64,000 bases of DNA from NCBI GenBank assembly GCA_937135955.1, contig CAKZOB010000069.1, positions 1 to 64,000 on the forward strand, written 5' to 3'. Position 1 is the stretch's first letter, and every line of letters starts with the position of its first letter. This document shows positions 1-64,000 of this stretch, in pieces. Made by a program: the position numbers and the translations under genes. This DNA is from an uncultured Anaerolineales bacterium (GTDB lineage: Bacteria; Chloroflexota; Anaerolineae; Aggregatilineales; Aggregatilineaceae). Below the pieces are notes generated by a model. The model was given only the letters and a program-made list of their open reading frames with translations, ran no database searches and had not been told where the DNA came from.

Positions 1-68
1 CGTCTCCCCTTCGCCCCTCAGAGGGAGAAGGGGCCGGGGGTTGAGGGGGGCTTTTCAAACGGTCTCTG
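1..68 (-). repeat. Family E intergenic repeat, truncated by window edge
   Basis: G+C-rich block ending in TCAAACGGTCTC. Positions 1-62 match the reverse complement of about 50638-50698 with two substitutions and one 1-nt difference. The same terminal sequence borders the element at 51957-52098. It lies just downstream of the ABC exporter stop. The left part is outside the window, so element length is unknown. Confidence 0.7.
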
Positions 69-76
69 ATCACCCC

Positions 77-1885
77 TCACTGAGCGCTAACCTCTTCCAA
101 CGGCGGTAGCTCGATCTCGTAGCGGGCGAAGATGCGCCGGTAGTGCGGCGAGGTGCGCAGCAGTTCCTCATGCGTGCCGGAGGCCACCAGCCGCCCGCGA
201 TCCAGCACCAGGATCAGATCGGCCCAGCGAATCTGCGACAGACGGTGCGTGATCAGAATGGTCGTGCGGCCCTGCTGCGCCCGCCGGATGGCCTTCTGAA
301 TCTCGTCCTCGGTGGCGCTGTCAATGGCGCTGGTCGAGTCGTCCAGAATCAGGATGCGCGGATCGCTGAGGAAAGCGCGCGCCAGGGCAATGCGCTGCCG
401 CTGCCCGCCGCTGAGCGCCACACCCCGCTCGCCGACCTTCGTCTGGTAGCCGTCCTTGAACGACATGATGAAGTCGTGCGCCTGCGCTTCGCGGGCGGCC
501 CGTTCGATCTCCTCCTGCGGCGTGCCGGGTGCGCCGAAGGCGATGTTCTCGGCGATGGTGCGCGAGAACAGAAACACGTCTTGCTCGATCTTGGAGATTT
601 GCGAGCGCAGCACGTCCAGATTCCATTCGCGCACGTCCACCCCGTCAATCAGCACGCGCCCCGCCGACACGTCGTAGGTGCGGTTGATCAGCATAGAAAG
701 CGTGCTCTTGCCCGACCCCGTCTGCCCCACCACGGCCACCGTCTGCCCGGCCTTGACCTCGAACGACACGTCTTCCAGCACCGCCGCTTCACAGCCGTCG
801 CCCTCATAGCAGAAGCTGACGTGTTCGAAGGTGATGTCGCCGCGGATGGGCGCGGCATAGCCGCCGACGTTCTCGTCTAGCTCGGTCTCCGCGGTGATGA
901 TCTGCAACAGACGCCCGGCTCCCGCCAGGCCCAACTGTACCAGCGAGAAAGAGAAGATCGAACTGAAGACCGGCCAACGCAGCACGTTCATCAACCCCAT
1001 CACAGCGATGATCTGCGAGACGGCCAGGTCACCGCGGCGGTAGAGCACCATGCAGTGCAGGAAAGTCAGGCCCAGCGCTATGCCGAAGAGCAGCAATGGC
1101 AGGTAGCGCGCCTCGATGACGCCCTGCTGCACAAAATAGTCGCGGTATAGCCGCGCATTGCGCCGGAAGCGCAGCCGCTCGAAAGGCTCCTGCACGCTGG
1201 CCTTGACGACTTCGATGCCGGAGAGCACCTCTTCCAGACCGGCATTGAGCTTGCCGAACTGCTCGCGCTGCCAGTTCATCACCGGGTTCAGTTGATGCAG
1301 GTAGCGGCGCACAGCGATAGCGTAGGCGATCACAAAGAGCAACGGCATCAGCAACAGATCGAGCCGGATCATGGCGATGTAGAACATCGGGATAGCCAGG
1401 CCCAACACCATTTCATAGACGAAGCGCAGGCCAGGGCTGATCATGAAGTTGAGCTGTCGCACATCGTCGGTCGCGCGGGCCATGATGTCGCCCACACGCT
1501 GCCGGTCGTGAAAGGTCTGGCTTTTGCCCAGCAGGCTGATATAGAGTTCGTGCCGCGCGCCAGCCTCCAGGCGCTGCGCGAGCGTCTCGATCAACAGGCT
1601 GCCCGTCAGGAAAGCCGCGCTACTGAGCATGAGCACGCCCAGGATCATCAGCGACAGCCGCAGCAACGCCCCATCTTCGGTAGGGGTGAGGATTTCGTCG
1701 GCCACTCTGCCGACGAGCACAGGATTCTGCGAAAAGGCCAGGTAATCCACCACGCTGCACACCAGCGCGCCGAAGAAGAACCATTTGTAGCGCCAGATAT
1801 GCGAGATGATCCAGCGTGCCGGGCTGCTCTCGTTGTACCGATAAGTCCCCTCTACGGTGAACTCGCTCTTACCGTTGGTGATCAT
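77..1885 (-). CDS. ABC transporter, fused permease/ATPase half-exporter
   Basis: This 602-residue protein has the layout of a type IV (MsbA/BmrA-like) exporter half: a six-helix membrane domain at about residues 30-320 and a nucleotide-binding domain at about 350-590. Visible motifs are Walker A GQTGSGKST (387-395), signature LSGGQ (491-495) and Walker B ILILDD (511-516). The residue after the Walker B Asp is Asp516 instead of the catalytic Glu. In this family that marks the degenerate half of heterodimeric exporters such as BmrC or TM287, so a partner half is expected. None is present upstream, so it would lie downstream, past the left window edge (inference). A TTGGCA-N17-TAGACT promoter lies about 50 nt upstream. 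The substrate cannot be told from sequence. Confidence 0.95.
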   Translation of the reverse strand: MITNGKSEFTVEGTYRYNESSPARWIISHIWRYKWFFFGALVCSVVDYLAFSQNPVLVGRVADEILTPTEDGALLRLSLMILGVLMLSSAAFLTGSLLIETLAQRLEAGARHELYISLLGKSQTFHDRQRVGDIMARATDDVRQLNFMISPGLRFVYEMVLGLAIPMFYIAMIRLDLLLMPLLFVIAYAIAVRRYLHQLNPVMNWQREQFGKLNAGLEEVLSGIEVVKASVQEPFERLRFRRNARLYRDYFVQQGVIEARYLPLLLFGIALGLTFLHCMVLYRRGDLAVSQIIAVMGLMNVLRWPVFSSIFSFSLVQLGLAGAGRLLQIITAETELDENVGGYAAPIRGDITFEHVSFCYEGDGCEAAVLEDVSFEVKAGQTVAVVGQTGSGKSTLSMLINRTYDVSAGRVLIDGVDVREWNLDVLRSQISKIEQDVFLFSRTIAENIAFGAPGTPQEEIERAAREAQAHDFIMSFKDGYQTKVGERGVALSGGQRQRIALARAFLSDPRILILDDSTSAIDSATEDEIQKAIRRAQQGRTTILITHRLSQIRWADLILVLDRGRLVASGTHEELLRTSPHYRRIFARYEIELPPLEEVSAQ

Positions 1886-1932
1886 GATCTGCGCTCCAGC
1901 GGAAGGATGACGGGTCGAACATACGTTCTACC

Positions 1933-1961
1933 AGTCTATCATGCTCTACTGTTTTTGCCAA
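1933..1961 (-). promoter_or_regulatory. Sigma70-type promoter of the ABC exporter
   Basis: On the minus strand TTGGCA (1961-1956) and TAGACT (1938-1933) are separated by 17 nt. Predicted transcription starts near 1926, about 40 nt before the ABC exporter start codon. Confidence 0.6.
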
Positions 1962-2095
1962 ACGGCGATTCCCGGCCAGTAGTTATACGCGGGATACTCC
2001 CAAAATGTTGCAGCGAGCAGAATATACATCCACAAGGGAGTAAGGGCGAACCGAAGGGCGTGCAGGTGTGTCAGGGAGTCCGCTATGCGCTGGTT

Positions 2096-2163
2096 TACCT
2101 CACTCCCAGACTTATGGGAGAGAGGCGGCGAGGCGCGCCAACGCCGAGCGGGGGTGAAGTAAT
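2096..2163 (-). repeat. Family B hairpin repeat in a 359-nt intergenic gap
   Basis: Reverse-complement copy of the repeat seen at 25112-25222, 37450-37545 and 48418-48486, with the hallmark CACCCCCGCTCGGCG and a closing GTGAGG arm. It is more diverged than the other copies. Apart from this repeat and the exporter promoter, nothing gene-like is seen between 1886 and 2244. Confidence 0.6.
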
Positions 2164-2244
2164 CAGGGCGGGCTAACCGTTATCTATCTTCGCTGCCCGC
2201 CCCTGAAGGTCGCACAGAAAACAGAGGGGAGGATGAAAGCTCGC

Positions 2245-4503
2245 TCAACCCCCCAATGGCCGCGCGATGACTTCCGGCGCGATCGGGATCGCCTGGGCGC
2301 GCACACCCGTCGCCTGGAAGACCGCGTTGGCGATGGCGGGCGCGGTGGGCACCAGCCCCATTTCGCCGACGCCCTTGACGCCATACGGCCCGCTGGCTTC
2401 CGGAATCTCCAGGATGACGCTCTCGATCTGCGGCATATCTTCGGCAGTAGGCAACAGATACTCGGTGAAGCTATCCACCCACTGCCCGTCCGCCTTCAGG
2501 CGCATGCTCTCGTAGAGCGCGTAGCCGATGCCCATGGCTACCGCGCCCTCGATCTGCCCCTCGACGCCCGCGCGGTTGACCACCTGCCCCACATCGTGCA
2601 CAGCCACCACATCGGTCACCGTCACTGTGCCCAGTTCCGGGTCTACCTCCACACGCACCGCCTGCCCGCCGAACACCAGCATGACGTGCGGCATCCCGAT
2701 CGGCAGATGTTTGGGCGTCGTCTCTTCTGGATAGGGGAAGGAGAACGTCGCTTCGGCCACCAGCGGCACGCCCTCGTCGGCGGCGCGGCTGGCGAACTCG
2801 CCCAGCGCCACGCGCTCCCCGGCTGCGGTGATCACTGCGCCAGCTTCGTAGCGCAGCGCATCGCGCGGGACATTCAGCGTGCGGGCCGCGTAATCGAGCA
2901 GCGCTGCGATCAGCCCCTGCGCGGCCAGCATCACCGAGTTGCCGATCAGATAGGTCATGCGCGAGGCGCAAGTCACGCCGCCGTTGGGCGAGACACTCGT
3001 ATCCACGTCCACGGTGCGCACCGCGTCGTAGGGCAACCCCAGCGCTTCCGCCGCGATCTGCTCGGCGGCGGTCGCCAGGCCCTGCCCCAGGTCGGGCGAG
3101 CCGATGTAGAGCAGCACCGAGCCGTCGGGAGCCAGCGCCAGGCGGTTAGTCGAATCGTCGGGCACGCGGTAGCCCAGGCCCATGCTTTGCATTCCCAGGG
3201 CGATGCCCACCCCCGCCACCCGACCTGGCGCGGGCGGCTTCTGCGCCAGCCGAGCGCGCGCCGCCGCCAGATGATCCAGGATCAGCGGCAGGCTCTCGGC
3301 GGTGCGGTCGAGCGTCACGCGGGTCAGGAGTCGGTCACCGGGGCGCAGGGCATTCTTGCGCCGCAGTTCGAGCGGGTCCAGGCTCAGCTCGTGCGCCAGC
3401 ATGTCCATCATGCTTTCGATGGCGAAGTGCGCCTGCGGGCTGCCGAAACCACGCATCGCGCCGGAGAAGGGACTGTGCGTGTAGACGACGTTAGTCTCTA
3501 CCTGCACATGGGGGATGCGGTAGGCTCCGGCCAGCATCTCGGTCAGCAGGCCGCCGACCGCTGGCCCGTAGGACGCATAGGCCCCCGTGTCCAGGTGTAC
3601 GACCGCCTTGAGCGCGATCAACTCGCCCTCGCGCGTCGCGCCAAGCGTGTAGTGCAACCGCGCCGGATGGCGCTTGGGATGCGCCAGGAAGGATTCGTGC
3701 CGGTTGTTGATCAGGCGCACCGTCCCGCGCGTCGCCCAGGCTCCCAGCGCCGCCAACACTGGCAGACCGGAATCCTCTTTGCCGCCGAACGCGCCACCGA
3801 TGACCGCGCTACACACCTGTACGGCGTCTTCGGGCAGTCCCAGCACGCCCGCGATGGCATGGCGATCTTCGAATGGCTTCTGCGAGCTGACCCAGACGGT
3901 CAGGGTGCCGTCGTCGTTCCAGCGAGCCATGCTGCTCTCCGGCTCCATATAGGCGGGCGAGATGCGCGGCACGGTGAACGTCGCCTCGATCACCACGTCC
4001 GCCGCGGCCAACCCTGTCGCCACGTCGCCCTCGCTGATCTCGTAGCGGGTGAGCAGGTTGCCGCCGGAGTGCACGCGCGGCGCGTCCGGTTCCAGCGCCG
4101 CGACCGGATCGTGCACGGCGGGCAGCGGCTCGTAGGTCACCTGCACGGCGGCGACGCCATGTCGGGCCGCTTCTTTGCTCTGCGCGATCACCAGCGCTAC
4201 CGGCTCGCCCATGTGCCGCACTACGTCGAAGGCCAGCGCAGGTTGATCCTGAACCAGCGGGCCGAAGGTCTTGCTACCGGGCACGTCGGCGGCGGTGAGC
4301 ACGGCCACCACGCCCGGCACGTTGCGCGCCGCCGCCGTCTCGATGGCGACGATGCGCGCGTGATGGTGTGGTGAGCGCACCACTGCCCCGACCAACACCC
4401 CTTCTCGCGGCAGGTCATCCACGTAAGCCGCGCGACCCGTCACCTTGTCCCAGGCATCTTTGCGCAGTTCGGCTTTACCGACTGTTTTCAGTTCAGCGGG
4501 CAT
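2245..4503 (-). CDS. Molybdenum hydroxylase large (molybdopterin-binding) subunit
   Basis: The 752-residue protein is the Mo-cofactor subunit of a xanthine dehydrogenase/aldehyde oxidase-family hydroxylase. It begins with the usual KVTGRAAYVDD segment, then has GGAFGGKE, AMRGFGSPQ and, near the C-terminus, KGVGEMG, which holds the catalytic glutamate. The active-site segment AMRGFG is that of general hydroxylases and not the AYxCSFR of form I CO dehydrogenase, so a CoxL call is rejected. It overlaps the 2Fe-2S gene by 11 nt, giving the order FAD, FeS, Mo subunit in one operon. The substrate (purine, aldehyde or N-heterocycle) cannot be assigned. The neighbouring amidohydrolase and PfkB kinase make purine or nucleoside catabolism possible, but this is only context. 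Confidence 0.95.
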   Translation of the reverse strand: MPAELKTVGKAELRKDAWDKVTGRAAYVDDLPREGVLVGAVVRSPHHHARIVAIETAAARNVPGVVAVLTAADVPGSKTFGPLVQDQPALAFDVVRHMGEPVALVIAQSKEAARHGVAAVQVTYEPLPAVHDPVAALEPDAPRVHSGGNLLTRYEISEGDVATGLAAADVVIEATFTVPRISPAYMEPESSMARWNDDGTLTVWVSSQKPFEDRHAIAGVLGLPEDAVQVCSAVIGGAFGGKEDSGLPVLAALGAWATRGTVRLINNRHESFLAHPKRHPARLHYTLGATREGELIALKAVVHLDTGAYASYGPAVGGLLTEMLAGAYRIPHVQVETNVVYTHSPFSGAMRGFGSPQAHFAIESMMDMLAHELSLDPLELRRKNALRPGDRLLTRVTLDRTAESLPLILDHLAAARARLAQKPPAPGRVAGVGIALGMQSMGLGYRVPDDSTNRLALAPDGSVLLYIGSPDLGQGLATAAEQIAAEALGLPYDAVRTVDVDTSVSPNGGVTCASRMTYLIGNSVMLAAQGLIAALLDYAARTLNVPRDALRYEAGAVITAAGERVALGEFASRAADEGVPLVAEATFSFPYPEETTPKHLPIGMPHVMLVFGGQAVRVEVDPELGTVTVTDVVAVHDVGQVVNRAGVEGQIEGAVAMGIGYALYESMRLKADGQWVDSFTEYLLPTAEDMPQIESVILEIPEASGPYGVKGVGEMGLVPTAPAIANAVFQATGVRAQAIPIAPEVIARPLGG

Positions 4504-4975
4504 GGCTCATCTCCTCCGCCGCGCGGCGCACCGCCGCGATCATCTTGCTGTACCCGGTGCAGCGACACAGGTTGCCGGAGAGCGCCTCGCGGATAGCGTC
4601 GTCCGTAGGGGAAGGATCGCGGTCGAGCAGGGCTTTGGCGGCCAGAATCGCGCCAGGGGTGCAGAAGCCGCACTGTACCGCCCCCGTCTCCACGAAGGCG
4701 CATTGCAAGGGGTGCAATTCCCCGTCCTGCGCCAGCCCTTCGATCGTCTCCACGCTGCGCCCATCGGCCTGTCCGATCAACACCAGGCAGGCGTTGACCG
4801 CCTCGCCGTCCAGAATCACTGTGCACGCGCCGCATTCGCCCTCGCCGCCGCAGGCGTCTTTGACGCCGGTCAGGCCCAGGTCTTCGCGCAGGGCGTAGAG
4901 CAGTGTCTTGTTGGGCAGGGTGGTGATCGTGCGCGTCTGTCCGTTCACGGTCAGGGTCACGGTGATCGGTTTCAT
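4493..4975 (-). CDS. Molybdenum hydroxylase 2Fe-2S subunit
   Basis: This 160-residue electron-transfer subunit has the two expected clusters. The plant-ferredoxin-type N-terminal half carries CGGEGECGACTV, and the helical C-terminal half carries CGFCTPG and NLCRCTGY. It passes electrons from the Mo centre to FAD. Its length is normal for CoxS/XdhC-type small subunits. Its start overlaps the stop of the FAD subunit by 4 nt (ATGA), and its end overlaps the Mo-subunit start by 11 nt, so translation of the three is probably coupled. Confidence 0.96.
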   Translation of the reverse strand: MKPITVTLTVNGQTRTITTLPNKTLLYALREDLGLTGVKDACGGEGECGACTVILDGEAVNACLVLIGQADGRSVETIEGLAQDGELHPLQCAFVETGAVQCGFCTPGAILAAKALLDRDPSPTDDAIREALSGNLCRCTGYSKMIAAVRRAAEEMSHAR

Positions 4976-5844
4976 GCCTGCGCTCCCTCTCTGATCTGCT
5001 GCGCTGCCAGCCGCAACGCGCGCGCCGTCAGGCGGACCGCCGCCTTGCGCCGGTAGTCCGCGCTGCCGCGCACATCAGTGATTGGCGCAATGTCGTAGAG
5101 CACCGCCTGCGCCGCCCTCTCCAATACGTCGTCGTTCAGGGATTGTCCGTACAGCACCGCCTCAGCGCGCGGACTGCGCACCGGCGTCGGGGCGACTGCG
5201 CCCAGCGCCACCCGCGCCCCAGCAATGCGCCCGTCGTCGTCCAGGGGCAGGCTCACTGCCACATTGACCACGGCGATGGCCATCCCCTGCCGGTTGCCCA
5301 GCTTGAGGAACGCCGCGCCCGTCGGCTGAGACGGTCGCCGGAAGGCCACCGAGTGGATGATCTCGCCCGGCTCCAGGCAGGTTTGCCGGGGGCCGCACAG
5401 CACCTCTGCCAGCGGCAGGACGCGCTCGCCGCCCCGTTTGACCAGGCGCACCGTCGCGTCGAGCGTCAGCAGGGGCGGCAGTGTATCGCCGGCGGGCGAC
5501 GCATTGGCGATGTTGCCGCCCAGCGTGCCCCGTGCGCGCGTCTGCGGTGCGCCGACCGTCGCTGCTGCCATCACCAGGGCGGGCGCAGTCTCGCGCAGCA
5601 GGGGCGACGCCAGGATATCGGCGTAGGTGGTCAACGCGCCGATGCGGATGGTCTCTCCGTCCTGGCCGATAAAGCGCAATTCGCGCACGCGACTCGCGTC
5701 CACCAGGACAGACGCCGGAAACACGCCGCGTTGCGCCTGCACGAGCACGTCCGTGCCGCCTGCGATCACCCGCCCGCCGCTCTGCGCCAGCAGCCGCAGC
5801 AACTCGTCGAGCGTATTTGCTGCATAAAAGTCAAACTCTTGCAT
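4972..5844 (-). CDS. Molybdenum hydroxylase FAD-binding subunit
   Basis: The 290-residue medium subunit has an FAD-binding domain of the vanillyl-alcohol-oxidase fold (GGTDVLVQAQ near residue 28 and TLGGNIANASPAGD near 108) and a CO-dehydrogenase flavoprotein C-terminal domain. It is the first gene of the three-subunit operon. Upstream, 5845-6051 has no gene and carries one copy of a small cagttttcagtgaacagt motif also found at 34780-34916. Confidence 0.95.
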   Translation of the reverse strand: MQEFDFYAANTLDELLRLLAQSGGRVIAGGTDVLVQAQRGVFPASVLVDASRVRELRFIGQDGETIRIGALTTYADILASPLLRETAPALVMAAATVGAPQTRARGTLGGNIANASPAGDTLPPLLTLDATVRLVKRGGERVLPLAEVLCGPRQTCLEPGEIIHSVAFRRPSQPTGAAFLKLGNRQGMAIAVVNVAVSLPLDDDGRIAGARVALGAVAPTPVRSPRAEAVLYGQSLNDDVLERAAQAVLYDIAPITDVRGSADYRRKAAVRLTARALRLAAQQIREGAQA

Positions 5845-6051
5845 AGGCTCTTGCTCCGAATCAGTTTTCAGTGAACAGTCAATAAGTGTCCGGAATCTCT
5901 ACTCCCAAATTCCGCTCGCGGCAAACGCGCGGAGGCTGCTATTCCCCTCACCTCCTGTTTTCTCTCTCATACGATCGTGTCGCGGGACGAGGGGCTTGCC
6001 AGTCCCTGCGCCAGCACTCCCCTTCGCCCGCGTTATAGAGATGAAGGTCAC

Positions 6052-7674
6052 TCACTCGAAAAGGCGGTGCTTCCACTCCCCGCCGACCATCGTACCCAGC
6101 ACGCGCGTTTCCAAGATTTCGTCCGGCGAAATAGTGTAGAGGTCGCGGTCGAGCACGATCAGGTCGGCCAGGTAGCCGGGCGCGAGCATCCCCAGGTCGT
6201 GCTCCCAACCTGCGGCATAGGCCGGGCCTTGCGTGAAAGCGCGCAGCGTCGTCTCCATATCCAGCCGCCCTTCCGGGTACCAGCCCTCCGGCCCTGGCGA
6301 TCCGTCGGCGCGACGGCGCGTCACTGCGGCGAAGATGCCCGGCAACGGCGCGAATGGCTCGACCGGCGCGTCCGAGCCAAAGGCCAACACCGCGCCCGCC
6401 TCCAGTTGCAGCCGCCAGTTGTAGCTCCAGCGGGCGCGCGCACCCCAGTAGCGATCGGCCATCTCGTAATCGGACGTAGCGTGAATAGGTTGCATGGAAG
6501 CGATGATACCCAGCGCGCCCAGCCGCCCCGCGTCGTCGGGGTGGATCAGTTGCACGTGCTCGATGCGGTGTCGCCGGGCCGTGCGAGGGATGCCGCGAGC
6601 CGCTTCTTCGGCGCGCACCGCTTCGTACACATCCAGCACGTCGTGCACGGCGCGGTCGCCGATGGCGTGAATGGTCGCGGGGATGCCTGCCGCGCTGGCC
6701 CGGCTGACCAGTTCGTACATCTGCTCTTTGTCGGTGACCACCAGCCCGTAGTTGTCCGGTTCGCCCTCGTATGGCTCGATCATGTGCGCGGTGCGCGGGC
6801 CAAGCGCTCCGTCGGCGAAAATTTTCAGCGCGCCCAGCCGCAACCACACATCACCAAAGCCAAAGCGCAGACCCAGCGCGTGCGCGTGCTCGATCCAGGG
6901 ATCGTTGATCTGCTTGAGCACGCGCAGCCCCAGTTCGCCGCGCTCGCGCAGCACCTGCAAAGCTACCAGACAACTGGGGTTGTCGTAGTCGTGCAGGGCG
7001 GTCAGGCCGGCGGCCCAGGCTCGCCGTTGCGCCTCGGCCATCCAGTCGGCCAGTTGATCGGGTGTGGGGTCGGGGATGAGCCGCGCGACCAGCTTCATGG
7101 CCGGGTCTTCCAGCAGAATGCCGGTCGGCTCGCCGCGTGCGTCGCGCTGGATCGCGCCGCCGTGCGGATCGGGCGTGCTGGCGCTGATGTGTGCCCACCG
7201 CAACGCCAGACTGTTGACCCAGGCCGCGTGACCGCTGCGCGCGGCCAGGTAAACGGGATGATCCGGCGCGACGGTGTCCAGGTCGGCAGCGGTGGGGAAG
7301 GCCCCGCCCGGCCACAGCGCCTGCGACCAGCCGCGCCCGACGATCCACTCACCGGGCGGTGTCTGACGGGCGCGCCCAGCCACGCGGCGCAGCGCCTCTT
7401 CTTTGGTGGGCACGTCGAACAGGTCAACGTCGTGCAGGGCGCGTGCCACACCTTCCCAGTGAATATGCGCGTCGGTCAGGCCGGGGAATATCACCTGCCC
7501 GTCCAGCCGGTCAACGGCGGTGTGCGGCCCGGCCAGGGCGCGGATAGCGTCGTCATCGCCCAGGGCTACGATGCGATCGCGAGCAATGGCCAGCGCCGAG
7601 GCGCGCGGCTGCGCCGGATGCAGGGTGTAGATGCGCGCGTTGAGCAGAATACGGTCAATCATGGTCAGGGCCAT
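6052..7674 (-). CDS. Amidohydrolase family 3 protein (YtcJ-like)
   Basis: The 540-residue metal-dependent hydrolase starts with a short beta-sandwich segment, then TDAHIHWEG (metal-binding HxH), a long TIM barrel with HAIGDRAVHD and RIEHVQLIHPDD histidine motifs, and GSDAPVEPF near residue 450 with the catalytic Asp. It ends with the return of the sandwich (DLIVLDRDLY). This is the YtcJ/AepA-type layout and hydrolyses an unknown amide-like bond. An alternative ATG lies at 7662. It follows the YbjN-like gene by 56 nt on the same strand and may be co-transcribed with it and with the PfkB gene. No signal peptide is seen, so it is probably cytosolic. Confidence 0.9.
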   Translation of the reverse strand: MALTMIDRILLNARIYTLHPAQPRASALAIARDRIVALGDDDAIRALAGPHTAVDRLDGQVIFPGLTDAHIHWEGVARALHDVDLFDVPTKEEALRRVAGRARQTPPGEWIVGRGWSQALWPGGAFPTAADLDTVAPDHPVYLAARSGHAAWVNSLALRWAHISASTPDPHGGAIQRDARGEPTGILLEDPAMKLVARLIPDPTPDQLADWMAEAQRRAWAAGLTALHDYDNPSCLVALQVLRERGELGLRVLKQINDPWIEHAHALGLRFGFGDVWLRLGALKIFADGALGPRTAHMIEPYEGEPDNYGLVVTDKEQMYELVSRASAAGIPATIHAIGDRAVHDVLDVYEAVRAEEAARGIPRTARRHRIEHVQLIHPDDAGRLGALGIIASMQPIHATSDYEMADRYWGARARWSYNWRLQLEAGAVLAFGSDAPVEPFAPLPGIFAAVTRRRADGSPGPEGWYPEGRLDMETTLRAFTQGPAYAAGWEHDLGMLAPGYLADLIVLDRDLYTISPDEILETRVLGTMVGGEWKHRLFE

Positions 7675-7730
7675 CCAGAAAAGCGTTCAATTGGCAATCC
7701 GCAATGCGCAATCCCCAATCCGCCATTCTC

Positions 7731-8264
7731 TCACTGGTCGCCTTCCGCCTCGATCTCGACGATCGCTTCATAAGGCGTGCGCCCGCCATAGATCACCTTC
7801 ATCAGGCCCGGCAGGTAGCGATCCATGGTTGTCACCGCCGGATAGATGGTGTTGCGGATCAGCGTGGGTGTCAGCGCCACCCCCTCGAAATCCAGGCTGC
7901 TCTTGTAGCGCACTTCGCCATCGCCGTAATCCATCTCGAAGTTGCCAATGCGCAGCCCATAGTTGGCGCGGGTGATGTATTCGGCCACGGATAGCCGCAG
8001 TTCTTCGGGGACGTGCACCGTTGCCACACAGTAGAAGACGAACTGTTCCAGCGGCACCACGATCTGCGCAAAGCAGGGGAACTGACCGTTCTGGCCGCTG
8101 AACATGGCGCGGTAGATGGTGCGTCCTTCCAGGCGCTGGGGATACCAGCCGTCTTTTTCCAGAAACTCGCCCAGCGTGGCAAAGGCGGCCAATCCGTTGG
8201 GGTTGGCCGCTTCGGGATCGGGGCCGGACTCGCTCTCGCGGCCAGAAGATGAACGAGGTGTCAT
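7731..8264 (-). CDS. YbjN-domain-like protein
   Basis: This 177-residue soluble protein has a disordered, charged first 25 residues and then an alpha/beta domain. The pattern of strands (FPCFAQIVVPLEQFVFYC) and the later YGLRIGNFEMDYGDGEVRY resembles the YbjN/type III chaperone-like fold. No catalytic residues are recognised and the molecular function is unknown. The start codon overlaps the stop of the PfkB kinase gene (ATGA), so the two are translationally coupled. The family call rests on pattern only. Confidence 0.75.
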   Translation of the reverse strand: MTPRSSSGRESESGPDPEAANPNGLAAFATLGEFLEKDGWYPQRLEGRTIYRAMFSGQNGQFPCFAQIVVPLEQFVFYCVATVHVPEELRLSVAEYITRANYGLRIGNFEMDYGDGEVRYKSSLDFEGVALTPTLIRNTIYPAVTTMDRYLPGLMKVIYGGRTPYEAIVEIEAEGDQ

Positions 8265-9142
8265 CGGCCCTCCTTCGGCACATACTCTGCAGCGCCTGCC
8301 AGCCGCCAGGCGGCGGCGATCTCGGCTGTCAGCGGGGCGCTGGCGAAACCTTCGCGCGTGACCGCCTGAGCGCCCAGGTACGACGCGATCTTGATAGCCT
8401 GCCGCAAGTCGCCCAGTTGGTGCAGCGCAATGTGCAGGGCTACCGCAAACACGTCACCCGCGCCGGTGGGGTTGACCTGAACGACTGGCCAGGCGTCGTA
8501 GTCGAAACGGGTACCATGCTGATAGACTGTCCCGCCGCGCTCGGCGCGGGTGACCACTACCAGCGGCCCCAGCGCGGCAAATTCCTGCTCAAGATGTGGC
8601 GCGTGCCGAATATCCTCTTCGCTCAGCACAGTGACAGTGGCATGAGGCAATACCTGCGGCGCGCTCTCCCAGAGGATCGGCGTCACCAGGCCGTCGGCCT
8701 CGCGGCGACGCATGAACCCCTGCGGAGTCACGCAGATGGGGCTGTTGTCGAAGGCGGAGACGAAAGATGGGTCAACTTCATAGGCGATCGGTGCCAGGTG
8801 CACCAGGCCGGCTTTGCGCCAGGCTTCCGGCAGCATGTCCGGGTAGAGCGTGTGCGCGCGATGATACAGGTATTGGGTGCGCCCGCTGGCCGAATAGCGA
8901 TTCTCGAACGTGGTAGTGTGCTCCGCCGGAATCACCACGACCTCGGCATTGGGGGGCAGGTCTTCCAGCAGAGGGTCATCGGGGCGTGCGCTGGTGAGCA
9001 CCGCCACGCGCAGCCCGAAAGCCGCTGCCGTGTGTGCGCCAAAGGACACTGTCCCGCCCAGGCGCGGCCCGTGCGGCGTGATATCACAGGTGATGTTGCC
9101 GATGAGCAAATAGTCGGGAATGGAAGTTGACCGTTTGAGCAT
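8261..9142 (-). CDS. PfkB-family carbohydrate/nucleoside kinase
   Basis: The 293-residue protein has the ribokinase-family layout: N-terminal DYLLIGNITCD and GGTVSFGAH, a central Rossmann-like core, and the C-terminal signature PTGAGDVFAVAL, which includes the catalytic Asp and anion hole. It phosphorylates a sugar, nucleoside or related alcohol at the expense of ATP. The substrate lid is short, so the substrate is not predicted. It leads a likely three-gene unit with the YbjN-like gene and the amidohydrolase. A hairpin terminator at 9191-9218 separates it from jag. Confidence 0.92.
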   Translation of the reverse strand: MLKRSTSIPDYLLIGNITCDITPHGPRLGGTVSFGAHTAAAFGLRVAVLTSARPDDPLLEDLPPNAEVVVIPAEHTTTFENRYSASGRTQYLYHRAHTLYPDMLPEAWRKAGLVHLAPIAYEVDPSFVSAFDNSPICVTPQGFMRRREADGLVTPILWESAPQVLPHATVTVLSEEDIRHAPHLEQEFAALGPLVVVTRAERGGTVYQHGTRFDYDAWPVVQVNPTGAGDVFAVALHIALHQLGDLRQAIKIASYLGAQAVTREGFASAPLTAEIAAAWRLAGAAEYVPKEGR

Positions 9143-9190
9143 GATCCTGTCGCTTTGCTGCTAGCGCCAACGCGCGCGTCTGATAAACAA

Positions 9191-9218
9191 CTGCCGCGAC
9201 TGGGCCGAGTCGCGGCAG
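9191..9218 (-). terminator. Terminator-like hairpin after jag
   Basis: An 11-bp perfect inverted repeat (CTGCCGCGACT / AGTCGCGGCAG) with a 6-nt loop is followed on the minus strand by a moderately T-rich TTGTTTATC. It lies 24 nt after the jag stop and fits the end of the rpmH-to-jag transcript. Confidence 0.65.
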
Positions 9219-9241
9219 GCGGCTACTCCGAAGCTGCGTCC

Positions 9242-10018
9242 TCAACGCCGCTTGGGGATGATGGTCACCTTGCGGCGGTCGCCCTCGCCGACGCTCTGCG
9301 TGGTCACCTGGGGATGATCGCGCAAGGCCAGATGCACCACACGCCGCTCATAGGGGGGCATCGGCTCCAGCGCTACCGTGCGCCCCAATTGAATGGCCTG
9401 TTCGGCCATGCGCTGCGCCAGGCGGCGCAACTGCTTCTCGCGGCGCACCTTATACCCTTCTACATCTACGATGATATTGGCGCGGCGTTGCAATTCGCGG
9501 CTGGCGATCAGGCGGGTGATATATTGCAGCGCGGCCAGGGTCTCGCCCCGTTTGCCGATGAGCGCCCCCAGGTCCGTCCCTTCGATCTGCAACACCCAGG
9601 GCGCGACCTCATTGTCGGCGGCCTGAGCGCGATAGACGCTCACCGTGGCCTTGACACGCATTCGCTCCAGCAATTCCTGCAACGTCTCACGCCCGACGCG
9701 AGCGTCGTCGTCCAGTTCCGCTTCGTCTACCGGCTGCGCTTCGGCCAGGGAGGCCACTTCTTCGGGCGCTTCTTCTTCCGCCAGCTCGACGGCGGGCTGT
9801 GGCGCGGGCGGCGTTGGCGGAGCGACGGGGCGTGGCGGGGCAGCCGTTGTCAGGCGCACCCGCGCCTGTCGCGCGCCAATGCCCAGCAGGCCCCGGCTGG
9901 GTTCTTCGAGAATCTCGACGATCACGCTTTCGCGGGCGACGCCCAGTTGCTGCAAACCCTGTTCAATAGCGGACTCGATGTCCGGCGCAGTAGTCTCTAC
10001 GGAGCGCGTTTCGCTCAT
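9242..10018 (-). CDS. jag: Jag/KhpB RNA-binding protein (Jag-N, KH, R3H)
   Basis: The 258-residue protein has a Jag N-terminal domain (about residues 10-60, with SRGLLGIGARQARV) and a Pro/Ala/Glu-rich linker at about 65-110. A KH domain follows with GALIGKRGETLAALQYI, in which the GKRG loop is typical, and the C-terminal R3H domain contains PYERRVVHLALRDH. Jag/KhpB is an RNA chaperone linked to membrane biogenesis and cell elongation in other bacteria. It lies 8 nt after yidC, in the usual conserved order. Confidence 0.95.
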   Translation of the reverse strand: MSETRSVETTAPDIESAIEQGLQQLGVARESVIVEILEEPSRGLLGIGARQARVRLTTAAPPRPVAPPTPPAPQPAVELAEEEAPEEVASLAEAQPVDEAELDDDARVGRETLQELLERMRVKATVSVYRAQAADNEVAPWVLQIEGTDLGALIGKRGETLAALQYITRLIASRELQRRANIIVDVEGYKVRREKQLRRLAQRMAEQAIQLGRTVALEPMPPYERRVVHLALRDHPQVTTQSVGEGDRRKVTIIPKRR

Positions 10019-10026
10019 GGTGATCC

Positions 10027-10998
10027 CTATCCTTTTGCCTTCCCTTTGGCACGGGCGCGGCTGGCGCGACTGTCATAAACGCCGCTGCCCTTCTTGCGAC
10101 TGCCTACCTCGCGCTGACGCTTGAGCTTTGGCTCAGCGGGAGTCACGGGCGCGACAACCGGCGTCGCTTCGCGCTTGGGCCGGGGCGCAGGCGCAGACGG
10201 TGCGGGCGCGGCAGGGGTGCCGGTCGTCGGGCCGTTGGCGGGCGCTGCTTCTTTGGGCTTCAGTCCGATCAGCCGCCCGACGTTGATGTTGAGACGCCCC
10301 GTCAGCCCATACTGCCCGATGCCGATCAGGTTGGAGGCGATGAAGTAGATTGACAGTCCCGAAGCAAATGAGAGCGAGAAGAAGCCAAACATCAGCGGCA
10401 TGATCAGCATCATCTGTCGGCTGATCCGCGCCGTCTGGTCGGCCTGACGGTCGCCCGTGCCACCAGAGGGCGTAGCGGGCATGAGCAGCTTTTGCTGCAG
10501 CCAGGTAGTCACCACGACCAGGACCGGCAGGATGTAGAGCGGATCGGGCACGGCCAGGTTGAGCCAGAGGAACTTGTTGCTCAGCGGCACCTGCGACGAC
10601 AGGGCAGGCACCCACAACCGGTTGGCCAGGTCGAGTAATTGCGTGGGGGTGGCAGCCAGCGTGGCAACGATAGCGTGGTAGAGCGCCAGCATGATCGGCA
10701 ACTGAATGAGCAGCGGCAGGCAACCAGCCAGAGGATTCACCCCATGCTTACGGTAGAGTTCCCATTGCTCCTGGGCCAGCCGTTCGCGGTCGTTCTTGTA
10801 CTTCTCCTGTAGCTTCTTCAGTTCTGGCTGCAATTCCTGCATGGCCTTGGTGGAACGCTGCTGTTTGATGGTCAGCGGGTAGGTGGCCATGCGGATTAAA
10901 ATGGTGAAGACCACAATGGCCAGCACCACGTTCCCGCCCAGAATCTGGTACAGGAACAGCAGGATGGTGATGAAGGGGTTGATGATGATATCGAGCAT
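10027..10998 (-). CDS. yidC: Membrane protein insertase YidC/Oxa1
   Basis: The 323-residue protein matches the core of the Oxa1 family: an N-terminal membrane segment, a basic cytoplasmic hairpin (KQQRSTKAMQELQPELKKLQ), LAGCLPLLIQLPIMLALYH, and helices ending near LIGIGQYGLT. No large periplasmic domain is present, as expected for a monoderm-type YidC. The C-terminal tail (about residues 245-323) is rich in Pro, Ala and Lys/Arg, typical for ribosome contact. It inserts membrane proteins together with or without SecYEG. A PQQ lipoprotein gene separates it from yidD. Confidence 0.96.
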   Translation of the reverse strand: MLDIIINPFITILLFLYQILGGNVVLAIVVFTILIRMATYPLTIKQQRSTKAMQELQPELKKLQEKYKNDRERLAQEQWELYRKHGVNPLAGCLPLLIQLPIMLALYHAIVATLAATPTQLLDLANRLWVPALSSQVPLSNKFLWLNLAVPDPLYILPVLVVVTTWLQQKLLMPATPSGGTGDRQADQTARISRQMMLIMPLMFGFFSLSFASGLSIYFIASNLIGIGQYGLTGRLNINVGRLIGLKPKEAAPANGPTTGTPAAPAPSAPAPRPKREATPVVAPVTPAEPKLKRQREVGSRKKGSGVYDSRASRARAKGKAKG

Positions 10999-11037
10999 GA
11001 AGCTGTGCCTTTGTCTCGCGCCGTGCCAGCGCCGGGT

Positions 11038-12216
11038 CTAGTCCGAATACGTCCAGGCTTCTTCGCCGGTCTCGGCGTTCAGGGCGACGACCAGCCGATC
11101 GTTATCCATCGTACTGGCGACGACCAGGTCGGCGGCGTCATCGTCTACGCCGGGTACAAAGACCAGGTCGGCCAGCACTTCGCCTTTCACATCCCTATCC
11201 CAGTTAAGCGCGCCATCCTCTTTGGTCACCGCATAGAGATGATGGTCTTTGGAGGCCACGATCACCAACCCGTCGGTGAGGATGGGCGTGGCGCGGATGC
11301 CATCTTCGGCCAACGGTTTCTTCCACACCTGCTGGAAGCTCCCGTCTGCGTCCAGGCGTACCGCATACAATGCGCCGGACAGGTCGCCAAAATAGAGCAC
11401 GCCGCTGTCTACGTCGAAGGCCGGGCTACCCCACAGCCAGCCGTCTGTTTCGAAGCGATCCACAATCGCCCCATCTACCAGGCTGACGGCCACCAGTTCG
11501 GAGGCAAACGTGCCCACATAGAGCACCTGACGCCCCGCGTCATAGACCGGCGTGCCGGGCGCTGCGCCGCCTACATTCCTGCGCCATAGCTCTTTGCCCG
11601 TCTCAGCATCCAGAGCATACAGATGATGATCCAGCGAGACGACATAGACCACCGGCCCTGCGCGTTCTTCGGACGGGTCTTCGGGCAGGTAGAGCGGGCG
11701 CGACCATACGCCGTGACCGGTGCGGAACGTCCACCTTTCCGCCCCGTTTTGCCGCGAGACCGCCACCACATTGCGGCTGCCCAGGCCGAAGTACACCGTG
11801 TCCGAGTCTACCGCAACGCTGCCGATGACGCGATCTTTCGGGGTGATTTCCAGCGGGCCAAGGATCGCCTGTTTGCCGGGCGTATAGCGCCACAAGACCG
11901 TGCCATCGCTGTTGATGGCGTGCAGGCGTCCGCTGTAGTCGCCCACGTAGATCACGCCATCGGCTATCACGGGCTGTGCGTAGAAGGCCGCGTCGCCGTT
12001 CTTATATTCCCACAGGACAGCCCCGCTGGTCGGGTTGAGGGCCACCACATGTTTGGCGTTGGCGACATAGATCGCGCTGGCCTGGGAATCGGTCGCCAGG
12101 CCCGCCCAGCTTTCGCTGGTGGGGCCGCCGCAGGCCGCCAAAGCCAGCGTGACCAGCAACAACACGCCCAACATCAGGGCCGAGGGTTTAGAGAGGGAAA
12201 CGCGCGACGTATTCAA
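11038..12216 (-). CDS. PQQ-type beta-propeller lipoprotein inserted in the yidC cluster
   Basis: This 392-residue exported lipoprotein has a signal peptide ending in lipobox LAACGG (lipidated Cys29) followed by repeated propeller blades with motifs such as GAVLWEYKNGD, GTVLWRYTPG, GAERWTFRTG, GKELWRRNVGG and GEEAWTYSD. The family includes BamB and PQQ-binding-like proteins, but the residues needed to bind PQQ cannot be confirmed, so it is more likely a scaffold. It lies between yidD and yidC, where other bacteria usually have nothing. The gaps are 39 nt on each side, so it belongs to the same transcript. Confidence 0.9.
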   Translation of the reverse strand: MNTSRVSLSKPSALMLGVLLLVTLALAACGGPTSESWAGLATDSQASAIYVANAKHVVALNPTSGAVLWEYKNGDAAFYAQPVIADGVIYVGDYSGRLHAINSDGTVLWRYTPGKQAILGPLEITPKDRVIGSVAVDSDTVYFGLGSRNVVAVSRQNGAERWTFRTGHGVWSRPLYLPEDPSEERAGPVVYVVSLDHHLYALDAETGKELWRRNVGGAAPGTPVYDAGRQVLYVGTFASELVAVSLVDGAIVDRFETDGWLWGSPAFDVDSGVLYFGDLSGALYAVRLDADGSFQQVWKKPLAEDGIRATPILTDGLVIVASKDHHLYAVTKEDGALNWDRDVKGEVLADLVFVPGVDDDAADLVVASTMDNDRLVVALNAETGEEAWTYSD

Positions 12217-12255
12217 GGGAACTCCTTGGGAATGCTCAGCCAGTCGCGTCCGGCT

Positions 12256-12465
12256 TCAGGGCACGGGATCGTAGCCGCCCGGACTGAAAGGATGGCAGCG
12301 CCCGATACGCTTCAGGCCCAGCCAACCGCCCTTCAGCAGGCCATAGCGAGCGATGGCTTCGTAGGTGTAATGCGAGCAGCTCGGATCGTAGCGGCAGCTT
12401 GGCGGCAGAAGACGCGAGAAGGTGAGCTGATAGAGCCGGATGAGGGCCAGTCCCACGTACTTCAT
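12256..12465 (-). CDS. yidD: Membrane protein insertion efficiency factor YidD
   Basis: A 69-residue protein starting [13 protein letters not shown] and containing [15 protein letters not shown], the conserved YidD core, then [18 protein letters not shown]. The ATG at 12465 overlaps the rnpA stop (ATGA). Longer readings in this frame run through the antisense of real genes and are rejected. It helps YidC-dependent insertion in other bacteria. Confidence 0.95.
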
Positions 12466-12821
12466 GACGGCAAATCCTCTGCTGACGACTGCCACAGCCC
12501 TGCGCTCTGCAACAGGGTGTGCACCGCCTGGCGCACCGCCTGGAAAGGCTGCCCGACGATGGCCGGGCGTGCGATGAAGGCGATGTCGTAGCCCTGCCGC
12601 AGGTGTGCGTGCGCCTCGCGCACAATCTCGCGCAGAATGCGCCGGATATAGTTGCGCACTACCGCCCTGCCCAGGCTTTTGCCGGTGACAAACCCGTAGC
12701 GATTGTGGGGCAACTCGTTCGGCGTGACGCTCATGATCACGAAAGGATGTCGCCAAGCGCGCCCTTGCTGGCGCAAACGGGCGAAGTCCTGCTTCCGGCG
12801 CAGGCGCAAATGGCGCTGCAT
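12462..12821 (-). CDS. rnpA: Ribonuclease P protein component
   Basis: The 119-residue basic protein starts [20 protein letters not shown] and holds the RNase P signature [15 protein letters not shown]. It binds the catalytic RNase P RNA and helps mature tRNA 5' ends. Its length is normal for the family. The ATG at 12821 is chosen because it begins the conserved LRLRRKQDF segment and follows rpmH by 14 nt. A longer reading frame upstream only runs through rpmH. It overlaps yidD by 4 nt. Confidence 0.96.
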
Positions 12822-12835
12822 GGTCGGGCGCAGGC

Positions 12836-13015
12836 CTAATGTGCCTTCCAGTTGATGCGTTTGACGTGATTGTTCATCTTGGGCGTCAATACATGACGGC
12901 CCTTGGCGCGGCGCGACTTCAGCACCTGGCGTCCGTCCTTGGTGCGCATGCGTTGACGGAAGCCGTGTACACGCAGCCGGCGACGAATCTTGGGTTGGTA
13001 GGTACGCTTGGGCAT
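12836..13015 (-). CDS. rpmH: 50S ribosomal protein L34 with C-terminal extension
   Basis: Translation from the ATG at 13015 gives 59 residues: [20 protein letters not shown], then an [11 protein letters not shown] segment and [12 protein letters not shown]. The first 45 or so residues align with L34. The last 14 (from KMNNHVKRI) extend past the usual end near residue 45. A TTGACC-N17-TATACT promoter lies about 90 nt upstream. This is the first gene of the rpmH-rnpA-yidD-yidC-jag cluster. dnaA is not next to it and no DnaA boxes were seen, so an origin is not called here. Confidence 0.95.
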
Positions 13016-13108
13016 GGATGACCTCTTTCAAAAAACGCGCGGAAAGCGCGCTTTCAACCGTCTACACTCGCTGGCATGTAGCGTCCAGGCCGCAACATGC
13101 GAAGGGCA

Positions 13109-13137
13109 AGTATAGCGCATGGGCAGAGGCAGGTCAA
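13109..13137 (-). promoter_or_regulatory. Strong sigma70-type promoter of rpmH
   Basis: On the minus strand TTGACC (13137-13132), a 17-nt spacer and TATACT (13114-13109). Transcription would start near 13102, leaving an 87-nt leader before rpmH. This is among the closest consensus matches in the window, as expected for a ribosomal-protein operon. Confidence 0.75.
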
Positions 13138-13212
13138 GCACGAACCCTTCTTGTAAGCGCCCCGATAGCATCACCCTTTGCGGCGTGTGCCCCCTGCCCC
13201 CCATTCTGTAGC

Positions 13213-13869
13213 TCACGGACTCGGCTGACTGACTGCCAGCGAGACCGGCTCGGCCACCACCACCAGCCGCCCCAGATATGTCCGGGCCTGTGTGTCCCAG
13301 TCTGTACAGGTGATCAGCGTGACGCGCGGGACGCCGTCCTGGGCCAACCACGACAGATCGTAGGGATCCACCCGCTCAATACGGGTGACGCGATAACGCT
13401 CCTCGCGCGAGCCGTCGCGCAGCACCACCAGGTCGCCCAGGTGCGCTTCGAAGAGATAGGCGAATGGGCCGGGCGCACCGGTGTAGCTCTCGACGTGCCC
13501 AGCCAGCACGATGTTGCCGCCGGGATCGCCCAGCCAGGCCGTGCCCACCAGATGCCCCACCGAATCCCCCAGATGACGGGTTTCCCAGGTGCCCTGTACG
13601 CGCCCGGCAGGGATGATCGGCGCGCTGACCTCCGCGGCAGGGAAGCTAATCAGGCGCGGGGGGATGGACGTATCGGTCGTGGGGGTGGGCAGGAAGTCAT
13701 CGCGGCGCAGCCCCTGAGGGGGCGGGGTGCGCACCGGCGTAGCCGCAGAGGGAGCTTTCGCCGTGCTCAACCGCCAGACGGCAAAGACGAGCACAAGTAT
13801 CTCTACGCTGAGCATAGCGCAACCCAGCGGTGTCAGGCGTAGACGACGCTTGCGTAGCGAACCGATCAC
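13213..13869 (-). CDS. Sortase family transpeptidase
   Basis: The 218-residue protein has a short basic cytoplasmic start, one membrane anchor at about residues 15-34, a Pro/Thr-rich linker and a sortase barrel. The catalytic set is visible: His125 in NIVLAGH, Cys188 in VTLITCTDWD and Arg201 in TYLGRLVVV. Sortases cleave a sorting motif of exported proteins and join it to a surface nucleophile. The TCTDWD context resembles class D/E-like enzymes, but the class is not certain. No protein in this window ends with an obvious LPxTG-type sorting signal, so the substrate lies elsewhere. Confidence 0.93.
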   Translation of the reverse strand: MIGSLRKRRLRLTPLGCAMLSVEILVLVFAVWRLSTAKAPSAATPVRTPPPQGLRRDDFLPTPTTDTSIPPRLISFPAAEVSAPIIPAGRVQGTWETRHLGDSVGHLVGTAWLGDPGGNIVLAGHVESYTGAPGPFAYLFEAHLGDLVVLRDGSREERYRVTRIERVDPYDLSWLAQDGVPRVTLITCTDWDTQARTYLGRLVVVAEPVSLAVSQPSP

Positions 13870-13995
13870 ACATGCCCCCCGGCGATTAGCGTATGTACAG
13901 CTTAGCGCGCGGCCAGGGGAATTGCAAGCGGGGACGCTACGGGTGCGCGCAAAGGTTGCCTGCGACTTCGCTCTGTGGCGGATTCTACTCCCGCA

Positions 13996-14622
13996 TCACT
14001 TGCGGCTGGGCGTGGAAGTCGCCTTGACGCTCTTCTCCGGCTTTTCCAGTTCCGGCAGGCACCCCAGCAATGTCCAGTAGAGGGCGTTGGTCTTGGGGTC
14101 TTTGAGCGGTTTCCACTCCTCAGGGATGTTGAGCTCTTCGAGCTGAGCCTTGGGCACGGTCAGGTACAGATAGAGCGAAGCGCCCAGGTAGGGATCGTCG
14201 TCCAGCGCCACGCACACCGACAGACCGCTCTCTTCATCAATCTTCAGGCTCTCCGGCTCGGCCAATTCCTTTTCGTCCAGCCCCATCAACGCCCCATAGG
14301 CATAGGGCAACAGCGTGCTGATGTCTTCTTCCATCACCGAGAAGTCGCGGTCGAACAGGGTTGCCTCGTCTATGAACTTGGCCATGGTGTCCAGCGGCAC
14401 CTGAAGGTCTTCGACGGCGTCCGGATAAGTTTCGGCCAGCCATGTCTGCACCTCATCCAGCGGCACCTGGTAATAGGCGAAGAGTTCGCGGTCTTTTTTG
14501 CCGTCTCCAGCGGTGCCCAGCAGTGCATCGCCCAGGTCCGGGTCAACGCTTACCAGCACCACGCCGACCAGCAGCCCAACCAAGAACGTGAACAGGATGA
14601 CGAAGCTATTGCGGCGATTCAT
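13996..14622 (-). CDS. Membrane-anchored protein of unknown function
   Basis: The 208-residue protein has one N-terminal membrane segment (about residues 7-27, FVILFTFLVGLLVGVVLVSV) and an acidic exported domain. No known motif is recognised. The exported part contains YLYLTVPKAQLEELNIPEEW, and a Lys/Ser-rich tail closes the protein. It lies between the sortase and the ECF sigma unit on the same strand, so it may be a target or partner of either, but nothing in the sequence proves that. Confidence 0.8.
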   Translation of the reverse strand: MNRRNSFVILFTFLVGLLVGVVLVSVDPDLGDALLGTAGDGKKDRELFAYYQVPLDEVQTWLAETYPDAVEDLQVPLDTMAKFIDEATLFDRDFSVMEEDISTLLPYAYGALMGLDEKELAEPESLKIDEESGLSVCVALDDDPYLGASLYLYLTVPKAQLEELNIPEEWKPLKDPKTNALYWTLLGCLPELEKPEKSVKATSTPSRK

Positions 14623-14696
14623 GGGCTGTCTCCTTATTTTCTATGCACGCGCGGTGCATTCGTCGGTCGTCAATCATATAGCGCCGTGCGGGGCTT

Positions 14697-15128
14697 TCAG
14701 CGACGCCGCCCACGCCACCACAGCACCCCGCCGACCAGCGCTCCCAGCGCCAGGAAGGTGACCCATACTCCCGCACCCAGGGCGGTGCCGCGCACGTCCG
14801 CGCCAAAGTCGCCGCGGGCCGAGGTGCTCACGACGATCACCAGCATGACGGCGGCCACGCCAGCAACCAGCGCCCACATACGCCAGCGCCCGCGCGCAGA
14901 TCGGGAGACTTCAGCCGTATGCTCCTTCTCCCATTGTACAACCAGTTGCCGGCGCAGGCGTTGGCGAAAGGCAGCGTCCGGCCTGGTGGCAGGCCCGATC
15001 AGCCGGTTTAGCGCCCGCACGATCCTGGCCTCGCCCTCGATGCTGGGCGGTGGCGCAGGATCAGCGCCCGCCAGCACCTCATCGGTGTAGGCTGCCAGTT
15101 CCTCAGTGATACCCGTATGCTCGTCCAT
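14697..15128 (-). CDS. Small two-TM membrane protein, likely sigma-factor regulator
   Basis: The 143-residue protein has a soluble acidic N-terminal half (about residues 1-80) with a basic AAFRQRLRRQLVVQWEKEH segment. Two membrane helices follow, at about 87-104 and 115-135, then GRRR at the end. No zinc-binding HxxxCxxC anti-sigma motif is present. ATG 15128 is 2 nt after the sigma gene; a TTG six nt upstream is the alternative. Its position directly after an ECF sigma gene suggests a membrane anti-sigma role, which is inference from context only. Confidence 0.75.
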   Translation of the reverse strand: MDEHTGITEELAAYTDEVLAGADPAPPPSIEGEARIVRALNRLIGPATRPDAAFRQRLRRQLVVQWEKEHTAEVSRSARGRWRMWALVAGVAAVMLVIVVSTSARGDFGADVRGTALGAGVWVTFLALGALVGGVLWWRGRRR

Positions 15129-15130
15129 TC

Positions 15131-15661
15131 TCAATCCCCTATCGCGTCGCGGATGGCCTGAATAGCCCTCCGATAAAGCGATTTCACCGCCTCAAGCGAC
15201 TGCCCGCGCGCCCCGGCAATTTCGTTGAAGGTCAGCCCATCCGCGAAGCGCATCAGGATGATTTCCTGGTAATGCTCCGGCAATGCCGCGAAAATCCCCT
15301 GCAGTAGGGCACGTTCGTCGTTGCGTTCGTGTGCCTCCGGCATTACCAGGAGTTCGCTTTCCACCTCCGTCAGCGAGATAGCCGTTGGATCGCTGTGCCG
15401 GGTACGCCGCCGGTAGAAATCGGCGATCTGCCGGTTGACAATGGTATACAGCCAGGTGCTAAAGCGGGCATGATGCTCGAAGTGCTGCAAAGAACGAAAC
15501 ACGGCCAGGAAGACTTCTTGGGTCACGTCTTCGGCGTATTGGGGTGGCACCCGGCTGCATATCCGGCGGTAGACGCGGTCCACATAACGGTCATAGAGCG
15601 CCAGGAAAGCCTCCCGATCCCCTTGTTGTGCCCGCCTAGCCAGAGCCTCATCCGTGCTCAT
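15131..15661 (-). CDS. ECF-type RNA polymerase sigma factor
   Basis: The 176-residue protein has a sigma region 2 at about residues 15-85 (YAEDVTQEVFLAVFRSL and FSTWLYTIVNRQIADFYRRR) and a region 4 near the C-terminus (LPEHYQEIILMRFADGLTFNEIA). This is the two-domain ECF layout. ATG 15661 is chosen because GGGGGAG lies 4 nt upstream; the reading frame is open for 12 more codons but without a better start. The following small membrane gene probably regulates it. Confidence 0.93.
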   Translation of the reverse strand: MSTDEALARRAQQGDREAFLALYDRYVDRVYRRICSRVPPQYAEDVTQEVFLAVFRSLQHFEHHARFSTWLYTIVNRQIADFYRRRTRHSDPTAISLTEVESELLVMPEAHERNDERALLQGIFAALPEHYQEIILMRFADGLTFNEIAGARGQSLEAVKSLYRRAIQAIRDAIGD

Positions 15662-15747
15662 GGTGCTCCCCCTATTATGTCGCTGCGATCCGCGCAATTG
15701 GGTCGCGAAGTCCGCTGGCCTGCTATACCGAAGTCATGCGACCCAAC

Positions 15748-15795
15748 AAAAAAGCAGGAGCTGCCCTGTACCCGAGTGTTCCGGTCAGCTCCTGC
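15748..15795 (-). terminator. Intrinsic terminator after the STAS gene
   Basis: The 10-bp stem GCAGGAGCTG / CAGCTCCTGC is followed on the minus strand by TTTTTT. The loop is 22 nt. It lies 28 nt after the STAS stop and separates the exporter/STAS transcript from the sigma gene. Confidence 0.8.
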
Positions 15796-15822
15796 CTGAT
15801 CACCCTATCGGGGAGCGTCTCC

Positions 15823-16155
15823 TCACCAGCCAGCCAACGCCGCCTCGACGGAGTCGTAGGAGTCGAAGAAACGGTCGAAGCCGATGATGGCGAAGATGCG
15901 CTGCACGCGCGGGCTGAGTGCCACCAGGCGCAGGTCGCCGCTGTTGGCACGGCTGCGCGTCAACACGTCGGCCAGGGTGCGCAACCCGGCGCTGTTGATA
16001 TAGGAGACTCCCGCCATGTCCAGCACCAGGCGGTATTGCCCGGCGGCCAGCGCATCCTGCAAGACGCTGTCGAGTTCCCCGGCCCCCTCGCTATCTACAC
16101 GTCCTTCGAGCACGAAGACCAGCGCCCCACCGTGCTCGCGTTTTGTGATCTGCAT
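15823..16155 (-). CDS. STAS-domain anti-anti-sigma-type protein
   Basis: The 110-residue single-domain protein matches SpoIIAA/RsbV. It has MQITKREHGGALVFVLEGRV, then VLDMAGVSYINSAGLRTLA with the phosphorylatable Ser55, and a C-terminal helix. Such proteins bind and release anti-sigma kinases depending on phosphorylation. No RsbW-like kinase is encoded nearby. It is 31 nt downstream of an ABC ATPase gene and probably shares its transcript, so it may regulate that exporter or act on a distant partner. Confidence 0.92.
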   Translation of the reverse strand: MQITKREHGGALVFVLEGRVDSEGAGELDSVLQDALAAGQYRLVLDMAGVSYINSAGLRTLADVLTRSRANSGDLRLVALSPRVQRIFAIIGFDRFFDSYDSVEAALAGW

Positions 16156-16186
16156 CCCACTTCACTCCCTCTGCGGGGCGTGCCTC

Positions 16187-16912
16187 TCAGCCGCGCCCGG
16201 CGACCAGACGCTGATCGATCTCTTCCTGCGGCACCAACTGCCCGTCGCGCACCTCTTCCACACGGGGAATCTGCCCGGCCAGGTCGCGGTCGTGCGTGAC
16301 CATCACGATGGTCATGCCCTGCGACACCAGGTCTTCGAACATGGCGAAGACCAGGCCCGCCGACACCGCATCCAGGTTGCCCGTGGGTTCGTCGCCAACC
16401 AGCACCTTGGGGTTGTTGGCCAGCGCGCGGGCGATAGCAGCGCGTTGCTGCTGCCCACCGGAAATCTGGCTGGGGTATTTGTTCGCTACATCGGGCAGGT
16501 CTACCATCTCCAGCAACTCCATGGCCCGCTCTTTGCGCCGCCCCCGGTAGGTGCCCGCGTAGTGCATAGGCATCATCACATTCTCCAACACCGTCAGGGT
16601 GGGCAGCAACTGGAAGAACTGGAAGACGACGCCAATATTACGCCCGCGCCACTTGGCTACCTGGTTCTCGCTGAGTTTGGTCAGGCGCTGCCCCGCCACA
16701 TAGACTTCGCCCGATGTGGGCCGGTCTATGCCGGTGATCATGTTGATCAGCGTGCTCTTGCCGCTGCCCGAAGGCCCCACAATGGCGACGAATTCGCCTT
16801 CCTTGATCTCCAGGTTGACGCCCTTCAGCACGCGGAGTGGGCCAGCCTTGGTCTTGTAGATTTTCTCGACGTTTTGCAGCGAAATCACCGATTCGGTCTG
16901 CGCGTTGCTCAT
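16187..16912 (-). CDS. ABC transporter ATPase, LolD/MacB type (second of pair)
   Basis: The 241-residue ATPase has Walker [11 protein letters not shown]-loop [10 protein letters not shown], signature ISGGQQQR, Walker [13 protein letters not shown] and H-loop MVTHD, as in LolD/MacB/FtsE-like proteins that work with FtsX-type permeases. It lies 27 nt after the permease at 16940-19435. A paralogue sits on the other side of that permease. Such systems usually move lipids, lipoproteins or peptides or drive extracytoplasmic machines; the substrate is unknown. Confidence 0.94.
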
Positions 16913-16939
16913 CTTGTTTTCTCCCGAAGCTGTTCGCGC

Positions 16940-19435
16940 CTATTGGTAGCGTAGAATGTCCGACACCGTGCGGCGGGCGGCGGAAATGGACGGCCACAGG
17001 CTGGCGACCGTCGCGATGATCAACATGCCCACCAGACCCAGTCCCAGCACCCACAACGGGTAGCTGAACTCGATGAACTCGGCGAAGCCCAGTCCATCCA
17101 GCAAGCTGATCGCCAGCCCGTAGCTGAGCGGAATGGCGATGATCCAGGCCAGCACGCCGATCAACAGGCCCTCCACCAGGAACTGTAACACAATGGTGCT
17201 CGATCCTGCGCCAATCGAGCGCATCACGCCGATCTCTTTCTGGCGCTCGAAGACCGCCATAGAGAGCGTGGTCAGCAGGCCGATCGCGCCCACCGCGGCC
17301 ATCACCGCTGAGGTGATCTGGAAAATCATGTTGAAGACCAGGATACCTTCGGCGATCTGTTCTTGCTGTTCGACCATGTTGGCAAAGCTGGCCGTCACCC
17401 CGTCTGCCAGCAGCGCTTCCGAGACCTGGGCAATGGTATCATCCACAGCGGCAGCGCTGGGGTCTTCCGCCGTCAGCGTCACCAGGTAAGAGGTGGGCAG
17501 CGGCGGGTCGTCCGACGGATCGTCGGGCGTGCCCGCATCGCCCAGCACGAAGCCCGCTTGGCGCGCCAGGTCTTCCCACCTCATCAGCACGAAGGGGAAG
17601 GGATAGGATGCCACACCGATGATCTCGTATTCCGCCGTGCGCCCACCCGCCGACACCACCACATGGTCGCCCGTGCTTTTGCCAGTGGATTTGGCCGCAG
17701 GAGTGGTGAGCACCACCCCGGCGCGGGTTGGGTCTTCATCCCAGCCGGTGCCGCTCTCGAAAGTCAGGTCAACGGCGGGCGTGCGCGGATCGTAGCCGAT
17801 GGCCTGCAACTCGTCGCTACCCTCGAACCCCGCGCCAATGCTGATCTCCGTTCCGCTCAGGTCGAACAGACGCACCAGGAAGCCCGCCCCAGGGTAGACA
17901 CCGGCGACGCCTTCCACACTGGAGATGCGCTGCGACACTTGCTCGAAGTCCTGCGCCTCGCTGGGGATGACCATGATCTGATAATTGAACGTGTCGAACA
18001 GGCTGGCGATCTCCGCATTGATGACGGTGAACATGGCGAAGACGCCCATGAAAGCCGCCGCAGCCAGCGTCAGCGTGATCACCGTCAACGCCAGGCGACC
18101 TTTCTTTTGCATCACGTTGCTCAGCGCCTGGCGAATGGTGATGGGCAGCGGCAGCGCTTTGATCACGCGGGCGCTCAGGCCACGCCCCCACGTGCCCGCG
18201 ATGCCCAGGTCGGTCATGGCGTCCATGATCGTCACGCGCGTCCCGTTGAAGACAGGCACGAACGCAGCGGCAACCGGCACCAGCAACCCCATCACTGCGC
18301 CCAGGATGATGCCCAGCGGCGAAACCTTGAACCCCTCGATGAGAGTGAAGGCGAAAGGAGCCACGCTCTGCGCCATCAACGCGCCCACGATGACCCCCAG
18401 GATGAGGCCAGGCACCGTGCCAAGTGCGCCATAGACCAGGGCAATGCCCGCGTACATGACGAAATTGTCCAACTGGGTGGCCCCCAGCGACTTCATCACG
18501 CCGATCTGCCGCTTCTGCTCCACGACGATGGTGTTGACCACATTCATGACCAGGAAGCCGGATACCACCAGGGCCACCACAGCCAGCATGTTGAGCACGT
18601 TGGTCACTTCGGCCACTTCGCCGATCAGAAAGTAGTTGTCGGGGTCGTCCAGCCAGTAGAGCTGCGGGATGTAGTTGGTCTGCTCGGCGACCACTTCCAT
18701 CAGGCGATCGGCCTGTTTCTCGCTGGTCTCGGTGTCAATATAGCGCAGGTAGAAGGAGTTGAAGCCAGAGAAAGGCACAATGTGCCGCGCATCGTCCAGG
18801 TTGGCGTAAAGACGGCGTTCGGGCTGATTCTGGTTATCGCCCACTGTGACCCAGTAGGGATGGAAAACGATAGCCGAGACCGTCCAGGGGTCGCTGGCTC
18901 CTTGCGTACCGGGGGTGCGGAAGACGAGCGTATCGCCTACGCTCAGGCCATATTCGTCCGCCATGCGCCGTTCCAGGGCGATCTGATTCTGGCCAGGCTG
19001 TGGCCATTCCCCCTCGACCAGGCGCATCGGCTCAAGCTGAATCGCGCCGAATGGCTCGGAGAAGGCCATCAGGTTGGCTTCGCGGAAGCGCTCCTCCCCC
19101 TCTCGCTGCCAGAAGACCGGCACTGTCACCTGGCCTTCGATGCGCGTCACCCCTGCGATCACTCTGCGGTTGCGGATCAGGTCGAGCACCTGATCTTCGC
19201 CTGTCTCGGTGCTGACATCCGTGCCCGCAGCGGGGACGGTCACGTACAGCCGAGTCATGGCGACTTCGTCGGGGTTGATGTCCTGACGAATCTGACGCAC
19301 CAGCAAATCATTGGCGGAGATCAGCGTCACCGCGCCGAACACGCCGATCATGATGCTGATCGCTACCAGCGCGGTGCGCCCCTTGCGCGACAGGATGTCG
19401 CGCATGATCTTTCTACCTCGCGTCTTGATGATCAT
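16940..19435 (-). CDS. FtsX-family ABC permease, duplicated (MacB/LolC-like)
   Basis: The 831-residue protein has an N-terminal helix (about 21-42), a large extracytoplasmic domain to about residue 275, then three helices with NVVNTIVVEQKRQIGVMKSLG. A second unit follows with another helix, an extracytoplasmic domain and a final three-helix block containing AVFERQKEIGVMRSIG. The two IGVM(K/R)SxG segments are the cytoplasmic coupling sequences of two FtsX domains. The length is normal for the duplicated FtsX class. It lies between two ATPase genes. Confidence 0.92.
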   Translation of the reverse strand: MIIKTRGRKIMRDILSRKGRTALVAISIMIGVFGAVTLISANDLLVRQIRQDINPDEVAMTRLYVTVPAAGTDVSTETGEDQVLDLIRNRRVIAGVTRIEGQVTVPVFWQREGEERFREANLMAFSEPFGAIQLEPMRLVEGEWPQPGQNQIALERRMADEYGLSVGDTLVFRTPGTQGASDPWTVSAIVFHPYWVTVGDNQNQPERRLYANLDDARHIVPFSGFNSFYLRYIDTETSEKQADRLMEVVAEQTNYIPQLYWLDDPDNYFLIGEVAEVTNVLNMLAVVALVVSGFLVMNVVNTIVVEQKRQIGVMKSLGATQLDNFVMYAGIALVYGALGTVPGLILGVIVGALMAQSVAPFAFTLIEGFKVSPLGIILGAVMGLLVPVAAAFVPVFNGTRVTIMDAMTDLGIAGTWGRGLSARVIKALPLPITIRQALSNVMQKKGRLALTVITLTLAAAAFMGVFAMFTVINAEIASLFDTFNYQIMVIPSEAQDFEQVSQRISSVEGVAGVYPGAGFLVRLFDLSGTEISIGAGFEGSDELQAIGYDPRTPAVDLTFESGTGWDEDPTRAGVVLTTPAAKSTGKSTGDHVVVSAGGRTAEYEIIGVASYPFPFVLMRWEDLARQAGFVLGDAGTPDDPSDDPPLPTSYLVTLTAEDPSAAAVDDTIAQVSEALLADGVTASFANMVEQQEQIAEGILVFNMIFQITSAVMAAVGAIGLLTTLSMAVFERQKEIGVMRSIGAGSSTIVLQFLVEGLLIGVLAWIIAIPLSYGLAISLLDGLGFAEFIEFSYPLWVLGLGLVGMLIIATVASLWPSISAARRTVSDILRYQ

Positions 19436-19456
19436 GATACTGTGTCCCCCTGCCCG

Positions 19457-20209
19457 CTAGCCGCGCGTCGCCAGACGCGAGCGCGTGGCGCGCAGTTCTG
19501 CCGTGCGGCGCAACGCCGCCGCTTCGAGCGTGGTGCGTCCGATGGTGCCATCCACCAGTTCGTAAACCTTGGGCACATTGCGGATGATCTCGCGGTCGTG
19601 CGTCACCACGATCACCGTCGTGCCGCGATCCGCCAGTTGCTGGAACAGGTCGAAGACGTTGGCCGCACTCATGCGGTCGAGGTTACCGGTGGGTTCGTCG
19701 CCCACTATCAGCGGCGGATTGTTGGCCAGGGCACGGGCAATGGCCACGCGCTGTTGCTGCCCGCCGGAGAGCATGTCGGGCGTCTTATAGGCCTGATCGG
19801 CAATGCCGAATCGCTCCAGCAACCTGAGCGCGATCTCTTTGCGCTCGCGCGGCTTCCAGACGTTGGCGAAGTCCATGGGGGCCATCACGTTTTCCAGCAC
19901 AGTGAGCGTCGGCAGAAGCTGGAAAAACTGGAAGACAATGCCCACGTTGCGAGCGCGCCACTTGGTGAGTTTGCGCTGCGGAATCTGCGTAATCGGCACA
20001 CCGCCGACAACAATCTCGCCGGAGGTGGGTGCATCTACTGCCGTGAGCATGTTCAGGAAAGTCGTCTTGCCGCTGCCCGACGGCCCGACAATGGCCACAA
20101 AGTCGCCGCGATGAACTTCCAGGTCAATGCCGCGCAAGACATTGAGTGGCCCGGCGGGCGTGTCGAATGTCTTGACCAGATTGCTGACCTGGACGAAGGG
20201 TTCTGCCAT
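19457..20209 (-). CDS. ABC transporter ATPase, LolD/MacB type (first of pair)
   Basis: The 250-residue ATPase has Walker [27 protein letters not shown], signature [15 protein letters not shown], Walker [14 protein letters not shown] and H-loop VVTHD. It is closely similar to the ATPase at 16187-16912 but has a longer C-terminal tail after VDGTIGRT. It is the first gene of the unit and lies 21 nt before the permease. Confidence 0.94.
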
Positions 20210-20472
20210 AGGAGTCTCTCCTTTGGGATGATTACCGCACGGGACGGCGGGACGTTCAGGTGTCGGGATTTGTCAATCGCCAGTTACCATACGCCGCACC
20301 AGAGCAAAAGTTGCAGATGCGGGCCAAGTCTGCTTGACGATACGCTTCGCAGCAGCGGCAGGAAACAAATCTCGCCGGGAACGAAAACAGCGGGTTAGGA
20401 TGGTTAGAACTTCAAAACACGCTCAGATAATAATAGAGATCGGTATCCTTGACAAACTCTATCCGCGGCAGG

Positions 20473-20640
20473 GTGCGTGCGAAAGGTGTCAGGCAGTTTG
20501 CAGCAGTCTGCTGCCCCTCACCCCTGCATCCCCTCTCCCTCGCGACTGCATCGCGGGGCGAGGGGACTCACTGTCTCTCGCGCGAGCGCTCCCCTTCGCC
20601 CGCAGCGCGGGAGAAGGGGCCGGGGGTTGAGGGCCATCGC
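20473..20640. repeat. Family A G+C-rich repeat in a 591-nt gap
   Basis: One copy of the repeat also found at 30093-30222, 37272-37432, 48497-48700 and 55405-55575. It contains CTGCCCCTCA, a nested palindrome around GCGACTGCATCGC and arms rich in C and G. Outside it, 20210-20472 holds no gene-like signal, and 20641-20800 is an unusually A+T-rich promoter region. Confidence 0.75.
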
Positions 20641-20698
20641 CCGCAGGCGCTTTCAATCATCTTAATAAATCGAGCGAGAAACACAATTTATCAATTTT

Positions 20699-20730
20699 TT
20701 GACAATGCTTAATTCATTTTATGCTATAGT
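20699..20730 (+). promoter_or_regulatory. Candidate promoter of the binding-protein gene
   Basis: TTGACA at 20699-20704 is followed by TATAGT at 20725-20730 (20-nt spacing) or by the alternative TATGCT at 20720-20725 (15-nt spacing). Neither spacing is ideal. The surrounding 80 nt are much richer in A+T than the rest of the window. Confidence 0.5.
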
Positions 20731-20800
20731 GGGGAGCGGCGTGATTATTTCTTGCGCCGTATCTGATCACCGCTCTACCCAAGGAGAAAAGGACTTCGCC

Positions 20801-21844
20801 ATGCTCAGAAAACCATTCATCATCCTGCTGCTAGGCGTGCTGTTCAGTTCACTGGTCTTAAGCGCCTGCGGCGAAAAGAAGGAGGAAGAGAAAAAAAGCG
20901 AACCGCAGGAGAAAACGCCAATCGGAGTGCAGCTCTCGTGGATTGATACCATCGAGTTCATCAATTTCTATGCGGCGGATGCCCAGGGTTACTATGACGA
21001 AGCCGGACTCGACGTGACGACCTACCGCGGCGGCTTTGACGAGAACGGGCAGTACATTGACCCGATCACGCGCGTGCTCAATGGTGAGGTACAGTTTGGC
21101 GTCAAGGCCGCGGCGGATATTCTGGCCGCCCGCGCCGAAGGCAAACCGCTTGTCGCCATTGCGTCCATCTATCAGCGCAGCCCGGCCAGCATTGTCTCAC
21201 TGGCCGAGAGCAATATCACGCAGCCCGCTGACTTGAAGGGCAAGCGTGTGATGGTGGAATTCGGCACCAATCTCACTGCGCTCTACTTGGCCTTCCTGGC
21301 CTCAGAGGGCATCGAGCGCTCAGACATCAATGAGGCGATCAACAAAGGGCACGTAGTAGACCCACTCCTGAACGGCGAGGTAGACGCTTACCTGGGCTTC
21401 ATCACCAACGAGTCGCTGCAGGTGAAGCGCCGCGCTCAGGGTGAAGTGAACGATCTCTTCCTCAGCGATTACGGGGTGGACACCTACGTCAACGTCATCT
21501 TCACCACCGAGGATATGATCAAAAACAAGCCCGATCTGGTCGAAGCGTTCCTGCGGGCGACGCTGCGTGGCGCGGAATGGGCCGTGGCGAATCCCGACCA
21601 GGCCGCAGAACTGGTGGTGCAGCGCTTTGGCGATCAGCTCCCAGAGACGGTCAAAGAGATACAGAAAGACGCCATGCAGGTTTCGCTGCCTCTGCTGAGT
21701 CCGGCGGGCAGCAAGATCGGCATGATGCAGGCGGAAGTATGGGAGTTCACGCAGCAGATGTTGCTGGATCAGGGCACGCTCAGCGAACCCGTGGAGGTCG
21801 AGAAAGCGTACACCATGGAGTTCCTCAACAAAATCTACCAGTGA
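20801..21844 (+). CDS. Orphan NMT1/SsuA-type substrate-binding lipoprotein
   Basis: The 347-residue protein has a lipoprotein signal peptide with lipobox VLSACG (Cys23), a charged linker of E and K, and a periplasmic-binding fold of the NMT1/THI5/SsuA group. Typical segments are IEFINFYAADAQGYYDEAGLDV, EVQFGVKAAADILAARAEGKP and SNITQPADLKGKRVMVEFG. Such proteins bind pyrimidine precursors, sulfonates, taurine or related ligands for ABC uptake. ATG 20801 follows AAGGAG by 14 nt and gives the signal peptide, so an upstream start is rejected. No permease or ATPase gene lies next to it. Confidence 0.92.
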   Translation: MLRKPFIILLLGVLFSSLVLSACGEKKEEEKKSEPQEKTPIGVQLSWIDTIEFINFYAADAQGYYDEAGLDVTTYRGGFDENGQYIDPITRVLNGEVQFGVKAAADILAARAEGKPLVAIASIYQRSPASIVSLAESNITQPADLKGKRVMVEFGTNLTALYLAFLASEGIERSDINEAINKGHVVDPLLNGEVDAYLGFITNESLQVKRRAQGEVNDLFLSDYGVDTYVNVIFTTEDMIKNKPDLVEAFLRATLRGAEWAVANPDQAAELVVQRFGDQLPETVKEIQKDAMQVSLPLLSPAGSKIGMMQAEVWEFTQQMLLDQGTLSEPVEVEKAYTMEFLNKIYQ

Positions 21845-21876
21845 CGCTGCCAGGCATTCCCAGGCATAGAAATTCC

Positions 21877-21899
21877 CAGGGGCGCGTGCTGCGCCCCTG
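21877..21899 (+). terminator. Terminator-like hairpin after the binding-protein gene
   Basis: CAGGGGCGC / GCGCCCCTG form a 9-bp stem with a 5-nt loop, 32 nt after the stop. The following CTGCTTTCCC is only weakly T-rich. The rest of the 337-nt gap (21845-22181) has one -10 box and no gene. Confidence 0.5.
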
Positions 21900-22044
21900 C
21901 TGCTTTCCCAAGCTCGACAACGTGTGAGCGCCGAGCGGGGGTGGGGCCGATAAACCTGTCTCTCCATCTCTGTGGTGAATTCCGCCCCCAAATGCGAATG
22001 CGCCCTTGCCGTAAGCAGAGCTGAAATATCGAGCACAATAGGTG

Positions 22045-22050
22045 TATAAT
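22045..22050 (+). promoter_or_regulatory. Consensus -10 box upstream of the secreted protein
   Basis: TATAAT in an A+T-rich stretch (aggtgtataatttggg) with no clear -35 hexamer. It would give a leader of about 125 nt for the gene at 22182. Confidence 0.4.
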
Positions 22051-22181
22051 TTGGGTTAACTGACCCCTGGGGCAAACTATTATTCCCTTCACCACTCTCC
22101 TCTCTGTCCCGGGCAAGTAGTGCCATTTTCTTAAGCGGAAAGCCCGTCAATGAGTAACCGCTTCAGGCAAAGGAGGGTGAA

Positions 22182-22709
22182 ATGTACAGGCGAATCGGAC
22201 TTGGTTTGCTCCTGGGCGCAGTGTTGAGCGTGGCCGGCCTGTTCTCGGCCTTTCCAGCGACCGCGCAGCCGCCAACAGCCACCGTCCGCCTGGTGCTGGT
22301 GACCGGCAGCGACGGGACGAACAATCCTCTGCTGGTCGAGCTGTTCGGTCCGTCCGATCTGGAGACACCTTTCTGGCGGGTGCTGGTGGCAGAAGGGCCG
22401 GGCGACCTGCAACCGGGCCAGACCAACAGCTACGAGTTCACTGTGCCGGTGGGCTTTTGCGACATCGTGCAGTTTAATCTGCGCAAACCGGCCAGCGTCG
22501 GCCTGGGCGACGATCCCTGGGACATCCGCGAGTTCGAAATCTGGGTGGACGGCGTACAGGTCGCCTTCGACCGTGTCGTTTACGAGTACTTCTCGCCACA
22601 GACGGTCACTTCCTGGCCCGTCAACGTCAACTGGCAGGGCACCGCGGCCTACCAATCGCGTTGCGGAGCCATGGCCACTATTGATCCGTCGCTGCTGGGT
22701 GCCATTTAG
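22182..22709 (+). CDS. Secreted protein of unknown function, ends at an in-frame TAG
   Basis: The 175-residue reading frame starts with a clear signal peptide (MYRRIGLGLLLGAVLSVAGL, cleavage near ATAQP) and a good ribosome-binding site (aggagggtgaa before ATG). The mature part, about 145 residues, is a beta-rich domain (ATVRLVLVTGSDGTNNPLLV) with no recognised family. The frame stops at TAG 22707-22709 after SLLGAI. Downstream it stays open in the same frame to 23123 and encodes a proline-rich linker and an SH3-like module, so this may be the first part of a single broken gene. Confidence 0.75.
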   Translation: MYRRIGLGLLLGAVLSVAGLFSAFPATAQPPTATVRLVLVTGSDGTNNPLLVELFGPSDLETPFWRVLVAEGPGDLQPGQTNSYEFTVPVGFCDIVQFNLRKPASVGLGDDPWDIREFEIWVDGVQVAFDRVVYEYFSPQTVTSWPVNVNWQGTAAYQSRCGAMATIDPSLLGAI

Positions 22710-23123
22710 ATCAACCCTGGCCTGCTGGCCATCGTCGGATCGACGCCTACCCTGCTACCCGCGCCGGCTGTCGTGACGCCCATACAGCCGCTCTTCCCGA
22801 TCACGCCGACCGCCACCCTGCCGCCTTCCAATGCCTTACCACCCCCTGCCCAGGTCGTGACCTGCCCCGGCTTCCTTCCGTCTCGCCTGCGGGTGGGAGG
22901 TATGGGGCGCGTGACGCCGGGGTTGCCGAACAACCTGCGCAGCCAGCCATCTATAAATGGGCCGCTCATTGGGCAAATACCCGGCGGGGCAGTCTTCACG
23001 GTGCTGGCTGGGCCGCTCTGCGATCCGGCAGGGATCGCCTGGTGGCAGGTGAATTACAACGGCCTGGTCGGCTGGACGGGCGAGGGTCAGGGCACCGCCT
23101 ATGGGGTCGAGCCGGTGCAATGA
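22710..23123 (+). pseudogene. SH3-like continuation of the preceding gene after an in-frame stop
   Basis: This is open in the same frame as the gene at 22182, with only the TAG at 22707-22709 between them. Translation gives INPGLLAIVGSTPTLLPAPA, a Pro/Thr linker, then a bacterial SH3-like domain with SINGPLIGQIPGGAVFTVLAGP and IAWWQVNYNGLVGWTGEG. Signal peptide, domain, Pro linker and C-terminal SH3 is a common layout of exported proteins, so a CAG-to-TAG change is the simplest explanation. A GTG at 22773 could start a separate protein, but it would have no signal peptide and lies inside the linker. Confidence 0.6.
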
Positions 23124-23188
23124 GAGAGTGAGCGGGAGTCACCCGCGCCTTCTCGCTTCGCAGCAGCCAGGCGACTCCCGCGCACTGT

Positions 23189-24901
23189 TCAGGCGAGCGC
23201 ACCACGCAGCCAGTCGGGTAGCGCGGTCAGCGGCACGACGGCGCGCTCTGGCGCAGTGCGTCGCTTCGCCTCCACGCCCCCTGCCGCCAACGCCTTTTTG
23301 CTGACGGTCAGCCGCACCGGCGCGCCGATCAGGTCGGCATCGGCAAACTTGACTCCGGCGGACTCGTTGCGGTCGTCCAGCAAGACGGCGAAGCCCGCTT
23401 CGCGCAGGCCCTGGTAAACCTCTTGGGCCGTCGTCAGCGTCTCCTTATCTCCGCCGATGGTCACGATATGGGCATCGAAGGGAGCGACGGCGGCAGGCCA
23501 GCAGATGCCATGATCGTCGTGATGGGTCTCGATGATGGCCGCCATCATCCGTTCCAGGCCAATGCTGTAACTGCCCATCCATACCGGTTGTGTCGCCCCG
23601 TGTTCGTCCTGGTGGTGCACGCCCAGGGCTTCGCTATAGAAAGTGCCCAGCGCGAAACAATGCCCCAATTCAATAGCGCGTTCCAGCCGCAGAGTCCCCT
23701 CTGCGCAGCGCGGACAGCCCGCCCCGTCGAAGGCCAGCGCAATATCGGTCAGCAGGGCGGGGGCGAAGTCGCGCGGGATGTTCACGCCGGTCAGGTGATA
23801 CCCCTCATCGTTCGCGCCAGTGACGAAGTTCGCGCCCGCCTCCACCGAGCGATCGGCCACCACCAGCACGCCCCCTCGCAGGCCCAGCGGACTGGCATAC
23901 CCCGGCACTGCGCCGGTCGCGCGAATCTCGGCATCCTCCGCCGGACGCAACGCCCCGCCGCCGAGCGCCCGCAGCAATTTGATCTCGTTCACCTCCAGGT
24001 CACCGCGGATGATCACGAAGACGAAGCGCTCTGCGCCGCCAGAGGGCGTGTGCATGAAGAACACCGCCTTCAACGTCTGCGCCTCTGGCACGCCCAGGAA
24101 GGTCGCGACCTGCTGAATGGTCGTGCAGCCGGGCGTGGCGACTTTGCGCACTGGCTCCAGCGGAGCCAGTTCAGGGGTAGACAGGCGAAAGGTAGCCGCT
24201 TCCAGGTTGGCAGCATAGCCGCAGGCCGGACAGGCGACAAAGCTATCTTCGCCCTGCGGGTGTGGCAACAGGAATTCCTGGTTGATGCCCCCGCCCATGG
24301 CACCGCTATCGGCTTCGGCCACCACCACATCCAGCCCGACACGGGCGAAGATACGCCGATACGCCGCCACCATGCGCTCGTACTGCGCCCTCATCCCCAC
24401 AGCGTCAGCATCCAGCGAATAGGCGTCCTTCGAGGTGAACTCGCGCAGCCGGATTAGCCCGCCGCGCGGACGCGGCTCGTTACGGTATTTGATCTGAATC
24501 TGATAGAGAAGTTGGGGAAGCTGTCGGTAGCTGTCTATTTCGCGAGCCGCCAGCATGGCGACCAATTCCTCGTGCGTGGGGCCAAGCACAAAAGCGCGCC
24601 CGGATTCGCTTTCGAAGCACTGCAACACCGGCCCGAATGAGTCCCAGCGCCCGCTGGCCTGCCAGACTTCGGCGGGCTGCACCAGCGGCAGGCGTACTTC
24701 CTGCGCGCCGAGCGCGTCCATTTCCTGGCGCAGGATCGTCATCAAGCGCCCCATCACCCGCCAGCCGAGCGGCATCAGCGCCAGGCTCCCTGCCGCGACA
24801 GGGCGTATCAGCCCGGCGCGCACTGCTAGCCGGTGACTGATCAACTCGGCGTCTGCTGGTGCATCGCGCAGCGTACGGGTGAACAGGTCGGTGAGGCGCA
24901 T
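23189..24901 (-). CDS. proS: Prolyl-tRNA synthetase (bacterial type)
   Basis: The 570-residue class II synthetase has motif 1 near MPLGWRVMGRLMTILRQEMD, then RPRGGLIRLREFTSKDAYSL as motif 2 and SIGLERMMAAIIE as motif 3. The editing insertion between motifs 2 and 3 is present (about residues 225-395, with TIQQVATFLGVPEAQTLKAV), so Ala-tRNA(Pro) hydrolysis is expected. The C-terminal anticodon-binding domain runs from about 470 (FDAHIVTIGGDKE). It charges tRNA(Pro). It is a single gene, convergent with the SH3 gene on its left. Confidence 0.97.
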   Translation of the reverse strand: MRLTDLFTRTLRDAPADAELISHRLAVRAGLIRPVAAGSLALMPLGWRVMGRLMTILRQEMDALGAQEVRLPLVQPAEVWQASGRWDSFGPVLQCFESESGRAFVLGPTHEELVAMLAAREIDSYRQLPQLLYQIQIKYRNEPRPRGGLIRLREFTSKDAYSLDADAVGMRAQYERMVAAYRRIFARVGLDVVVAEADSGAMGGGINQEFLLPHPQGEDSFVACPACGYAANLEAATFRLSTPELAPLEPVRKVATPGCTTIQQVATFLGVPEAQTLKAVFFMHTPSGGAERFVFVIIRGDLEVNEIKLLRALGGGALRPAEDAEIRATGAVPGYASPLGLRGGVLVVADRSVEAGANFVTGANDEGYHLTGVNIPRDFAPALLTDIALAFDGAGCPRCAEGTLRLERAIELGHCFALGTFYSEALGVHHQDEHGATQPVWMGSYSIGLERMMAAIIETHHDDHGICWPAAVAPFDAHIVTIGGDKETLTTAQEVYQGLREAGFAVLLDDRNESAGVKFADADLIGAPVRLTVSKKALAAGGVEAKRRTAPERAVVPLTALPDWLRGALA

Positions 24902-25111
24902 GAGAATATCTCCTTCGCTGATGCCCTGGCCGCCGGGGAACGGGCAGCGAGCGCCCGTAAAGCCAGCTTTACGGCATCCTCAAGTGCACTTTACCTCTCT
25001 ATGTTACCCTATCCTGTGAGACGTAGCCCTGTCCCTGGCACAGGTTGAACCGCGACACTGCCAACCATGCAGGGGAAGAGAAGTGAGAAGCAGTTTGCTC
25101 GGCGCGGAGGC

Positions 25112-25222
25112 GTTGACCTCACCCCCGCTCGGCACTTGCGTGCCTCCAAGCCGAGCGTAGCGAGGCTGGGGGTGAGGTAAAGCGGCAAGCGGGTTGGTGC
25201 AATCCCCCTGAACGGGTACGTG
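25112..25222. repeat. Family B hairpin repeat in a 404-nt gap
   Basis: Long inverted repeat with left arm CCTCACCCCCGCTCGGC and right arm ending GCTGGGGGTGAGG, followed by a shared tail with aagcggcaagcgg and caatccccctga. The same tail follows the copy at 37450-37545. In both cases a TATAAT lies shortly after the tail. The remainder of 24902-25305 shows nothing else. Confidence 0.75.
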
Positions 25223-25249
25223 AGCAAAGCTTGTGAAACACGGTATAAT
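25221..25249 (+). promoter_or_regulatory. Candidate promoter of the HNH gene
   Basis: TATAAT at 25244-25249 with a weak -35 (TGAGCA at 25221-25226), 17-nt spacing, just after the family B repeat and about 57 nt before the HNH start codon. Confidence 0.5.
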
Positions 25250-25305
25250 GATAACATCGGTTCAGTGATACGGACGCTTGCCCGGAAGGGGGCAGGCGCA
25301 CGACT

Positions 25306-25845
25306 ATGGTCGAAGGGCGAGTCTTACTGCTCAATGGAGGCACGTGGGAACCGCTGACAGTGATCAGCATTCCCAGAGCCATCAACCTTCTCTTATCCGG
25401 CAAGGCGATCGTCGTCGAAGAAAGCGGTCGTTTTCTGCGCACGGTGCGGGCACATTTCCCCATCCCCTCGGTGATCGCGCTGCGCCAGTACATCAACGTG
25501 CCGCGTCGTCACGCGCACTGGAGCAGGCAGGGCGTGCTGGCACGCGACCACTTCACCTGCATCTACTGCGGCGCAACGCTAGGAAACATTGTGCAGGGTA
25601 GGACACTGACGCGGCACGACCTGACCGTTGACCATATTGTCCCGCTCTCGCGCGGGGGCAAAAATACCTGGTCGAACACAGCCTGCGCCTGCTTCGCCTG
25701 CAACCATCGCAAGGGCAACCGGCTGCCCGGCGAGGCGGGCATGAAGCTGCTCTGGGAACCGAAGACCCCGCGCACCAGTTACCTGGTGATCGAGATGGGC
25801 AACGGCCCAGAGACCTGGAAGCGCTACATCGAGATCGATCGCTGA
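25306..25845 (+). CDS. HNH endonuclease-family protein
   Basis: The 179-residue protein has an N-terminal unit of about 75 residues (VLLLNGGTWEPLTVISIPRA, INLLLSGKAIVVEE) that is conserved in this HNH subfamily. The HNH domain follows with FTCIYCG, LTVDHIVPLSRGG (catalytic His), NTWSNTACACFACNHRKGN. Two CxxC pairs (IYCG preceded by C, and CFACN) fit the zinc-bound HNH type. Such stand-alone genes are common in Chloroflexota, cyanobacteria and actinobacteria and are not linked here to restriction genes. The role is unknown. Confidence 0.93.
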   Translation: MVEGRVLLLNGGTWEPLTVISIPRAINLLLSGKAIVVEESGRFLRTVRAHFPIPSVIALRQYINVPRRHAHWSRQGVLARDHFTCIYCGATLGNIVQGRTLTRHDLTVDHIVPLSRGGKNTWSNTACACFACNHRKGNRLPGEAGMKLLWEPKTPRTSYLVIEMGNGPETWKRYIEIDR

Positions 25846-26185
25846 AGCGACATCCTCTGCGTGCCCTGGCACGTGGCCCATGTCGGGCGTTCTGCCCGCA
25901 TCTCATCTCTTCGTCCTGCGCCCGCCGCGAGCGGGCGTGCTGTTGGCCGGGGCGCGCCTCCTGAGCGGGCGTCTTCGTTTTCGGGCAGCCGTTTTGGGCT
26001 GCAAAGACACGAAAAGCACAGAGGAGCGAGACAAATCCAAACCTCCGCGTTTATCTCCGTGACCTCCGCGCTCTGCGTGGTGCGTGCTGGGCCTGCAAGC
26101 GACGGCGCTCGTTCCTGAGCACAGGCATCGTCGGCGAGGCGGGTTTGTGGTATCCTTGCCTCAGCATCAACTGAGGAGGTTGACA
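25846..26185. other. Gene-free gap with a family D cacagag-type repeat
   Basis: No reading frame with coding character is seen. From about 25995 to 26090 the DNA carries gacacgaaaagcacagag and ctccgcgctctgcg-type segments, also present at 50775-50862 and, as a perfect palindrome, at 55364-55400. A GAGGAGG ribosome-binding site closes the gap at 26173-26179. Confidence 0.6.
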
Positions 26186-26515
26186 GTGAGTTTTCTCAAG
26201 AGACTGTTTGGCGGCGGTAGCAAGTCAAGCGACCCGGAAGGGATGTATTTCTACATTCGGGCGCACAAGACCGGCGAGGTGATCCGCGTGCGGCTGCACC
26301 GCCAAAACGATCTATCACAGACGGATGACCTGCAAGGCTACTTCGCCCGCAAGATCGTGGTCGGTCAGAAGAGCTTCGACCGGCTGGAAGCCTATTTCGA
26401 ATTCGACCGCAATCGCCGTTTCGTCAGCGGTGAGGTGACCGGCGGTGAGTTGGTCGAGCGCGAAGACTACGAAGCCTATCTCGCCGCGCAGGCGCAGCAA
26501 TCATCTTCCGGATAG
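26186..26515 (+). CDS. Small protein of unknown function
   Basis: The 109-residue protein starts at GTG 26186, 6 nt after GAGGAGG, and begins VSFLKRLFGGG. The rest is a compact alpha/beta domain (MYFYIRAHKTGEVIRVRLHR, then KIVVGQKSFDRLEAYFEFD) with a disordered Gln/Ser tail. A basic amphipathic start (FLKRLFGG) may touch the membrane. No family is recognised. It precedes the HAD gene by 9 nt, so the two are probably co-expressed. Confidence 0.8.
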   Translation: MSFLKRLFGGGSKSSDPEGMYFYIRAHKTGEVIRVRLHRQNDLSQTDDLQGYFARKIVVGQKSFDRLEAYFEFDRNRRFVSGEVTGGELVEREDYEAYLAAQAQQSSSG

Positions 26516-26524
26516 TCAGCGCCA

Positions 26525-27721
26525 TTGAGCACCCCTGGCCGCACTCTAATTCTGCTCGACGTGGACGGCGTGCTGGTGCATCCCGTCGGCTATAAGACCG
26601 CCTTGCGGGCGCTGGTCGAACATTTCGCTGGGCGCATGGGCCTGGCCCTGCCCGGCCCCACCGACGACGAGATCGCCGTCTTCGAGGCGTGCGGGCTGAC
26701 CAACGAGTGGGACTCCGGCGCGATGTGCGTCAGCGCGCTGCTGCTGACGGCCCTGGAACGCGCACCCGACGCCCGCCGCCCGACGCTGGAAGCCACCTTC
26801 GACGCGCTCCGCGCCGCCGTGCCCGCCGTGCCCCGCCCGGACTTCACCGCCGAGGCCCGGCAGATCGCCCATCACGACGCCGACGGGCGCTATCCGGCAG
26901 CGCGTTACCTGGAGCTGCTGAGCGCCCGCACCGACCCCGCCAACCTGCCGCTGCTGCGAACCTTGCTGGGCAACGTCTACGCCGTGCGCGAGACGCCCAC
27001 CACGCGCACTTTCCAAACCTTCGTGCTGGGCAGCGAGCGTTTCCACGCCACCTATGGTCTGCCCGCCGAGTTTGTCAGCGCGAGCTACCTGACCACCCAC
27101 GACATCCCCCTGCTCGACGCGCCCACGCGCGCCCGCCTGCTCGATTGGGCGGCGCGGCCCGGACACGGCGTTGCCATCTACACGGCGCGCCCCAGCCGTC
27201 CGCCCGCCGATCTGCCGCCAGACGAGCCGGTCGGCGAGCCGCCCGCCGGCTACCCGCCCGAAGCGGAACTGGCCGCCGAACTGATAGGGCTGGCCGGGAG
27301 CGTCCCCTTGATCGGGCAGGGGCGCGTGGGCTGGCTGGCCCTGCGTCACGGGCGGGACGCTGCCGACTACATCAAACCGTCGCCGGTGCAGGCGCTCTCG
27401 GCTATTGCCGCCGCTGCCTCCGGCGCAGAGACCGAGTCCCTGCACGCCGCGGCTCGCCTGTCCGAACGGGGCGAACTCAGCGGGCCGCTGTCTGCGCTGC
27501 GCGATGGCCCCCTGCATATCGTCATCTGCGAGGATTCGGCGGGTGGCATCCGCGCAGTGCGAGGCGCAGTAGACCTGTTGCAGCGGGCGGGCGTCGCCGC
27601 GTCGCTGAGCGCGATCGGCGTCTCGCCACAGCCCGATAAGCGCGCGGCGCTGGCCACAGTGGCCGATCACCTGGTGGACGATGTCAATGAGGGGTTGGCG
27701 TTGGTATTGGGGGACGAATAG
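26525..27721 (+). CDS. HAD-superfamily hydrolase with a very large insertion
   Basis: The 398-residue protein starts with HAD motif I, LILLDVDGVLV, where the first Asp is the nucleophile. Motif II is probably GVAIYTARPS near residue 218. A Lys of motif III lies in AADYIKPSPVQ near 283, and motif IV in IVICEDSAGGIRA near 335. About 200 residues lie between motifs I and II, much longer than the usual cap. It starts at TTG 26525, because any later start would remove motif I. It probably hydrolyses a phosphate ester; the substrate is unknown. Its end overlaps the next gene by about 40 nt. Confidence 0.82.
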   Translation: MSTPGRTLILLDVDGVLVHPVGYKTALRALVEHFAGRMGLALPGPTDDEIAVFEACGLTNEWDSGAMCVSALLLTALERAPDARRPTLEATFDALRAAVPAVPRPDFTAEARQIAHHDADGRYPAARYLELLSARTDPANLPLLRTLLGNVYAVRETPTTRTFQTFVLGSERFHATYGLPAEFVSASYLTTHDIPLLDAPTRARLLDWAARPGHGVAIYTARPSRPPADLPPDEPVGEPPAGYPPEAELAAELIGLAGSVPLIGQGRVGWLALRHGRDAADYIKPSPVQALSAIAAAASGAETESLHAAARLSERGELSGPLSALRDGPLHIVICEDSAGGIRAVRGAVDLLQRAGVAASLSAIGVSPQPDKRAALATVADHLVDDVNEGLALVLGDE

Positions 27722-29441
27722 CAAGCGCCCCTCCGCCCATAAGAGCGCGCGGCGTGTGGCCGACTCGCCGGTCTGGATCGTGCTCCTGATCGGCAGCGGC
27801 GTGCTGATTATCCTCTTGCTGCACGGGCTGGATATCGGGCCGCTGCACACCGACGTGATCATTCACCGCGCCTGGTTCGACGAAGTAGGGATCGCGGGCT
27901 TCAGCGCGCGTTATTTCGAGCGCAATCAGCGCCACTTGCTCGTCGGCCCGCTCAACACCCTGGCCTATGCGGTCTTCGGGGAACACGATGCTCCCTATCA
28001 CTTCATTTTCCAGGCCAGCCGTGTGCTGGAAGGGGCCTTCCTGGCGGGGATAGTGTTCCGGCTCACCCGCCGTCGGCTGCTGGCCGTGAGCGCTGGCCTG
28101 GCGCTGATGCTGACCCCGATCCGCCTGGCCGAGCTATACCAGGGCATCAACTGGTACATCGAACTGACGCTACCGTTGCTGCTGGCCTCCACCTATACCT
28201 ATCTGCTCAGCCTGCAACGCACCGAGCCGCGCCGACTATTATTTGGCCTTTCCATCGCCTGTTATGTGGTGTCGGTGCTGATCTACGAATCCGGCCTGCC
28301 TTGGATTGGCGTCAACATGTTTGTCGGCTGGGTCGCCCGCCAGGGTATGCCTTGGCGGGCGCGCTGGTGGCTGGTGCTGCGCGATGTACTGCCTGCCCTG
28401 GTTGTCGGGATCGCTCTGGCTGTCGCCGTTCTGTTCGTCTTCGAACCATGGGACGATCTGGCCCCATCCTCCGGCACGCCGTTGCTGGAACGGCTGGCCG
28501 AACGGCTTGGCACAGCGGTTAGTTTCCCCTGGCTGTACTGGCAACGACTCCGCGTCACCGTCGCCGACGGCTATCTGGGGTGGATCGCCCTGGCGACTCT
28601 GCTCGCCGGAGCAGGGATGGGGAGTTTGTCGCAGCTCATTTCTTCAGAATGGGACGACGCGCCATTTGCGCGAGATTTCGTCTTGCTGGTGGCCCTGGCC
28701 GGAGTCATGCTGCTGTGCAGCGTGCTGGTAGGGGCAAGCAGCCGCAACCTGAACCAGGTCTATACCGACCGCATCACTTTTGGGCGAGCGGTGGGGATCA
28801 CCCTGTTGTACGTAACGGCGATCTACGGGATAGAGCGCCTGGTGCTCCCGCGACGGATCGCCGCGCGGGGGATTGTCACAGCGATCCTGCTCTTCGGCCC
28901 CGGTTTCGCCTGGCTGCTGGTCTATCAGGACTACGCTCAGCAAATGCGCCGCGAGATCGGGCGTATCACGGAAGCGATCCTGGACATCCGGCCCGTGATG
29001 ACCGCGCCCGTGCACCTGGTGATCGTCACCGAACCGGACTGGGTCGGCGCGCGCTTTCCCGATGCGCACGATGTGGTCATTCACGAGGTGCAGCAGCAGC
29101 TATGGCAGCGCGGCGGTGACGCCACGCTGGACATTCTGAAGGCGGGCAACGAGAGCATCGAGGACGAGTTTCGCACTTTCCCCGGCACCTGCGACACCGT
29201 CCTGGGCGAGGCCCCCGCCGGGATGTGCCTCGACTGGCACGTGATACATGCCAGCCGCTGGGCGGTAGGGAGCACACACCCGAACGAAGATATTGTCATC
29301 CTGCACTACGATCACCGCGCTGGCCGTATGACGATCCTGCCGGAAATTCACATGGTTGATCTGGCCGAATACAACATCACGACCGCCGGCCCTGCCGTGC
29401 TGCGCACGAATCCGGCCCGGTCACTCGTCTCGCTGGAATGA
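27681..29441 (+). CDS. Polytopic membrane protein with extracytoplasmic C-terminal domain
   Basis: The 586-residue protein has about nine to ten membrane helices between residues 30 and 420 (for example VWIVLLIGSGVLIILLLHGL, LPALVVGIALAVAVLFVF, FVLLVALAGVMLLCSVLVGA). A soluble domain of about 160 residues follows (DIRPVMTAPVHLVIVTEPDW). The layout resembles GT-C-type glycosyltransferases or O-antigen polymerases, and the early FDEVG segment could hold an acidic catalytic residue, but the match is not sufficient to name an activity. ATG 27681 overlaps the HAD gene by 41 nt; ATG 27687 is equally possible. Confidence 0.8.
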   Translation: MSMRGWRWYWGTNSKRPSAHKSARRVADSPVWIVLLIGSGVLIILLLHGLDIGPLHTDVIIHRAWFDEVGIAGFSARYFERNQRHLLVGPLNTLAYAVFGEHDAPYHFIFQASRVLEGAFLAGIVFRLTRRRLLAVSAGLALMLTPIRLAELYQGINWYIELTLPLLLASTYTYLLSLQRTEPRRLLFGLSIACYVVSVLIYESGLPWIGVNMFVGWVARQGMPWRARWWLVLRDVLPALVVGIALAVAVLFVFEPWDDLAPSSGTPLLERLAERLGTAVSFPWLYWQRLRVTVADGYLGWIALATLLAGAGMGSLSQLISSEWDDAPFARDFVLLVALAGVMLLCSVLVGASSRNLNQVYTDRITFGRAVGITLLYVTAIYGIERLVLPRRIAARGIVTAILLFGPGFAWLLVYQDYAQQMRREIGRITEAILDIRPVMTAPVHLVIVTEPDWVGARFPDAHDVVIHEVQQQLWQRGGDATLDILKAGNESIEDEFRTFPGTCDTVLGEAPAGMCLDWHVIHASRWAVGSTHPNEDIVILHYDHRAGRMTILPEIHMVDLAEYNITTAGPAVLRTNPARSLVSLE

Positions 29442-29483
29442 TCTCCGGGGCGGTTCCTGCCGCGGTCTGGTGCCCCTCAGCCC

Positions 29484-29541
29484 TTACGACAAATTCCTGG
29501 CGCGCAGCAAGCAGCGCCCCTACAGAACCGAATTTTACGGA
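29484..29541 (-). repeat. Family C short inverted-repeat element
   Basis: Inverted copy of the element at 62059-62113. The core GCGCAGCAAGCAGCGCCCCT is shared, and the end GAATTTTACGGA differs from the 11-bp terminal repeat by one extra T. The left end is more diverged. Confidence 0.65.
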
Positions 29542-29566
29542 TAGATACTAAACCTCTGCACGCGCC

Positions 29567-30061
29567 TCACTGCCCCCAGCGGCGCACCAACCGGCGCTGT
29601 TCGTCCGTTTCCGGCGAACCAGGGCCGAGCAGAGCATTCACCTGGCGCAACGCTTCTGCGCCATCGTGGCCCTGCTGCACCAACCAGCACCCCACCACAG
29701 TGCCCGTGCGCCCTATCCCGCCGCGACAGTGTACGTAGACGACACGACCGGCGGACAGCGCCTCATCAATCGCCGTCAGGATGGCGGCCATGTGCGCGTC
29801 GTCCGGCACGCCGAAGTCGGGGATCGGCAGGCGCTGATGAGTCACTAACTGCCCGCGCCGTGTCGCCTCGGCCTGCAACGCTGCATCATAGGGTGGGCAT
29901 TCGCCCGCTTCGGTCAGGTCAACGAAGGCCGTCACTCCAGCGTCGAGCAAGGCCCGCAGAACAGCGCGCCCGCGTTCGTCGTCGTGAGCGAATGGGTACG
30001 GCCCGGCCAGCAACATTCCCGGTATTACCCAGGCTGCGCCGGGCGGCAGTCTTGTCGTCAT
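29567..30061 (-). CDS. Dual-specificity protein phosphatase-like enzyme
   Basis: The 164-residue single-domain phosphatase has the P-loop HCRGGIGRTG with nucleophile Cys112 and Arg118, and a likely general acid Asp82 in LPIPDFGVPD. It belongs to the DSP/PTP superfamily and removes phosphate from protein Tyr/Ser/Thr or from a small phosphoester. It has no signal peptide and is a stand-alone gene, so its target is not indicated. Confidence 0.92.
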   Translation of the reverse strand: MTTRLPPGAAWVIPGMLLAGPYPFAHDDERGRAVLRALLDAGVTAFVDLTEAGECPPYDAALQAEATRRGQLVTHQRLPIPDFGVPDDAHMAAILTAIDEALSAGRVVYVHCRGGIGRTGTVVGCWLVQQGHDGAEALRQVNALLGPGSPETDEQRRLVRRWGQ

Positions 30062-30092
30062 GGGCTACCCTCTCCGCCAGGCACCCTTACCA

Positions 30093-30222
30093 TTACCCAC
30101 ATCTTGAGCCGATGGCCCCCATCCCCCGGCCCCTGGACGAGAGAAAGTAAATCCCCTCGCCCCGCGACGCAGTCGCGAGGGCGAGGGGATGTAGGGATGA
30201 GGGGGCTTGTGGGTCATGCATA
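30093..30222. repeat. Family A repeat with TTACCCACA ends
   Basis: Contains the shared cccctcgccccgcgacgcag core with its nested palindrome and is bordered by TTACCCACA and TGTGGGTCA, near-complementary ends. The copy at 37272-37440 also ends in CTTGTGGGTAATG, which helps to fix one end of the repeat. Confidence 0.75.
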
Positions 30223-30254
30223 GTCGGCTGATCGAGAGAGGACGGGTGGGTCTC

Positions 30255-31502
30255 TCAGCGGGCCGGTGCTGGCTGACGCAGCGCCAGCGGCAACAACGCC
30301 GCCGCCAGCAGCGCCATGATCGCGCCGAAGGTGAAGGGTGCGCTCGCGCCCAGCCCATCCCAACCGCCCACGCCCTGCCACAGCACACCTGCGATCAGCG
30401 AGGCCGGTAGCGCCATAAGACCCACAGCGGCGTCGTAGACGCCGTAGGCAGTGCCCAGTTGAGAGCGTGGCACCAGATCGGCGATCAGGGCCTTGCTCAC
30501 CCCGTAGGTCAGGCCATAGTACACCCCATAGAGCGCGTAGAGCAGCCAGACCTGCCAGGCCGCGTTGACCAGAGCAAAGCCCAGGTAGACCGCCACATAG
30601 AGCAACCAGCCGCTCAGCAACAGCCGTTGCCGCCCCAGCCGGTCGGAGAGCGCCCCCGCCGGTTCGGAGATCAGGGCGTAGACGACGTTGAAGACGATCA
30701 ACAGGCCCATCACGCCGGCCACGCTCAGCCCCAGGGTGTTAGCGCGCAAGATGAGGAAGGCGTCGGCGGAATTGCCCAGGGTGAAGAGGACGATCACCAG
30801 CAGGAACAGGCGATAGCGCCGGTCGAGGCCGCGCAGCGTTAACCGCACAGGGGCGTGCTTCTCCCTGACGCGCACCTCGTGCGCGCCGAAGGCCAGCACC
30901 AACACCGCCAGCACCGCCGGAATCACGCTGAGCAGCACCACCGTCTGGAAGGTGTCGCGGGTTAGGGCCACCTGATTGCCCTGCGCGGCCAGCACCACGA
31001 TCAACGCCAGCACCAGCCCCACCGCGGCTCCCGCCGTGTCTCCCGCGCGATGCAACCCAAATGCCAGTCCGCGCCGCCCTTCGTCCACAGTAGTCGCAAC
31101 CAGCGCGTCGCGGGGAGCAGTGCGAATGCCCTTGCCGACACGGTCGGCGAAGCGCACGATCAGCACCCCGCCCCAGGACGACGCCAGATACAGGAAAGGT
31201 TTGGCGACCGTAGACAGGGCATAGCCCGCCACGGCCAGCCACTTGCGGCTGCCCAGGCGATCCGACCACCAGCCGGAAAAGACCTTGATCAGGCTGGCGG
31301 TCGTGTCGGCAACCCCTTCGATGACGCCGATCACGCTGGTACGCACGCCCAACGCGCTGGCCAGGAACAGCGGCAACAGGTTGAATACCATCTCGCTGGA
31401 GATGTCGGTGAGAAAACTGGTGAAGGTAACGACCCATACGTTGCGCGGCAGCGAGCGCACGCCCATGCGTTCGGTCGTCGCCGGTGTGCTGGGAACAGAC
31501 AT
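30255..31502 (-). CDS. MFS transporter
   Basis: The 415-residue membrane protein has 12 predicted helices and MFS loop motifs such as GWWSDRLGSRKW and GALSDRLGRQR (motif A after helices 2 and 8). The first loop DISSEMVFNLLPLFLA and the sequence around FADRVGKGIRTAPRDALVA are typical of the multidrug/YfkF-like MFS group. ATG 31502 follows AGAGGAGG by 7 nt and is preferred to an upstream ATG. It lies 29 nt after the nucleoside-type ABC ATPase on the same strand. The substrate is unknown; it could export a related metabolite. Confidence 0.92.
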   Translation of the reverse strand: MSVPSTPATTERMGVRSLPRNVWVVTFTSFLTDISSEMVFNLLPLFLASALGVRTSVIGVIEGVADTTASLIKVFSGWWSDRLGSRKWLAVAGYALSTVAKPFLYLASSWGGVLIVRFADRVGKGIRTAPRDALVATTVDEGRRGLAFGLHRAGDTAGAAVGLVLALIVVLAAQGNQVALTRDTFQTVVLLSVIPAVLAVLVLAFGAHEVRVREKHAPVRLTLRGLDRRYRLFLLVIVLFTLGNSADAFLILRANTLGLSVAGVMGLLIVFNVVYALISEPAGALSDRLGRQRLLLSGWLLYVAVYLGFALVNAAWQVWLLYALYGVYYGLTYGVSKALIADLVPRSQLGTAYGVYDAAVGLMALPASLIAGVLWQGVGGWDGLGASAPFTFGAIMALLAAALLPLALRQPAPAR

Positions 31503-31531
31503 GGCCAGGCCTCCTCTGGTCAATGAAGCGC

Positions 31532-34500
31532 TCAGGCCCTTGCACGCTCGCTATTCTTGATGCCAGCCATCAGCAAACCGAGTTGCTCGCGCGTGGCCTC
31601 CCTGGCGGGCAGGGTGTCAATGATCTCGCCCTTGTAGAGTACCGCGATCCGGTCGGACAGGGCCATGATCTCGTCCAGTTCCGCCGAGACCAGCAACACC
31701 GCCGCGCCTTCGTCCCGTTGGTGCACAATGTGATTGTGAATGAACTCGATCGAGCCAACGTCAATGCCGCGCGTCGGTTGCGAAGCGATCAGCAGGCGCG
31801 GGCGCCGGCTGAACTCGCGGGCGACGATCAGCTTCTGCTGATTGCCGCCGGACAGGTTGCCCCCGTTGACGAAAGGCGACGGGGTGCGGATATCGAACTC
31901 CTCGATCAGGCGGACAGCGTGCTGTGTAATGGCCCCCTCGTCGCGCAACAGCCCTCCTTCCGCCTCTGGCGGGTCGGCTGTCCCGCCGCGCGCGCGCCAG
32001 ACCAGCCGTCGCCAGGGGGCAGCAAGCTGATTCAGCGCGGCCAGCGCCGCTGGCGCGCCGAGCAGTTGAGTGGCCACCAAATGCCCGATCGCGCCGAAGA
32101 TCAGCTCGGCCAGCAGCAACGAGACAGCCCCGATATTGAGCGGGTATTGCAGAACGGCCTTCTGAGCGCTGCTGAGCGACGGGCCGATGATGCGCAGGTC
32201 TGGCGGGACGCGATACAGGTCGAGCAGCGCCGTCCACAGCCAGCGATCCCACACATACAGCGCGATCACCGTCAACACAGCCACGGTCGCGCCCACCACC
32301 ACCAGGTAGCGCAGCAACGCACCGGGCAGTTGCGCCAGGTTCGGCGGTTTGGCGAAGGGGCGCTTGTAGTAATCGTTGAGCACCAGGTTGTCCGCCACAG
32401 TATACAGCTTGACCAGCCCATACCGCTGCCGGTCTTCGGGGACATGGCTGGTGCCCGCGTCCTTGATACGGCGCGGCGTAATGCGCTCGCGGTGAATGAC
32501 GCGCAACCCCAGCGCATGGTCGAACCAGCTCTGACGATCAGCGTCGCGGCGGGCAACCCAGGCGCTGAGGATCAGAGGGATCAGCAGAGGCAGGCGCAGC
32601 AACAGGAAGAGCAGGTAGCGCTGCACCAGCCGGAACGCGGACGATTGCCGGTCGTGCTGATCTACCACTTCCAGGCCGAAGAGCGCCATCCCCAGCGTCG
32701 TCCCCGTCCAGACCCAGCCGCCCAGAAAGTAGAGCGCGTCAAGCACCAGGGCTACCGGCGCGGCCAGGGCGAAATCGAGCGACTGATCGCGGAAATAGGC
32801 GACGAAGTAGCCGAAGAAATAGGTCGCGGCCAGCACCATCAGCAGATCGATCGCCAGGGCCACCGCACGCGCTCCCAGACGGGCCGCCGGCTGACGTTCT
32901 GGCTGGAGCGACCGTCCCAACAGTTTCACCGTGCCGCCTGCCGGTTCGCGCAGGCCGGTGAGCACTTCCACCAGTTCGGTCTGCCCGTTGCCCTGGACAC
33001 CGGCGATGCCCAGCACTTCGCCCGCGCGCACCGTGAAGCTGACGCCGCGCAATGCCTGTGCACCCCGGTCGTCGAAGGCGCTCAGATGCTCCACTTCCAG
33101 CACCGGCTCGGTGGGATGCGCCTCCCCCTTCTCGACCTGCAGGATGACCTCGCGCCCGACCATCATCGCCGCCAGCGAGGTTTCGGTAGCCTGGTCGGGG
33201 GTGGTGGTGCCCACCACGCGCCCGTCGCGCATGACCACAATGTTCGTGGCGACCTCGAAAACCTCTTTGAGCTTGTGCGTGATGAAGATGATCGAGACCC
33301 CCTGCGCCGCCAGTTCGCGCATGATCTTGAAGAGTTCGCGGCTTTCTTGCGGCGTCAGCACGGCGGTTGGCTCGTCCAGGATCAGAATGTCAGCCTGACG
33401 GTAGAGCGCCTTGATGATCTCGACGCGCTGCTGCATCCCCACCGGCAACTTCTCGATCACCGCGTCGGGGTCTACTTCCAGCCCATACTGGCGCGACAGT
33501 TCGCGCACGCGCTCCGCTGCAGCCCGCACACTGCGAATCTCGGTGACGTCGTGCAGAGCCACCAGGAACGCATCGAGCGCCCCATCGAGCGGCGAGGGGT
33601 GCAGGATAGCCTCATCGGCCACTGCTTGCCTGTGCTGGTAAGCGCGCCAGGCGATGACAGCCAGAGCCACGATTAGCGCCACAGTCAGCGCGACCTGGGC
33701 GGGCGCGCTGACCATATCCAGGTTCAGCGCTCCGGCCCCCACATAGAGCACCAGCAGGCCGCCCACGATGATCAGATCGAGGCGCTGCCAGCGCCCCGGC
33801 GCACGCGCCGTCCCACGCCAGGAGCGCACGCTGTGCCCGCCGATCAGGGCGAGCAAGATGACCACGCTGAGCGCTTGGGCGACAGGCGGGGCCTTATCTA
33901 TGCCATCCAGCAACCAACCGGGGATGCCGTTATCGCGGTATTCTTCCATCTGCGCTCTGGCGCTGGCAATGACACCATCAACCCCTGTGCCAGCGCTGTT
34001 GGCGTTGCGGTATTCCTTGGCCCAGTCGAACTCGATGCGCTGACGCCGGATCAGCGCGCTCTTGACCGTGTAGCCGCCGTCCATTTCCTGTGGCTTGCGC
34101 TCGCGCACCATTTCCACCTGCTGGCGCAGCGCAATATCGGTGAGGCCCACGCGCGTGATCTGCGCCACCTGTGACGCGATGCTCAGCGCCACCAGCGCCA
34201 GCACCGCCCGCCAGAGGAGACCCCAACCCAACCGGGCAGCGGGCGGCACGGCCACGGCGGCCCCGACCACCAGCCCGGCCACCGCCCCGCCGATCGCGTA
34301 GCGCAGCTCGCCGAGCGCCAGGCCGACGAGCAGGCCCAGCACCACAACCACCAGACTGGGCAGCCAGCGCAGCAGGCGTCGTAGCAGGGGGTTGTTGCCG
34401 CCCCGGTAGGCGACCGTGCCCTCCTCGCCCAGCACAACGTTTTCGGCCACGGTCATCACGTTGACCAGTTGGAAGTGCTGATGCACCATGCCAATGCCGC

Positions 34501-34762
34501 TGCGGATCGCTTCGCGCGGGCTGGCGAAGCGCACCTCGTGCCCCTTCAGGCGGATCGTGCCGCTATCGGCATGGTACAGGCCGTAGATGATGTTCATCAG
34601 GGTCGTTTTGCCCGCGCCGTTTTCTCCCAGCAGCGCCAGGATTTCGCCACGCCGCAGCTTCAGGCTGACGTTGTCGTTGGCCAGCACGCCGGGAAACTGT
34701 TTGGTCACGCCCTCGACTTCGAGGACGATGTCGTTGGAGGAGGAAAGGTTCGGATCGGTCAT
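31532..34762 (-). CDS. Nucleoside-importer ABC ATPase with three transmembrane insertions, including an RDD domain
   Basis: The 1076-residue protein is a two-NBD ATPase of the BmpA/YufO (purine nucleoside) group. NBD1 has Walker A GENGAGKTT (46-54), Q-loop Gln95, signature LPVGMQQR (439-446), Walker B ILILDEPTAVLT (459-470) and His496. NBD2 has the family's degenerate Walker A GVQGNGQTE (588-596), HVPEDRQRYGLV (773-784), signature LSGGNQQK (970-977) and LLIASQPTRGID (990-1001). Insertion 1 (about 113-412) has several membrane helices and a soluble middle; insertion 2 (about 618-758) is RDD-like; insertion 3 (about 804-947) has two or three helices. Insertions 1 and 3 lie at the same site of each NBD, after TVAENVVLG and TVADNLVLN. 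Without them about 490 residues remain, near the family norm. The frame is uninterrupted. Confidence 0.93.
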   Translation of the reverse strand: MTDPNLSSSNDIVLEVEGVTKQFPGVLANDNVSLKLRRGEILALLGENGAGKTTLMNIIYGLYHADSGTIRLKGHEVRFASPREAIRSGIGMVHQHFQLVNVMTVAENVVLGEEGTVAYRGGNNPLLRRLLRWLPSLVVVVLGLLVGLALGELRYAIGGAVAGLVVGAAVAVPPAARLGWGLLWRAVLALVALSIASQVAQITRVGLTDIALRQQVEMVRERKPQEMDGGYTVKSALIRRQRIEFDWAKEYRNANSAGTGVDGVIASARAQMEEYRDNGIPGWLLDGIDKAPPVAQALSVVILLALIGGHSVRSWRGTARAPGRWQRLDLIIVGGLLVLYVGAGALNLDMVSAPAQVALTVALIVALAVIAWRAYQHRQAVADEAILHPSPLDGALDAFLVALHDVTEIRSVRAAAERVRELSRQYGLEVDPDAVIEKLPVGMQQRVEIIKALYRQADILILDEPTAVLTPQESRELFKIMRELAAQGVSIIFITHKLKEVFEVATNIVVMRDGRVVGTTTPDQATETSLAAMMVGREVILQVEKGEAHPTEPVLEVEHLSAFDDRGAQALRGVSFTVRAGEVLGIAGVQGNGQTELVEVLTGLREPAGGTVKLLGRSLQPERQPAARLGARAVALAIDLLMVLAATYFFGYFVAYFRDQSLDFALAAPVALVLDALYFLGGWVWTGTTLGMALFGLEVVDQHDRQSSAFRLVQRYLLFLLLRLPLLIPLILSAWVARRDADRQSWFDHALGLRVIHRERITPRRIKDAGTSHVPEDRQRYGLVKLYTVADNLVLNDYYKRPFAKPPNLAQLPGALLRYLVVVGATVAVLTVIALYVWDRWLWTALLDLYRVPPDLRIIGPSLSSAQKAVLQYPLNIGAVSLLLAELIFGAIGHLVATQLLGAPAALAALNQLAAPWRRLVWRARGGTADPPEAEGGLLRDEGAITQHAVRLIEEFDIRTPSPFVNGGNLSGGNQQKLIVAREFSRRPRLLIASQPTRGIDVGSIEFIHNHIVHQRDEGAAVLLVSAELDEIMALSDRIAVLYKGEIIDTLPAREATREQLGLLMAGIKNSERARA

Positions 34763-34779
34763 CGTGTATCTCTATCAGG

Positions 34780-34916
34780 GTGATCAGTCTTCAGTGATCA
34801 GTTTGATCTTTGCCACGCTGATCGCGTTGGCGGCTCGCCAGTTCGAGTCAATTCCTGGATGAGACCAGCAAGGGATTCATCCATCAAACACCGAAAACTG
34901 ATCACTGCTCACTCCA
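34780..34916. repeat. Small inverted pair of a cagtgatcag-type motif
   Basis: GATCAGTCTTCAGTGATCAG at 34782 onward and the opposing CGAAAACTGATCACTGC near 34892 flank the 146-nt gap between the permease and ATPase genes. A related AATCAGTTTTCAGTGAACAG lies at 5859-5878 upstream of the molybdenum hydroxylase operon. No gene is seen in the gap. Confidence 0.5.
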
Positions 34917-35913
34917 CCTCATACACCTTGCCGGAGTGCGCCGGAGGACGGGCGCGCCCGACGAAACCGGCCAGCACCACGATGGTGAGGATGTAGGGCA
35001 ACATACCCACCAGTTGGTGCGGGAAGTCTATGCCGAACTGCTGCAGTTGCCCTTGCAGGGCGGTAGCAAAGCCGAACAACAACGCCCCCGCCAGCGCACG
35101 CGATGGTCGCCAGTTGCCAAAGATCATCACCGCCAGCGCGATGAAGCCACGTCCGGCGGTCATGTTCTGCTCGAAAATGCCCACCGCAGCCAGGGTCAGG
35201 AAGCACCCTCCCAGCCCGGCCAACATGCCACCCAGAAACAGGTTCGTGTATTGCAGCCGGTAGACGTTGATGCCCAGCGTATCAGCGGCGCGCGGATTCT
35301 CCCCAATCGAGCGGGTGCGCAGCCCCCAGGTCGTGTGAAACAGCGCCCAGCCGAGCAGGAAGACCAGGATCAGAGTCAGGTAGGTGATCAGGTCTTTGTC
35401 GAACAGGATGCGCCCCAGATCGTAGGGCAGGTAGAGCACGAAGTTGTCGGCCAGTTTCAGCTCGACCGAGCCAGCCTGTGTCCAGGGGTTATTGATCAGC
35501 GCGGGCAATTTACCCTTGGTCGGCGCTTTGAGCTGATAGAAATAACCGGTCAGCCCCACCGCCAGGATGTTGATCACCGTGCCGCTGATGATCTGATCCA
35601 CCTTGTACTGAATGGAAAGCAGACCGTGCAACAATCCCAGCGCGCCCCCTGTCAGCAAGGCGGCCAGGATGGACAGGCCCAGGCGCACCCCTGCCGACTG
35701 CAAGTCCGGATCAACGCCCGGCTTGCTGAGCGTCACATTGGTCATGAAGCCGGTGAAGGCCGACATCAGCATCATGCCCTCGATGCCGATGTTGACGATA
35801 CCTGATCGCTCGCACATGATGCCGCTCAACGCGCCCAGCGTGATCGGCACCGAATAGCGTATAGTGAAGTTGATGGTGGCAATGAGCGCCAGCCCCAGTT
35901 CTGCCTCGCCCAC
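34909..35913 (-). CDS. Nucleoside-type ABC permease (YufQ-like)
   Basis: The 334-residue membrane protein has 8-10 helices and the BPD-transp-2 signature (PITLGALSGIMCERSGIVNIGIEGMML near residues 20-47, and RSIGENPRAADTLGIN as the coupling loop). It pairs with the permease encoded 4 nt upstream to form the translocation path for purine nucleosides or related compounds. It carries no nucleotide-binding region of its own; the ATPase is the next gene on the strand. Confidence 0.95.
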   Translation of the reverse strand: MGEAELGLALIATINFTIRYSVPITLGALSGIMCERSGIVNIGIEGMMLMSAFTGFMTNVTLSKPGVDPDLQSAGVRLGLSILAALLTGGALGLLHGLLSIQYKVDQIISGTVINILAVGLTGYFYQLKAPTKGKLPALINNPWTQAGSVELKLADNFVLYLPYDLGRILFDKDLITYLTLILVFLLGWALFHTTWGLRTRSIGENPRAADTLGINVYRLQYTNLFLGGMLAGLGGCFLTLAAVGIFEQNMTAGRGFIALAVMIFGNWRPSRALAGALLFGFATALQGQLQQFGIDFPHQLVGMLPYILTIVVLAGFVGRARPPAHSGKVYEVE

Positions 35914-35917
35914 GCGC

Positions 35918-37096
35918 TCAGTCCTTTCCTCCGATGCGCAACCGCGCGCCCGGTCCGGCGGCGCGGATGCGGTAGATACGTCGGATGATCTGATCCGCCG
36001 CCACGAACATCAGAATCAGCGCCTGGATCACCTGGATCAGTTCTTTGGCCACGTTCGCTGCCAGTGCCATGCGCGTGGTGCCCGCGTCCATGGCCCCGAA
36101 CAGAAAGGCCGAGAAATTGATGGCCAGCGGATTGTTGCCCGCCAGAAAGGCCACGGTGATGCCTTCGAAGCCCAGGCCCAGGCTCTGGTTGCCCTCGTAA
36201 TCGTAATGGACGCCCAGGGTCTGAATCCCCCCCGCCAGACCAGCCAGCGCCCCCGCGATGAGCATAGTCAGAATGGTGACCTGCCGCACGTTGACCCCTG
36301 CATAGCGGGCGGCGGTGGGGCTGTAGCCGGTCATGCGCAATTGAAAGCCGAACGTGGTGCGCTGCAGCAGGAACATGACCACCACCGAGGCGATGATCGC
36401 CAGGAAAATGCCCGCGTGCAGGGTGAAATTGGGCGGCACGCTGTAAATGGTCGGCAGTTCGGCGCTGGGCAGGATGCGCGGCGTGCGCGCTATCGCATCC
36501 CGCACTGACTCCGGGCTGGCGAGCGGGCCGGGACGCGAGCCATCGCTGCCAGTGGAGATCAACCAGCCGGCGAACTGCGCGGCAATGTAGTTGAGCATGA
36601 TGGTAGTGATCACCTCGTGCGCATCGGCGAACGCTTTGAGCGCACCGGCGATCGCCGCCCACAGCCCGCCAATGGCCATCGCCGCCAGCAACGCCAGCGA
36701 GACGTGCAGCAAAGGAGGCAGTCCCTCGACCGCGAAACCCACCCAGGCCGCCACTACCGATCCCATGATCAGTTGGCCCTGGACGCCAATGTTGAACAGG
36801 CCGCTCTTGAAGGCGAAAGCTACCGCCAGGCCGGAGAGCACCAGGGGGGTCATGTTGCGGAAAGTGGCCAACAACCCGCGCGGCTCGACGAAAGCCCCTT
36901 CGATCAGCCCCTCGAACGCGGTGATCGGATCGCGCCCATCGAACAGGATCAGGATCGATCCCAGCAGCACCGCCGTGATCACCGACAGGGCGGGGATCAA
37001 CAGGCTTTGCAACACAGGCCAGAGCGCGGAACGCAGACGTGAGAAGCGATGAGGAGCGGCCATGGGAGGAGAAGACGACTGTACCGCTGTAGACAT
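35918..37096 (-). CDS. Nucleoside-type ABC permease (YufP-like)
   Basis: The 392-residue protein starts with a short cytoplasmic tail and has about nine helices (LIPALSVITAVLLGSILILF, MTPLVLSGLAVAFAFKSGLFNIGVQG and so on). RMTGYSPTAARYAGVNV is the coupling loop. This is the longer of the two permeases usual in YufP-YufQ pairs. ATG 37096 is chosen because the upstream TTG at 37141 adds only low-information residues. No BMP-family binding lipoprotein gene lies next to this unit, although such importers normally need one. Confidence 0.94.
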   Translation of the reverse strand: MSTAVQSSSPPMAAPHRFSRLRSALWPVLQSLLIPALSVITAVLLGSILILFDGRDPITAFEGLIEGAFVEPRGLLATFRNMTPLVLSGLAVAFAFKSGLFNIGVQGQLIMGSVVAAWVGFAVEGLPPLLHVSLALLAAMAIGGLWAAIAGALKAFADAHEVITTIMLNYIAAQFAGWLISTGSDGSRPGPLASPESVRDAIARTPRILPSAELPTIYSVPPNFTLHAGIFLAIIASVVVMFLLQRTTFGFQLRMTGYSPTAARYAGVNVRQVTILTMLIAGALAGLAGGIQTLGVHYDYEGNQSLGLGFEGITVAFLAGNNPLAINFSAFLFGAMDAGTTRMALAANVAKELIQVIQALILMFVAADQIIRRIYRIRAAGPGARLRIGGKD

Positions 37097-37271
37097 GATT
37101 TCAGTATCCCGTCTTGCTTGCCGAAAGTCAGCGCCCAGCAACAGGCGCTACTGATGCAGACGCAATTATAGCCCTGCAGGCCATCACCGAGAACACACTC
37201 TTACGCAGGCCTTTGTCTACCGCGCCCATTGTAACCATTGCCGACGAATCGCGCATTGTTCAGTTTCAGGG

Positions 37272-37545
37272 AGTGCGCGCAAACTGTGACAGGCTATTTG
37301 CAGCCGTCTGCTGCCCCTCAACCCCCGGCCCCTTCTCCCGCGCTGCGGGTGCCTGGGCGAGAGAAAGTAAGTCCCCTCGCCCCGCGACGCAGTCGCGAGG
37401 GAGAGGGGATTGAGGGGTGAGGGGAAACTTGTGGGTAATGATAAGCTCCGACGCGGAGAGGGGGCAAGCCGAGCGAAGCGAGGCTGGGGGTGAGGTAAAG
37501 CAGCAAGCGGTTTGATGCAATCCCCCTGACCCGGTTTCCCACGAT
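37272..37545. repeat. Adjacent family A and family B repeats in a 567-nt gap
   Basis: 37272-37440 is a family A copy with the cccctcgccccgcgacgcag core and ends in CTTGTGGGTAATG. 37450-37545 is a family B copy (gctgggggtgaggtaaagca, then the caatccccctga tail). No gene lies between 37097 and 37663. Confidence 0.75.
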
Positions 37546-37569
37546 CCTCGCCAGCGGGTGGGGACGCGG

Positions 37570-37575
37570 TATAAT
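37570..37575 (+). promoter_or_regulatory. Consensus -10 box upstream of the sulfolipid gene
   Basis: TATAAT 94 nt before the start codon, 25 nt after the family B repeat tail. No recognisable -35 hexamer. Confidence 0.4.
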
Positions 37576-37663
37576 CGCCGATGATGTTGGCCGACCTGGT
37601 GTGGGCGGCTGTTGTCGTACCCAGGCGGACACGCGGGCAGACGTAGGAGGAGTGAGCCAGACT

Positions 37664-38866
37664 ATGCGTATTCTCATCTTGGGTGGCGACGGCTATCTGG
37701 GCTGGCCGACCGCCATGTACTTCAGCAGGCGTGAGCACACGGTAGCCGTTGTAGACAACTTCTTGCGGCGGATGATGCACGCCGAGCGCGGCACCGACAG
37801 CCTGACGCCAATCCGTTCCCTGCACGAGCGCGTCCAGGCGTGGCGCGAAGTCACTGGCCGCACTATTGAGATGCACATTGGTGACATCAAAGACTGGTAC
37901 TTCATCAGCCGTGTCATCCGTGAATTCCAGCCCGACGCCATCGTTCACTATGGTGAGATTCCCAGCGCGCCCTACTCCATGATTGATGTGCATCATGCGG
38001 TGCGCGTGCACGAGAACAACGTCAACGGCACGCTCAATGTGCTGTGGGCCATGCACGAGTTCGCCCCGCAGGCGCACCTGATCAAGCTGGGCACAATGGG
38101 CGAATATGGCACGCCCAACATTGACATCCCCGAAGGATACTTCGAAGTCGAGTATCGCGGGCGCAAGGACGTGCTGCCCTTCCCCAAACAGGCAGGCTCT
38201 TTCTATCATCTGACCAAAGTGCACGACAGCCACAACATCATGTTCGCCTGCAAAATCTGGAACCTGCGGGCAACCGACCTCAACCAGGGGGTGGTCTACG
38301 GCATTGAGACGGAAGAGTCTAATCTCGACGACCGCCTGTTGACACGCTTCGACTATGACGAATCGTTCGGGACGGCGCTCAACCGCTTCTGCGTGCAGGC
38401 TGTGGCGGGCATCCCGCTAACCGTCTTCGGCAAGGGCGAACAGACGCGCGGCTATCTCAATATCCTCGATACGCTGCAATGCGTGGAACTGACCGCGCTT
38501 CACCCGCCAGAGCCGGGCCGCATGCGTGTCTTCAACCAGTGGGTGGAGACGTTCTCGGTGCTCGACCTGGCGCGGGCAGTGCGCAAGGCTGCTCGCGAAG
38601 TGGGCATCGAGGTCAAGATCGCGCACTACGTCAACCCGCGTGTGGAGGCCGAAGAACACTACTACAATCCCGATCACAACGAACTCTATCACCTGGGCCT
38701 CAAACCGCATTTGCTCGACGATACGCTGGTGGAGCAGGTGATCAAGCGGGTTGTACAATACCGCGACCGCATCATCTACCATTCGATTGTGCCGCGCATC
38801 TACTGGGAGCGCGGCGGCACCGACGAGTACGTCGAGATCGTCGAATACGAGGACAACGGGTCATGA
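37664..38866 (+). CDS. sqdB: UDP-sulfoquinovose synthase
   Basis: The 400-residue short-chain-type epimerase family member makes UDP-sulfoquinovose from UDP-glucose and sulfite, the headgroup donor for sulfoquinovosyl diacylglycerol. NAD-binding GGDGYLGWPT (7-16) is followed by HYGEIPSAPYSM, then KLGTMGEYGTPNIDIPEG with Thr144, and SFYHLTKVHDSHN with Tyr181 and Lys185. These agree with plant SQD1 Thr145, Tyr182 and Lys186 within one position. RATDLNQGVVYG completes the fingerprint. ATG 37664 is chosen; AGGAGG is 13 nt upstream, and an in-frame GTG at 37652 is less likely. The glycosyltransferase partner sqdX is not in the window. Confidence 0.93.
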   Translation: MRILILGGDGYLGWPTAMYFSRREHTVAVVDNFLRRMMHAERGTDSLTPIRSLHERVQAWREVTGRTIEMHIGDIKDWYFISRVIREFQPDAIVHYGEIPSAPYSMIDVHHAVRVHENNVNGTLNVLWAMHEFAPQAHLIKLGTMGEYGTPNIDIPEGYFEVEYRGRKDVLPFPKQAGSFYHLTKVHDSHNIMFACKIWNLRATDLNQGVVYGIETEESNLDDRLLTRFDYDESFGTALNRFCVQAVAGIPLTVFGKGEQTRGYLNILDTLQCVELTALHPPEPGRMRVFNQWVETFSVLDLARAVRKAAREVGIEVKIAHYVNPRVEAEEHYYNPDHNELYHLGLKPHLLDDTLVEQVIKRVVQYRDRIIYHSIVPRIYWERGGTDEYVEIVEYEDNGS

Positions 38867-38936
38867 TTGCCGATGGGCCAGGGCGTACTGGCCCACGTCG
38901 TTGGCGAGCGCTGCCGACGAAAGCGGAGGGCGGTTG

Positions 38937-40070
38937 ATGAGACGGACACGTGCAGGAGACAGACAGATATGGGCGGCCCTGGGGCTGGCGGTGATAGCCC
39001 TGGCTCTGATGCTGGCTAGCTGCGGAGGGGAGGACAAAGAAGAGCCGTCCGTGCCCCCCACCGCAATACTCACCGCCGAACCGGTTGTCGAAGCCGAACC
39101 GGAGGGAGAAGAACCCGCCGCGCCTGCGGTCACGCCGCAACCTGTGCCTCCGCAAGCGCTTTTCACCGACGCCAGCGGGCTGGCCCAGGTAGACCTGGCG
39201 GCTTACCTCGACGTGAGCGTGACCGATGTCACCGTCTTGGAGCCGGATACAGCCCTGCTGCTGAGCGAGCCGCTGGCCTGCCCCGACCTGGAAGGTGAGA
39301 ACGTCGTGCCCTACGTGATCTACCTGCAACACGGGCGCTTCATCTACCCCTACCAGGTGTACGAAGTGAGCGGCGGGCAGGAGCCGGTCGTCGAGCGCTG
39401 CGACGACGTGCTGGTAGACGAAGAAGTGCTCTACGTGCCGACGCCCGATGCCCGCGCCGCTGTGCTCGATGCGGTGCGCTTCGACCTGGAAAAACGCGGT
39501 GTAGACCCCAACACCGGGCGCTTCAGCACAGTGCGCCCCATGGCCTGGACGGATGAAGCGCTCGGTTGCCCGCCAGGGGCCGACGCCACGCCCGTTCCAG
39601 CCCTCATTGAGGGCTACCTGATCGTGTACACGGTGGGCGGCCTGAACTACGAATATCACTCCGATGCGACCGGCAACCGCGTGATCCTGTGCGAACAGGT
39701 CGGCAGGGTGGACTCCGTGGAAGCGCTCATCGCTGCGCTGCAGGAGCAAGAAAATCTGGACGTGGTGCGGGTAGAGGACGAGGTCGCCCGTTACGAGGGG
39801 CTGAACGCCGAGGGGGTGTTGCTCGAACTCACCACGCGCGGCTACCGGGTGGGGGTGTTCACCTTTGGCTCGGCGAGCGATGCGCGCACCGCTGCCGCCC
39901 TGGTGAACGACCTAGACGTGTCGCGCATTTTCGTCTCCGGTCGGTTGCTGATCGTGCAGGAAGAGAACAGCCCGCAGGTCTACAGCGCTCTGCTGCGGCT
40001 GGCCGAAGAAGTGCGCGCACCGGTTGTTGAGCGCGGCAACGCAGCCGTCACGCCCGCCAGCGAAGAATAG
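38937..40070 (+). CDS. Lipoprotein with two related domains, function unknown
   Basis: The 377-residue protein has a lipoprotein signal (lipobox MLASCGG, Cys29), an acidic Pro/Glu linker, and then two related domains. Each has a conserved pattern of acidic residues and Cys: EPLACPDLEGENVVPYVIYL and the later DEALGCPPGADATPVPALIE, with VILCEQ near the end of the second. The C-terminal 110 residues form a third alpha/beta part with LELTTRGYRVGVFTFGSASD. This looks like a lipid-anchored extracytoplasmic scaffold. GGAGG lies about 7 nt before ATG 38937. It follows sqdB and ends at a strong terminator. Confidence 0.85.
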   Translation: MRRTRAGDRQIWAALGLAVIALALMLASCGGEDKEEPSVPPTAILTAEPVVEAEPEGEEPAAPAVTPQPVPPQALFTDASGLAQVDLAAYLDVSVTDVTVLEPDTALLLSEPLACPDLEGENVVPYVIYLQHGRFIYPYQVYEVSGGQEPVVERCDDVLVDEEVLYVPTPDARAAVLDAVRFDLEKRGVDPNTGRFSTVRPMAWTDEALGCPPGADATPVPALIEGYLIVYTVGGLNYEYHSDATGNRVILCEQVGRVDSVEALIAALQEQENLDVVRVEDEVARYEGLNAEGVLLELTTRGYRVGVFTFGSASDARTAAALVNDLDVSRIFVSGRLLIVQEENSPQVYSALLRLAEEVRAPVVERGNAAVTPASEE

Positions 40071-40100
40071 ACGTAGCGCCTGGCAACTGGTACTTGGTGT

Positions 40101-40128
40101 CGCCGCCCATCCGCGGGCGGCGTTTTTT
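40101..40128 (+). terminator. Strong intrinsic terminator
   Basis: CGCCGCCC / GGGCGGCG (8 bp, 6-nt loop) followed by TTTTTT, 30 nt after the lipoprotein stop codon. Confidence 0.9.
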
Positions 40129-40144
40129 CTGGGCACGAAGCCAA

Positions 40145-40180
40145 ATGTTTCCGCCAGGGTGGGGACCCTGGCGGAAACAT
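40145..40180. repeat. Perfect 16-bp palindromic hairpin between convergent genes
   Basis: ATGTTTCCGCCAGGGT, a GGGG spacer, then ACCCTGGCGGAAACAT, fully complementary. It lies between the lipoprotein terminator and the end of the giant secreted protein gene. No T tract follows on either strand, so it is not a standard terminator. Confidence 0.8.
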
Positions 40181-40239
40181 ATGCCGTGGTGGGGGGCAGT
40201 AGCGGGAGAAGCGGTGGGCACACTTCCCCCACTTATCAA

Positions 40240-43200
40240 CTAGGGATTGGGATCCGGATTGCACTCCGGTTGGTAGGCCGGCAGGTCCAGACGGTCTACG
40301 TAGATGTTCAGCGCCTGCGACTCCGGATTCGCCGCGCCGGTGAACACCACCCGCAGCGTGTGCTCGCCGGGCGGCAGGCCGCTCATTTCGTACAGAGCAT
40401 TTTCAAGCCACTGCCCATTCTTGTCCGGGTCGTACATATCCAGGCGCTTTACGAACACCCTATCCACGTACAGATCAGCGTAGCCGCCGAAGCGATTCTT
40501 GTGATAGAGCAAGGCGAACCCTTCTGCTTCGAAGGTGAATTCAGCAAAGATGGCCTCGCCAGGTTCGCCGGAGCCTTTCCGGACGCTACCGCCGGACGCG
40601 CTCTCCGGGAACAGGGTGACCCAGCTCGTCTCGATCGGCCCGAAGTACTTCCAGTTGTCATTGGCGTCTTCGAAGCAGCCGGCCTTGGGCAGTTCGATCC
40701 CGCCGCCGCTACCATCTGGTTTGCTCGGCAGCGGGATATCGCCAGGCTTGGGCAGCGGCGCACCATTTACGGTGAAGGCGTCCAGGTTAAACTGGTACTT
40801 ACGGGCCTTCTTGTCCTTCTGGCGCTCGAAGCGCACCTCCAGAACGTGCCGACCGCGCTCCAGGCCGCTGACATCGTAGGCGACGTACAGCTCACCGGGA
40901 TCAGGGGCGTACTGATTGGCCCTGCCATGCAGCTTGCCGTCCACATAGATACTGGCCATGCCCCAGTCGCGCCCGGTGTGCATGTACACAGTAGCCCGCT
41001 GCCCGTCGAAGAACAGGAAGGCGCTGGCGTACTTATCGTCGGTCATCAGGTACGAGCCGCCGGAGTGCTGATCGGTCGTCACGACCTGCCAGGTGCTGCT
41101 GTCGTTGACGGCGACGTACGGACTACTATCGGGCTGATAAGCCCCATAGGTGGCCGGAGCGATGGTGCGGAACTCGATGGCGTCGAAGCGCACCTTGCCA
41201 CTGTCCAGCACCAGTTCCAGCGAGTGCGGGCCATCGTTCGGCAGCAGGATGGTATGGGCGATCTGATTGGCCTTTACGTCTGCCTTGCTGTCGATCGGAT
41301 AGGGATCGCCATCAATGTAGACGGTCATGTAGCGCCCATAAGACCACTTCTGCCGGTAGATGGTGACCACGTTGCCTTCGAAGGTGGCCACCAGACGGTT
41401 GCCGCGCGAGGCCGCTTCGTGGACCGAGCCGCCCGATGCGCCACTATCGTTGATCTGAGTCCAGGAGCCAGTGTAGGCCCGCGGATAGATCATCTGCGTG
41501 ACGGGATCGGTGCCACCCACGAAGACCACGTCGTTGTCTTCGTAGTAACCGGGGCTGAGCAGCGGCAAGCCGTAGCCTTCCAGCCAGTCAATGCCGAACT
41601 TCTTGCTGCTGGCCGGGCGTAACTCGACGACGTGCGTCTTGAAGGGATCGGGGATCGGCCCGACGGAGAAGGGTACCTGGAAGCGCGTCGTGGCGGAGCT
41701 GTTGGGCATAACGCCCCATAGCTCGCCGTCAATGTAGATGTTGGCGTCGCCGAAGCTCCCGATCGGGCGGTAGATGGTCAGGTAGCTGATGCCCTGCACG
41801 GGGATGTAGAAGTGCCCCAGCGCACCGACGCTTTCCAGGTAGCGGCCATCGCTGTGCCTGGCGTCGGGCGTGCCGGGTTTAACTGCCCAGGTGCCGGCGG
41901 CGCGCACAATCTGCGTGCCCTCGGCTTCTACACGCCAGCCTGCCCCCAGGGTAGGCGAGATGTCGAAGACCTGGATCCCCCGTAGCATGATCGTCTTCTG
42001 GGCCGGATTGCGGATTTCGATCCAGGCTCCGCCGGGCATCCCGGCCAGGCCGCTGACCAGATAGCGAGCACCCTCAGCCGCAGGCTGTGCCTTGATCCAC
42101 GCGGCCTCGATGGTGCTGTGCAGCACCCCGTTGACCCACACCTCGATCGAGCCGGTCTTGCTATAGACCTCGCTGTTCACCCACAGCGAGTCGCCATCGG
42201 TGGCGTAGAGGTAGATACGCGCGTCTTTCTCGCTGGTCTTGAGCGCGTCGCCCTCCACCGTCCATTTGCCGGAGAGGATGACACGCTCGTCGGTGGAGGA
42301 CAGGTCGTAGGTTGTTGGGCTGCTGTCCGGTGCGCGGTCGTAGACCTGGAAGGCGTCAATGTTGACGTATCCAGAAGCGACAACGATCTCAGCCGTGTGC
42401 AACTGATCGTCCAGGTTGACGACCGAGAAAGGCACGATGGTTGGCGTGGTGCTGAGGGTGGAGTAGGTGCCGTAGAGCTTGCCGTCCACCAGGACGCTGG
42501 CCTTGCCGCCGTCGGAAGCCTGCTTGAAGTAGACGGTGAAAGCATTTCCATAGAAGTACACCAGCGCCCGGTTGCCCTTGCCACTGCCGCGCGAGACAGC
42601 GCTATGCGTCCACGACGTGCCCACGTAGCTGATCGCGCCCCCTTCCAGCGCCGCCGGATCGTTGTTCTGGTAGTAACCGGCTTCCAGGTAGTGTCTGCCG
42701 CTGACATCGCCGCTACGCACCAGGATAGCGTCTACGTCGAACGGTTTGTACTTGTTCCGCAGCTTACCCACTGGCTGTGGCCTGAGGGCGATGACGTGAT
42801 TGGTGCCCGCGTCCAGTCCGCCGATGATGTAGGTCTGCTGGAACGAGCCAGAAGCAGGCGACGCGGCGTAGCTATCGAACGAGGAGTGATAGTTACCGTC
42901 CACGTAGACATCTACCATGCCATACGATTGGTACATGCGATGGTAGACGACTACCGAACTGGCACCGCTTACCTCGAAGACCGCCTCGGCCACCGGCGCA
43001 CTCTGGGATGATTTCCACGTCATCTCCTGCGAAACGTGCATGTTGCCGCCCGACGCCCGCGAGTCATCGGCTTTCTTCCACTGGCCAGAGAACTGAATGG
43101 CCGGAGGCGGGAATGCGCCACCGCCGATCACCTGATCGTTCTCGTAACGGCCAGGCTGCAGCACGGGCTTGTTGTAGAGCACGACCTTGTCAATTGAAAT

Positions 43201-46200
43201 CGTCGCGCTGAAGCCCTTCTCGTTGCGGATGCGCACTTCCAGGGTGTGGAAGGCGCTGGCGTCCAGGCCGGTGACAGTATAGGGAGCGGGGGTGTAAGTC
43301 GCACCTTTGAGGTAGAGTGTGCCGTAGAAGCGGTTATCCACGTAGATATCGGCTGCGCCGTAGCTGGACTTACTGACACCATAGAGCGTCACCGTGTCCG
43401 CGCCCATAAATGACAGATAGGCGCGCGCCTGGTCATGCTTGGACTCGATGAAACGCTTGCCTGACGGGCCAGGGGTGGTCGTGTAGCGGTAGACCCAGCT
43501 CTGCTCGTAGATGAAGACCGAGGAGGTGGGCTTGCCCGCAGCGTCGTAGGTTGCTTCCTCATACTCACCTGGCCCCACGGGAGCGGTGTAGTACACCTGG
43601 TAGCCGTAGACCTCGTTGTACTTCGGGCTGGCCGGGTTGACGTTGAGATGACGCACCTGCAACACATGCGGCACGTCAGGATTGAGGCCAATGACGGCGA
43701 TGGGGACGTTCTTTGCCCCTTCTTCCTTCAGATTGACGGTGCGTTCCAGTCGCCCGTCCACATACAGCTCGATCGGGCCATTGGCGCTGCTGGTCTTGAC
43801 GTTGACGGCGACACCCGACCCCTTGAAGAACAGCGTCAACACTGCGCCGGTTTCTCTGGTGCGCACGTAGCTGTAGGCTGGCTGCGGCTGCCAGCCGTAG
43901 GACTCCTGCGCCCCGTTATAGGGCACTTTCAGCGGCGTGCCGGGCACGTCAGCCCGCTGCAAGGCCGGGGACGTGGCCAGCGTCAGAAAACGGAAGGCGT
44001 CCAGCGTGAAGGCCGCACTGCCGGGGTTGACGCGCACTTCCACCGTATGCGTGCTGTTGACATCGAGGCCGCTGATGTAGAACGGGACGACCCGCGCCAC
44101 AGTCGCGTCGTTGTTCATCGTCCCGCGCAGTTCACCATCTACGTAGACATCCGCCGTGCCACCACCGGGGAAGACAGCCCGGTAGATGGCGACCGTATCG
44201 GCACGAGTGAAGTGCACATAGACGCGATCGTAGGGGCGCGCGGCCTGGCGACCGGTGCCGTCGGGCGTGCCAGGGCGATCGGGCGCGGCCAGGCGGACGC
44301 TCTGCCAGCTTCCCACGTAGGTGATCTTGGGCCGCCCCTCTTCCCAGAAGCCCTCAAAGTCTGGTCTGAGGTCGCCCCCGGGGCCGGCGTCAACGATGCC
44401 GCCCCCGAAGCCGGTCGAAAGCCGGAAGGCGTCGAAGTCCACCACGCCCGCCGTCGCCACCAGCGTCACGGTGTGCGGGCCGAAGGCCAGGTTGGAAATG
44501 AAGTGTTCAGCCTGCTTCTGGCCTGTGTTGTCATAGTCAATGACCGAGTGTAGCTTCCCATCCACGTAGACATTGGCTGTGCCTTCGGATTCCTGACTGT
44601 AGAGCAGGGTCACCTCGGTGCCAGTGAAGGAGAAGCACGCCTCACTGCCCACGCCGTTGGCGATCAGGGTCGTGCTGCCAGGGCCGCCAGGCGAATAGCC
44701 GTCGTCGGTTACAGAGAGCGTCCAGCCACCGGGTGCGCCGCTGGCATCGTAGAGCGCCACGTAGCCGTCGTCGTTGCTCTGATACAGATCCACATCGGGA
44801 TCGCCGCTGGCTGTGATGGACGAGGCCACCCACACTTCGACCGGATCGGGTGAGTAGTATACCTGCTGTTCCCAGCGGTCGAAGATAGCGACTTCGACAG
44901 TGTTGGCCGTCCCCGGCTGAGCGAACAGTTGCAGGGTGTAGGCTTCGTCCAGGCTGTTCCATTCCCCATCGGCGGGGTCGGCGCGCTCCCAGTCGCTGTC
45001 ATTGACGCGCCCCCACACATAGCGCGCGCGATTGATGGCCGCCGCTCGATAATGAGGGCCTGCCACGAATTGCTGAGCCCCGCGATCCCACACGTAGGTA
45101 GACCAGCTATCCTGGGTATCGCCGCTGCCGAACTGCAACGGTCGGGCGGGGACGACTTCGATGGGCACCTGTGTCAGGTGCAACACCGGGCATACCGGCG
45201 CTGTCTCGAAGCCCTCGAAAGAGTCTTTGAGCGTCTCCAGCACGTCGTAAATGCCGCTGTTGTCGGCATCGCGCCAGCCCACCTGCTGACGGGCTGCTTC
45301 CGAAAGCGCGTGCGCGCGATAGGCGGCGACCATGTCTTCACCGCTGCGCATCAGCGAGGGAACCGGCGAGGGATTGCCATCCTCACAGTTGGTGTGCGCG
45401 ATGCGCAGGTAGCCGTAAATTTCTTCCGGACGGCAGCCGCTGGATTCGTCGCCCGCACCGAAGACGTGACCGACCATCTTGGCGATCAACACCTCCAGGT
45501 TGCTGATGCCCAGGTCGCCGCCGTCGTAGGTGACAACAGCCCACGGCCCGCCGATGGCTGCGCCCGCTGCCAGGCCATCGCCGTCGAACAGGCCATCGGC
45601 GTCGCTGCTGCTATCCACCACATAGAGCACCAGGCCCCAGTCTGCACCGCCGCTGACGCGCGCATCGTGCGCCAGTCGTAACACCGAGCTACCGTTGGCG
45701 GGCTGGTCGTAGAAGGCAGCAGCAACCTGATGAATCCAGCCTGTGGTCAGCTCCGAGGCGCTGGCGACACTGCCCTGGATCGGCTCTTCGGCGACCCGAA
45801 TTTTGGCGCGGTCAGCCGTCGGACCATCGAAGGGCGAGACGTAGCTGACGTTCCAGGTCAGGCGCGCGTTGGGGCGCGGCTGGCCGCCGGGAGTGGCCGG
45901 GGCAGTGGAAACCATCGTCCACCAGGTCAGCGCCTGAGTGATCTCCGTCTTCACCTTGTCCACTTCGGTGGCTGTCCAGGTTTCCGGCCCGGAGGTGCTC
46001 TCCACAAAGAGCACCTTCACCGCCACATCCCCCACCATGTAAGCGCTGGTCTGCTCCGACTCGGGAGCATAAGAGGCGGAGGTACGCGGTGAGAAGGGCG
46101 GCTGAGGGCTGACCAACGCTGTCGTGCGAACGTCGCTCTGCACTGGCACGGCATCTGCCGGATCGTCGTCGGGAGCGGTGATCGCATTCCACACCAATGC

Positions 46201-46650
46201 TGCCGCCCGCGCATCACCGGAGAGCACAGTGAACGCCGTCGCGGGCACCGGCCCACGATAGGCCGCGCGCGCGCCCGCCTTGATCAGCGCGGCTTCGTCC
46301 AGGCCTTCCACGCCCGCGAAGAGCGCGTTGCCAGAGCGGACGTAGAGTGTGCCACCCGCGCGGGCAATGGTGCGCGCCACCGTATCGAGCGTTGCCTCGT
46401 CGGCCAGGATCAGCGTGTTGAGTGGAACAGCCGGGTCGGGGGCAGCAGCTTCGGCGCGCGCCGTAGAGGGCAGGGCCGGAATTCCCGCGGGAACTTCCAG
46501 GGCCGACACGCTGGCTGACGGGAGCGCGCCCCCCGCCGCTGCCTGGGCGTGCGTGGCCCAGCCGGGCAGCATGGCCGTGACCAGGAGGGTGATCAGCACC
46601 ACTCCGGTGACCAGGCTGCGTACCATCGCAACGAGAAGGGGTTTGTTCAT
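40240..46650 (-). CDS. Giant secreted repeat protein with degenerate metalloprotease-like domain
   Basis: The 2136-residue protein starts with a signal peptide (MNKPLLVAMVRSLV, then GVVLITLLVTAMLPGWATHA). Residues 205-475 resemble a zincin region but with KMVGHVFGAGDE (391-402) where HExxHxxGxxDE is expected. After an Ig-like part around 490-610 it has 11 related beta-sandwich modules of about 130-145 residues. Each contains a strand pair such as TANVYVDGKL, TADVYVDGEL, GPIELYVDGRL, ADIYVDNRFYG, VDVYVDGNYH, ASVLVDGKLYG, IEVWVNGVLH, ANIYIDGELWG, MTVYIDGDPY, ASIYVDGKLHG and ADLYVDRVFV, preceded by a strand like VTLLYSQ. The modules recall carbohydrate-binding or surface adhesion units. No sortase motif is present. 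ATG 46650 follows GGAGG by 7 nt. It is likely cell-surface or extracellular. Confidence 0.9.
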   Translation of the reverse strand: MNKPLLVAMVRSLVTGVVLITLLVTAMLPGWATHAQAAAGGALPSASVSALEVPAGIPALPSTARAEAAAPDPAVPLNTLILADEATLDTVARTIARAGGTLYVRSGNALFAGVEGLDEAALIKAGARAAYRGPVPATAFTVLSGDARAAALVWNAITAPDDDPADAVPVQSDVRTTALVSPQPPFSPRTSASYAPESEQTSAYMVGDVAVKVLFVESTSGPETWTATEVDKVKTEITQALTWWTMVSTAPATPGGQPRPNARLTWNVSYVSPFDGPTADRAKIRVAEEPIQGSVASASELTTGWIHQVAAAFYDQPANGSSVLRLAHDARVSGGADWGLVLYVVDSSSDADGLFDGDGLAAGAAIGGPWAVVTYDGGDLGISNLEVLIAKMVGHVFGAGDESSGCRPEEIYGYLRIAHTNCEDGNPSPVPSLMRSGEDMVAAYRAHALSEAARQQVGWRDADNSGIYDVLETLKDSFEGFETAPVCPVLHLTQVPIEVVPARPLQFGSGDTQDSWSTYVWDRGAQQFVAGPHYRAAAINRARYVWGRVNDSDWERADPADGEWNSLDEAYTLQLFAQPGTANTVEVAIFDRWEQQVYYSPDPVEVWVASSITASGDPDVDLYQSNDDGYVALYDASGAPGGWTLSVTDDGYSPGGPGSTTLIANGVGSEACFSFTGTEVTLLYSQESEGTANVYVDGKLHSVIDYDNTGQKQAEHFISNLAFGPHTVTLVATAGVVDFDAFRLSTGFGGGIVDAGPGGDLRPDFEGFWEEGRPKITYVGSWQSVRLAAPDRPGTPDGTGRQAARPYDRVYVHFTRADTVAIYRAVFPGGGTADVYVDGELRGTMNNDATVARVVPFYISGLDVNSTHTVEVRVNPGSAAFTLDAFRFLTLATSPALQRADVPGTPLKVPYNGAQESYGWQPQPAYSYVRTRETGAVLTLFFKGSGVAVNVKTSSANGPIELYVDGRLERTVNLKEEGAKNVPIAVIGLNPDVPHVLQVRHLNVNPASPKYNEVYGYQVYYTAPVGPGEYEEATYDAAGKPTSSVFIYEQSWVYRYTTTPGPSGKRFIESKHDQARAYLSFMGADTVTLYGVSKSSYGAADIYVDNRFYGTLYLKGATYTPAPYTVTGLDASAFHTLEVRIRNEKGFSATISIDKVVLYNKPVLQPGRYENDQVIGGGAFPPPAIQFSGQWKKADDSRASGGNMHVSQEMTWKSSQSAPVAEAVFEVSGASSVVVYHRMYQSYGMVDVYVDGNYHSSFDSYAASPASGSFQQTYIIGGLDAGTNHVIALRPQPVGKLRNKYKPFDVDAILVRSGDVSGRHYLEAGYYQNNDPAALEGGAISYVGTSWTHSAVSRGSGKGNRALVYFYGNAFTVYFKQASDGGKASVLVDGKLYGTYSTLSTTPTIVPFSVVNLDDQLHTAEIVVASGYVNIDAFQVYDRAPDSSPTTYDLSSTDERVILSGKWTVEGDALKTSEKDARIYLYATDGDSLWVNSEVYSKTGSIEVWVNGVLHSTIEAAWIKAQPAAEGARYLVSGLAGMPGGAWIEIRNPAQKTIMLRGIQVFDISPTLGAGWRVEAEGTQIVRAAGTWAVKPGTPDARHSDGRYLESVGALGHFYIPVQGISYLTIYRPIGSFGDANIYIDGELWGVMPNSSATTRFQVPFSVGPIPDPFKTHVVELRPASSKKFGIDWLEGYGLPLLSPGYYEDNDVVFVGGTDPVTQMIYPRAYTGSWTQINDSGASGGSVHEAASRGNRLVATFEGNVVTIYRQKWSYGRYMTVYIDGDPYPIDSKADVKANQIAHTILLPNDGPHSLELVLDSGKVRFDAIEFRTIAPATYGAYQPDSSPYVAVNDSSTWQVVTTDQHSGGSYLMTDDKYASAFLFFDGQRATVYMHTGRDWGMASIYVDGKLHGRANQYAPDPGELYVAYDVSGLERGRHVLEVRFERQKDKKARKYQFNLDAFTVNGAPLPKPGDIPLPSKPDGSGGGIELPKAGCFEDANDNWKYFGPIETSWVTLFPESASGGSVRKGSGEPGEAIFAEFTFEAEGFALLYHKNRFGGYADLYVDRVFVKRLDMYDPDKNGQWLENALYEMSGLPPGEHTLRVVFTGAANPESQALNIYVDRLDLPAYQPECNPDPNP

Positions 46651-47028
46651 GATGTTGACCTCCACCATACCACAGCAAACAGAAAAGCCGAGCCTGGTCC
46701 TTTGGCCCACGACCGGCTCAGGCCGCCCAGATTGCCTGGGCAATGAATGCGTCCGTATGCTCTATCATTAAGATAGAACAGATTCAGCATTGATACAGTA
46801 TGGACTTGTGAGAATTTCGTGAATTTTCCGTAAAGATGCGGGCTGGGATAGGGCGAGGAACGCCTGTCATGAGCCGCTAAAGAGTTGAGTGAATGTTAAC
46901 AGCACGGCGGAGACAGGGGCCTGACACAAAAAGCGGACTGCAGAGATGCAGCCCGGCGGAGCGACAAAGAAGGCAACGGCATCAGCGCTCACTAGCCATG
47001 CATAGGGGTGAAATCTCCGAACAGTCTC
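46651..47028. other. Gene-free 378-nt gap with a small palindrome
   Basis: No coding region. TCTATC-ATTAA-GATAGA (46761-46777) is a perfect 6-bp palindrome in A+T-rich DNA upstream of the giant gene and could be an operator. An imperfect G+C-rich hairpin occurs near 46680-46720, between promoter region and start codon. A terminator for the left-pointing gene at 47029 is at 46928-46957. Confidence 0.5.
46928..46957 (-). terminator. Intrinsic terminator of the gene at 47029
   Basis: On the minus strand CGGGCTGCA / TGCAGTCCG (about 9 bp, one G-T pair, loop TCTC) is followed by CTTTTTGTG. Confidence 0.65.
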
Positions 47029-48228
47029 TCATTCCATGGCTGTGTCGTGCGATTCAGTATCGGGAGGCGGCGCGGGAGCGGTCGGCTGTTCGGCGGGCGT
47101 TTCGTCTTCGGCCACAGCCTCAGCAGCGGCGACCTCCGCTTCTTCTTCGGCAGGCGGTTGAGCGACAGGCGCGGCAGGTTGGGGCGCGGCGGGAGCCGTC
47201 CAGGCATCGCCGCGCAAGGCCAACCCCGCCTGCTCCAGCGCCCGGCTCACTTGCTCCGACGCCGGGTCGAGATCGTTGAGAATGCTGTAGGGGAAGCGGT
47301 GATCGGCCAGATGCTCCGCCAGATGATCGAGCAGCAGGCGGAAGTCGGTGGCGCGGATGTGGTCGAGAGGGACGTTGGCCGCGCTGAGGGCCTCGCGCAG
47401 GGGAGCCGGGTCCTGACCGTGCAGGGCCGCACAGAACAGAATGCAGGGGCCGAGTCGTTCGGCAGACGGCGTGCCACTGTTACTGGTCACCGCCAGGATG
47501 TCGGCCAGATAGTGTTCACTACCCTGCTGAGCGCGCGCATGGCCCAACAGATTATTGAGCTGCACCGCCACCATCATCAAGCTGAGCAGGGTTTGCAGCG
47601 CTTCACGGTCGCCCTGCCCGATCGCCGGAGCGCTCTTGATAGCCTGCTTGGCCAGGTCGGTGGTCACGCCCGCCGCCCAGGGCTGGAAGCGTTCGGCGCG
47701 GGGATTCTTGCCGCGCTGTGCTGCGTAGCGCCAGTCCAGCAGACCAGTGACGATCGCCAGCATGTCAGCGATGCCCGCTCCGCGTTGCGCTGGCAGGGCA
47801 TCGGCGATCACGTCCCAGTCGAGAATCACCTCAGCGGCGGGGCCAGTTTCCAGGCGCACCCGCCGTTTGCGCTCGCCGACCGGCTCGTCGGTGATGGCGT
47901 AGGGCGTGAGCATGGCGGCGCTGTCGAGCGCGGCGGGGACAACGACCAACGGCAGATGATTGTGTCCTGCCACCACTTTGGCCGCCTCGACGGGCGCACC
48001 GCTGCCCACAGCATAGATCACTTCGACAGTGCTGGGCAGGTGTTGCGCCAGGTATTCAAACAGGTCGCGGTCATAGCGGGACGGCTCAGCCTGGATGACC
48101 AGGGGCAGCGACAGGCTAGCGCTCAGCGCGGCCCATGTCTCCTCGCTGGTGAGCAGTGCCACCCGGCGGGTTTCCTGAACAGCGCTTAGCTCACGGAAAG
48201 TTATCTTGGGCAAAGGCCAGATGGCCAT
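47029..48228 (-). CDS. Glycerol-1-phosphate dehydrogenase/AraM-like protein, probably degenerate
   Basis: The 399-residue protein has the dehydroquinate-synthase/Fe-ADH fold: EVIYAVGSGAPVEAAKVVAG is the nucleotide-binding turn, then LPLVVVPAALDSAAMLTPYA, RGAGIADMLAIVTGLLDW with a possible metal Asp, and QQGSEHYLAD with a possible metal His. The second metal His of G1P dehydrogenases is not visible where expected (GTPSAERLGPC). A Pro/Ala/Glu-rich tail of about 60 residues follows (from AAPQPAAPVAQPP), which this family does not normally have. The function as an enzyme is therefore uncertain. ATG 48228 is used; GTG 48231 precedes it directly. Confidence 0.75.
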   Translation of the reverse strand: MAIWPLPKITFRELSAVQETRRVALLTSEETWAALSASLSLPLVIQAEPSRYDRDLFEYLAQHLPSTVEVIYAVGSGAPVEAAKVVAGHNHLPLVVVPAALDSAAMLTPYAITDEPVGERKRRVRLETGPAAEVILDWDVIADALPAQRGAGIADMLAIVTGLLDWRYAAQRGKNPRAERFQPWAAGVTTDLAKQAIKSAPAIGQGDREALQTLLSLMMVAVQLNNLLGHARAQQGSEHYLADILAVTSNSGTPSAERLGPCILFCAALHGQDPAPLREALSAANVPLDHIRATDFRLLLDHLAEHLADHRFPYSILNDLDPASEQVSRALEQAGLALRGDAWTAPAAPQPAAPVAQPPAEEEAEVAAAEAVAEDETPAEQPTAPAPPPDTESHDTAME

Positions 48229-48417
48229 CACAGTTTTCTCCTGACTCTATCCTGTTCAGGTTCCCTCAAAGGGGTTTGTAGCTGGCTTAGCGACTGCCGT
48301 AAGTGTAGTGCGAAATCGCGCATTCGTCCAGCACAGCGAGGGAGGTAATCGCATCAAACCCAGCCAGCAGAACCATGGGCAGAAGTAAGCTCAGAGAAGC
48401 TCCGTGTGATCTTCTGG

Positions 48418-48700
48418 TTGACCTCACCCCCGCTCGGCGCTGGCGCGCCTCCAAGCCGAGCGCAGCGAGGCTGGGGGTGAGGTCAATCACAGTCCAGCAC
48501 ACGGCCTGTCACAGTTCGCGCACGTCTGATGGCCCTCATCCCCCGGCCCCTTCGCCCGCGCTGCGGGCGAAGGGGAGCACTCGCGCGACAGACAATAAGT
48601 CCCCTCGCCCCGCGACGCAGTCGCGAGGGCGAGGGGATGTAGGGGTGAGGGGCAGCGGACTGCTGTAAATCGCCTGTCACATCTTGCGCGCCCCCCTGCG
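48418..48700. repeat. Adjacent family B and family A repeats in a 569-nt gap
   Basis: 48418-48486 is a family B hairpin (CCTCACCCCCGCTCGGC to GCTGGGGGTGAGG). 48497-48700 is a family A copy with the cccctcgccccgcgacgcag core and long flanks ending in tttgcgcg-like sequence. The repeats lie between the gene at 47029 and the arsC promoter, and 48229-48797 contains no gene. Confidence 0.75.
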
Positions 48701-48712
48701 CTTCCTTCGCGC

Positions 48713-48740
48713 TTTACAGGCCCCCTGGACATGTTATACT
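48713..48740 (+). promoter_or_regulatory. Promoter of the arsC-type gene
   Basis: TTTACA (48713-48718), a 16-nt spacer and TATACT (48735-48740). The leader would be about 50 nt. No ArsR-like operator palindrome was recognised. Confidence 0.65.
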
Positions 48741-48797
48741 TGGGCACCGCCGGGGATGGGCACCTATCCGCTACATAGACGAACTCGGAGGCAATGC

Positions 48798-49220
48798 ATG
48801 GCTGCGCAAAAAGAGCGGGTGTTGATCCTGTGCACCGGCAATTCGGCTCGTTCACAGGTCGCCGAAGGATGGCTGCGCGCCAAAGCGGGCGACCGCTTCG
48901 AAGTGTATAGCGCGGGCAGCAACCCATCGGGCAAAGTGCTGCCGGGGGCGATCCAGGTGTTGGCTGAGATCGGCATAGACATCAGCGAGGCGCGTTCCAA
49001 GAGCATGGCGGAGTTTCTCGGCCAGCCTTTCGACTACGTGATCACCGTGTGCGACAACGCCGCCGAGAATTGCCCCATCTTTCCAGGTCCAGGCAAACGC
49101 TATCACCGCAACTTCACCGATCCGGCGAAATATCCGCCGGAGCAACAACTGGAAGTCTTCCGCTGCGTGCGCGACGAGATCGCCGCGTGGTTCACCGAGC
49201 TTTTCAACCTGGAGCCGTAG
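48798..49220 (+). CDS. arsC: Thioredoxin-coupled arsenate reductase-like protein
   Basis: The 140-residue protein has the low-molecular-weight phosphatase P-loop CTGNSARS (Cys12 to Arg18) and the resolving Cys pair Cys85 and Cys92 in VCDNAAENCPIFPG. The pattern and spacing match staphylococcal ArsC (Cys10, Cys82, Cys89), which reduces arsenate to arsenite with thioredoxin. No arsR, arsB or acr3 gene is nearby. A phosphatase role is an alternative. ATG 48798 follows CGGAGG by 6 nt. Confidence 0.92.
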   Translation: MAAQKERVLILCTGNSARSQVAEGWLRAKAGDRFEVYSAGSNPSGKVLPGAIQVLAEIGIDISEARSKSMAEFLGQPFDYVITVCDNAAENCPIFPGPGKRYHRNFTDPAKYPPEQQLEVFRCVRDEIAAWFTELFNLEP

Positions 49221-49276
49221 GGCACCAGGACGCTGGCTCGTCAGACTGGATATAACATGTCAGAGGGATGAACAGC

Positions 49277-50611
49277 ATGGCTCAACTTGACGCCCGCCTC
49301 CCCAAAGGGATGCGCGACTTTCTGCCGCAGGAAGTGATCCGGCGCGAGTATGTGATCGGTGTGATCACCGAGGTCTTCCAGACCTTCGGCTTCGAGCCGA
49401 TCTACACCCCCACCCTGGAATTGCTCGAAACGTTGCTGGGCAAGGGCGGTGAGGAGGCAGACAAGCTGATCTTCCACGCGCAGCACCCCGGCGGCAAAGA
49501 GGCGCTCGCCCTGCGCTACGATCTCACAGTGCCGCTGGCGCGCTACGTGGCCATGCACGAGCACGACCTGACCTTCCCCTTCCGGCGCTATCACATCGCA
49601 CCGGTCTGGCGCGGCGACCGCCCGCAGAAGGGGCGTTACCGCGAGTTCTATCAGTGCGACGTGGACATCGTGGGCGTGGCCAGCATGGCCGCTGACGCCG
49701 AGATCATCAGCCTGCTGGTCACAGCGCTGGGACGCCTGGGTTTTGCCGACTTCACCGTGCATATTAACAACCGCAAGATTCTAACGGGCATCGGCGTCTA
49801 CGCGGGCGTGCCCGACGCGCAACTAGGCGACCTCTACCGCAGCATTGACAAGCTGGACAAGATCGGGCTGGACGGCGTGCGGCGCGAACTGGTCGAAAGT
49901 GGCATTGCCGACGACGCCATCGGGCGCATGATGGATTTGCTGCAGTGGCGCGAGGGCGGCCTGGCAACGCTCAGCCGGGTGCGCGAACCGCTGCGCGATA
50001 TTGCGATCGCGCAGGAAGGCATCACTGAGCTGGAACAACTGGCCGATTACCTGGGCGCATTGAACGTGCCCGCCGACAAGGTGACCATTGACCTGGCGAT
50101 GGTGCGTGGGCTGGGCTACTATACCGGCCCCGTGTTCGAGACCGTCATCACCAGGCCCGACAATCTCGGCAGCGTGACCGGCGGCGGGCGCTACGACGGC
50201 TTGGTGGGGATGTTCCGTAAGGAAAGCCTGCCTACAACGGGGTCGAGCCTGGGCATCGAGCGCATCATTGACCTGATGGATCTGCTCAACCTGTATCCGC
50301 CGGAACTGAGCAGCACAGTGGTGCAGGTGCTGGTGACGGTCTTCGGCGAGGCAACGCAGGCGGCATCGCTGGCCCTGGCCAACGAGCTACGGACAGCAGG
50401 CATCCGCACCGAAGCGTACATGATCCCCAACCGCGCCATCGGCAAGCAGGTACAGTACGCCGACCGTAAAGGCGCGCGCGTGGTCGCTTTTCTGGGCGAA
50501 GACGAGATCAAGGCGGGCGTGGTCAAATTCAAACGGCTGCGCGATGGCCTGGAAATAGCGGTGCCGCGCGCCGAAGCAGCGCAGACCGTGCGTCGCCTGC
50601 TGACCGAGTGA
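49277..50611 (+). CDS. hisS: Histidyl-tRNA synthetase
   Basis: The 444-residue class II synthetase has motif 1 near FEPIYTPTLELLE, motif 2 YHIAPVWRGDRPQKGRYREF followed by YQCDVDIVG, the histidine-specific MVRGLGYYTGPVFE and motif 3 SSLGIERIIDL. The anticodon-binding domain covers about the last 95 residues (VVQVLVTVFGEATQ). It charges tRNA(His). ATG 49277 is chosen because AGAGGG lies 9 nt before it; ATG 49268 is possible but too close to that site. It follows arsC by 56 nt. Confidence 0.96.
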   Translation: MAQLDARLPKGMRDFLPQEVIRREYVIGVITEVFQTFGFEPIYTPTLELLETLLGKGGEEADKLIFHAQHPGGKEALALRYDLTVPLARYVAMHEHDLTFPFRRYHIAPVWRGDRPQKGRYREFYQCDVDIVGVASMAADAEIISLLVTALGRLGFADFTVHINNRKILTGIGVYAGVPDAQLGDLYRSIDKLDKIGLDGVRRELVESGIADDAIGRMMDLLQWREGGLATLSRVREPLRDIAIAQEGITELEQLADYLGALNVPADKVTIDLAMVRGLGYYTGPVFETVITRPDNLGSVTGGGRYDGLVGMFRKESLPTTGSSLGIERIIDLMDLLNLYPPELSSTVVQVLVTVFGEATQAASLALANELRTAGIRTEAYMIPNRAIGKQVQYADRKGARVVAFLGEDEIKAGVVKFKRLRDGLEIAVPRAEAAQTVRRLLTE

Positions 50612-50631
50612 GGCGCGATCCCAGAGACAAA

Positions 50632-50770
50632 AGAGTCCGTTTGAAAAGCCCCCTCAACCCCCGACCCCTTCTCCTTCTGAGGGGCGAAGGGGAGACGGGC
50701 CAGGCTTTCCCCTCGCCCCGTTGAGGGAAAGGGGTGGCGCACAGCGCCGGGGTGAGGGGGTATCAAATGA
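50632..50770. repeat. Family E repeat, inverted relative to the window start
   Basis: Begins GAGTCCGTTTGAAAAGCCCC after hisS. Its first 60 nt are the reverse complement of positions 1-62 with two substitutions and one 1-nt difference. A G+C-rich hairpin follows (cgcacagcgccgg). From 50771 to 50862 a family D cacagag-type segment continues to the end of the next gene. Confidence 0.7.
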
Positions 50771-50878
50771 CCTCTAAACGCGGAGATGCAGAAAGTGCAG
50801 AGCGAGAAAACTCAAATGGCTCTGCGTTCTTCTCTGCGATCTCCGCGCCTCGGCGGTGAGTTTTTCCTTTCCCGCCGC

Positions 50879-51541
50879 TCAGTTGGCGGAAAAGAAGCCC
50901 TGTCCGCGCGCCGCCATCCGATCGCGCTCCAGAATGACATCCAGCAGAGCGACCTCGCGGCGGTACACATCGCGCATGTCGCTGAGGAACTGCGCCGCCT
51001 GGCTGGTTGCCAGCAATGCCTGCTTCTGGTCGGTAGAAACCTGTGCCAGCGCAGCGGCGAAATAGCCCAACGCCAGCGGATCGGCAGGCAACGCCGTCGG
51101 GTCGAGACTGTTGCTTGGCAGGACGCGGGCCAGCACCGTCAGGTAGCGTTCCACCCAGGGGCGGAGCTGTTGCGCCGCCCGCTGCGTTTCCGGCTGATCC
51201 AGGTCAACGACGGGGAAAGGCTCGACCGTGCCTACCAGATAGGGCCGATCATACGAGAGTCCCACGATCTGAAACCGTTCGCGGCCCACCGCCACAATAT
51301 TCATGTGACCGTTGGGCAGGCGCTCGACATCGGTGATCTCCGCCGTGCAGCCCACAGGATGCGGCTGGGCGAGCGGGCCGAGCGCCTCGCGCCCCTCGCG
51401 AATCAAAACCACGCCGAACGGTTGTCCTGTCTCCAGACATTCCTCGATCATCAGCCGATAGCGCGGCTCGAAGATGTGCAGCGTAATGGGCGCACCAGGG
51501 AACAATACGGTATGGAGCGGAAACAACGGCAAGCGGTACAT
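50879..51541 (-). CDS. Lon N-terminal (substrate-binding) domain protein
   Basis: The 220-residue protein is a stand-alone LON_substr_bdg protein. It has LPLFPLHTVLFPGAPITLHIFEPRYRLMI, the hallmark start, then FGVVLIREG, VGCTAEITDVERLPNGHMNIVAVGRERF and a helical C-terminal half. No AAA+ or protease domain follows. It is a cytosolic protein that may recognise unfolded peptides, but its role outside Lon is not established. Confidence 0.93.
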   Translation of the reverse strand: MYRLPLFPLHTVLFPGAPITLHIFEPRYRLMIEECLETGQPFGVVLIREGREALGPLAQPHPVGCTAEITDVERLPNGHMNIVAVGRERFQIVGLSYDRPYLVGTVEPFPVVDLDQPETQRAAQQLRPWVERYLTVLARVLPSNSLDPTALPADPLALGYFAAALAQVSTDQKQALLATSQAAQFLSDMRDVYRREVALLDVILERDRMAARGQGFFSAN

Positions 51542-51782
51542 CGGCCCTTTTTCCTCATACGTCGAATAGGCTGCAAAGACCCGTCGTAATCAACCCTGCC
51601 CCAGATTGTAGAGACAAAAGCGCGTCGCCGCCCATAGAAATTGCATCAGAGGACAGCGGGCTTCAGAAACCGCTGGAAAACCTCACTACCCAGCCCTCTC
51701 GCACAGAGAAAGCACAACATCAAGGCCCCTCTCCGCGTGTAGCTGCGCAGCCTCCATGCAACCGTGCACCCCCCATCGCAAC

Positions 51783-51823
51783 TTGTCTGCAGCCCGATAG
51801 TTGTTTATAATGAAACAACTATC
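51783..51823 (+). promoter_or_regulatory. Promoter with overlapping 11-bp operator-like palindrome
   Basis: TTGTCT (51783-51788), a 17-nt spacer and TATAAT (51806-51811). The -10 box lies within a perfect palindrome GATAGTTGTTT (51796-51806) / AAACAACTATC (51813-51823) with a 6-nt centre. This fits a repressor site. It lies about 330 nt before the ABC ATPase gene at 52150 and may drive it. Confidence 0.6.
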
Positions 51824-51861
51824 CAGGTCCGAAGCTCTTTCCCCTGGCAATGAGAGTCTGA

Positions 51862-51885
51862 TTTATCAATGATATATCTGATAAA
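51862..51885. other. Second A+T-rich palindrome upstream of the exporter
   Basis: TTTATCA (51862-51868) and TGATAAA (51879-51885) are separated by 10 nt. It belongs to the A+T-rich island at 51780-51910 in an otherwise G+C-rich region. The remainder of the 608-nt gap (51542-52149) has the repeat at 51957-52098 and no gene. Confidence 0.5.
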
Positions 51886-51956
51886 ATAGCAAAAGACCTA
51901 ATTATTAGGGGATGCGGCTCGCTGACTGTCCCTTACACTGGATAGTGGCGCTTCAA

Positions 51957-52098
51957 AGACCGTTTGAAAACCTCACCCCCCGGCTCTTTCCATGCATAGA
52001 CAAGGAGGTAAGCGAAGGACTAAGTCCTCTCTTCGTATGTGTGCGGAGGGGATTTCGAGGTGAGGTATCCCTGCCGAGCAAGACCTCTCAAACGGTCT
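51957..52098. repeat. Family E element with 11-bp terminal inverted repeats
   Basis: The 142-bp segment starts AGACCGTTTGA and ends TCAAACGGTCT, perfectly complementary. Inside are aacctcacc and ggtgaggt arms. It has no coding sequence. It matches the ends of the copies at 1-68 and 50632-50770. This is MITE-like; whether a transposase moved it is unknown. Confidence 0.75.
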
Positions 52099-52149
52099 CT
52101 CAGATAGATCGGGCTCTTGAGCGTCTTTGTACCACACAGGAAGGCAACC

Positions 52150-52857
52150 ATGATGATCCATCTGGAACATGTCTCCAAGCACTACCAGATGGGCGCGGTG
52201 CGCGTGACCGCGCTCGACGATGTGTCGCTCACCATTGACCAGGGCGAGTTCGTCGTCGTGTTAGGCCCGTCGGGCAGCGGCAAAACCACGCTGCTCAATA
52301 TCATCGGCGCCCTCGATACGCCCAGCACGGGCACAGTGCGCATCAACGGCAACGACCTGCTGTTGCACCGCGCCGCCGATCGCTTCAAGTTCCGCCGCGA
52401 GACGGTCAGCTTCATCTTCCAGACCTTCAACCTCTTCCCCGGCCTGACCGCGTTGGAGAACGTGCAATTCGTGCTGGACATGGCCAACGCCCCCCGCAAC
52501 CGCGAGCGCGCCGCCGAAGTACTGACCAGCGTGGGCTTGGGCGAGCGGCTTCATCACTTCCCGCACGAACTGTCCGGCGGTGAGCAACAGCGCGTGGCCA
52601 TCGCCCGCGCCCTGGCAACAGGCAACCCGGTGCTGCTGGCCGACGAGCCGACCGGCGAGCTGGATTTCCAAACCGGCATTCAGATTTTGGGGCTGTTGCA
52701 GGCACAGGCCGCAGCGGGCAAAACTGTGCTGGTGGTGACGCACAACCGCGAGATTTCGCGCATCGCCGACCGGGTCATCGAGCTGAGCAGCGGGCGCATC
52801 GTGCGCGACGGCCCGCCTCGCGATGGCAAGGCCGCCATCAGCGATCTGCAGTGGTGA
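52150..52857 (+). CDS. ABC transporter ATPase, LolD/MacB type
   Basis: The 235-residue ATPase has Walker [11 protein letters not shown]-loop [15 protein letters not shown], signature [15 protein letters not shown], Walker [13 protein letters not shown] and H-loop VVTHNR. It pairs with the FtsX permease that follows 10 nt downstream. ATG 52150 follows AGGAAGG and starts the conserved [11 protein letters not shown] segment. It energises export or extracytoplasmic work by the permease; the substrate is unknown. Confidence 0.95.
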
Positions 52858-52867
52858 GGAGGGCGCG

Positions 52868-55333
52868 ATGAAGAACTGGCGACTCTGGCTGCGCTGGTCG
52901 TGGCGCGATCTGCGCAAGCGTTGGCTACAGGTGCTGGCGATCGGGCTGATCATCGCCCTGGGCACAGGTGTTTTCGCCGGTTTGGGCGGACAAAAGACCT
53001 GGCGGCTCAACTCCTATGACCTGAGCTACAACCGCCTGCACATGTACGATCTCAAGCTGTCGCTGGCCGAAGGGAGTTTTGTCAGCCAGGACAAGGTGCT
53101 GGCCACTCTGGAAGGTATTCCCGGCGTGGCGCACCTGGAAACACGTCTGATCGTGCCGACCCTGGTGCAGGCTCAGCATGGTGAGAAACAGGTGGTTGTT
53201 CGCGGGCGAATGGTAGGCGTAGACGTGTCCGACGGCGGCCCGCACATCAACAGCGTCTATGTGGACGAAGACAGCGGGCGCACCCTGACTAACACCGATG
53301 CCGGTCAGGCAGTGGCGGTGGTGGAGTACAAGTTTGCCCGTCACTACGGCCTGCAGCCCGGCGACCCCTTGCACGTCAGCGGCGATGTGACGCTGGACTT
53401 CGTCGGAGCCGGGCACTCACCCGAATACTTCCTGATCGTCCCCGAAACCGGCACCTTTCTGCTGGGCGAGGCCAGCTTTGCCGTGCTCTTCGTCCCGTTG
53501 GAGACAGTGCAACGGCTGACCGAGCATGAAGGGCTGGTCAACGACGTGGTCTTTCTGCTGGCCGAAGGAGCCGACCGCGAAACTGTGCGCGCTGAAATCG
53601 AACAGCGCATGGCCGCCGCGCTGCCAGCAACCGGCTTCAAGCTGCTCGATAAAGAAGACGACCCGGTATATCCTGCCCTCTACAACGACGCCGAAGGCGA
53701 TCAGTGGGTGTGGAACATGGTTGCCTTGCTGTTTCTCTTCGGCGCGGCCATGGGCGCGTTCAACCTGGCCGGGCGCATCGTCGAGGCGCAGCGCCGCGAG
53801 ATCGGGATCGGCATGGCGCTGGGGTTGCCTCGCCGCTGGATCGCCTTCCGGCCCATGCTGATAGGTGTGCAGATCGCGCTGCTGGGCACTATTTTCGGGT
53901 TGCTGATCGGCTGGCTGCTCAGTCAGTTTTTCGCGCGCACCCTGCGCGACCTGGTGCCGCTCCCCTACTGGGACCTGAGTTTCTATCTGCCCGGCTATGT
54001 GCGGGCAACTGCGCTCGGCGTGACTTTGCCCTTCCTGGCCACGCTGATACCAGTATGGCGGGCCGTGCGTGTCGCGCCGATAGATGCCATCCGCAGCGGG
54101 TATCTGGTCGCCAAAGGAGGGGGTCTCAGCCGCGCCATTGCGCATCTGCCCCTGCCCGGCAAGAGCTTTACGCAGATGCCCTTGCGCAACGTGTTGCGCT
54201 CGCCCTGGCGCACGGCGTTGACCGTGCTGGGCATTGCCATCGCCATCACCGTCATGACCTTCATCGTGGGAGCGATGGATAGCTACACGAGCACTTTGCA
54301 GCGCGCCGACGATGCCTACCGCTACATGAGTCCCGACCGCATCCTGGTTGATCTCAACTTCTTCTACCCGCTGACCAACCAGGAGATCACCGATCTGGCC
54401 CAGCTCACCGGCGCGAATGGGCAACCGCTCTTCACGGCCAGCGAGGCGGCTTTGCGATTGGGCGGCACGCTGATCAGGGGCGATCAGGAGATTGACACCG
54501 TCCTGGAACTACACGACATGGATCGTGCGCTGTGGGTTCCCCATCTGCTGGAGGGTGCGCTGACGGCAGAACAGCCAGGGCTGATCCTGTCGGAGAAGGC
54601 CGCCGCCGACCTGGGTGTAGCGGTAGGCGACACGGTCACGCTCGAACATCCGCGCCGCGAAGGGTTGTTCTCGTTTCGCATGGTGCAGACGGAATTGCCG
54701 GTGATCGGCATTCACGATAACCCGATCCGCCCCCTGACCTACATGCCTCTGCAGGGCGCGGCGCTGATGGGCCTGGAAGGCGTCGCCAACCAGGTGATCC
54801 TGGCACCGGCGGCGGGCATGACGCGCGAGACGATCAAAGAGGTTCTGCTCGCGCAACCTGGCGTGGCCTCGGTGAGTTCCATCATCGAATTCTCCGAAGC
54901 TGTGGAAGACCTGGTGGCCTTGATCACGCAGATGCTGGCCGTTGTGCAGGTGGTGGTGGTGATCCTGGCCTTTCTGATCGCTTTCAACACCACCAGCATC
55001 AGCGTGGACGAACGCGCCCGCGAAATTGCCACCATGTTCGCCTTCGGGCTACCCATGCGCACAGTCACCCGCATGCAGATGGCAGAGAACGCCGTCATGG
55101 GGGTGATGGGAACGTTGCTCGGCCTGGCGGCTGGTTGGGGTACCCTGCAGAGTGTTTTCACCACGCGGGCCGAACAGGAACTGGCCGATATGCGCCTGGC
55201 GATCACCATCGAGCCGGGAACGATCTTGCTGGCAGCAGTGTTGGGCGTGCTCGTCGTCGGGCTGACGCCCCTGCTGAGCGTGCGCCGGATGCGCCGCATG
55301 GACATCCCCTCGACGCTGCGGGTGATGGAGTAG
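52868..55333 (+). CDS. FtsX-family ABC permease, duplicated
   Basis: The 821-residue protein has an N-terminal helix (about 18-40, VLAIGLIIALGTGVFAGLGG), an extracytoplasmic domain to about 275, and a first three-helix FtsX unit with RRIGIGM-like coupling (EIGIGMALGLPRRW). A second N-terminal helix follows (AIAITVMTFIVGAMDS), a second extracytoplasmic part, and a last unit with EIATMFAFGLPMRTV. The layout matches the permease at 16940-19435, but the two are clearly diverged. ATG 52868 follows GAGGAGG by 4 nt. Confidence 0.92.
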   Translation: MKNWRLWLRWSWRDLRKRWLQVLAIGLIIALGTGVFAGLGGQKTWRLNSYDLSYNRLHMYDLKLSLAEGSFVSQDKVLATLEGIPGVAHLETRLIVPTLVQAQHGEKQVVVRGRMVGVDVSDGGPHINSVYVDEDSGRTLTNTDAGQAVAVVEYKFARHYGLQPGDPLHVSGDVTLDFVGAGHSPEYFLIVPETGTFLLGEASFAVLFVPLETVQRLTEHEGLVNDVVFLLAEGADRETVRAEIEQRMAAALPATGFKLLDKEDDPVYPALYNDAEGDQWVWNMVALLFLFGAAMGAFNLAGRIVEAQRREIGIGMALGLPRRWIAFRPMLIGVQIALLGTIFGLLIGWLLSQFFARTLRDLVPLPYWDLSFYLPGYVRATALGVTLPFLATLIPVWRAVRVAPIDAIRSGYLVAKGGGLSRAIAHLPLPGKSFTQMPLRNVLRSPWRTALTVLGIAIAITVMTFIVGAMDSYTSTLQRADDAYRYMSPDRILVDLNFFYPLTNQEITDLAQLTGANGQPLFTASEAALRLGGTLIRGDQEIDTVLELHDMDRALWVPHLLEGALTAEQPGLILSEKAAADLGVAVGDTVTLEHPRREGLFSFRMVQTELPVIGIHDNPIRPLTYMPLQGAALMGLEGVANQVILAPAAGMTRETIKEVLLAQPGVASVSSIIEFSEAVEDLVALITQMLAVVQVVVVILAFLIAFNTTSISVDERAREIATMFAFGLPMRTVTRMQMAENAVMGVMGTLLGLAAGWGTLQSVFTTRAEQELADMRLAITIEPGTILLAAVLGVLVVGLTPLLSVRRMRRMDIPSTLRVME

Positions 55334-55363
55334 CGAACACCCCATCTCTGGGACATGATAGAG

Positions 55364-55400
55364 AGCGCAGAGGACACAGAGACTCTGTGTCCTCTGCGCT
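55364..55400. repeat. Perfect 18-bp palindrome of family D
   Basis: AGCGCAGAGGACACAGAG (55364-55381), one central A, then its complete reverse complement (55383-55400). It lies 30 nt after the FtsX stop. No T tract follows. The same type of sequence occurs at 25995-26090 and 50775-50862. Confidence 0.8.
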
Positions 55401-55404
55401 TCGC

Positions 55405-55575
55405 CTGATGGCCCTCATCCCCCGGCCCCTTCTCCCGCGCTGCGGGCGAAGGGAAGCGCTCGCGCGAGAGCAATAAGTCCCCTCGCCCCGCGACGCAGTC
55501 GCGAGGGAGAGGGGAGGCTGGGGTGAGGGGCAACAGTCCGCAGCAACCCGCCTGCCCCATTTTGCGCGCGCCCCC
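55405..55575. repeat. Family A repeat in a 627-nt gap
   Basis: Starts with gatggccctcatcccccggc, includes the cccctcgccccgcgacgcag core and ends with ttgcgcgcgccccc. This copy and 48497-48700 share the most sequence. The gap also holds a palindrome, a candidate RNA gene and an A+T-rich leader, but no protein gene. Confidence 0.75.
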
Positions 55576-55627
55576 GAAACCCGAATAGCGAGTGGTGCGC
55601 AAAAACAAAACACCCTATAATGATGTG

Positions 55628-55806
55628 CCAGGTTGGTGTGCCGCCCGGCGGATCTGCCGCTGTGCAGGCCCGCTCTACAGCGCACTGACCGCTCTCCAGG
55701 GGGTGCCGCCGCGCAGCGGAGCCGGCAGCACCCCCGCGCTATTGATACCAGGACTTGAAGGAAACATCTATCGAAAAGGGTGACGGATATACGCCGTCGC
55801 CCTTTA
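55628..55806 (+). ncRNA. Candidate structured RNA or attenuated leader
   Basis: A perfect TATAAT at 55616-55621 (poor -35) is followed by about 170 nt of strongly structured G+C-rich sequence. The 8-bp hairpin GGGGGTGC/GCACCCCC and the 6-bp CGCTGT/ACAGCG helix can form, and the start GATGT can pair with ACATC near 55764. It ends with a terminator: AAAGGGTGACGG (55775-55786) / CCGTCGCCCTTT (55794-55805), one G-T pair, then T-rich DNA. No known RNA family could be assigned. It may be a stand-alone RNA or an attenuated leader of the fasciclin gene. Confidence 0.4.
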
Positions 55807-55960
55807 TTTCTTTCATCTTTTTCTTATTTATATCTCGCTTTTTACTAATCCCAGACCTCTATCTTCATTCTACGTATCGTTGTAATGCAGATGTCATGCG
55901 CGCAGACATCGCAAGAATCCACTAGCCGAAGCTATCGAACAACCTGGAGGAAAACCTGTC

Positions 55961-56914
55961 ATGCGCAAGTTCTCTGTGCTCTTGGTCGCTATTGCCCTGT
56001 TCATCGCTGGTGCCTTCCCGGTCATGGCCGGTGAAGACGAGAAGAAGCCCTCGATCGTCGAGATCGCCGCTGGTAACGAGGACTTCAGCACGCTCGTCGC
56101 TGCGGTAGAAGCCGCTGGTTTGGTAGACTTCTTCGCCAGCACCAAGCCCATCACTGTCTTCGCCCCCACCAACGCCGCTTTTGAGGCCGCTTTTGAGGCG
56201 CTCGGCATTGCTCCCGAAGACCTGCTGGCCGACACGGCCACGCTGACCAGCATCCTGCTGTACCATGTTGTCCCCGGCGCGGTGACCTCTGACATCGTGG
56301 CGGGTCTGGAAGAGGCCACGACTCTCAACGGTGCTCCGATCGCCATCAAGGCCGACGACATGGGCGTGACTCTGAACGACGGCCAGGCCAAGGTTGCCGC
56401 GGTGGACATCATGGCCGACAACGGCGTCATTCACGTGATTGACGGCGTCATCCTGCCGCCCGCCGCTGAAGAAGAGGCCGAGCCAATGGGCACCATCGTG
56501 GACATCGCCGCCGGTAACGAGGCCTTCGGCACGCTGGTCGCCGCAGTGCAGGCAGCCGGTCTGGTGGACGCGCTGAGCGCGGCTGGCCCCTACACGGTCT
56601 TCGCCCCCACCAACGATGCCTTCGCGGCAGCGCTGGAAGCCCTGGGCATCACCGCTGAGGACCTGCTGGCCGACACTGAGACCCTGACCAGCATCCTGCT
56701 CTACCATGTTGCGCCGGGCCGCTTCCCCGCTGCGGCGGTGGTGCAGATGGAAGAGATCGGCACGTTGAATGGCGCGACGATCAAGGTCATGGCCGATGAC
56801 ATGGGCGTGACCCTGAACGAGGGCCAGGCCAAAGTAGCGACGGCAGACGTGATGGCCGACAACGGTATCATCCACGTGATTGACGGCGTCATCCTGCCGC
56901 CCGCTGCTGAGTAA
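55961..56914 (+). CDS. Secreted protein with two fasciclin (FAS1) domains
   Basis: The 317-residue protein has a signal peptide (MRKFSVLLVAIALFIAGAFP, cleavage near VMAGED) and two FAS1 domains at about residues 28-165 and 178-317. Each has the conserved FAPTN(A/D)AF and VIHVIDGVILPP segments (H1 and H2 regions), and the two domains are very similar to each other, pointing to a recent internal duplication. FAS1 domains mediate adhesion or surface contacts. GGAGG lies 8 nt before ATG 55961. No membrane anchor or sorting signal follows. Confidence 0.95.
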   Translation: MRKFSVLLVAIALFIAGAFPVMAGEDEKKPSIVEIAAGNEDFSTLVAAVEAAGLVDFFASTKPITVFAPTNAAFEAAFEALGIAPEDLLADTATLTSILLYHVVPGAVTSDIVAGLEEATTLNGAPIAIKADDMGVTLNDGQAKVAAVDIMADNGVIHVIDGVILPPAAEEEAEPMGTIVDIAAGNEAFGTLVAAVQAAGLVDALSAAGPYTVFAPTNDAFAAALEALGITAEDLLADTETLTSILLYHVAPGRFPAAAVVQMEEIGTLNGATIKVMADDMGVTLNEGQAKVATADVMADNGIIHVIDGVILPPAAE

Positions 56915-56941
56915 GCTGACAACCGCATCGCATCACATGCA

Positions 56942-56965
56942 GAGGCCGGGCAATGACCCGGCCTC
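56942..56965 (+). terminator. Terminator-like hairpin after the fasciclin gene
   Basis: GAGGCCGGG / CCCGGCCTC, 9-bp stem, 6-nt loop, 27 nt after the stop, followed by GTTCGTTGTC (only moderately T-rich). Confidence 0.6.
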
Positions 56966-56998
56966 GTTCGTTGTCGGTACGCACAGCGTTGCGCCCGG

Positions 56999-57922
56999 CT
57001 ACAGGGCTTCTGAGGTCTCGTGGACTTCGCAAGCTTGGGCCGGAACGCGCCTCTCGGTGTCCGGCTCTGGGGCGTGCCCATCGCCCAGCTCGGCGACGAT
57101 CATCCCCGCCAGAATCAGCCCACAGCCCAGCAATTCCCTGGGGCCGAGGGTCTCGCCCGCCCACCACCAACCGAAGAACGCTGCGAAGACCGGCTCCAGG
57201 CTGAAGAGCAGCGCGGTATGCGTAGGCGTGGTGAAGCGCTGCACATAGACCTGCAGAGTGAAGACCAGCGCCGTCGCCACCACGCCGGTGAAGCCAATGG
57301 CCGCCCAGGCCGCCAGGGGCAGCGTCAGGCGAGGTGTCTCGAAAGCGAGGCTACCGCTCAGCGCCAGCGCGGCGACGGTGGCGATCTGTGCCGTCGTGAG
57401 GCGCACCGCGTCGCTGTGCGGCGAGAAATGCGCCACGCTGACGATGTGCAGCGCGAACATCAGCGCACAGGCCAGCACCCACAGATCGCCGGACTGCACG
57501 CGCAGGTTACGGTCAAGCGAGAGGAAGGCCAGCCCGACCGTCGCGGCCAGGATGCCCACCGTCGGGCCACGCCCCGGCGGGCGGCGCAGCAACACGGTCG
57601 CCAGCAGCGGGACGATCACCACGCTGAGACCGGTGATGAAGCCCGCTTTGGCGGTGGTAGTGCTCTGCAGGCCAATAGTCTGGAAAATATAGCCTCCGGC
57701 CAGCCACACGCCGATCAACATGCCCGCCAGGGCTTCGCGGCGCGTCAATTGCCGCAGGCGCGGCCAGAACAGCCCGCTCAGCACCAGCGTCGCAAAAGTG
57801 AAACGAAAGCCTACAAAAGTCAGCGGAGCGACATCGTCCAGGGCGTTCTGCACGACGACGAACGTCGAACCCCAGATCAGCGCCACGCCACCCAGGGTGA
57901 GGTCAGCCTGCCAGCGCTTCAT
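56999..57922 (-). CDS. EamA/DMT-family transporter
   Basis: The 307-residue membrane protein has ten helices in two EamA repeats: LTLGGVALIWGSTFVVVQNAL and later VLACALMFALHIVSV mark the start of each half. LEPVFAAFFGWWWAGETL in the last third is the conserved end of the second repeat. It moves an unknown small molecule, often out of the cell. ATG 57922 is chosen because it begins the first helix and lies 5 nt after the Fe-ADH stop. The long upstream open frame is antisense-like noise. It is co-oriented with the Fe-ADH and monooxygenase genes. Confidence 0.93.
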   Translation of the reverse strand: MKRWQADLTLGGVALIWGSTFVVVQNALDDVAPLTFVGFRFTFATLVLSGLFWPRLRQLTRREALAGMLIGVWLAGGYIFQTIGLQSTTTAKAGFITGLSVVIVPLLATVLLRRPPGRGPTVGILAATVGLAFLSLDRNLRVQSGDLWVLACALMFALHIVSVAHFSPHSDAVRLTTAQIATVAALALSGSLAFETPRLTLPLAAWAAIGFTGVVATALVFTLQVYVQRFTTPTHTALLFSLEPVFAAFFGWWWAGETLGPRELLGCGLILAGMIVAELGDGHAPEPDTERRVPAQACEVHETSEAL

Positions 57923-57927
57923 GGCCC

Positions 57928-59082
57928 TCACAGCGCCCTTTCGAGAATGGCGCGCAGTTCGTCGTCGCTCAGGGCAATGGGGTTGCCCTTCATGGAACTG
58001 GAGCGCTGCGCCGCTGGGATCAACGCATCGAAAGCCGTTTCGTCCAGCCCATAGGTCGCCAGGCCGGGTACGCCTAGCTCCGTCACCAGATCGCACACCC
58101 AGGCCACGCCCTGGTCGGCAGTCGCTTCTGCGTCGCCGGTGAGCAACTGCGCCACCTCGTCATAGCGGCTCAGGGCGGGATGATCCGGGGCGCGTTCCCG
58201 CAGCGCGGCGACGTTGGCGGCCATTACGTGCGGCAACAGGGCTGCGCAAACCGCGCCGTGCGGTGCATCGAACATGCCGCCGAATGGCCCGGCGAAGCCG
58301 TGCACTACGCCCAGGCGAGCGTTGGCCAGGGCCAGCCCGCCGCACAGCGCCGCGAAAGCCATATCCGCGCGGGCCTCGGCATCGTCGCCCTGCTGAAAAG
58401 CGCGGCGCAGCGAGCGCCCCGCCCGCCGGATGCCCTCGCGACAGATGGCGTCGGTCAGCGGGTTGGCGGCAGACGAGACGAACGGCTCGATCACCTGCGT
58501 CAGCGCGTCCAGGCCAGTGTAGGCGGTGATGTCCGGCGGCAGGCTATAGGTCAGTTCGGGATCGATCAGCGCGATGGCAGGCAGCATCAGCGGGCTACGC
58601 AGGCTGACCTTGACGCGATATTCCGGGCTGGCGAGTACTGCGTTGCGCGTGACCTCGCTCCCCGTGCCGGCGGTGGTGGGGATGGCGATCGTCGGCGCGG
58701 CGGGGCAGGTCAGGGCGGCACCCCGCCCGATTATCTCCAGGTAGTCATACGGATCGCCGGGGTTGGTCAGCAGGGCGGCGATGGCTTTGGCCGTGTCCAG
58801 GGCGCTGCCGCCGCCGAAGCCGATCACCAGGTCGCAGCCCAGGTCGCGGGCGCGGCGCGTGCCTTCCAGGGCCAGGCCGACAGTCGGCTCGTGGGCGACA
58901 GTGAAAGTCTCGTGAGCGACGCCCGCCTCGTCCAGGCGAGCGAGCAGCGATGTGGCGCGTTCGACCGATTGTCCGGTCACCACGAGCGCACGGCGACCCA
59001 GTCCGGCGGCCAGTGTCCCGACTTCGGCCAGCATCCCTTCGCCGAAGAGAATGCGTCCGGCGGTGGCGAATTCAAAGCGCAT
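57928..59082 (-). CDS. Iron-containing alcohol dehydrogenase-family protein with altered metal site
   Basis: The 384-residue protein has the group III ADH layout: GFGGGSALDTAKAIAALL (NAD-binding) and IPTTAGTGSEVTRNAV, then GLDALTQVIEPFVS and VHGFAGPFGGMFDAPHGAVC. In FucO the iron ligands are D196, H200, H263 and H277. Here the second ligand position is Gln (ALTQVIE instead of ALTHAIE) and the third is Gly (FAGPFG instead of xAHPLG); Asp and the last His remain. Metal binding may be weaker or absent. It lies 3 nt before the monooxygenase gene, which is upstream on this strand. The substrate is unknown. Confidence 0.92.
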   Translation of the reverse strand: MRFEFATAGRILFGEGMLAEVGTLAAGLGRRALVVTGQSVERATSLLARLDEAGVAHETFTVAHEPTVGLALEGTRRARDLGCDLVIGFGGGSALDTAKAIAALLTNPGDPYDYLEIIGRGAALTCPAAPTIAIPTTAGTGSEVTRNAVLASPEYRVKVSLRSPLMLPAIALIDPELTYSLPPDITAYTGLDALTQVIEPFVSSAANPLTDAICREGIRRAGRSLRRAFQQGDDAEARADMAFAALCGGLALANARLGVVHGFAGPFGGMFDAPHGAVCAALLPHVMAANVAALRERAPDHPALSRYDEVAQLLTGDAEATADQGVAWVCDLVTELGVPGLATYGLDETAFDALIPAAQRSSSMKGNPIALSDDELRAILERAL

Positions 59083-59085
59083 GGG

Positions 59086-59394
59086 CTACCCCCACCCCTC
59101 GTCGCCAGGGAAGACGTTGCTGTAGACGATTTTGCTGCGCGGCTCGGCCAGCCAGTCCGCGACGGTCTGCGCCCAGCGGGCGTAGTGCGCCGTCTCGCGG
59201 TGACGGGCGGGATCGTCGGGCGTGCGGTAGACTTCCACCAGCACAAAGCGCGTGGGATCGTCGGCCTGCTGGATCACGTCGAAGCGGGCGATGCCCGGCT
59301 CCTGCACGCTGTGGCTGGCGTTGTCAATGCAAGCCGCCTTGAACTGTTCGACGAACTCCGGTTTGACGTGGCAGAAGACGTGAACAATGTACAT
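59086..59394 (-). CDS. Small antibiotic-biosynthesis-monooxygenase-fold protein (YgiN/LsrG-like)
   Basis: The 102-residue protein has the ferredoxin-like ABM fold: [21 protein letters not shown] at the start, then [24 protein letters not shown], and a C-terminal [16 protein letters not shown]. Such dimeric proteins oxidise or isomerise quinol-like or carbonyl compounds without cofactor; LsrG is one example. ATG 59394 follows AGGAGG by 8 nt. It precedes the Fe-ADH gene by 3 nt, so the two may treat related substrates. Confidence 0.9.
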
Positions 59395-59475
59395 GGGCGC
59401 ACCTCCTGTGTGGATGGCAACGCCCAAGATTATAGCGGGTCAGCGATCAGCCGTCAGCCAGCCGGGAGTCGGAAA

Positions 59476-60156
59476 TCATTCGTCTTCGCGGAGCACGTAG
59501 CCGACGCCGCGCACGGTGTGGATCAGACGAGGCTCGCCCTTCTCCTCGGTCTTCTGGCGCAGGTAGCGCACATAGACCTCGATGATATTACTTTCGCCGC
59601 CGAAGTCGTAGCCCCACACGCGGTCGAAGATCATCTCGCGCGTCAGCACACGGCGGGGATTGCGCATGAATAGTTCCAGCAGTTCGTATTCTTTCGCCGT
59701 CAGATCAATGTAGCGGTCACCGCGCTGCGCCCGATGTGTGCCCGTGTCGAGCGTCAGATCGGCGAACTTGAGCACTTCCGGGCGCGAAGACGGCTGAGCG
59801 CGGCGGAACAGCGCGCGAATGCGGGCCAGCAACTCGTCGAAGTCGAACGGCTTGACCAGGTAATCATCGGCCCCTGCGTCCAGGCCGGTCACGCGATCCT
59901 GCACATCTTCTTTGGCGGTGAGCATCAGGATGGGCACATCCCCCGCCGCCCGCAGCCGACGGCATACTTCCAACCCGTCCAGACCTGGCAGCATCCAGTC
60001 GAGGATCACCAGGTCGGGCGGTTGTTCGCGGGCCATCTGCAGGCCGCTCGGCCCGTCATAGGCAACGTCCACGCGGTACCCCTCGTAGATCAGGCCGCGT
60101 TTGAGAAACTGTGCGATGCGCTCCTCATCTTCGATGATCAGAATGCGTTCGCCCAT
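59476..60156 (-). CDS. OmpR/PhoB-family response regulator
   Basis: The 226-residue protein has a receiver domain with phosphorylation site Asp53 (VILDWMLPG), acidic pocket (IIEDEE), Thr80 and Lys102 (LVKPFD). The winged-helix DNA-binding domain follows at about residue 130 ([25 protein letters not shown]). It would regulate transcription after phosphorylation. No histidine kinase gene is adjacent; the next genes on both sides are an ABM protein and a propeller protein. The kinase must be elsewhere. Confidence 0.95.
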
Positions 60157-60219
60157 AGTCCTGCCCCTCTTTCAGCCACACAACCGTGCTGTCCACCCAT
60201 CCCCACCACTGCCCCAACC

Positions 60220-61941
60220 TCACCGGCGCAGCCAGTGCACCTCGCCGACCGGCCCGAACGTCCGCACCTGCACCGTGTGCCCGGTGCGCATGTCAATCAG
60301 GATCAGCGTGCCAATCGGACGTCCGTTTTCGTCGTAAGTCATGTTGCGCAGACCGGCTACCAGCACCGGCCCGCCGGGGATGCTCACCCCCAGCGTCGGA
60401 GCACTGGCAAAGCCCCCCGCCCCTCCCGCCAGCGGCGCATACGGCCCGCTCAACGCAGGCGCAGCCATGGCCCGCAGGTACTGCGGCCCCATTTCCGGCG
60501 TCGAGGTGACCAACACATACCATACACCGCCGCTGTCGGCGGTCACGTCGAGCACTGGCGTGCCCTCCGGCAACAGGGGCGTCGGCGCGGCCTGTGCTCC
60601 CTGCGCCGGATCGATCACGAACAGCCCCGGCACAGCATATCCCCAAAACCACCCCCAGGTGAGCACACGCCCGTCCCCTGCCCAGGCGCTGGCACTGGCT
60701 GGCAGGCCCGACTGGAACAACTCAGCCCCGCTCTGCGCGTCGAGGATGCCCAAGCCGGTGCCTTCCCAGTAGCCGATTCCGGCCAGCAGATAGCGCCCGT
60801 CCGAACTCCAGCGCGGGTCGAAGTAGACGCGCACATCCGCCGGTGCGACGTTTTCGGCAAAGGGGGTGTTCTGCACAATCAGGCGGGGCGGACTGCTGCC
60901 GTCCAGCGGCACTACCCACAGTCCGCGCCCATCGTGATAGGCCAGGCGCGTGCCGTCTGGACTCCAGGCGGGGCGCGCGGGCCAGGTACCGGTCTGCAAG
61001 GTCGCCAGCGCGCGCCGCTCATCACCACCGACGCGGGCGACGATCAGGGCATCGGAAATGGTGTAGGCGATCCACGCGCCATCCGGCGCGAGATCGTAGC
61101 GCAGGACAGGCACAGCCTCAGCGGTGAGCATCACCGGCGCGCCCCCCGCCTGCGCAATACGCCAGACCTGCGGCGTGCCCCCCGCGTCCGGAGCCACATA
61201 GAGCAGGTCGGCAGGCAGGGCCAGGGCGCTGCCCGGCGCGTCTACCAGCGGGAGCGGGAGCGGCCCCCAGTCGAAGGCCAGCGCACCCGTCGTGCCGGGC
61301 ACCACCAGGTTGCCTTCGCGCACGACTCCTTGCACCGACAGATAGGAGGGCACCGGCAGTTGGGGACGGGCCGGCGCTTCGGGCGCAGCGACCAGCGACC
61401 ACTTCCCGCGCGCACCGCTGATGCGCGTGACTTTGCCCGCCGCGTCGCTGACAGACAGAGTGCTGGGGTCTTCCCAGTAGAGTTCGACCCACGCGCCCTG
61501 CACCGTGTCGAACAACGCTGTGCCGAATTCTCCCGCGCCAAGTTCGGCGATGCGCACACCAGCGGGCACAATATAGGCGATGCGTCCGGCGTCAGGTGAC
61601 CAGGCGATCGTCTGCGCGGGGCCACTGGCGGGCGGGGGAGCATCCAGGAATTCCAGCACATAGCCGCTGCCACCGTCCAGCCGCGCCACGATCACCGCGT
61701 TGTTGGCCGGGCTGCGGTAGACGTACCATTCACCGTCCGGCGCGATGTCGAAATCGGCAATCGGCTGCCCTGGCTGAGAGATCACCGTCTGGCCGCCGTT
61801 GACCGGATCAACGTAGATTAATTCCTGCTGCGAGGTGAGGATATACAGCGGCGCGGGCAGGGGAAAAGCCCCTTCCTGAGCCTGCACCGGCGCAACCAGA
61901 AGCACCAGGATCAACCCTGTCAGGGCGAGCGCGCGGATCAT
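60220..61941 (-). CDS. Secreted TolB-like beta-propeller protein
   Basis: The 573-residue protein has a signal peptide (MIRALALTGLILVLLVAPVQA) and repeated WD40/TolB-type blades marked by APDGEWYVYRS, SPDAGRIAYIVP, APDGAWIAYTIS, SPDGTRLAYHDG and SSDGRYLLAGIG. No enzyme motif is seen. It is extracytoplasmic and probably binds proteins or glycans. It precedes the response regulator gene on the strand by 63 nt, so shared transcription is possible. Confidence 0.88.
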   Translation of the reverse strand: MIRALALTGLILVLLVAPVQAQEGAFPLPAPLYILTSQQELIYVDPVNGGQTVISQPGQPIADFDIAPDGEWYVYRSPANNAVIVARLDGGSGYVLEFLDAPPPASGPAQTIAWSPDAGRIAYIVPAGVRIAELGAGEFGTALFDTVQGAWVELYWEDPSTLSVSDAAGKVTRISGARGKWSLVAAPEAPARPQLPVPSYLSVQGVVREGNLVVPGTTGALAFDWGPLPLPLVDAPGSALALPADLLYVAPDAGGTPQVWRIAQAGGAPVMLTAEAVPVLRYDLAPDGAWIAYTISDALIVARVGGDERRALATLQTGTWPARPAWSPDGTRLAYHDGRGLWVVPLDGSSPPRLIVQNTPFAENVAPADVRVYFDPRWSSDGRYLLAGIGYWEGTGLGILDAQSGAELFQSGLPASASAWAGDGRVLTWGWFWGYAVPGLFVIDPAQGAQAAPTPLLPEGTPVLDVTADSGGVWYVLVTSTPEMGPQYLRAMAAPALSGPYAPLAGGAGGFASAPTLGVSIPGGPVLVAGLRNMTYDENGRPIGTLILIDMRTGHTVQVRTFGPVGEVHWLRR

Positions 61942-62058
61942 AGGAATACACTCTTTCGCTCAGGTCATCGCTGTGCAGCAGTATAGCAGCGAAGGGCGTT
62001 GTATGCCTAGCCTGTGGAGAAAACGGGGCGCATTCAGATGCCCCCAAGGGAATCTAAG

Positions 62059-62113
62059 TCCGTAAATTCGGTTCTGTAGGGGCGCTGCTTGCTGCGCGAC
62101 AGGAATTTACGGA
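62059..62113. repeat. Family C element with perfect 11-bp terminal inverted repeats
   Basis: The 55-bp element starts TCCGTAAATTC and ends GAATTTACGGA, with core ctgtaggggcgctgcttgct. An inverted, less perfect copy lies at 29484-29541. It lies between the propeller gene and the ClpC terminator. Confidence 0.75.
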
Positions 62114-62122
62114 TAGGTTGTA

Positions 62123-62149
62123 AAGAAAAGGCTCCCTCATCGGGGAGCC
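62123..62149 (-). terminator. Intrinsic terminator of clpC
   Basis: On the minus strand GGCTCCC / GGGAGCC (7 bp, 6-nt loop) is followed by TTTTCTTTA, 29 nt after the clpC stop. Confidence 0.85.
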
Positions 62150-62177
62150 ATTCCTGCCATCGGGAGTTGGGGCAGCC

Positions 62178-64000
62178 TCAGGCGGTCTCGCCCACCGGCT
62201 TTTCAGGCTGTTCGGGCTGCCCCGGCTGCATTTCGCTGAAAGTCAATTCATCCTTCTCGGCGTCGTAGTCCACCAGCACGGTGCTGCCCAGCTTGATATC
62301 GCCCGCCAGGATCACGTCGGATAGGCGATCCTCCACCAGGTTGGTGATCAGGCGGCGCAGCGGGCGCGCGCCGTAGTCCGGGTCGTAGCCCTTATCGGCC
62401 AGATATTGCCGGGCTGCTTCGGACAGCGTGACCGACATGGCCCGTTCGGCCAGGCGCTCGTTGACCTTCTTGATCTCCAGGTCAACGATCTGCGCGATCT
62501 CATCCTTGCTGAGGGCGCGGAAGACGATCGTCGCGTCCACACGGTTGAGGAATTCCGGGCGGAAGGCGCGGCGCAGGCTGTCCATCAGCGTCTTGCGCAT
62601 CTCTTCGTAGCTCTGCTGCTGCGTCTCCGTGGTCTCCGGCAGGCCGAAGCCCAGTGCCGTACCCCGCTTGATCAGGTCAGCGCCGATGTTGCTGGTCATG
62701 ATGATGATGGCGTTGCGAAAGTCCACGCGCCGACCGCGCGCATCCGACAGATGCCCTTCTTCCATGATCTGCAGCAGCATGTTGAAGGTTTCCGGATGCG
62801 CCTTCTCAATCTCGTCGAAGACGACGATGCTATAGGGACGACGGCGCAGCGCTTCGGTGAGTTGACCGGCATCCTCGTACCCCACATAGCCGGGCGGCGC
62901 ACCCGTCAGGCGGGCGACGTTGTGCCGCTCCATGAACTCGCTCATGTCGAGCTGAATGAGAGCATCTTCGCTGCCGAACATGAACTCGGCCAGCGCTTTG
63001 GTTAGCTCAGTCTTGCCGACGCCGGTCGGCCCCAGGAAGATGAACGAACCAATGGGCCGGCGCGGGTCCTTCAGGCCGGCGCGGGCGCGGCGCACAGCCT
63101 TGCTGATAGCTTCGATGGCCTCGTCCTGGCCGACGATGCGCTTGTGCAGTTCTTCTTCCATGTGCAGCAGGCGCTCGGATTCTTCCTGAGCGATGGTGGT
63201 GACGGGGATGCCCGTCCACATACCCACCACCTCGGCCACATCTTCAGCGGTCAGGCGCGCGCGTTGCGTCACCGGGTCCCAGTGAGCGCGGTAGCTTTCC
63301 AGTTCGGCTTCCAGTTCGGCGATGCGTTCCTGAATGCTGGCGCGTTCTTCGTCCGACAATTCGTCGGCCATGATCTCCAGGTCTTCGCGGGCGATGCGCA
63401 ATTCGCTCTCCAGGCGCTTGACGCGCGAGGATTCGGGCGACTTGTACATGCGCACGCGGCTGGCCCCTTCGTCGATCAGGTCAATGGCTTTGTCCGGCAG
63501 GAAGCGGTCGGGCACGTAACGCGCCGAGAGCGTCGCTGCGGCCACGATCGCCTCGTCGGTGATGTCAAGGTTATGATGCTCCTCATACGGCTTGCGGATG
63601 CCGTGCAGAATCTCGATCGTCTCTTCGATGGTCGGCTCCTCGACCATCACCTTCTGGAAGCGGCGTTCCAGGGCGGCGTCGCTTTCGATGTGGCGGCGGT
63701 ACTCGTCGAGCGTGGTCGCGCCGATGCACTGCAGTTCGCCGCGCGCCAGCGCCGGTTTGAGGATGTTGGCCGCATCCACGCTGCTGCCCGCCGACCCAGC
63801 CCCGACCAGCATGTGCACTTCGTCAATGAAGAGGATGCTATCGGACTGCTTGAGTTCTTCGATGACGCGCTTCAGGCGTTCCTCGAACTGCCCGCGATAC
63901 ATCGTCCCGGCCACCAGCGACCCCACGTCGAGCTGCAACACGCGCTTCCCCAGCAGCGGCGCGGGGGCGTCGCGGTCTACGATGCGCTGGGCCAGGCCCT
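62178..64000 (-). CDS. clpC: Clp protease ATPase subunit ClpC, N-terminal part outside window
   Basis: About 607 residues are visible; the frame is open to the window edge. AAA+ module D1 is entered after its Walker A (GTMYRGQFEERLKRV, LFIDEVHMLVGAG as Walker B, and GATTLDEYRRH). A short coiled-coil middle domain follows (RVKRLESELRIAREDLE), as in ClpC and not the long ClpB type. D2 has Walker A GPTGVGKTEL, Walker B IVVFDEIEKAH and sensor ARPLRRLI. The tail ends PEQPEKPVGETA. It unfolds proteins for ClpP; clpP is not in the window. The N-terminal Clp-N domain lies past 64000. Confidence 0.95.
   Translation of the reverse strand, partial: GLAQRIVDRDAPAPLLGKRVLQLDVGSLVAGTMYRGQFEERLKRVIEELKQSDSILFIDEVHMLVGAGSAGSSVDAANILKPALARGELQCIGATTLDEYRRHIESDAALERRFQKVMVEEPTIEETIEILHGIRKPYEEHHNLDITDEAIVAAATLSARYVPDRFLPDKAIDLIDEGASRVRMYKSPESSRVKRLESELRIAREDLEIMADELSDEERASIQERIAELEAELESYRAHWDPVTQRARLTAEDVAEVVGMWTGIPVTTIAQEESERLLHMEEELHKRIVGQDEAIEAISKAVRRARAGLKDPRRPIGSFIFLGPTGVGKTELTKALAEFMFGSEDALIQLDMSEFMERHNVARLTGAPPGYVGYEDAGQLTEALRRRPYSIVVFDEIEKAHPETFNMLLQIMEEGHLSDARGRRVDFRNAIIIMTSNIGADLIKRGTALGFGLPETTETQQQSYEEMRKTLMDSLRRAFRPEFLNRVDATIVFRALSKDEIAQIVDLEIKKVNERLAERAMSVTLSEAARQYLADKGYDPDYGARPLRRLITNLVEDRLSDVILAGDIKLGSTVLVDYDAEKDELTFSEMQPGQPEQPEKPVGETA

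Follow-up and report, generated by a model that had tools for sequence, protein, structure and literature searches.

What could a 2136-residue protein with eleven similar beta-sandwich modules do for the bacterium that encodes it? The gene lies in the window, i.e. the whole 64,000-nucleotide stretch of Anaerolineales DNA that was analysed, as a single frame on the minus strand from an ATG at 46650 to a stop at 40242–40240, exactly the borders proposed in the original prediction. That prediction, of a secreted giant with eleven diverged modules, agrees with the Sec-type signal peptide (cleavage site placed by eye) and the eleven homologous modules listed in Table 1, and the protein is probably secreted. 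The prediction described the module array well, but it overlooked that the first ~620 residues appear to be a complete, inactivated secreted metallopeptidase.

The mature protein is 226 kDa and acidic (pI 4.85). The original prediction expected proteins of this size to dominate a cell surface; neither SLH nor another anchor motif was found in it. Purifying selection acts on every part of the protein beyond the signal peptide, and dN/dS for the whole gene is 0.147 when compared with the closest orthologue, from Anaerolineales bacterium UBA2029 (Chloroflexota, 89% identity). No relatives were found in a plasmid collection, and protein P0001 gave no match when searched against PDB sequences.

Table 1. 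Features of the giant gene and its neighbours, in positions of the window
Feature	Position	Strand	Basis
Whole giant gene, 2136 aa	40240..46650	-	single ORF
Sec-type signal peptide, about aa 1-37 (...LPGWATHAQA|A)	46540..46650	-	sequence, hydropathy maximum aa 5-24
Propeptide-like segment, about aa 74-185	46096..46431	-	orthologue alignment
Metzincin-like metallopeptidase domain, inactivated, aa 195-500	45151..46068	-	34% identity to intact L013, profile searches, tree
Ruined zinc site KMVGHVFGAGDE, aa 391-402, replacing HExxHxxGxxDE	45445..45480	-	alignment
Retained Met-turn S-L-M, aa 432-434	45349..45357	-	alignment; S-I-M in L013
Probable Ig-like domain, aa 501-620	44791..45150	-	by-eye resemblance to C-terminal part of L036, L041
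Module 1, aa 621-762	44365..44790	-	leave-one-out HMM, genome scan
Module 2, aa 763-893	43972..44364	-	leave-one-out HMM, genome scan
Module 3, aa 894-1026	43573..43971	-	leave-one-out HMM, genome scan
Module 4, aa 1027-1165	43156..43572	-	leave-one-out HMM, genome scan
Module 5, aa 1166-1323	42682..43155	-	leave-one-out HMM, genome scan
Module 6, aa 1324-1444	42319..42681	-	leave-one-out HMM, genome scan
Module 7, aa 1445-1569, YVDG core without D	41944..42318	-	leave-one-out HMM (second weakest), genome scan
Module 8, aa 1570-1699, N-terminal VEAEG CBM35-like	41554..41943	-	leave-one-out HMM, genome scan
Module 9, aa 1700-1834, structure predicted	41149..41553	-	leave-one-out HMM, AF2, fold comparison
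Module 10, aa 1835-1988, Pro/Gly linker inside	40687..41148	-	leave-one-out HMM, genome scan
Module 11, aa 1989-2136, C-terminal type, Cys 1992 and 2130 flanking	40243..40686	-	leave-one-out HMM
Intrinsic-terminator-like hairpin between convergent genes	40101..40122	+	count of such sites in region near chance expectation
Convergent lipoprotein gene (lipobox LASC), candidate partner	38937..40070	+	co-occurrence with giant gene
UDP-sulfoquinovose-synthase-like gene	37664..38866	+	496 bits, below NCBIfam cut-off 575
Glycerol-1-phosphate-dehydrogenase-like (Fe-ADH) gene	47029..48231	-	Pfam

The metzincin-like head

The ~300-residue head domain is 34% identical to the intact homologue L013 (same order). 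In L013, LSHEMGHTFGALDEY is the metzincin zinc motif, followed by the Met-turn SIM, while the matching columns of the giant protein read IAKMVGHVFGAGDES. HExxHxxGxxD has here become KMVGHVFGAGD and no longer agrees with the metzincin motif HExxHxxGxxH/D: the first zinc histidine (now K391) and the catalytic glutamate (now M392) are lost, while H395, D401, the Met-turn and flanking Cys are kept. The Met-turn stands downstream of the motif as in metzincins, and no HExxH is found elsewhere in the 2136 residues.

KM[VI]GH is present in all 11 gene-bearing genomes among the 18 of the family, while HExxH is kept in 43 of 43 homologues from outside the family, elsewhere in Chloroflexota (those with the motif fully read, sampled across the class and phylum). 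In the tree, the KM sequences form one clade (support 100/100, stem 1.24 changes per site), i.e. the change from HE to KM had a single origin. There is no intact paralogue of the head domain in the family genomes. The dead head is not decaying, as its dN/dS is 0.116 and 24% of its residues are invariant across genera, compared to 6–20% in the modules.

The motifs and the homology to intact homologues suggest that the head is metzincin-like. The intact homologues match Pfam Reprolysin models below threshold only, and a wide head profile aligns to fragilysin and ADAM17 in the PDB at the zinc motif only, with non-significant E-values of 0.4–1. An AF2 model of the head, from an alignment of just two sequences, has a pLDDT of 31.7. 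The head profile gave no match in viral contigs.

A similar-looking segment stands upstream of the catalytic domain in the intact homologues too, and residues ~74–185 of the giant protein are probably a propeptide. Three congeners (L004/G004, L005/G003, L006/G001) have a deletion of this ~110-residue segment while keeping the dead head and the modules, as might be expected if activation no longer matters. The probable Ig-like domain likewise follows the catalytic domain in intact homologues; no Pfam family reaches threshold for residues 501–620, and a CHU_C match at residues ~500–620 (E 0.13) was rejected.

The secreted metzincin-like peptidases of Chloroflexota (L013, L035, L041 and others), with 30–40% identity to the first sequence of alignment A3, share the domain, the Met-turn and the C-terminal Ig-like domain with the giant protein. 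However, they keep HExxHxFxALDxY, and no such modules were found in the stretches read. Animals have their own pseudo-metzincins, ADAM2, 11, 22, 23 and 32, in which HExxH is ruined and the Met-turn kept, and which make protein-protein contacts (PMC11266112). The head of the giant protein resembles these in combining a metzincin-like domain with a ruined HExxH and a retained Met-turn, but it is bacterial, has KMxGH rather than Q-type replacements, lacks a disintegrin domain and is followed by beta-sandwich modules.

Family, fold and history of the modules

An HMM made without a given module still finds it, for all eleven (E 1.5e-9 to 2.6e-28, 34–95 bits), while none of 1000 shuffles scored above 11.8 bits. 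The proposed YVDG-like core was located eleven times, at residues 695, 836, 963, 1103, 1249, 1387, 1504 (VWVNG), 1639, 1778, 1902 and 2062. The count of eleven stands, and refined borders give lengths of 121–158 residues, a slightly broader range than the proposed 130–145. Their clear divergence is borne out by a mean identity of 21% within one protein. When the whole 4.28-Mb assembly was scanned in six frames with the module profile, these 11 modules and three weak matches elsewhere were found.

Sequence and model both indicate that the modules are unremarkable representatives of the CE2-N/CBM35/CBM6 group of beta-sandwiches. Pfam CE2_N (PF17996) matches the whole protein in three stretches with E=1.5e-16 and 60.8 bits, above the gathering score of 27.9, although several modules alone fall below this score and single modules match weakly (7 of 22 at E<=1). 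Among PDB sequences, the module profile matches residues 440–510 of cycloisomaltooligosaccharide glucanotransferase (E 0.004), which we take to be its CBM35 domain. The AF2 model of module 9 (pLDDT 72.4, pTM 0.71), built on an alignment with the remaining modules of the giant protein and the modules of the UBA2029 orthologue, is all beta and matches the CE2 N-terminal domain 2waa (Z 12.3) and the CBM35 2w3j (Z 12.1) using Foldseek and VIA-align. The predicted fold is thus of the CBM35/CBM6 type, with Z 11–12 over 107–121 residues. This contradicts the statement that the modules are not readily assigned to a known carbohydrate-binding family. The original prediction named a family with a known ligand as evidence against itself; family and fold can now be given, the ligand not, as CBM35 ligands vary. 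To our knowledge, CE2_N has no established ligand either.

In CBM6/35, an N-terminal Glu and a C-terminal Asp position belong to a structural calcium site, and the pattern in the giant's modules is compatible with such a site. Unlike in CE2 enzymes, no SGNH esterase domain follows CE2_N (the Pfam scan of the 2136 residues gave no catalytic domain of carbohydrate esterase family 2), and eleven modules stand in tandem. Pfam matches to Thioredoxin_10, NusG_II and BamE were below cut-offs, covered parts of single modules and were set aside as chance or remote beta-sandwich similarity. In the same genome, a 1076-residue open frame (L002, G000:C76) contains Ig-like domains and two CE2_N-like modules.

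Glycan binding by the modules is plausible, and it could be the entire function, i.e. the modules would capture matrix or capsular polysaccharide multivalently and the dead peptidase would be a leftover platform for secretion or folding. The kinship with CE2_N and CBM35/CBM6 fits this, and the modules have diverged enough from each other for different ligands. However, the residues invariant between modules are mostly framework (W31, D81, H110, E113, E5 and D124, numbered as in module 9) and do not reveal a glycan site conserved throughout the modules, and the head, being among the most conserved parts of the protein, does not behave like a leftover. We consider pure glycan capture unlikely.

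The orthologues, some of them cut by contig ends, keep the whole architecture with 40–49% identity across genera. In a tree of the modules from 11 orthologues of eight genera, each module is monophyletic (support 0.96–1.0), and the same module is 43% identical between genera, compared to 21% between modules of one protein. From this monophyly it follows that the array is ancient: it was already complete when the eight genera diverged, and no shuffling has followed. Module order and number are fixed across genera, in contrast to typical variable adhesins with tandem repeats, where both turn over. The module-11 type also occurs outside the giant protein: an unrelated Ig/LTD protein (L014, G013:C100), likewise secreted, carries one (E 2e-38) at its C-terminus, with a similar Cys-containing tail at the end. 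Modules of this type may serve for C-terminal sorting or capping.

A frozen order could also come from the packing of neighbours in a structural coat, such as a sheath, an S-layer-like layer or a filament cover, in which the modules would be inert bricks. The monophyly of every module, the dominance of framework residues in the conservation and the large, acidic mature protein would all suit a coat. Against this, the gene is single copy, an anchor was not found, and the gene is missing in 7 of the 18 family genomes, nearly complete ones included, so the protein is not an essential envelope component. A coat is, in our view, also improbable.

The locus and the neighbouring lipoprotein

Across genera, the gene order is UDP-sulfoquinovose-synthase-like, lipoprotein, giant gene and Fe-ADH/glycerol-1-phosphate-dehydrogenase-like. 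All 11 genomes that carry the giant gene have a strong match to the lipoprotein, compared to one of the seven family members that lack it (Fisher p=0.0004, uncorrected for relatedness, the genomes being from one family and not phylogenetically independent). This co-occurrence makes the lipoprotein the best partner candidate. Where the giant gene is missing, the outer two genes lie side by side in G006, G011 and G017, while in G013 the lipoprotein alone stands between them. A functional link to the outer two genes was discounted, as the pair stays adjacent without the giant gene.

Elsewhere in the window (31532..34762, minus strand), a 1076-residue frame contains three ABC-ATPase stretches with an RDD membrane domain (residues 627–750) between them. 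It adjoins two branched-chain/sugar-type permease genes and is conserved in the relatives L082 and L108; the insertion of a membrane domain into an ABC ATPase seems unusual.

Proposed role

We suggest, with about even confidence for and against, that the giant protein is secreted, has no catalytic activity and works as a scaffold or adhesin headed by a pseudo-peptidase. The ancestor would have been a secreted metzincin-type peptidase with signal peptide, propeptide-like segment, catalytic domain and Ig-like domain, whose zinc site was lost (HE to KM) in a single lineage of Anaerolineae; the eleven CE2_N/CBM35-type modules now stand behind the dead head. The head would bind a partner, protein or peptide, and leave it uncut, comparable to the ADAM22-type pseudopeptidases (PMC11266112). 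The modules would form a long stalk, at a guess of ~4–5 nm each roughly 50 nm, and may bind extracellular glycan weakly and multivalently and/or serve as spacers, while the neighbouring lipoprotein possibly anchors or organises the giant protein. It can be speculated further, although we find it doubtful, that these proteins are an ADAM22-like bacterial family of pseudo-metzincin receptors or scaffolds, with a dead binding head, a fixed 11-module glycan-binding stalk and a dedicated surface lipoprotein. The component parts are already known; what is new is that a conserved pseudo-metzincin head stands before an array of modules frozen in order.

A dead cleft could instead regulate peptidases, as a decoy or inhibitor that binds their substrates or propeptides. 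Such a role is known for some pseudopeptidases (PMC11266112), and the cleft region, including the Met-turn, is conserved. However, the same genomes contain no intact peptidase of the head-domain family, and the eleven modules would be left unexplained; we hold this to be very improbable. Least probable of all is a still active peptidase with an altered metal site made of K391, H395 and D401. H395, D401 and the Met-turn are retained, but every orthologue lacks both the first zinc histidine and the catalytic glutamate, and the protein has no HExxH at another site.

The scaffold or adhesin reading is of interest for the habitat of these bacteria. The family of the window is probably UBA2029, since a contig is shared by G002 and the record of Anaerolineales bacterium UBA2029. 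Members of the Chloroflexota family UBA2029 are reported from anammox reactors (PMC8811301), and in such reactors the lattice of the biofilm is formed by filamentous Chloroflexi in ways that are not fully understood (PMC10202920). A conserved giant secreted scaffold without a catalytic site is a concrete candidate for the means by which these bacteria keep hold of partners or matrix. The giant protein would also be a clear bacterial example of a metzincin that has become a pseudoenzyme, and intact relatives are available to compare it with.
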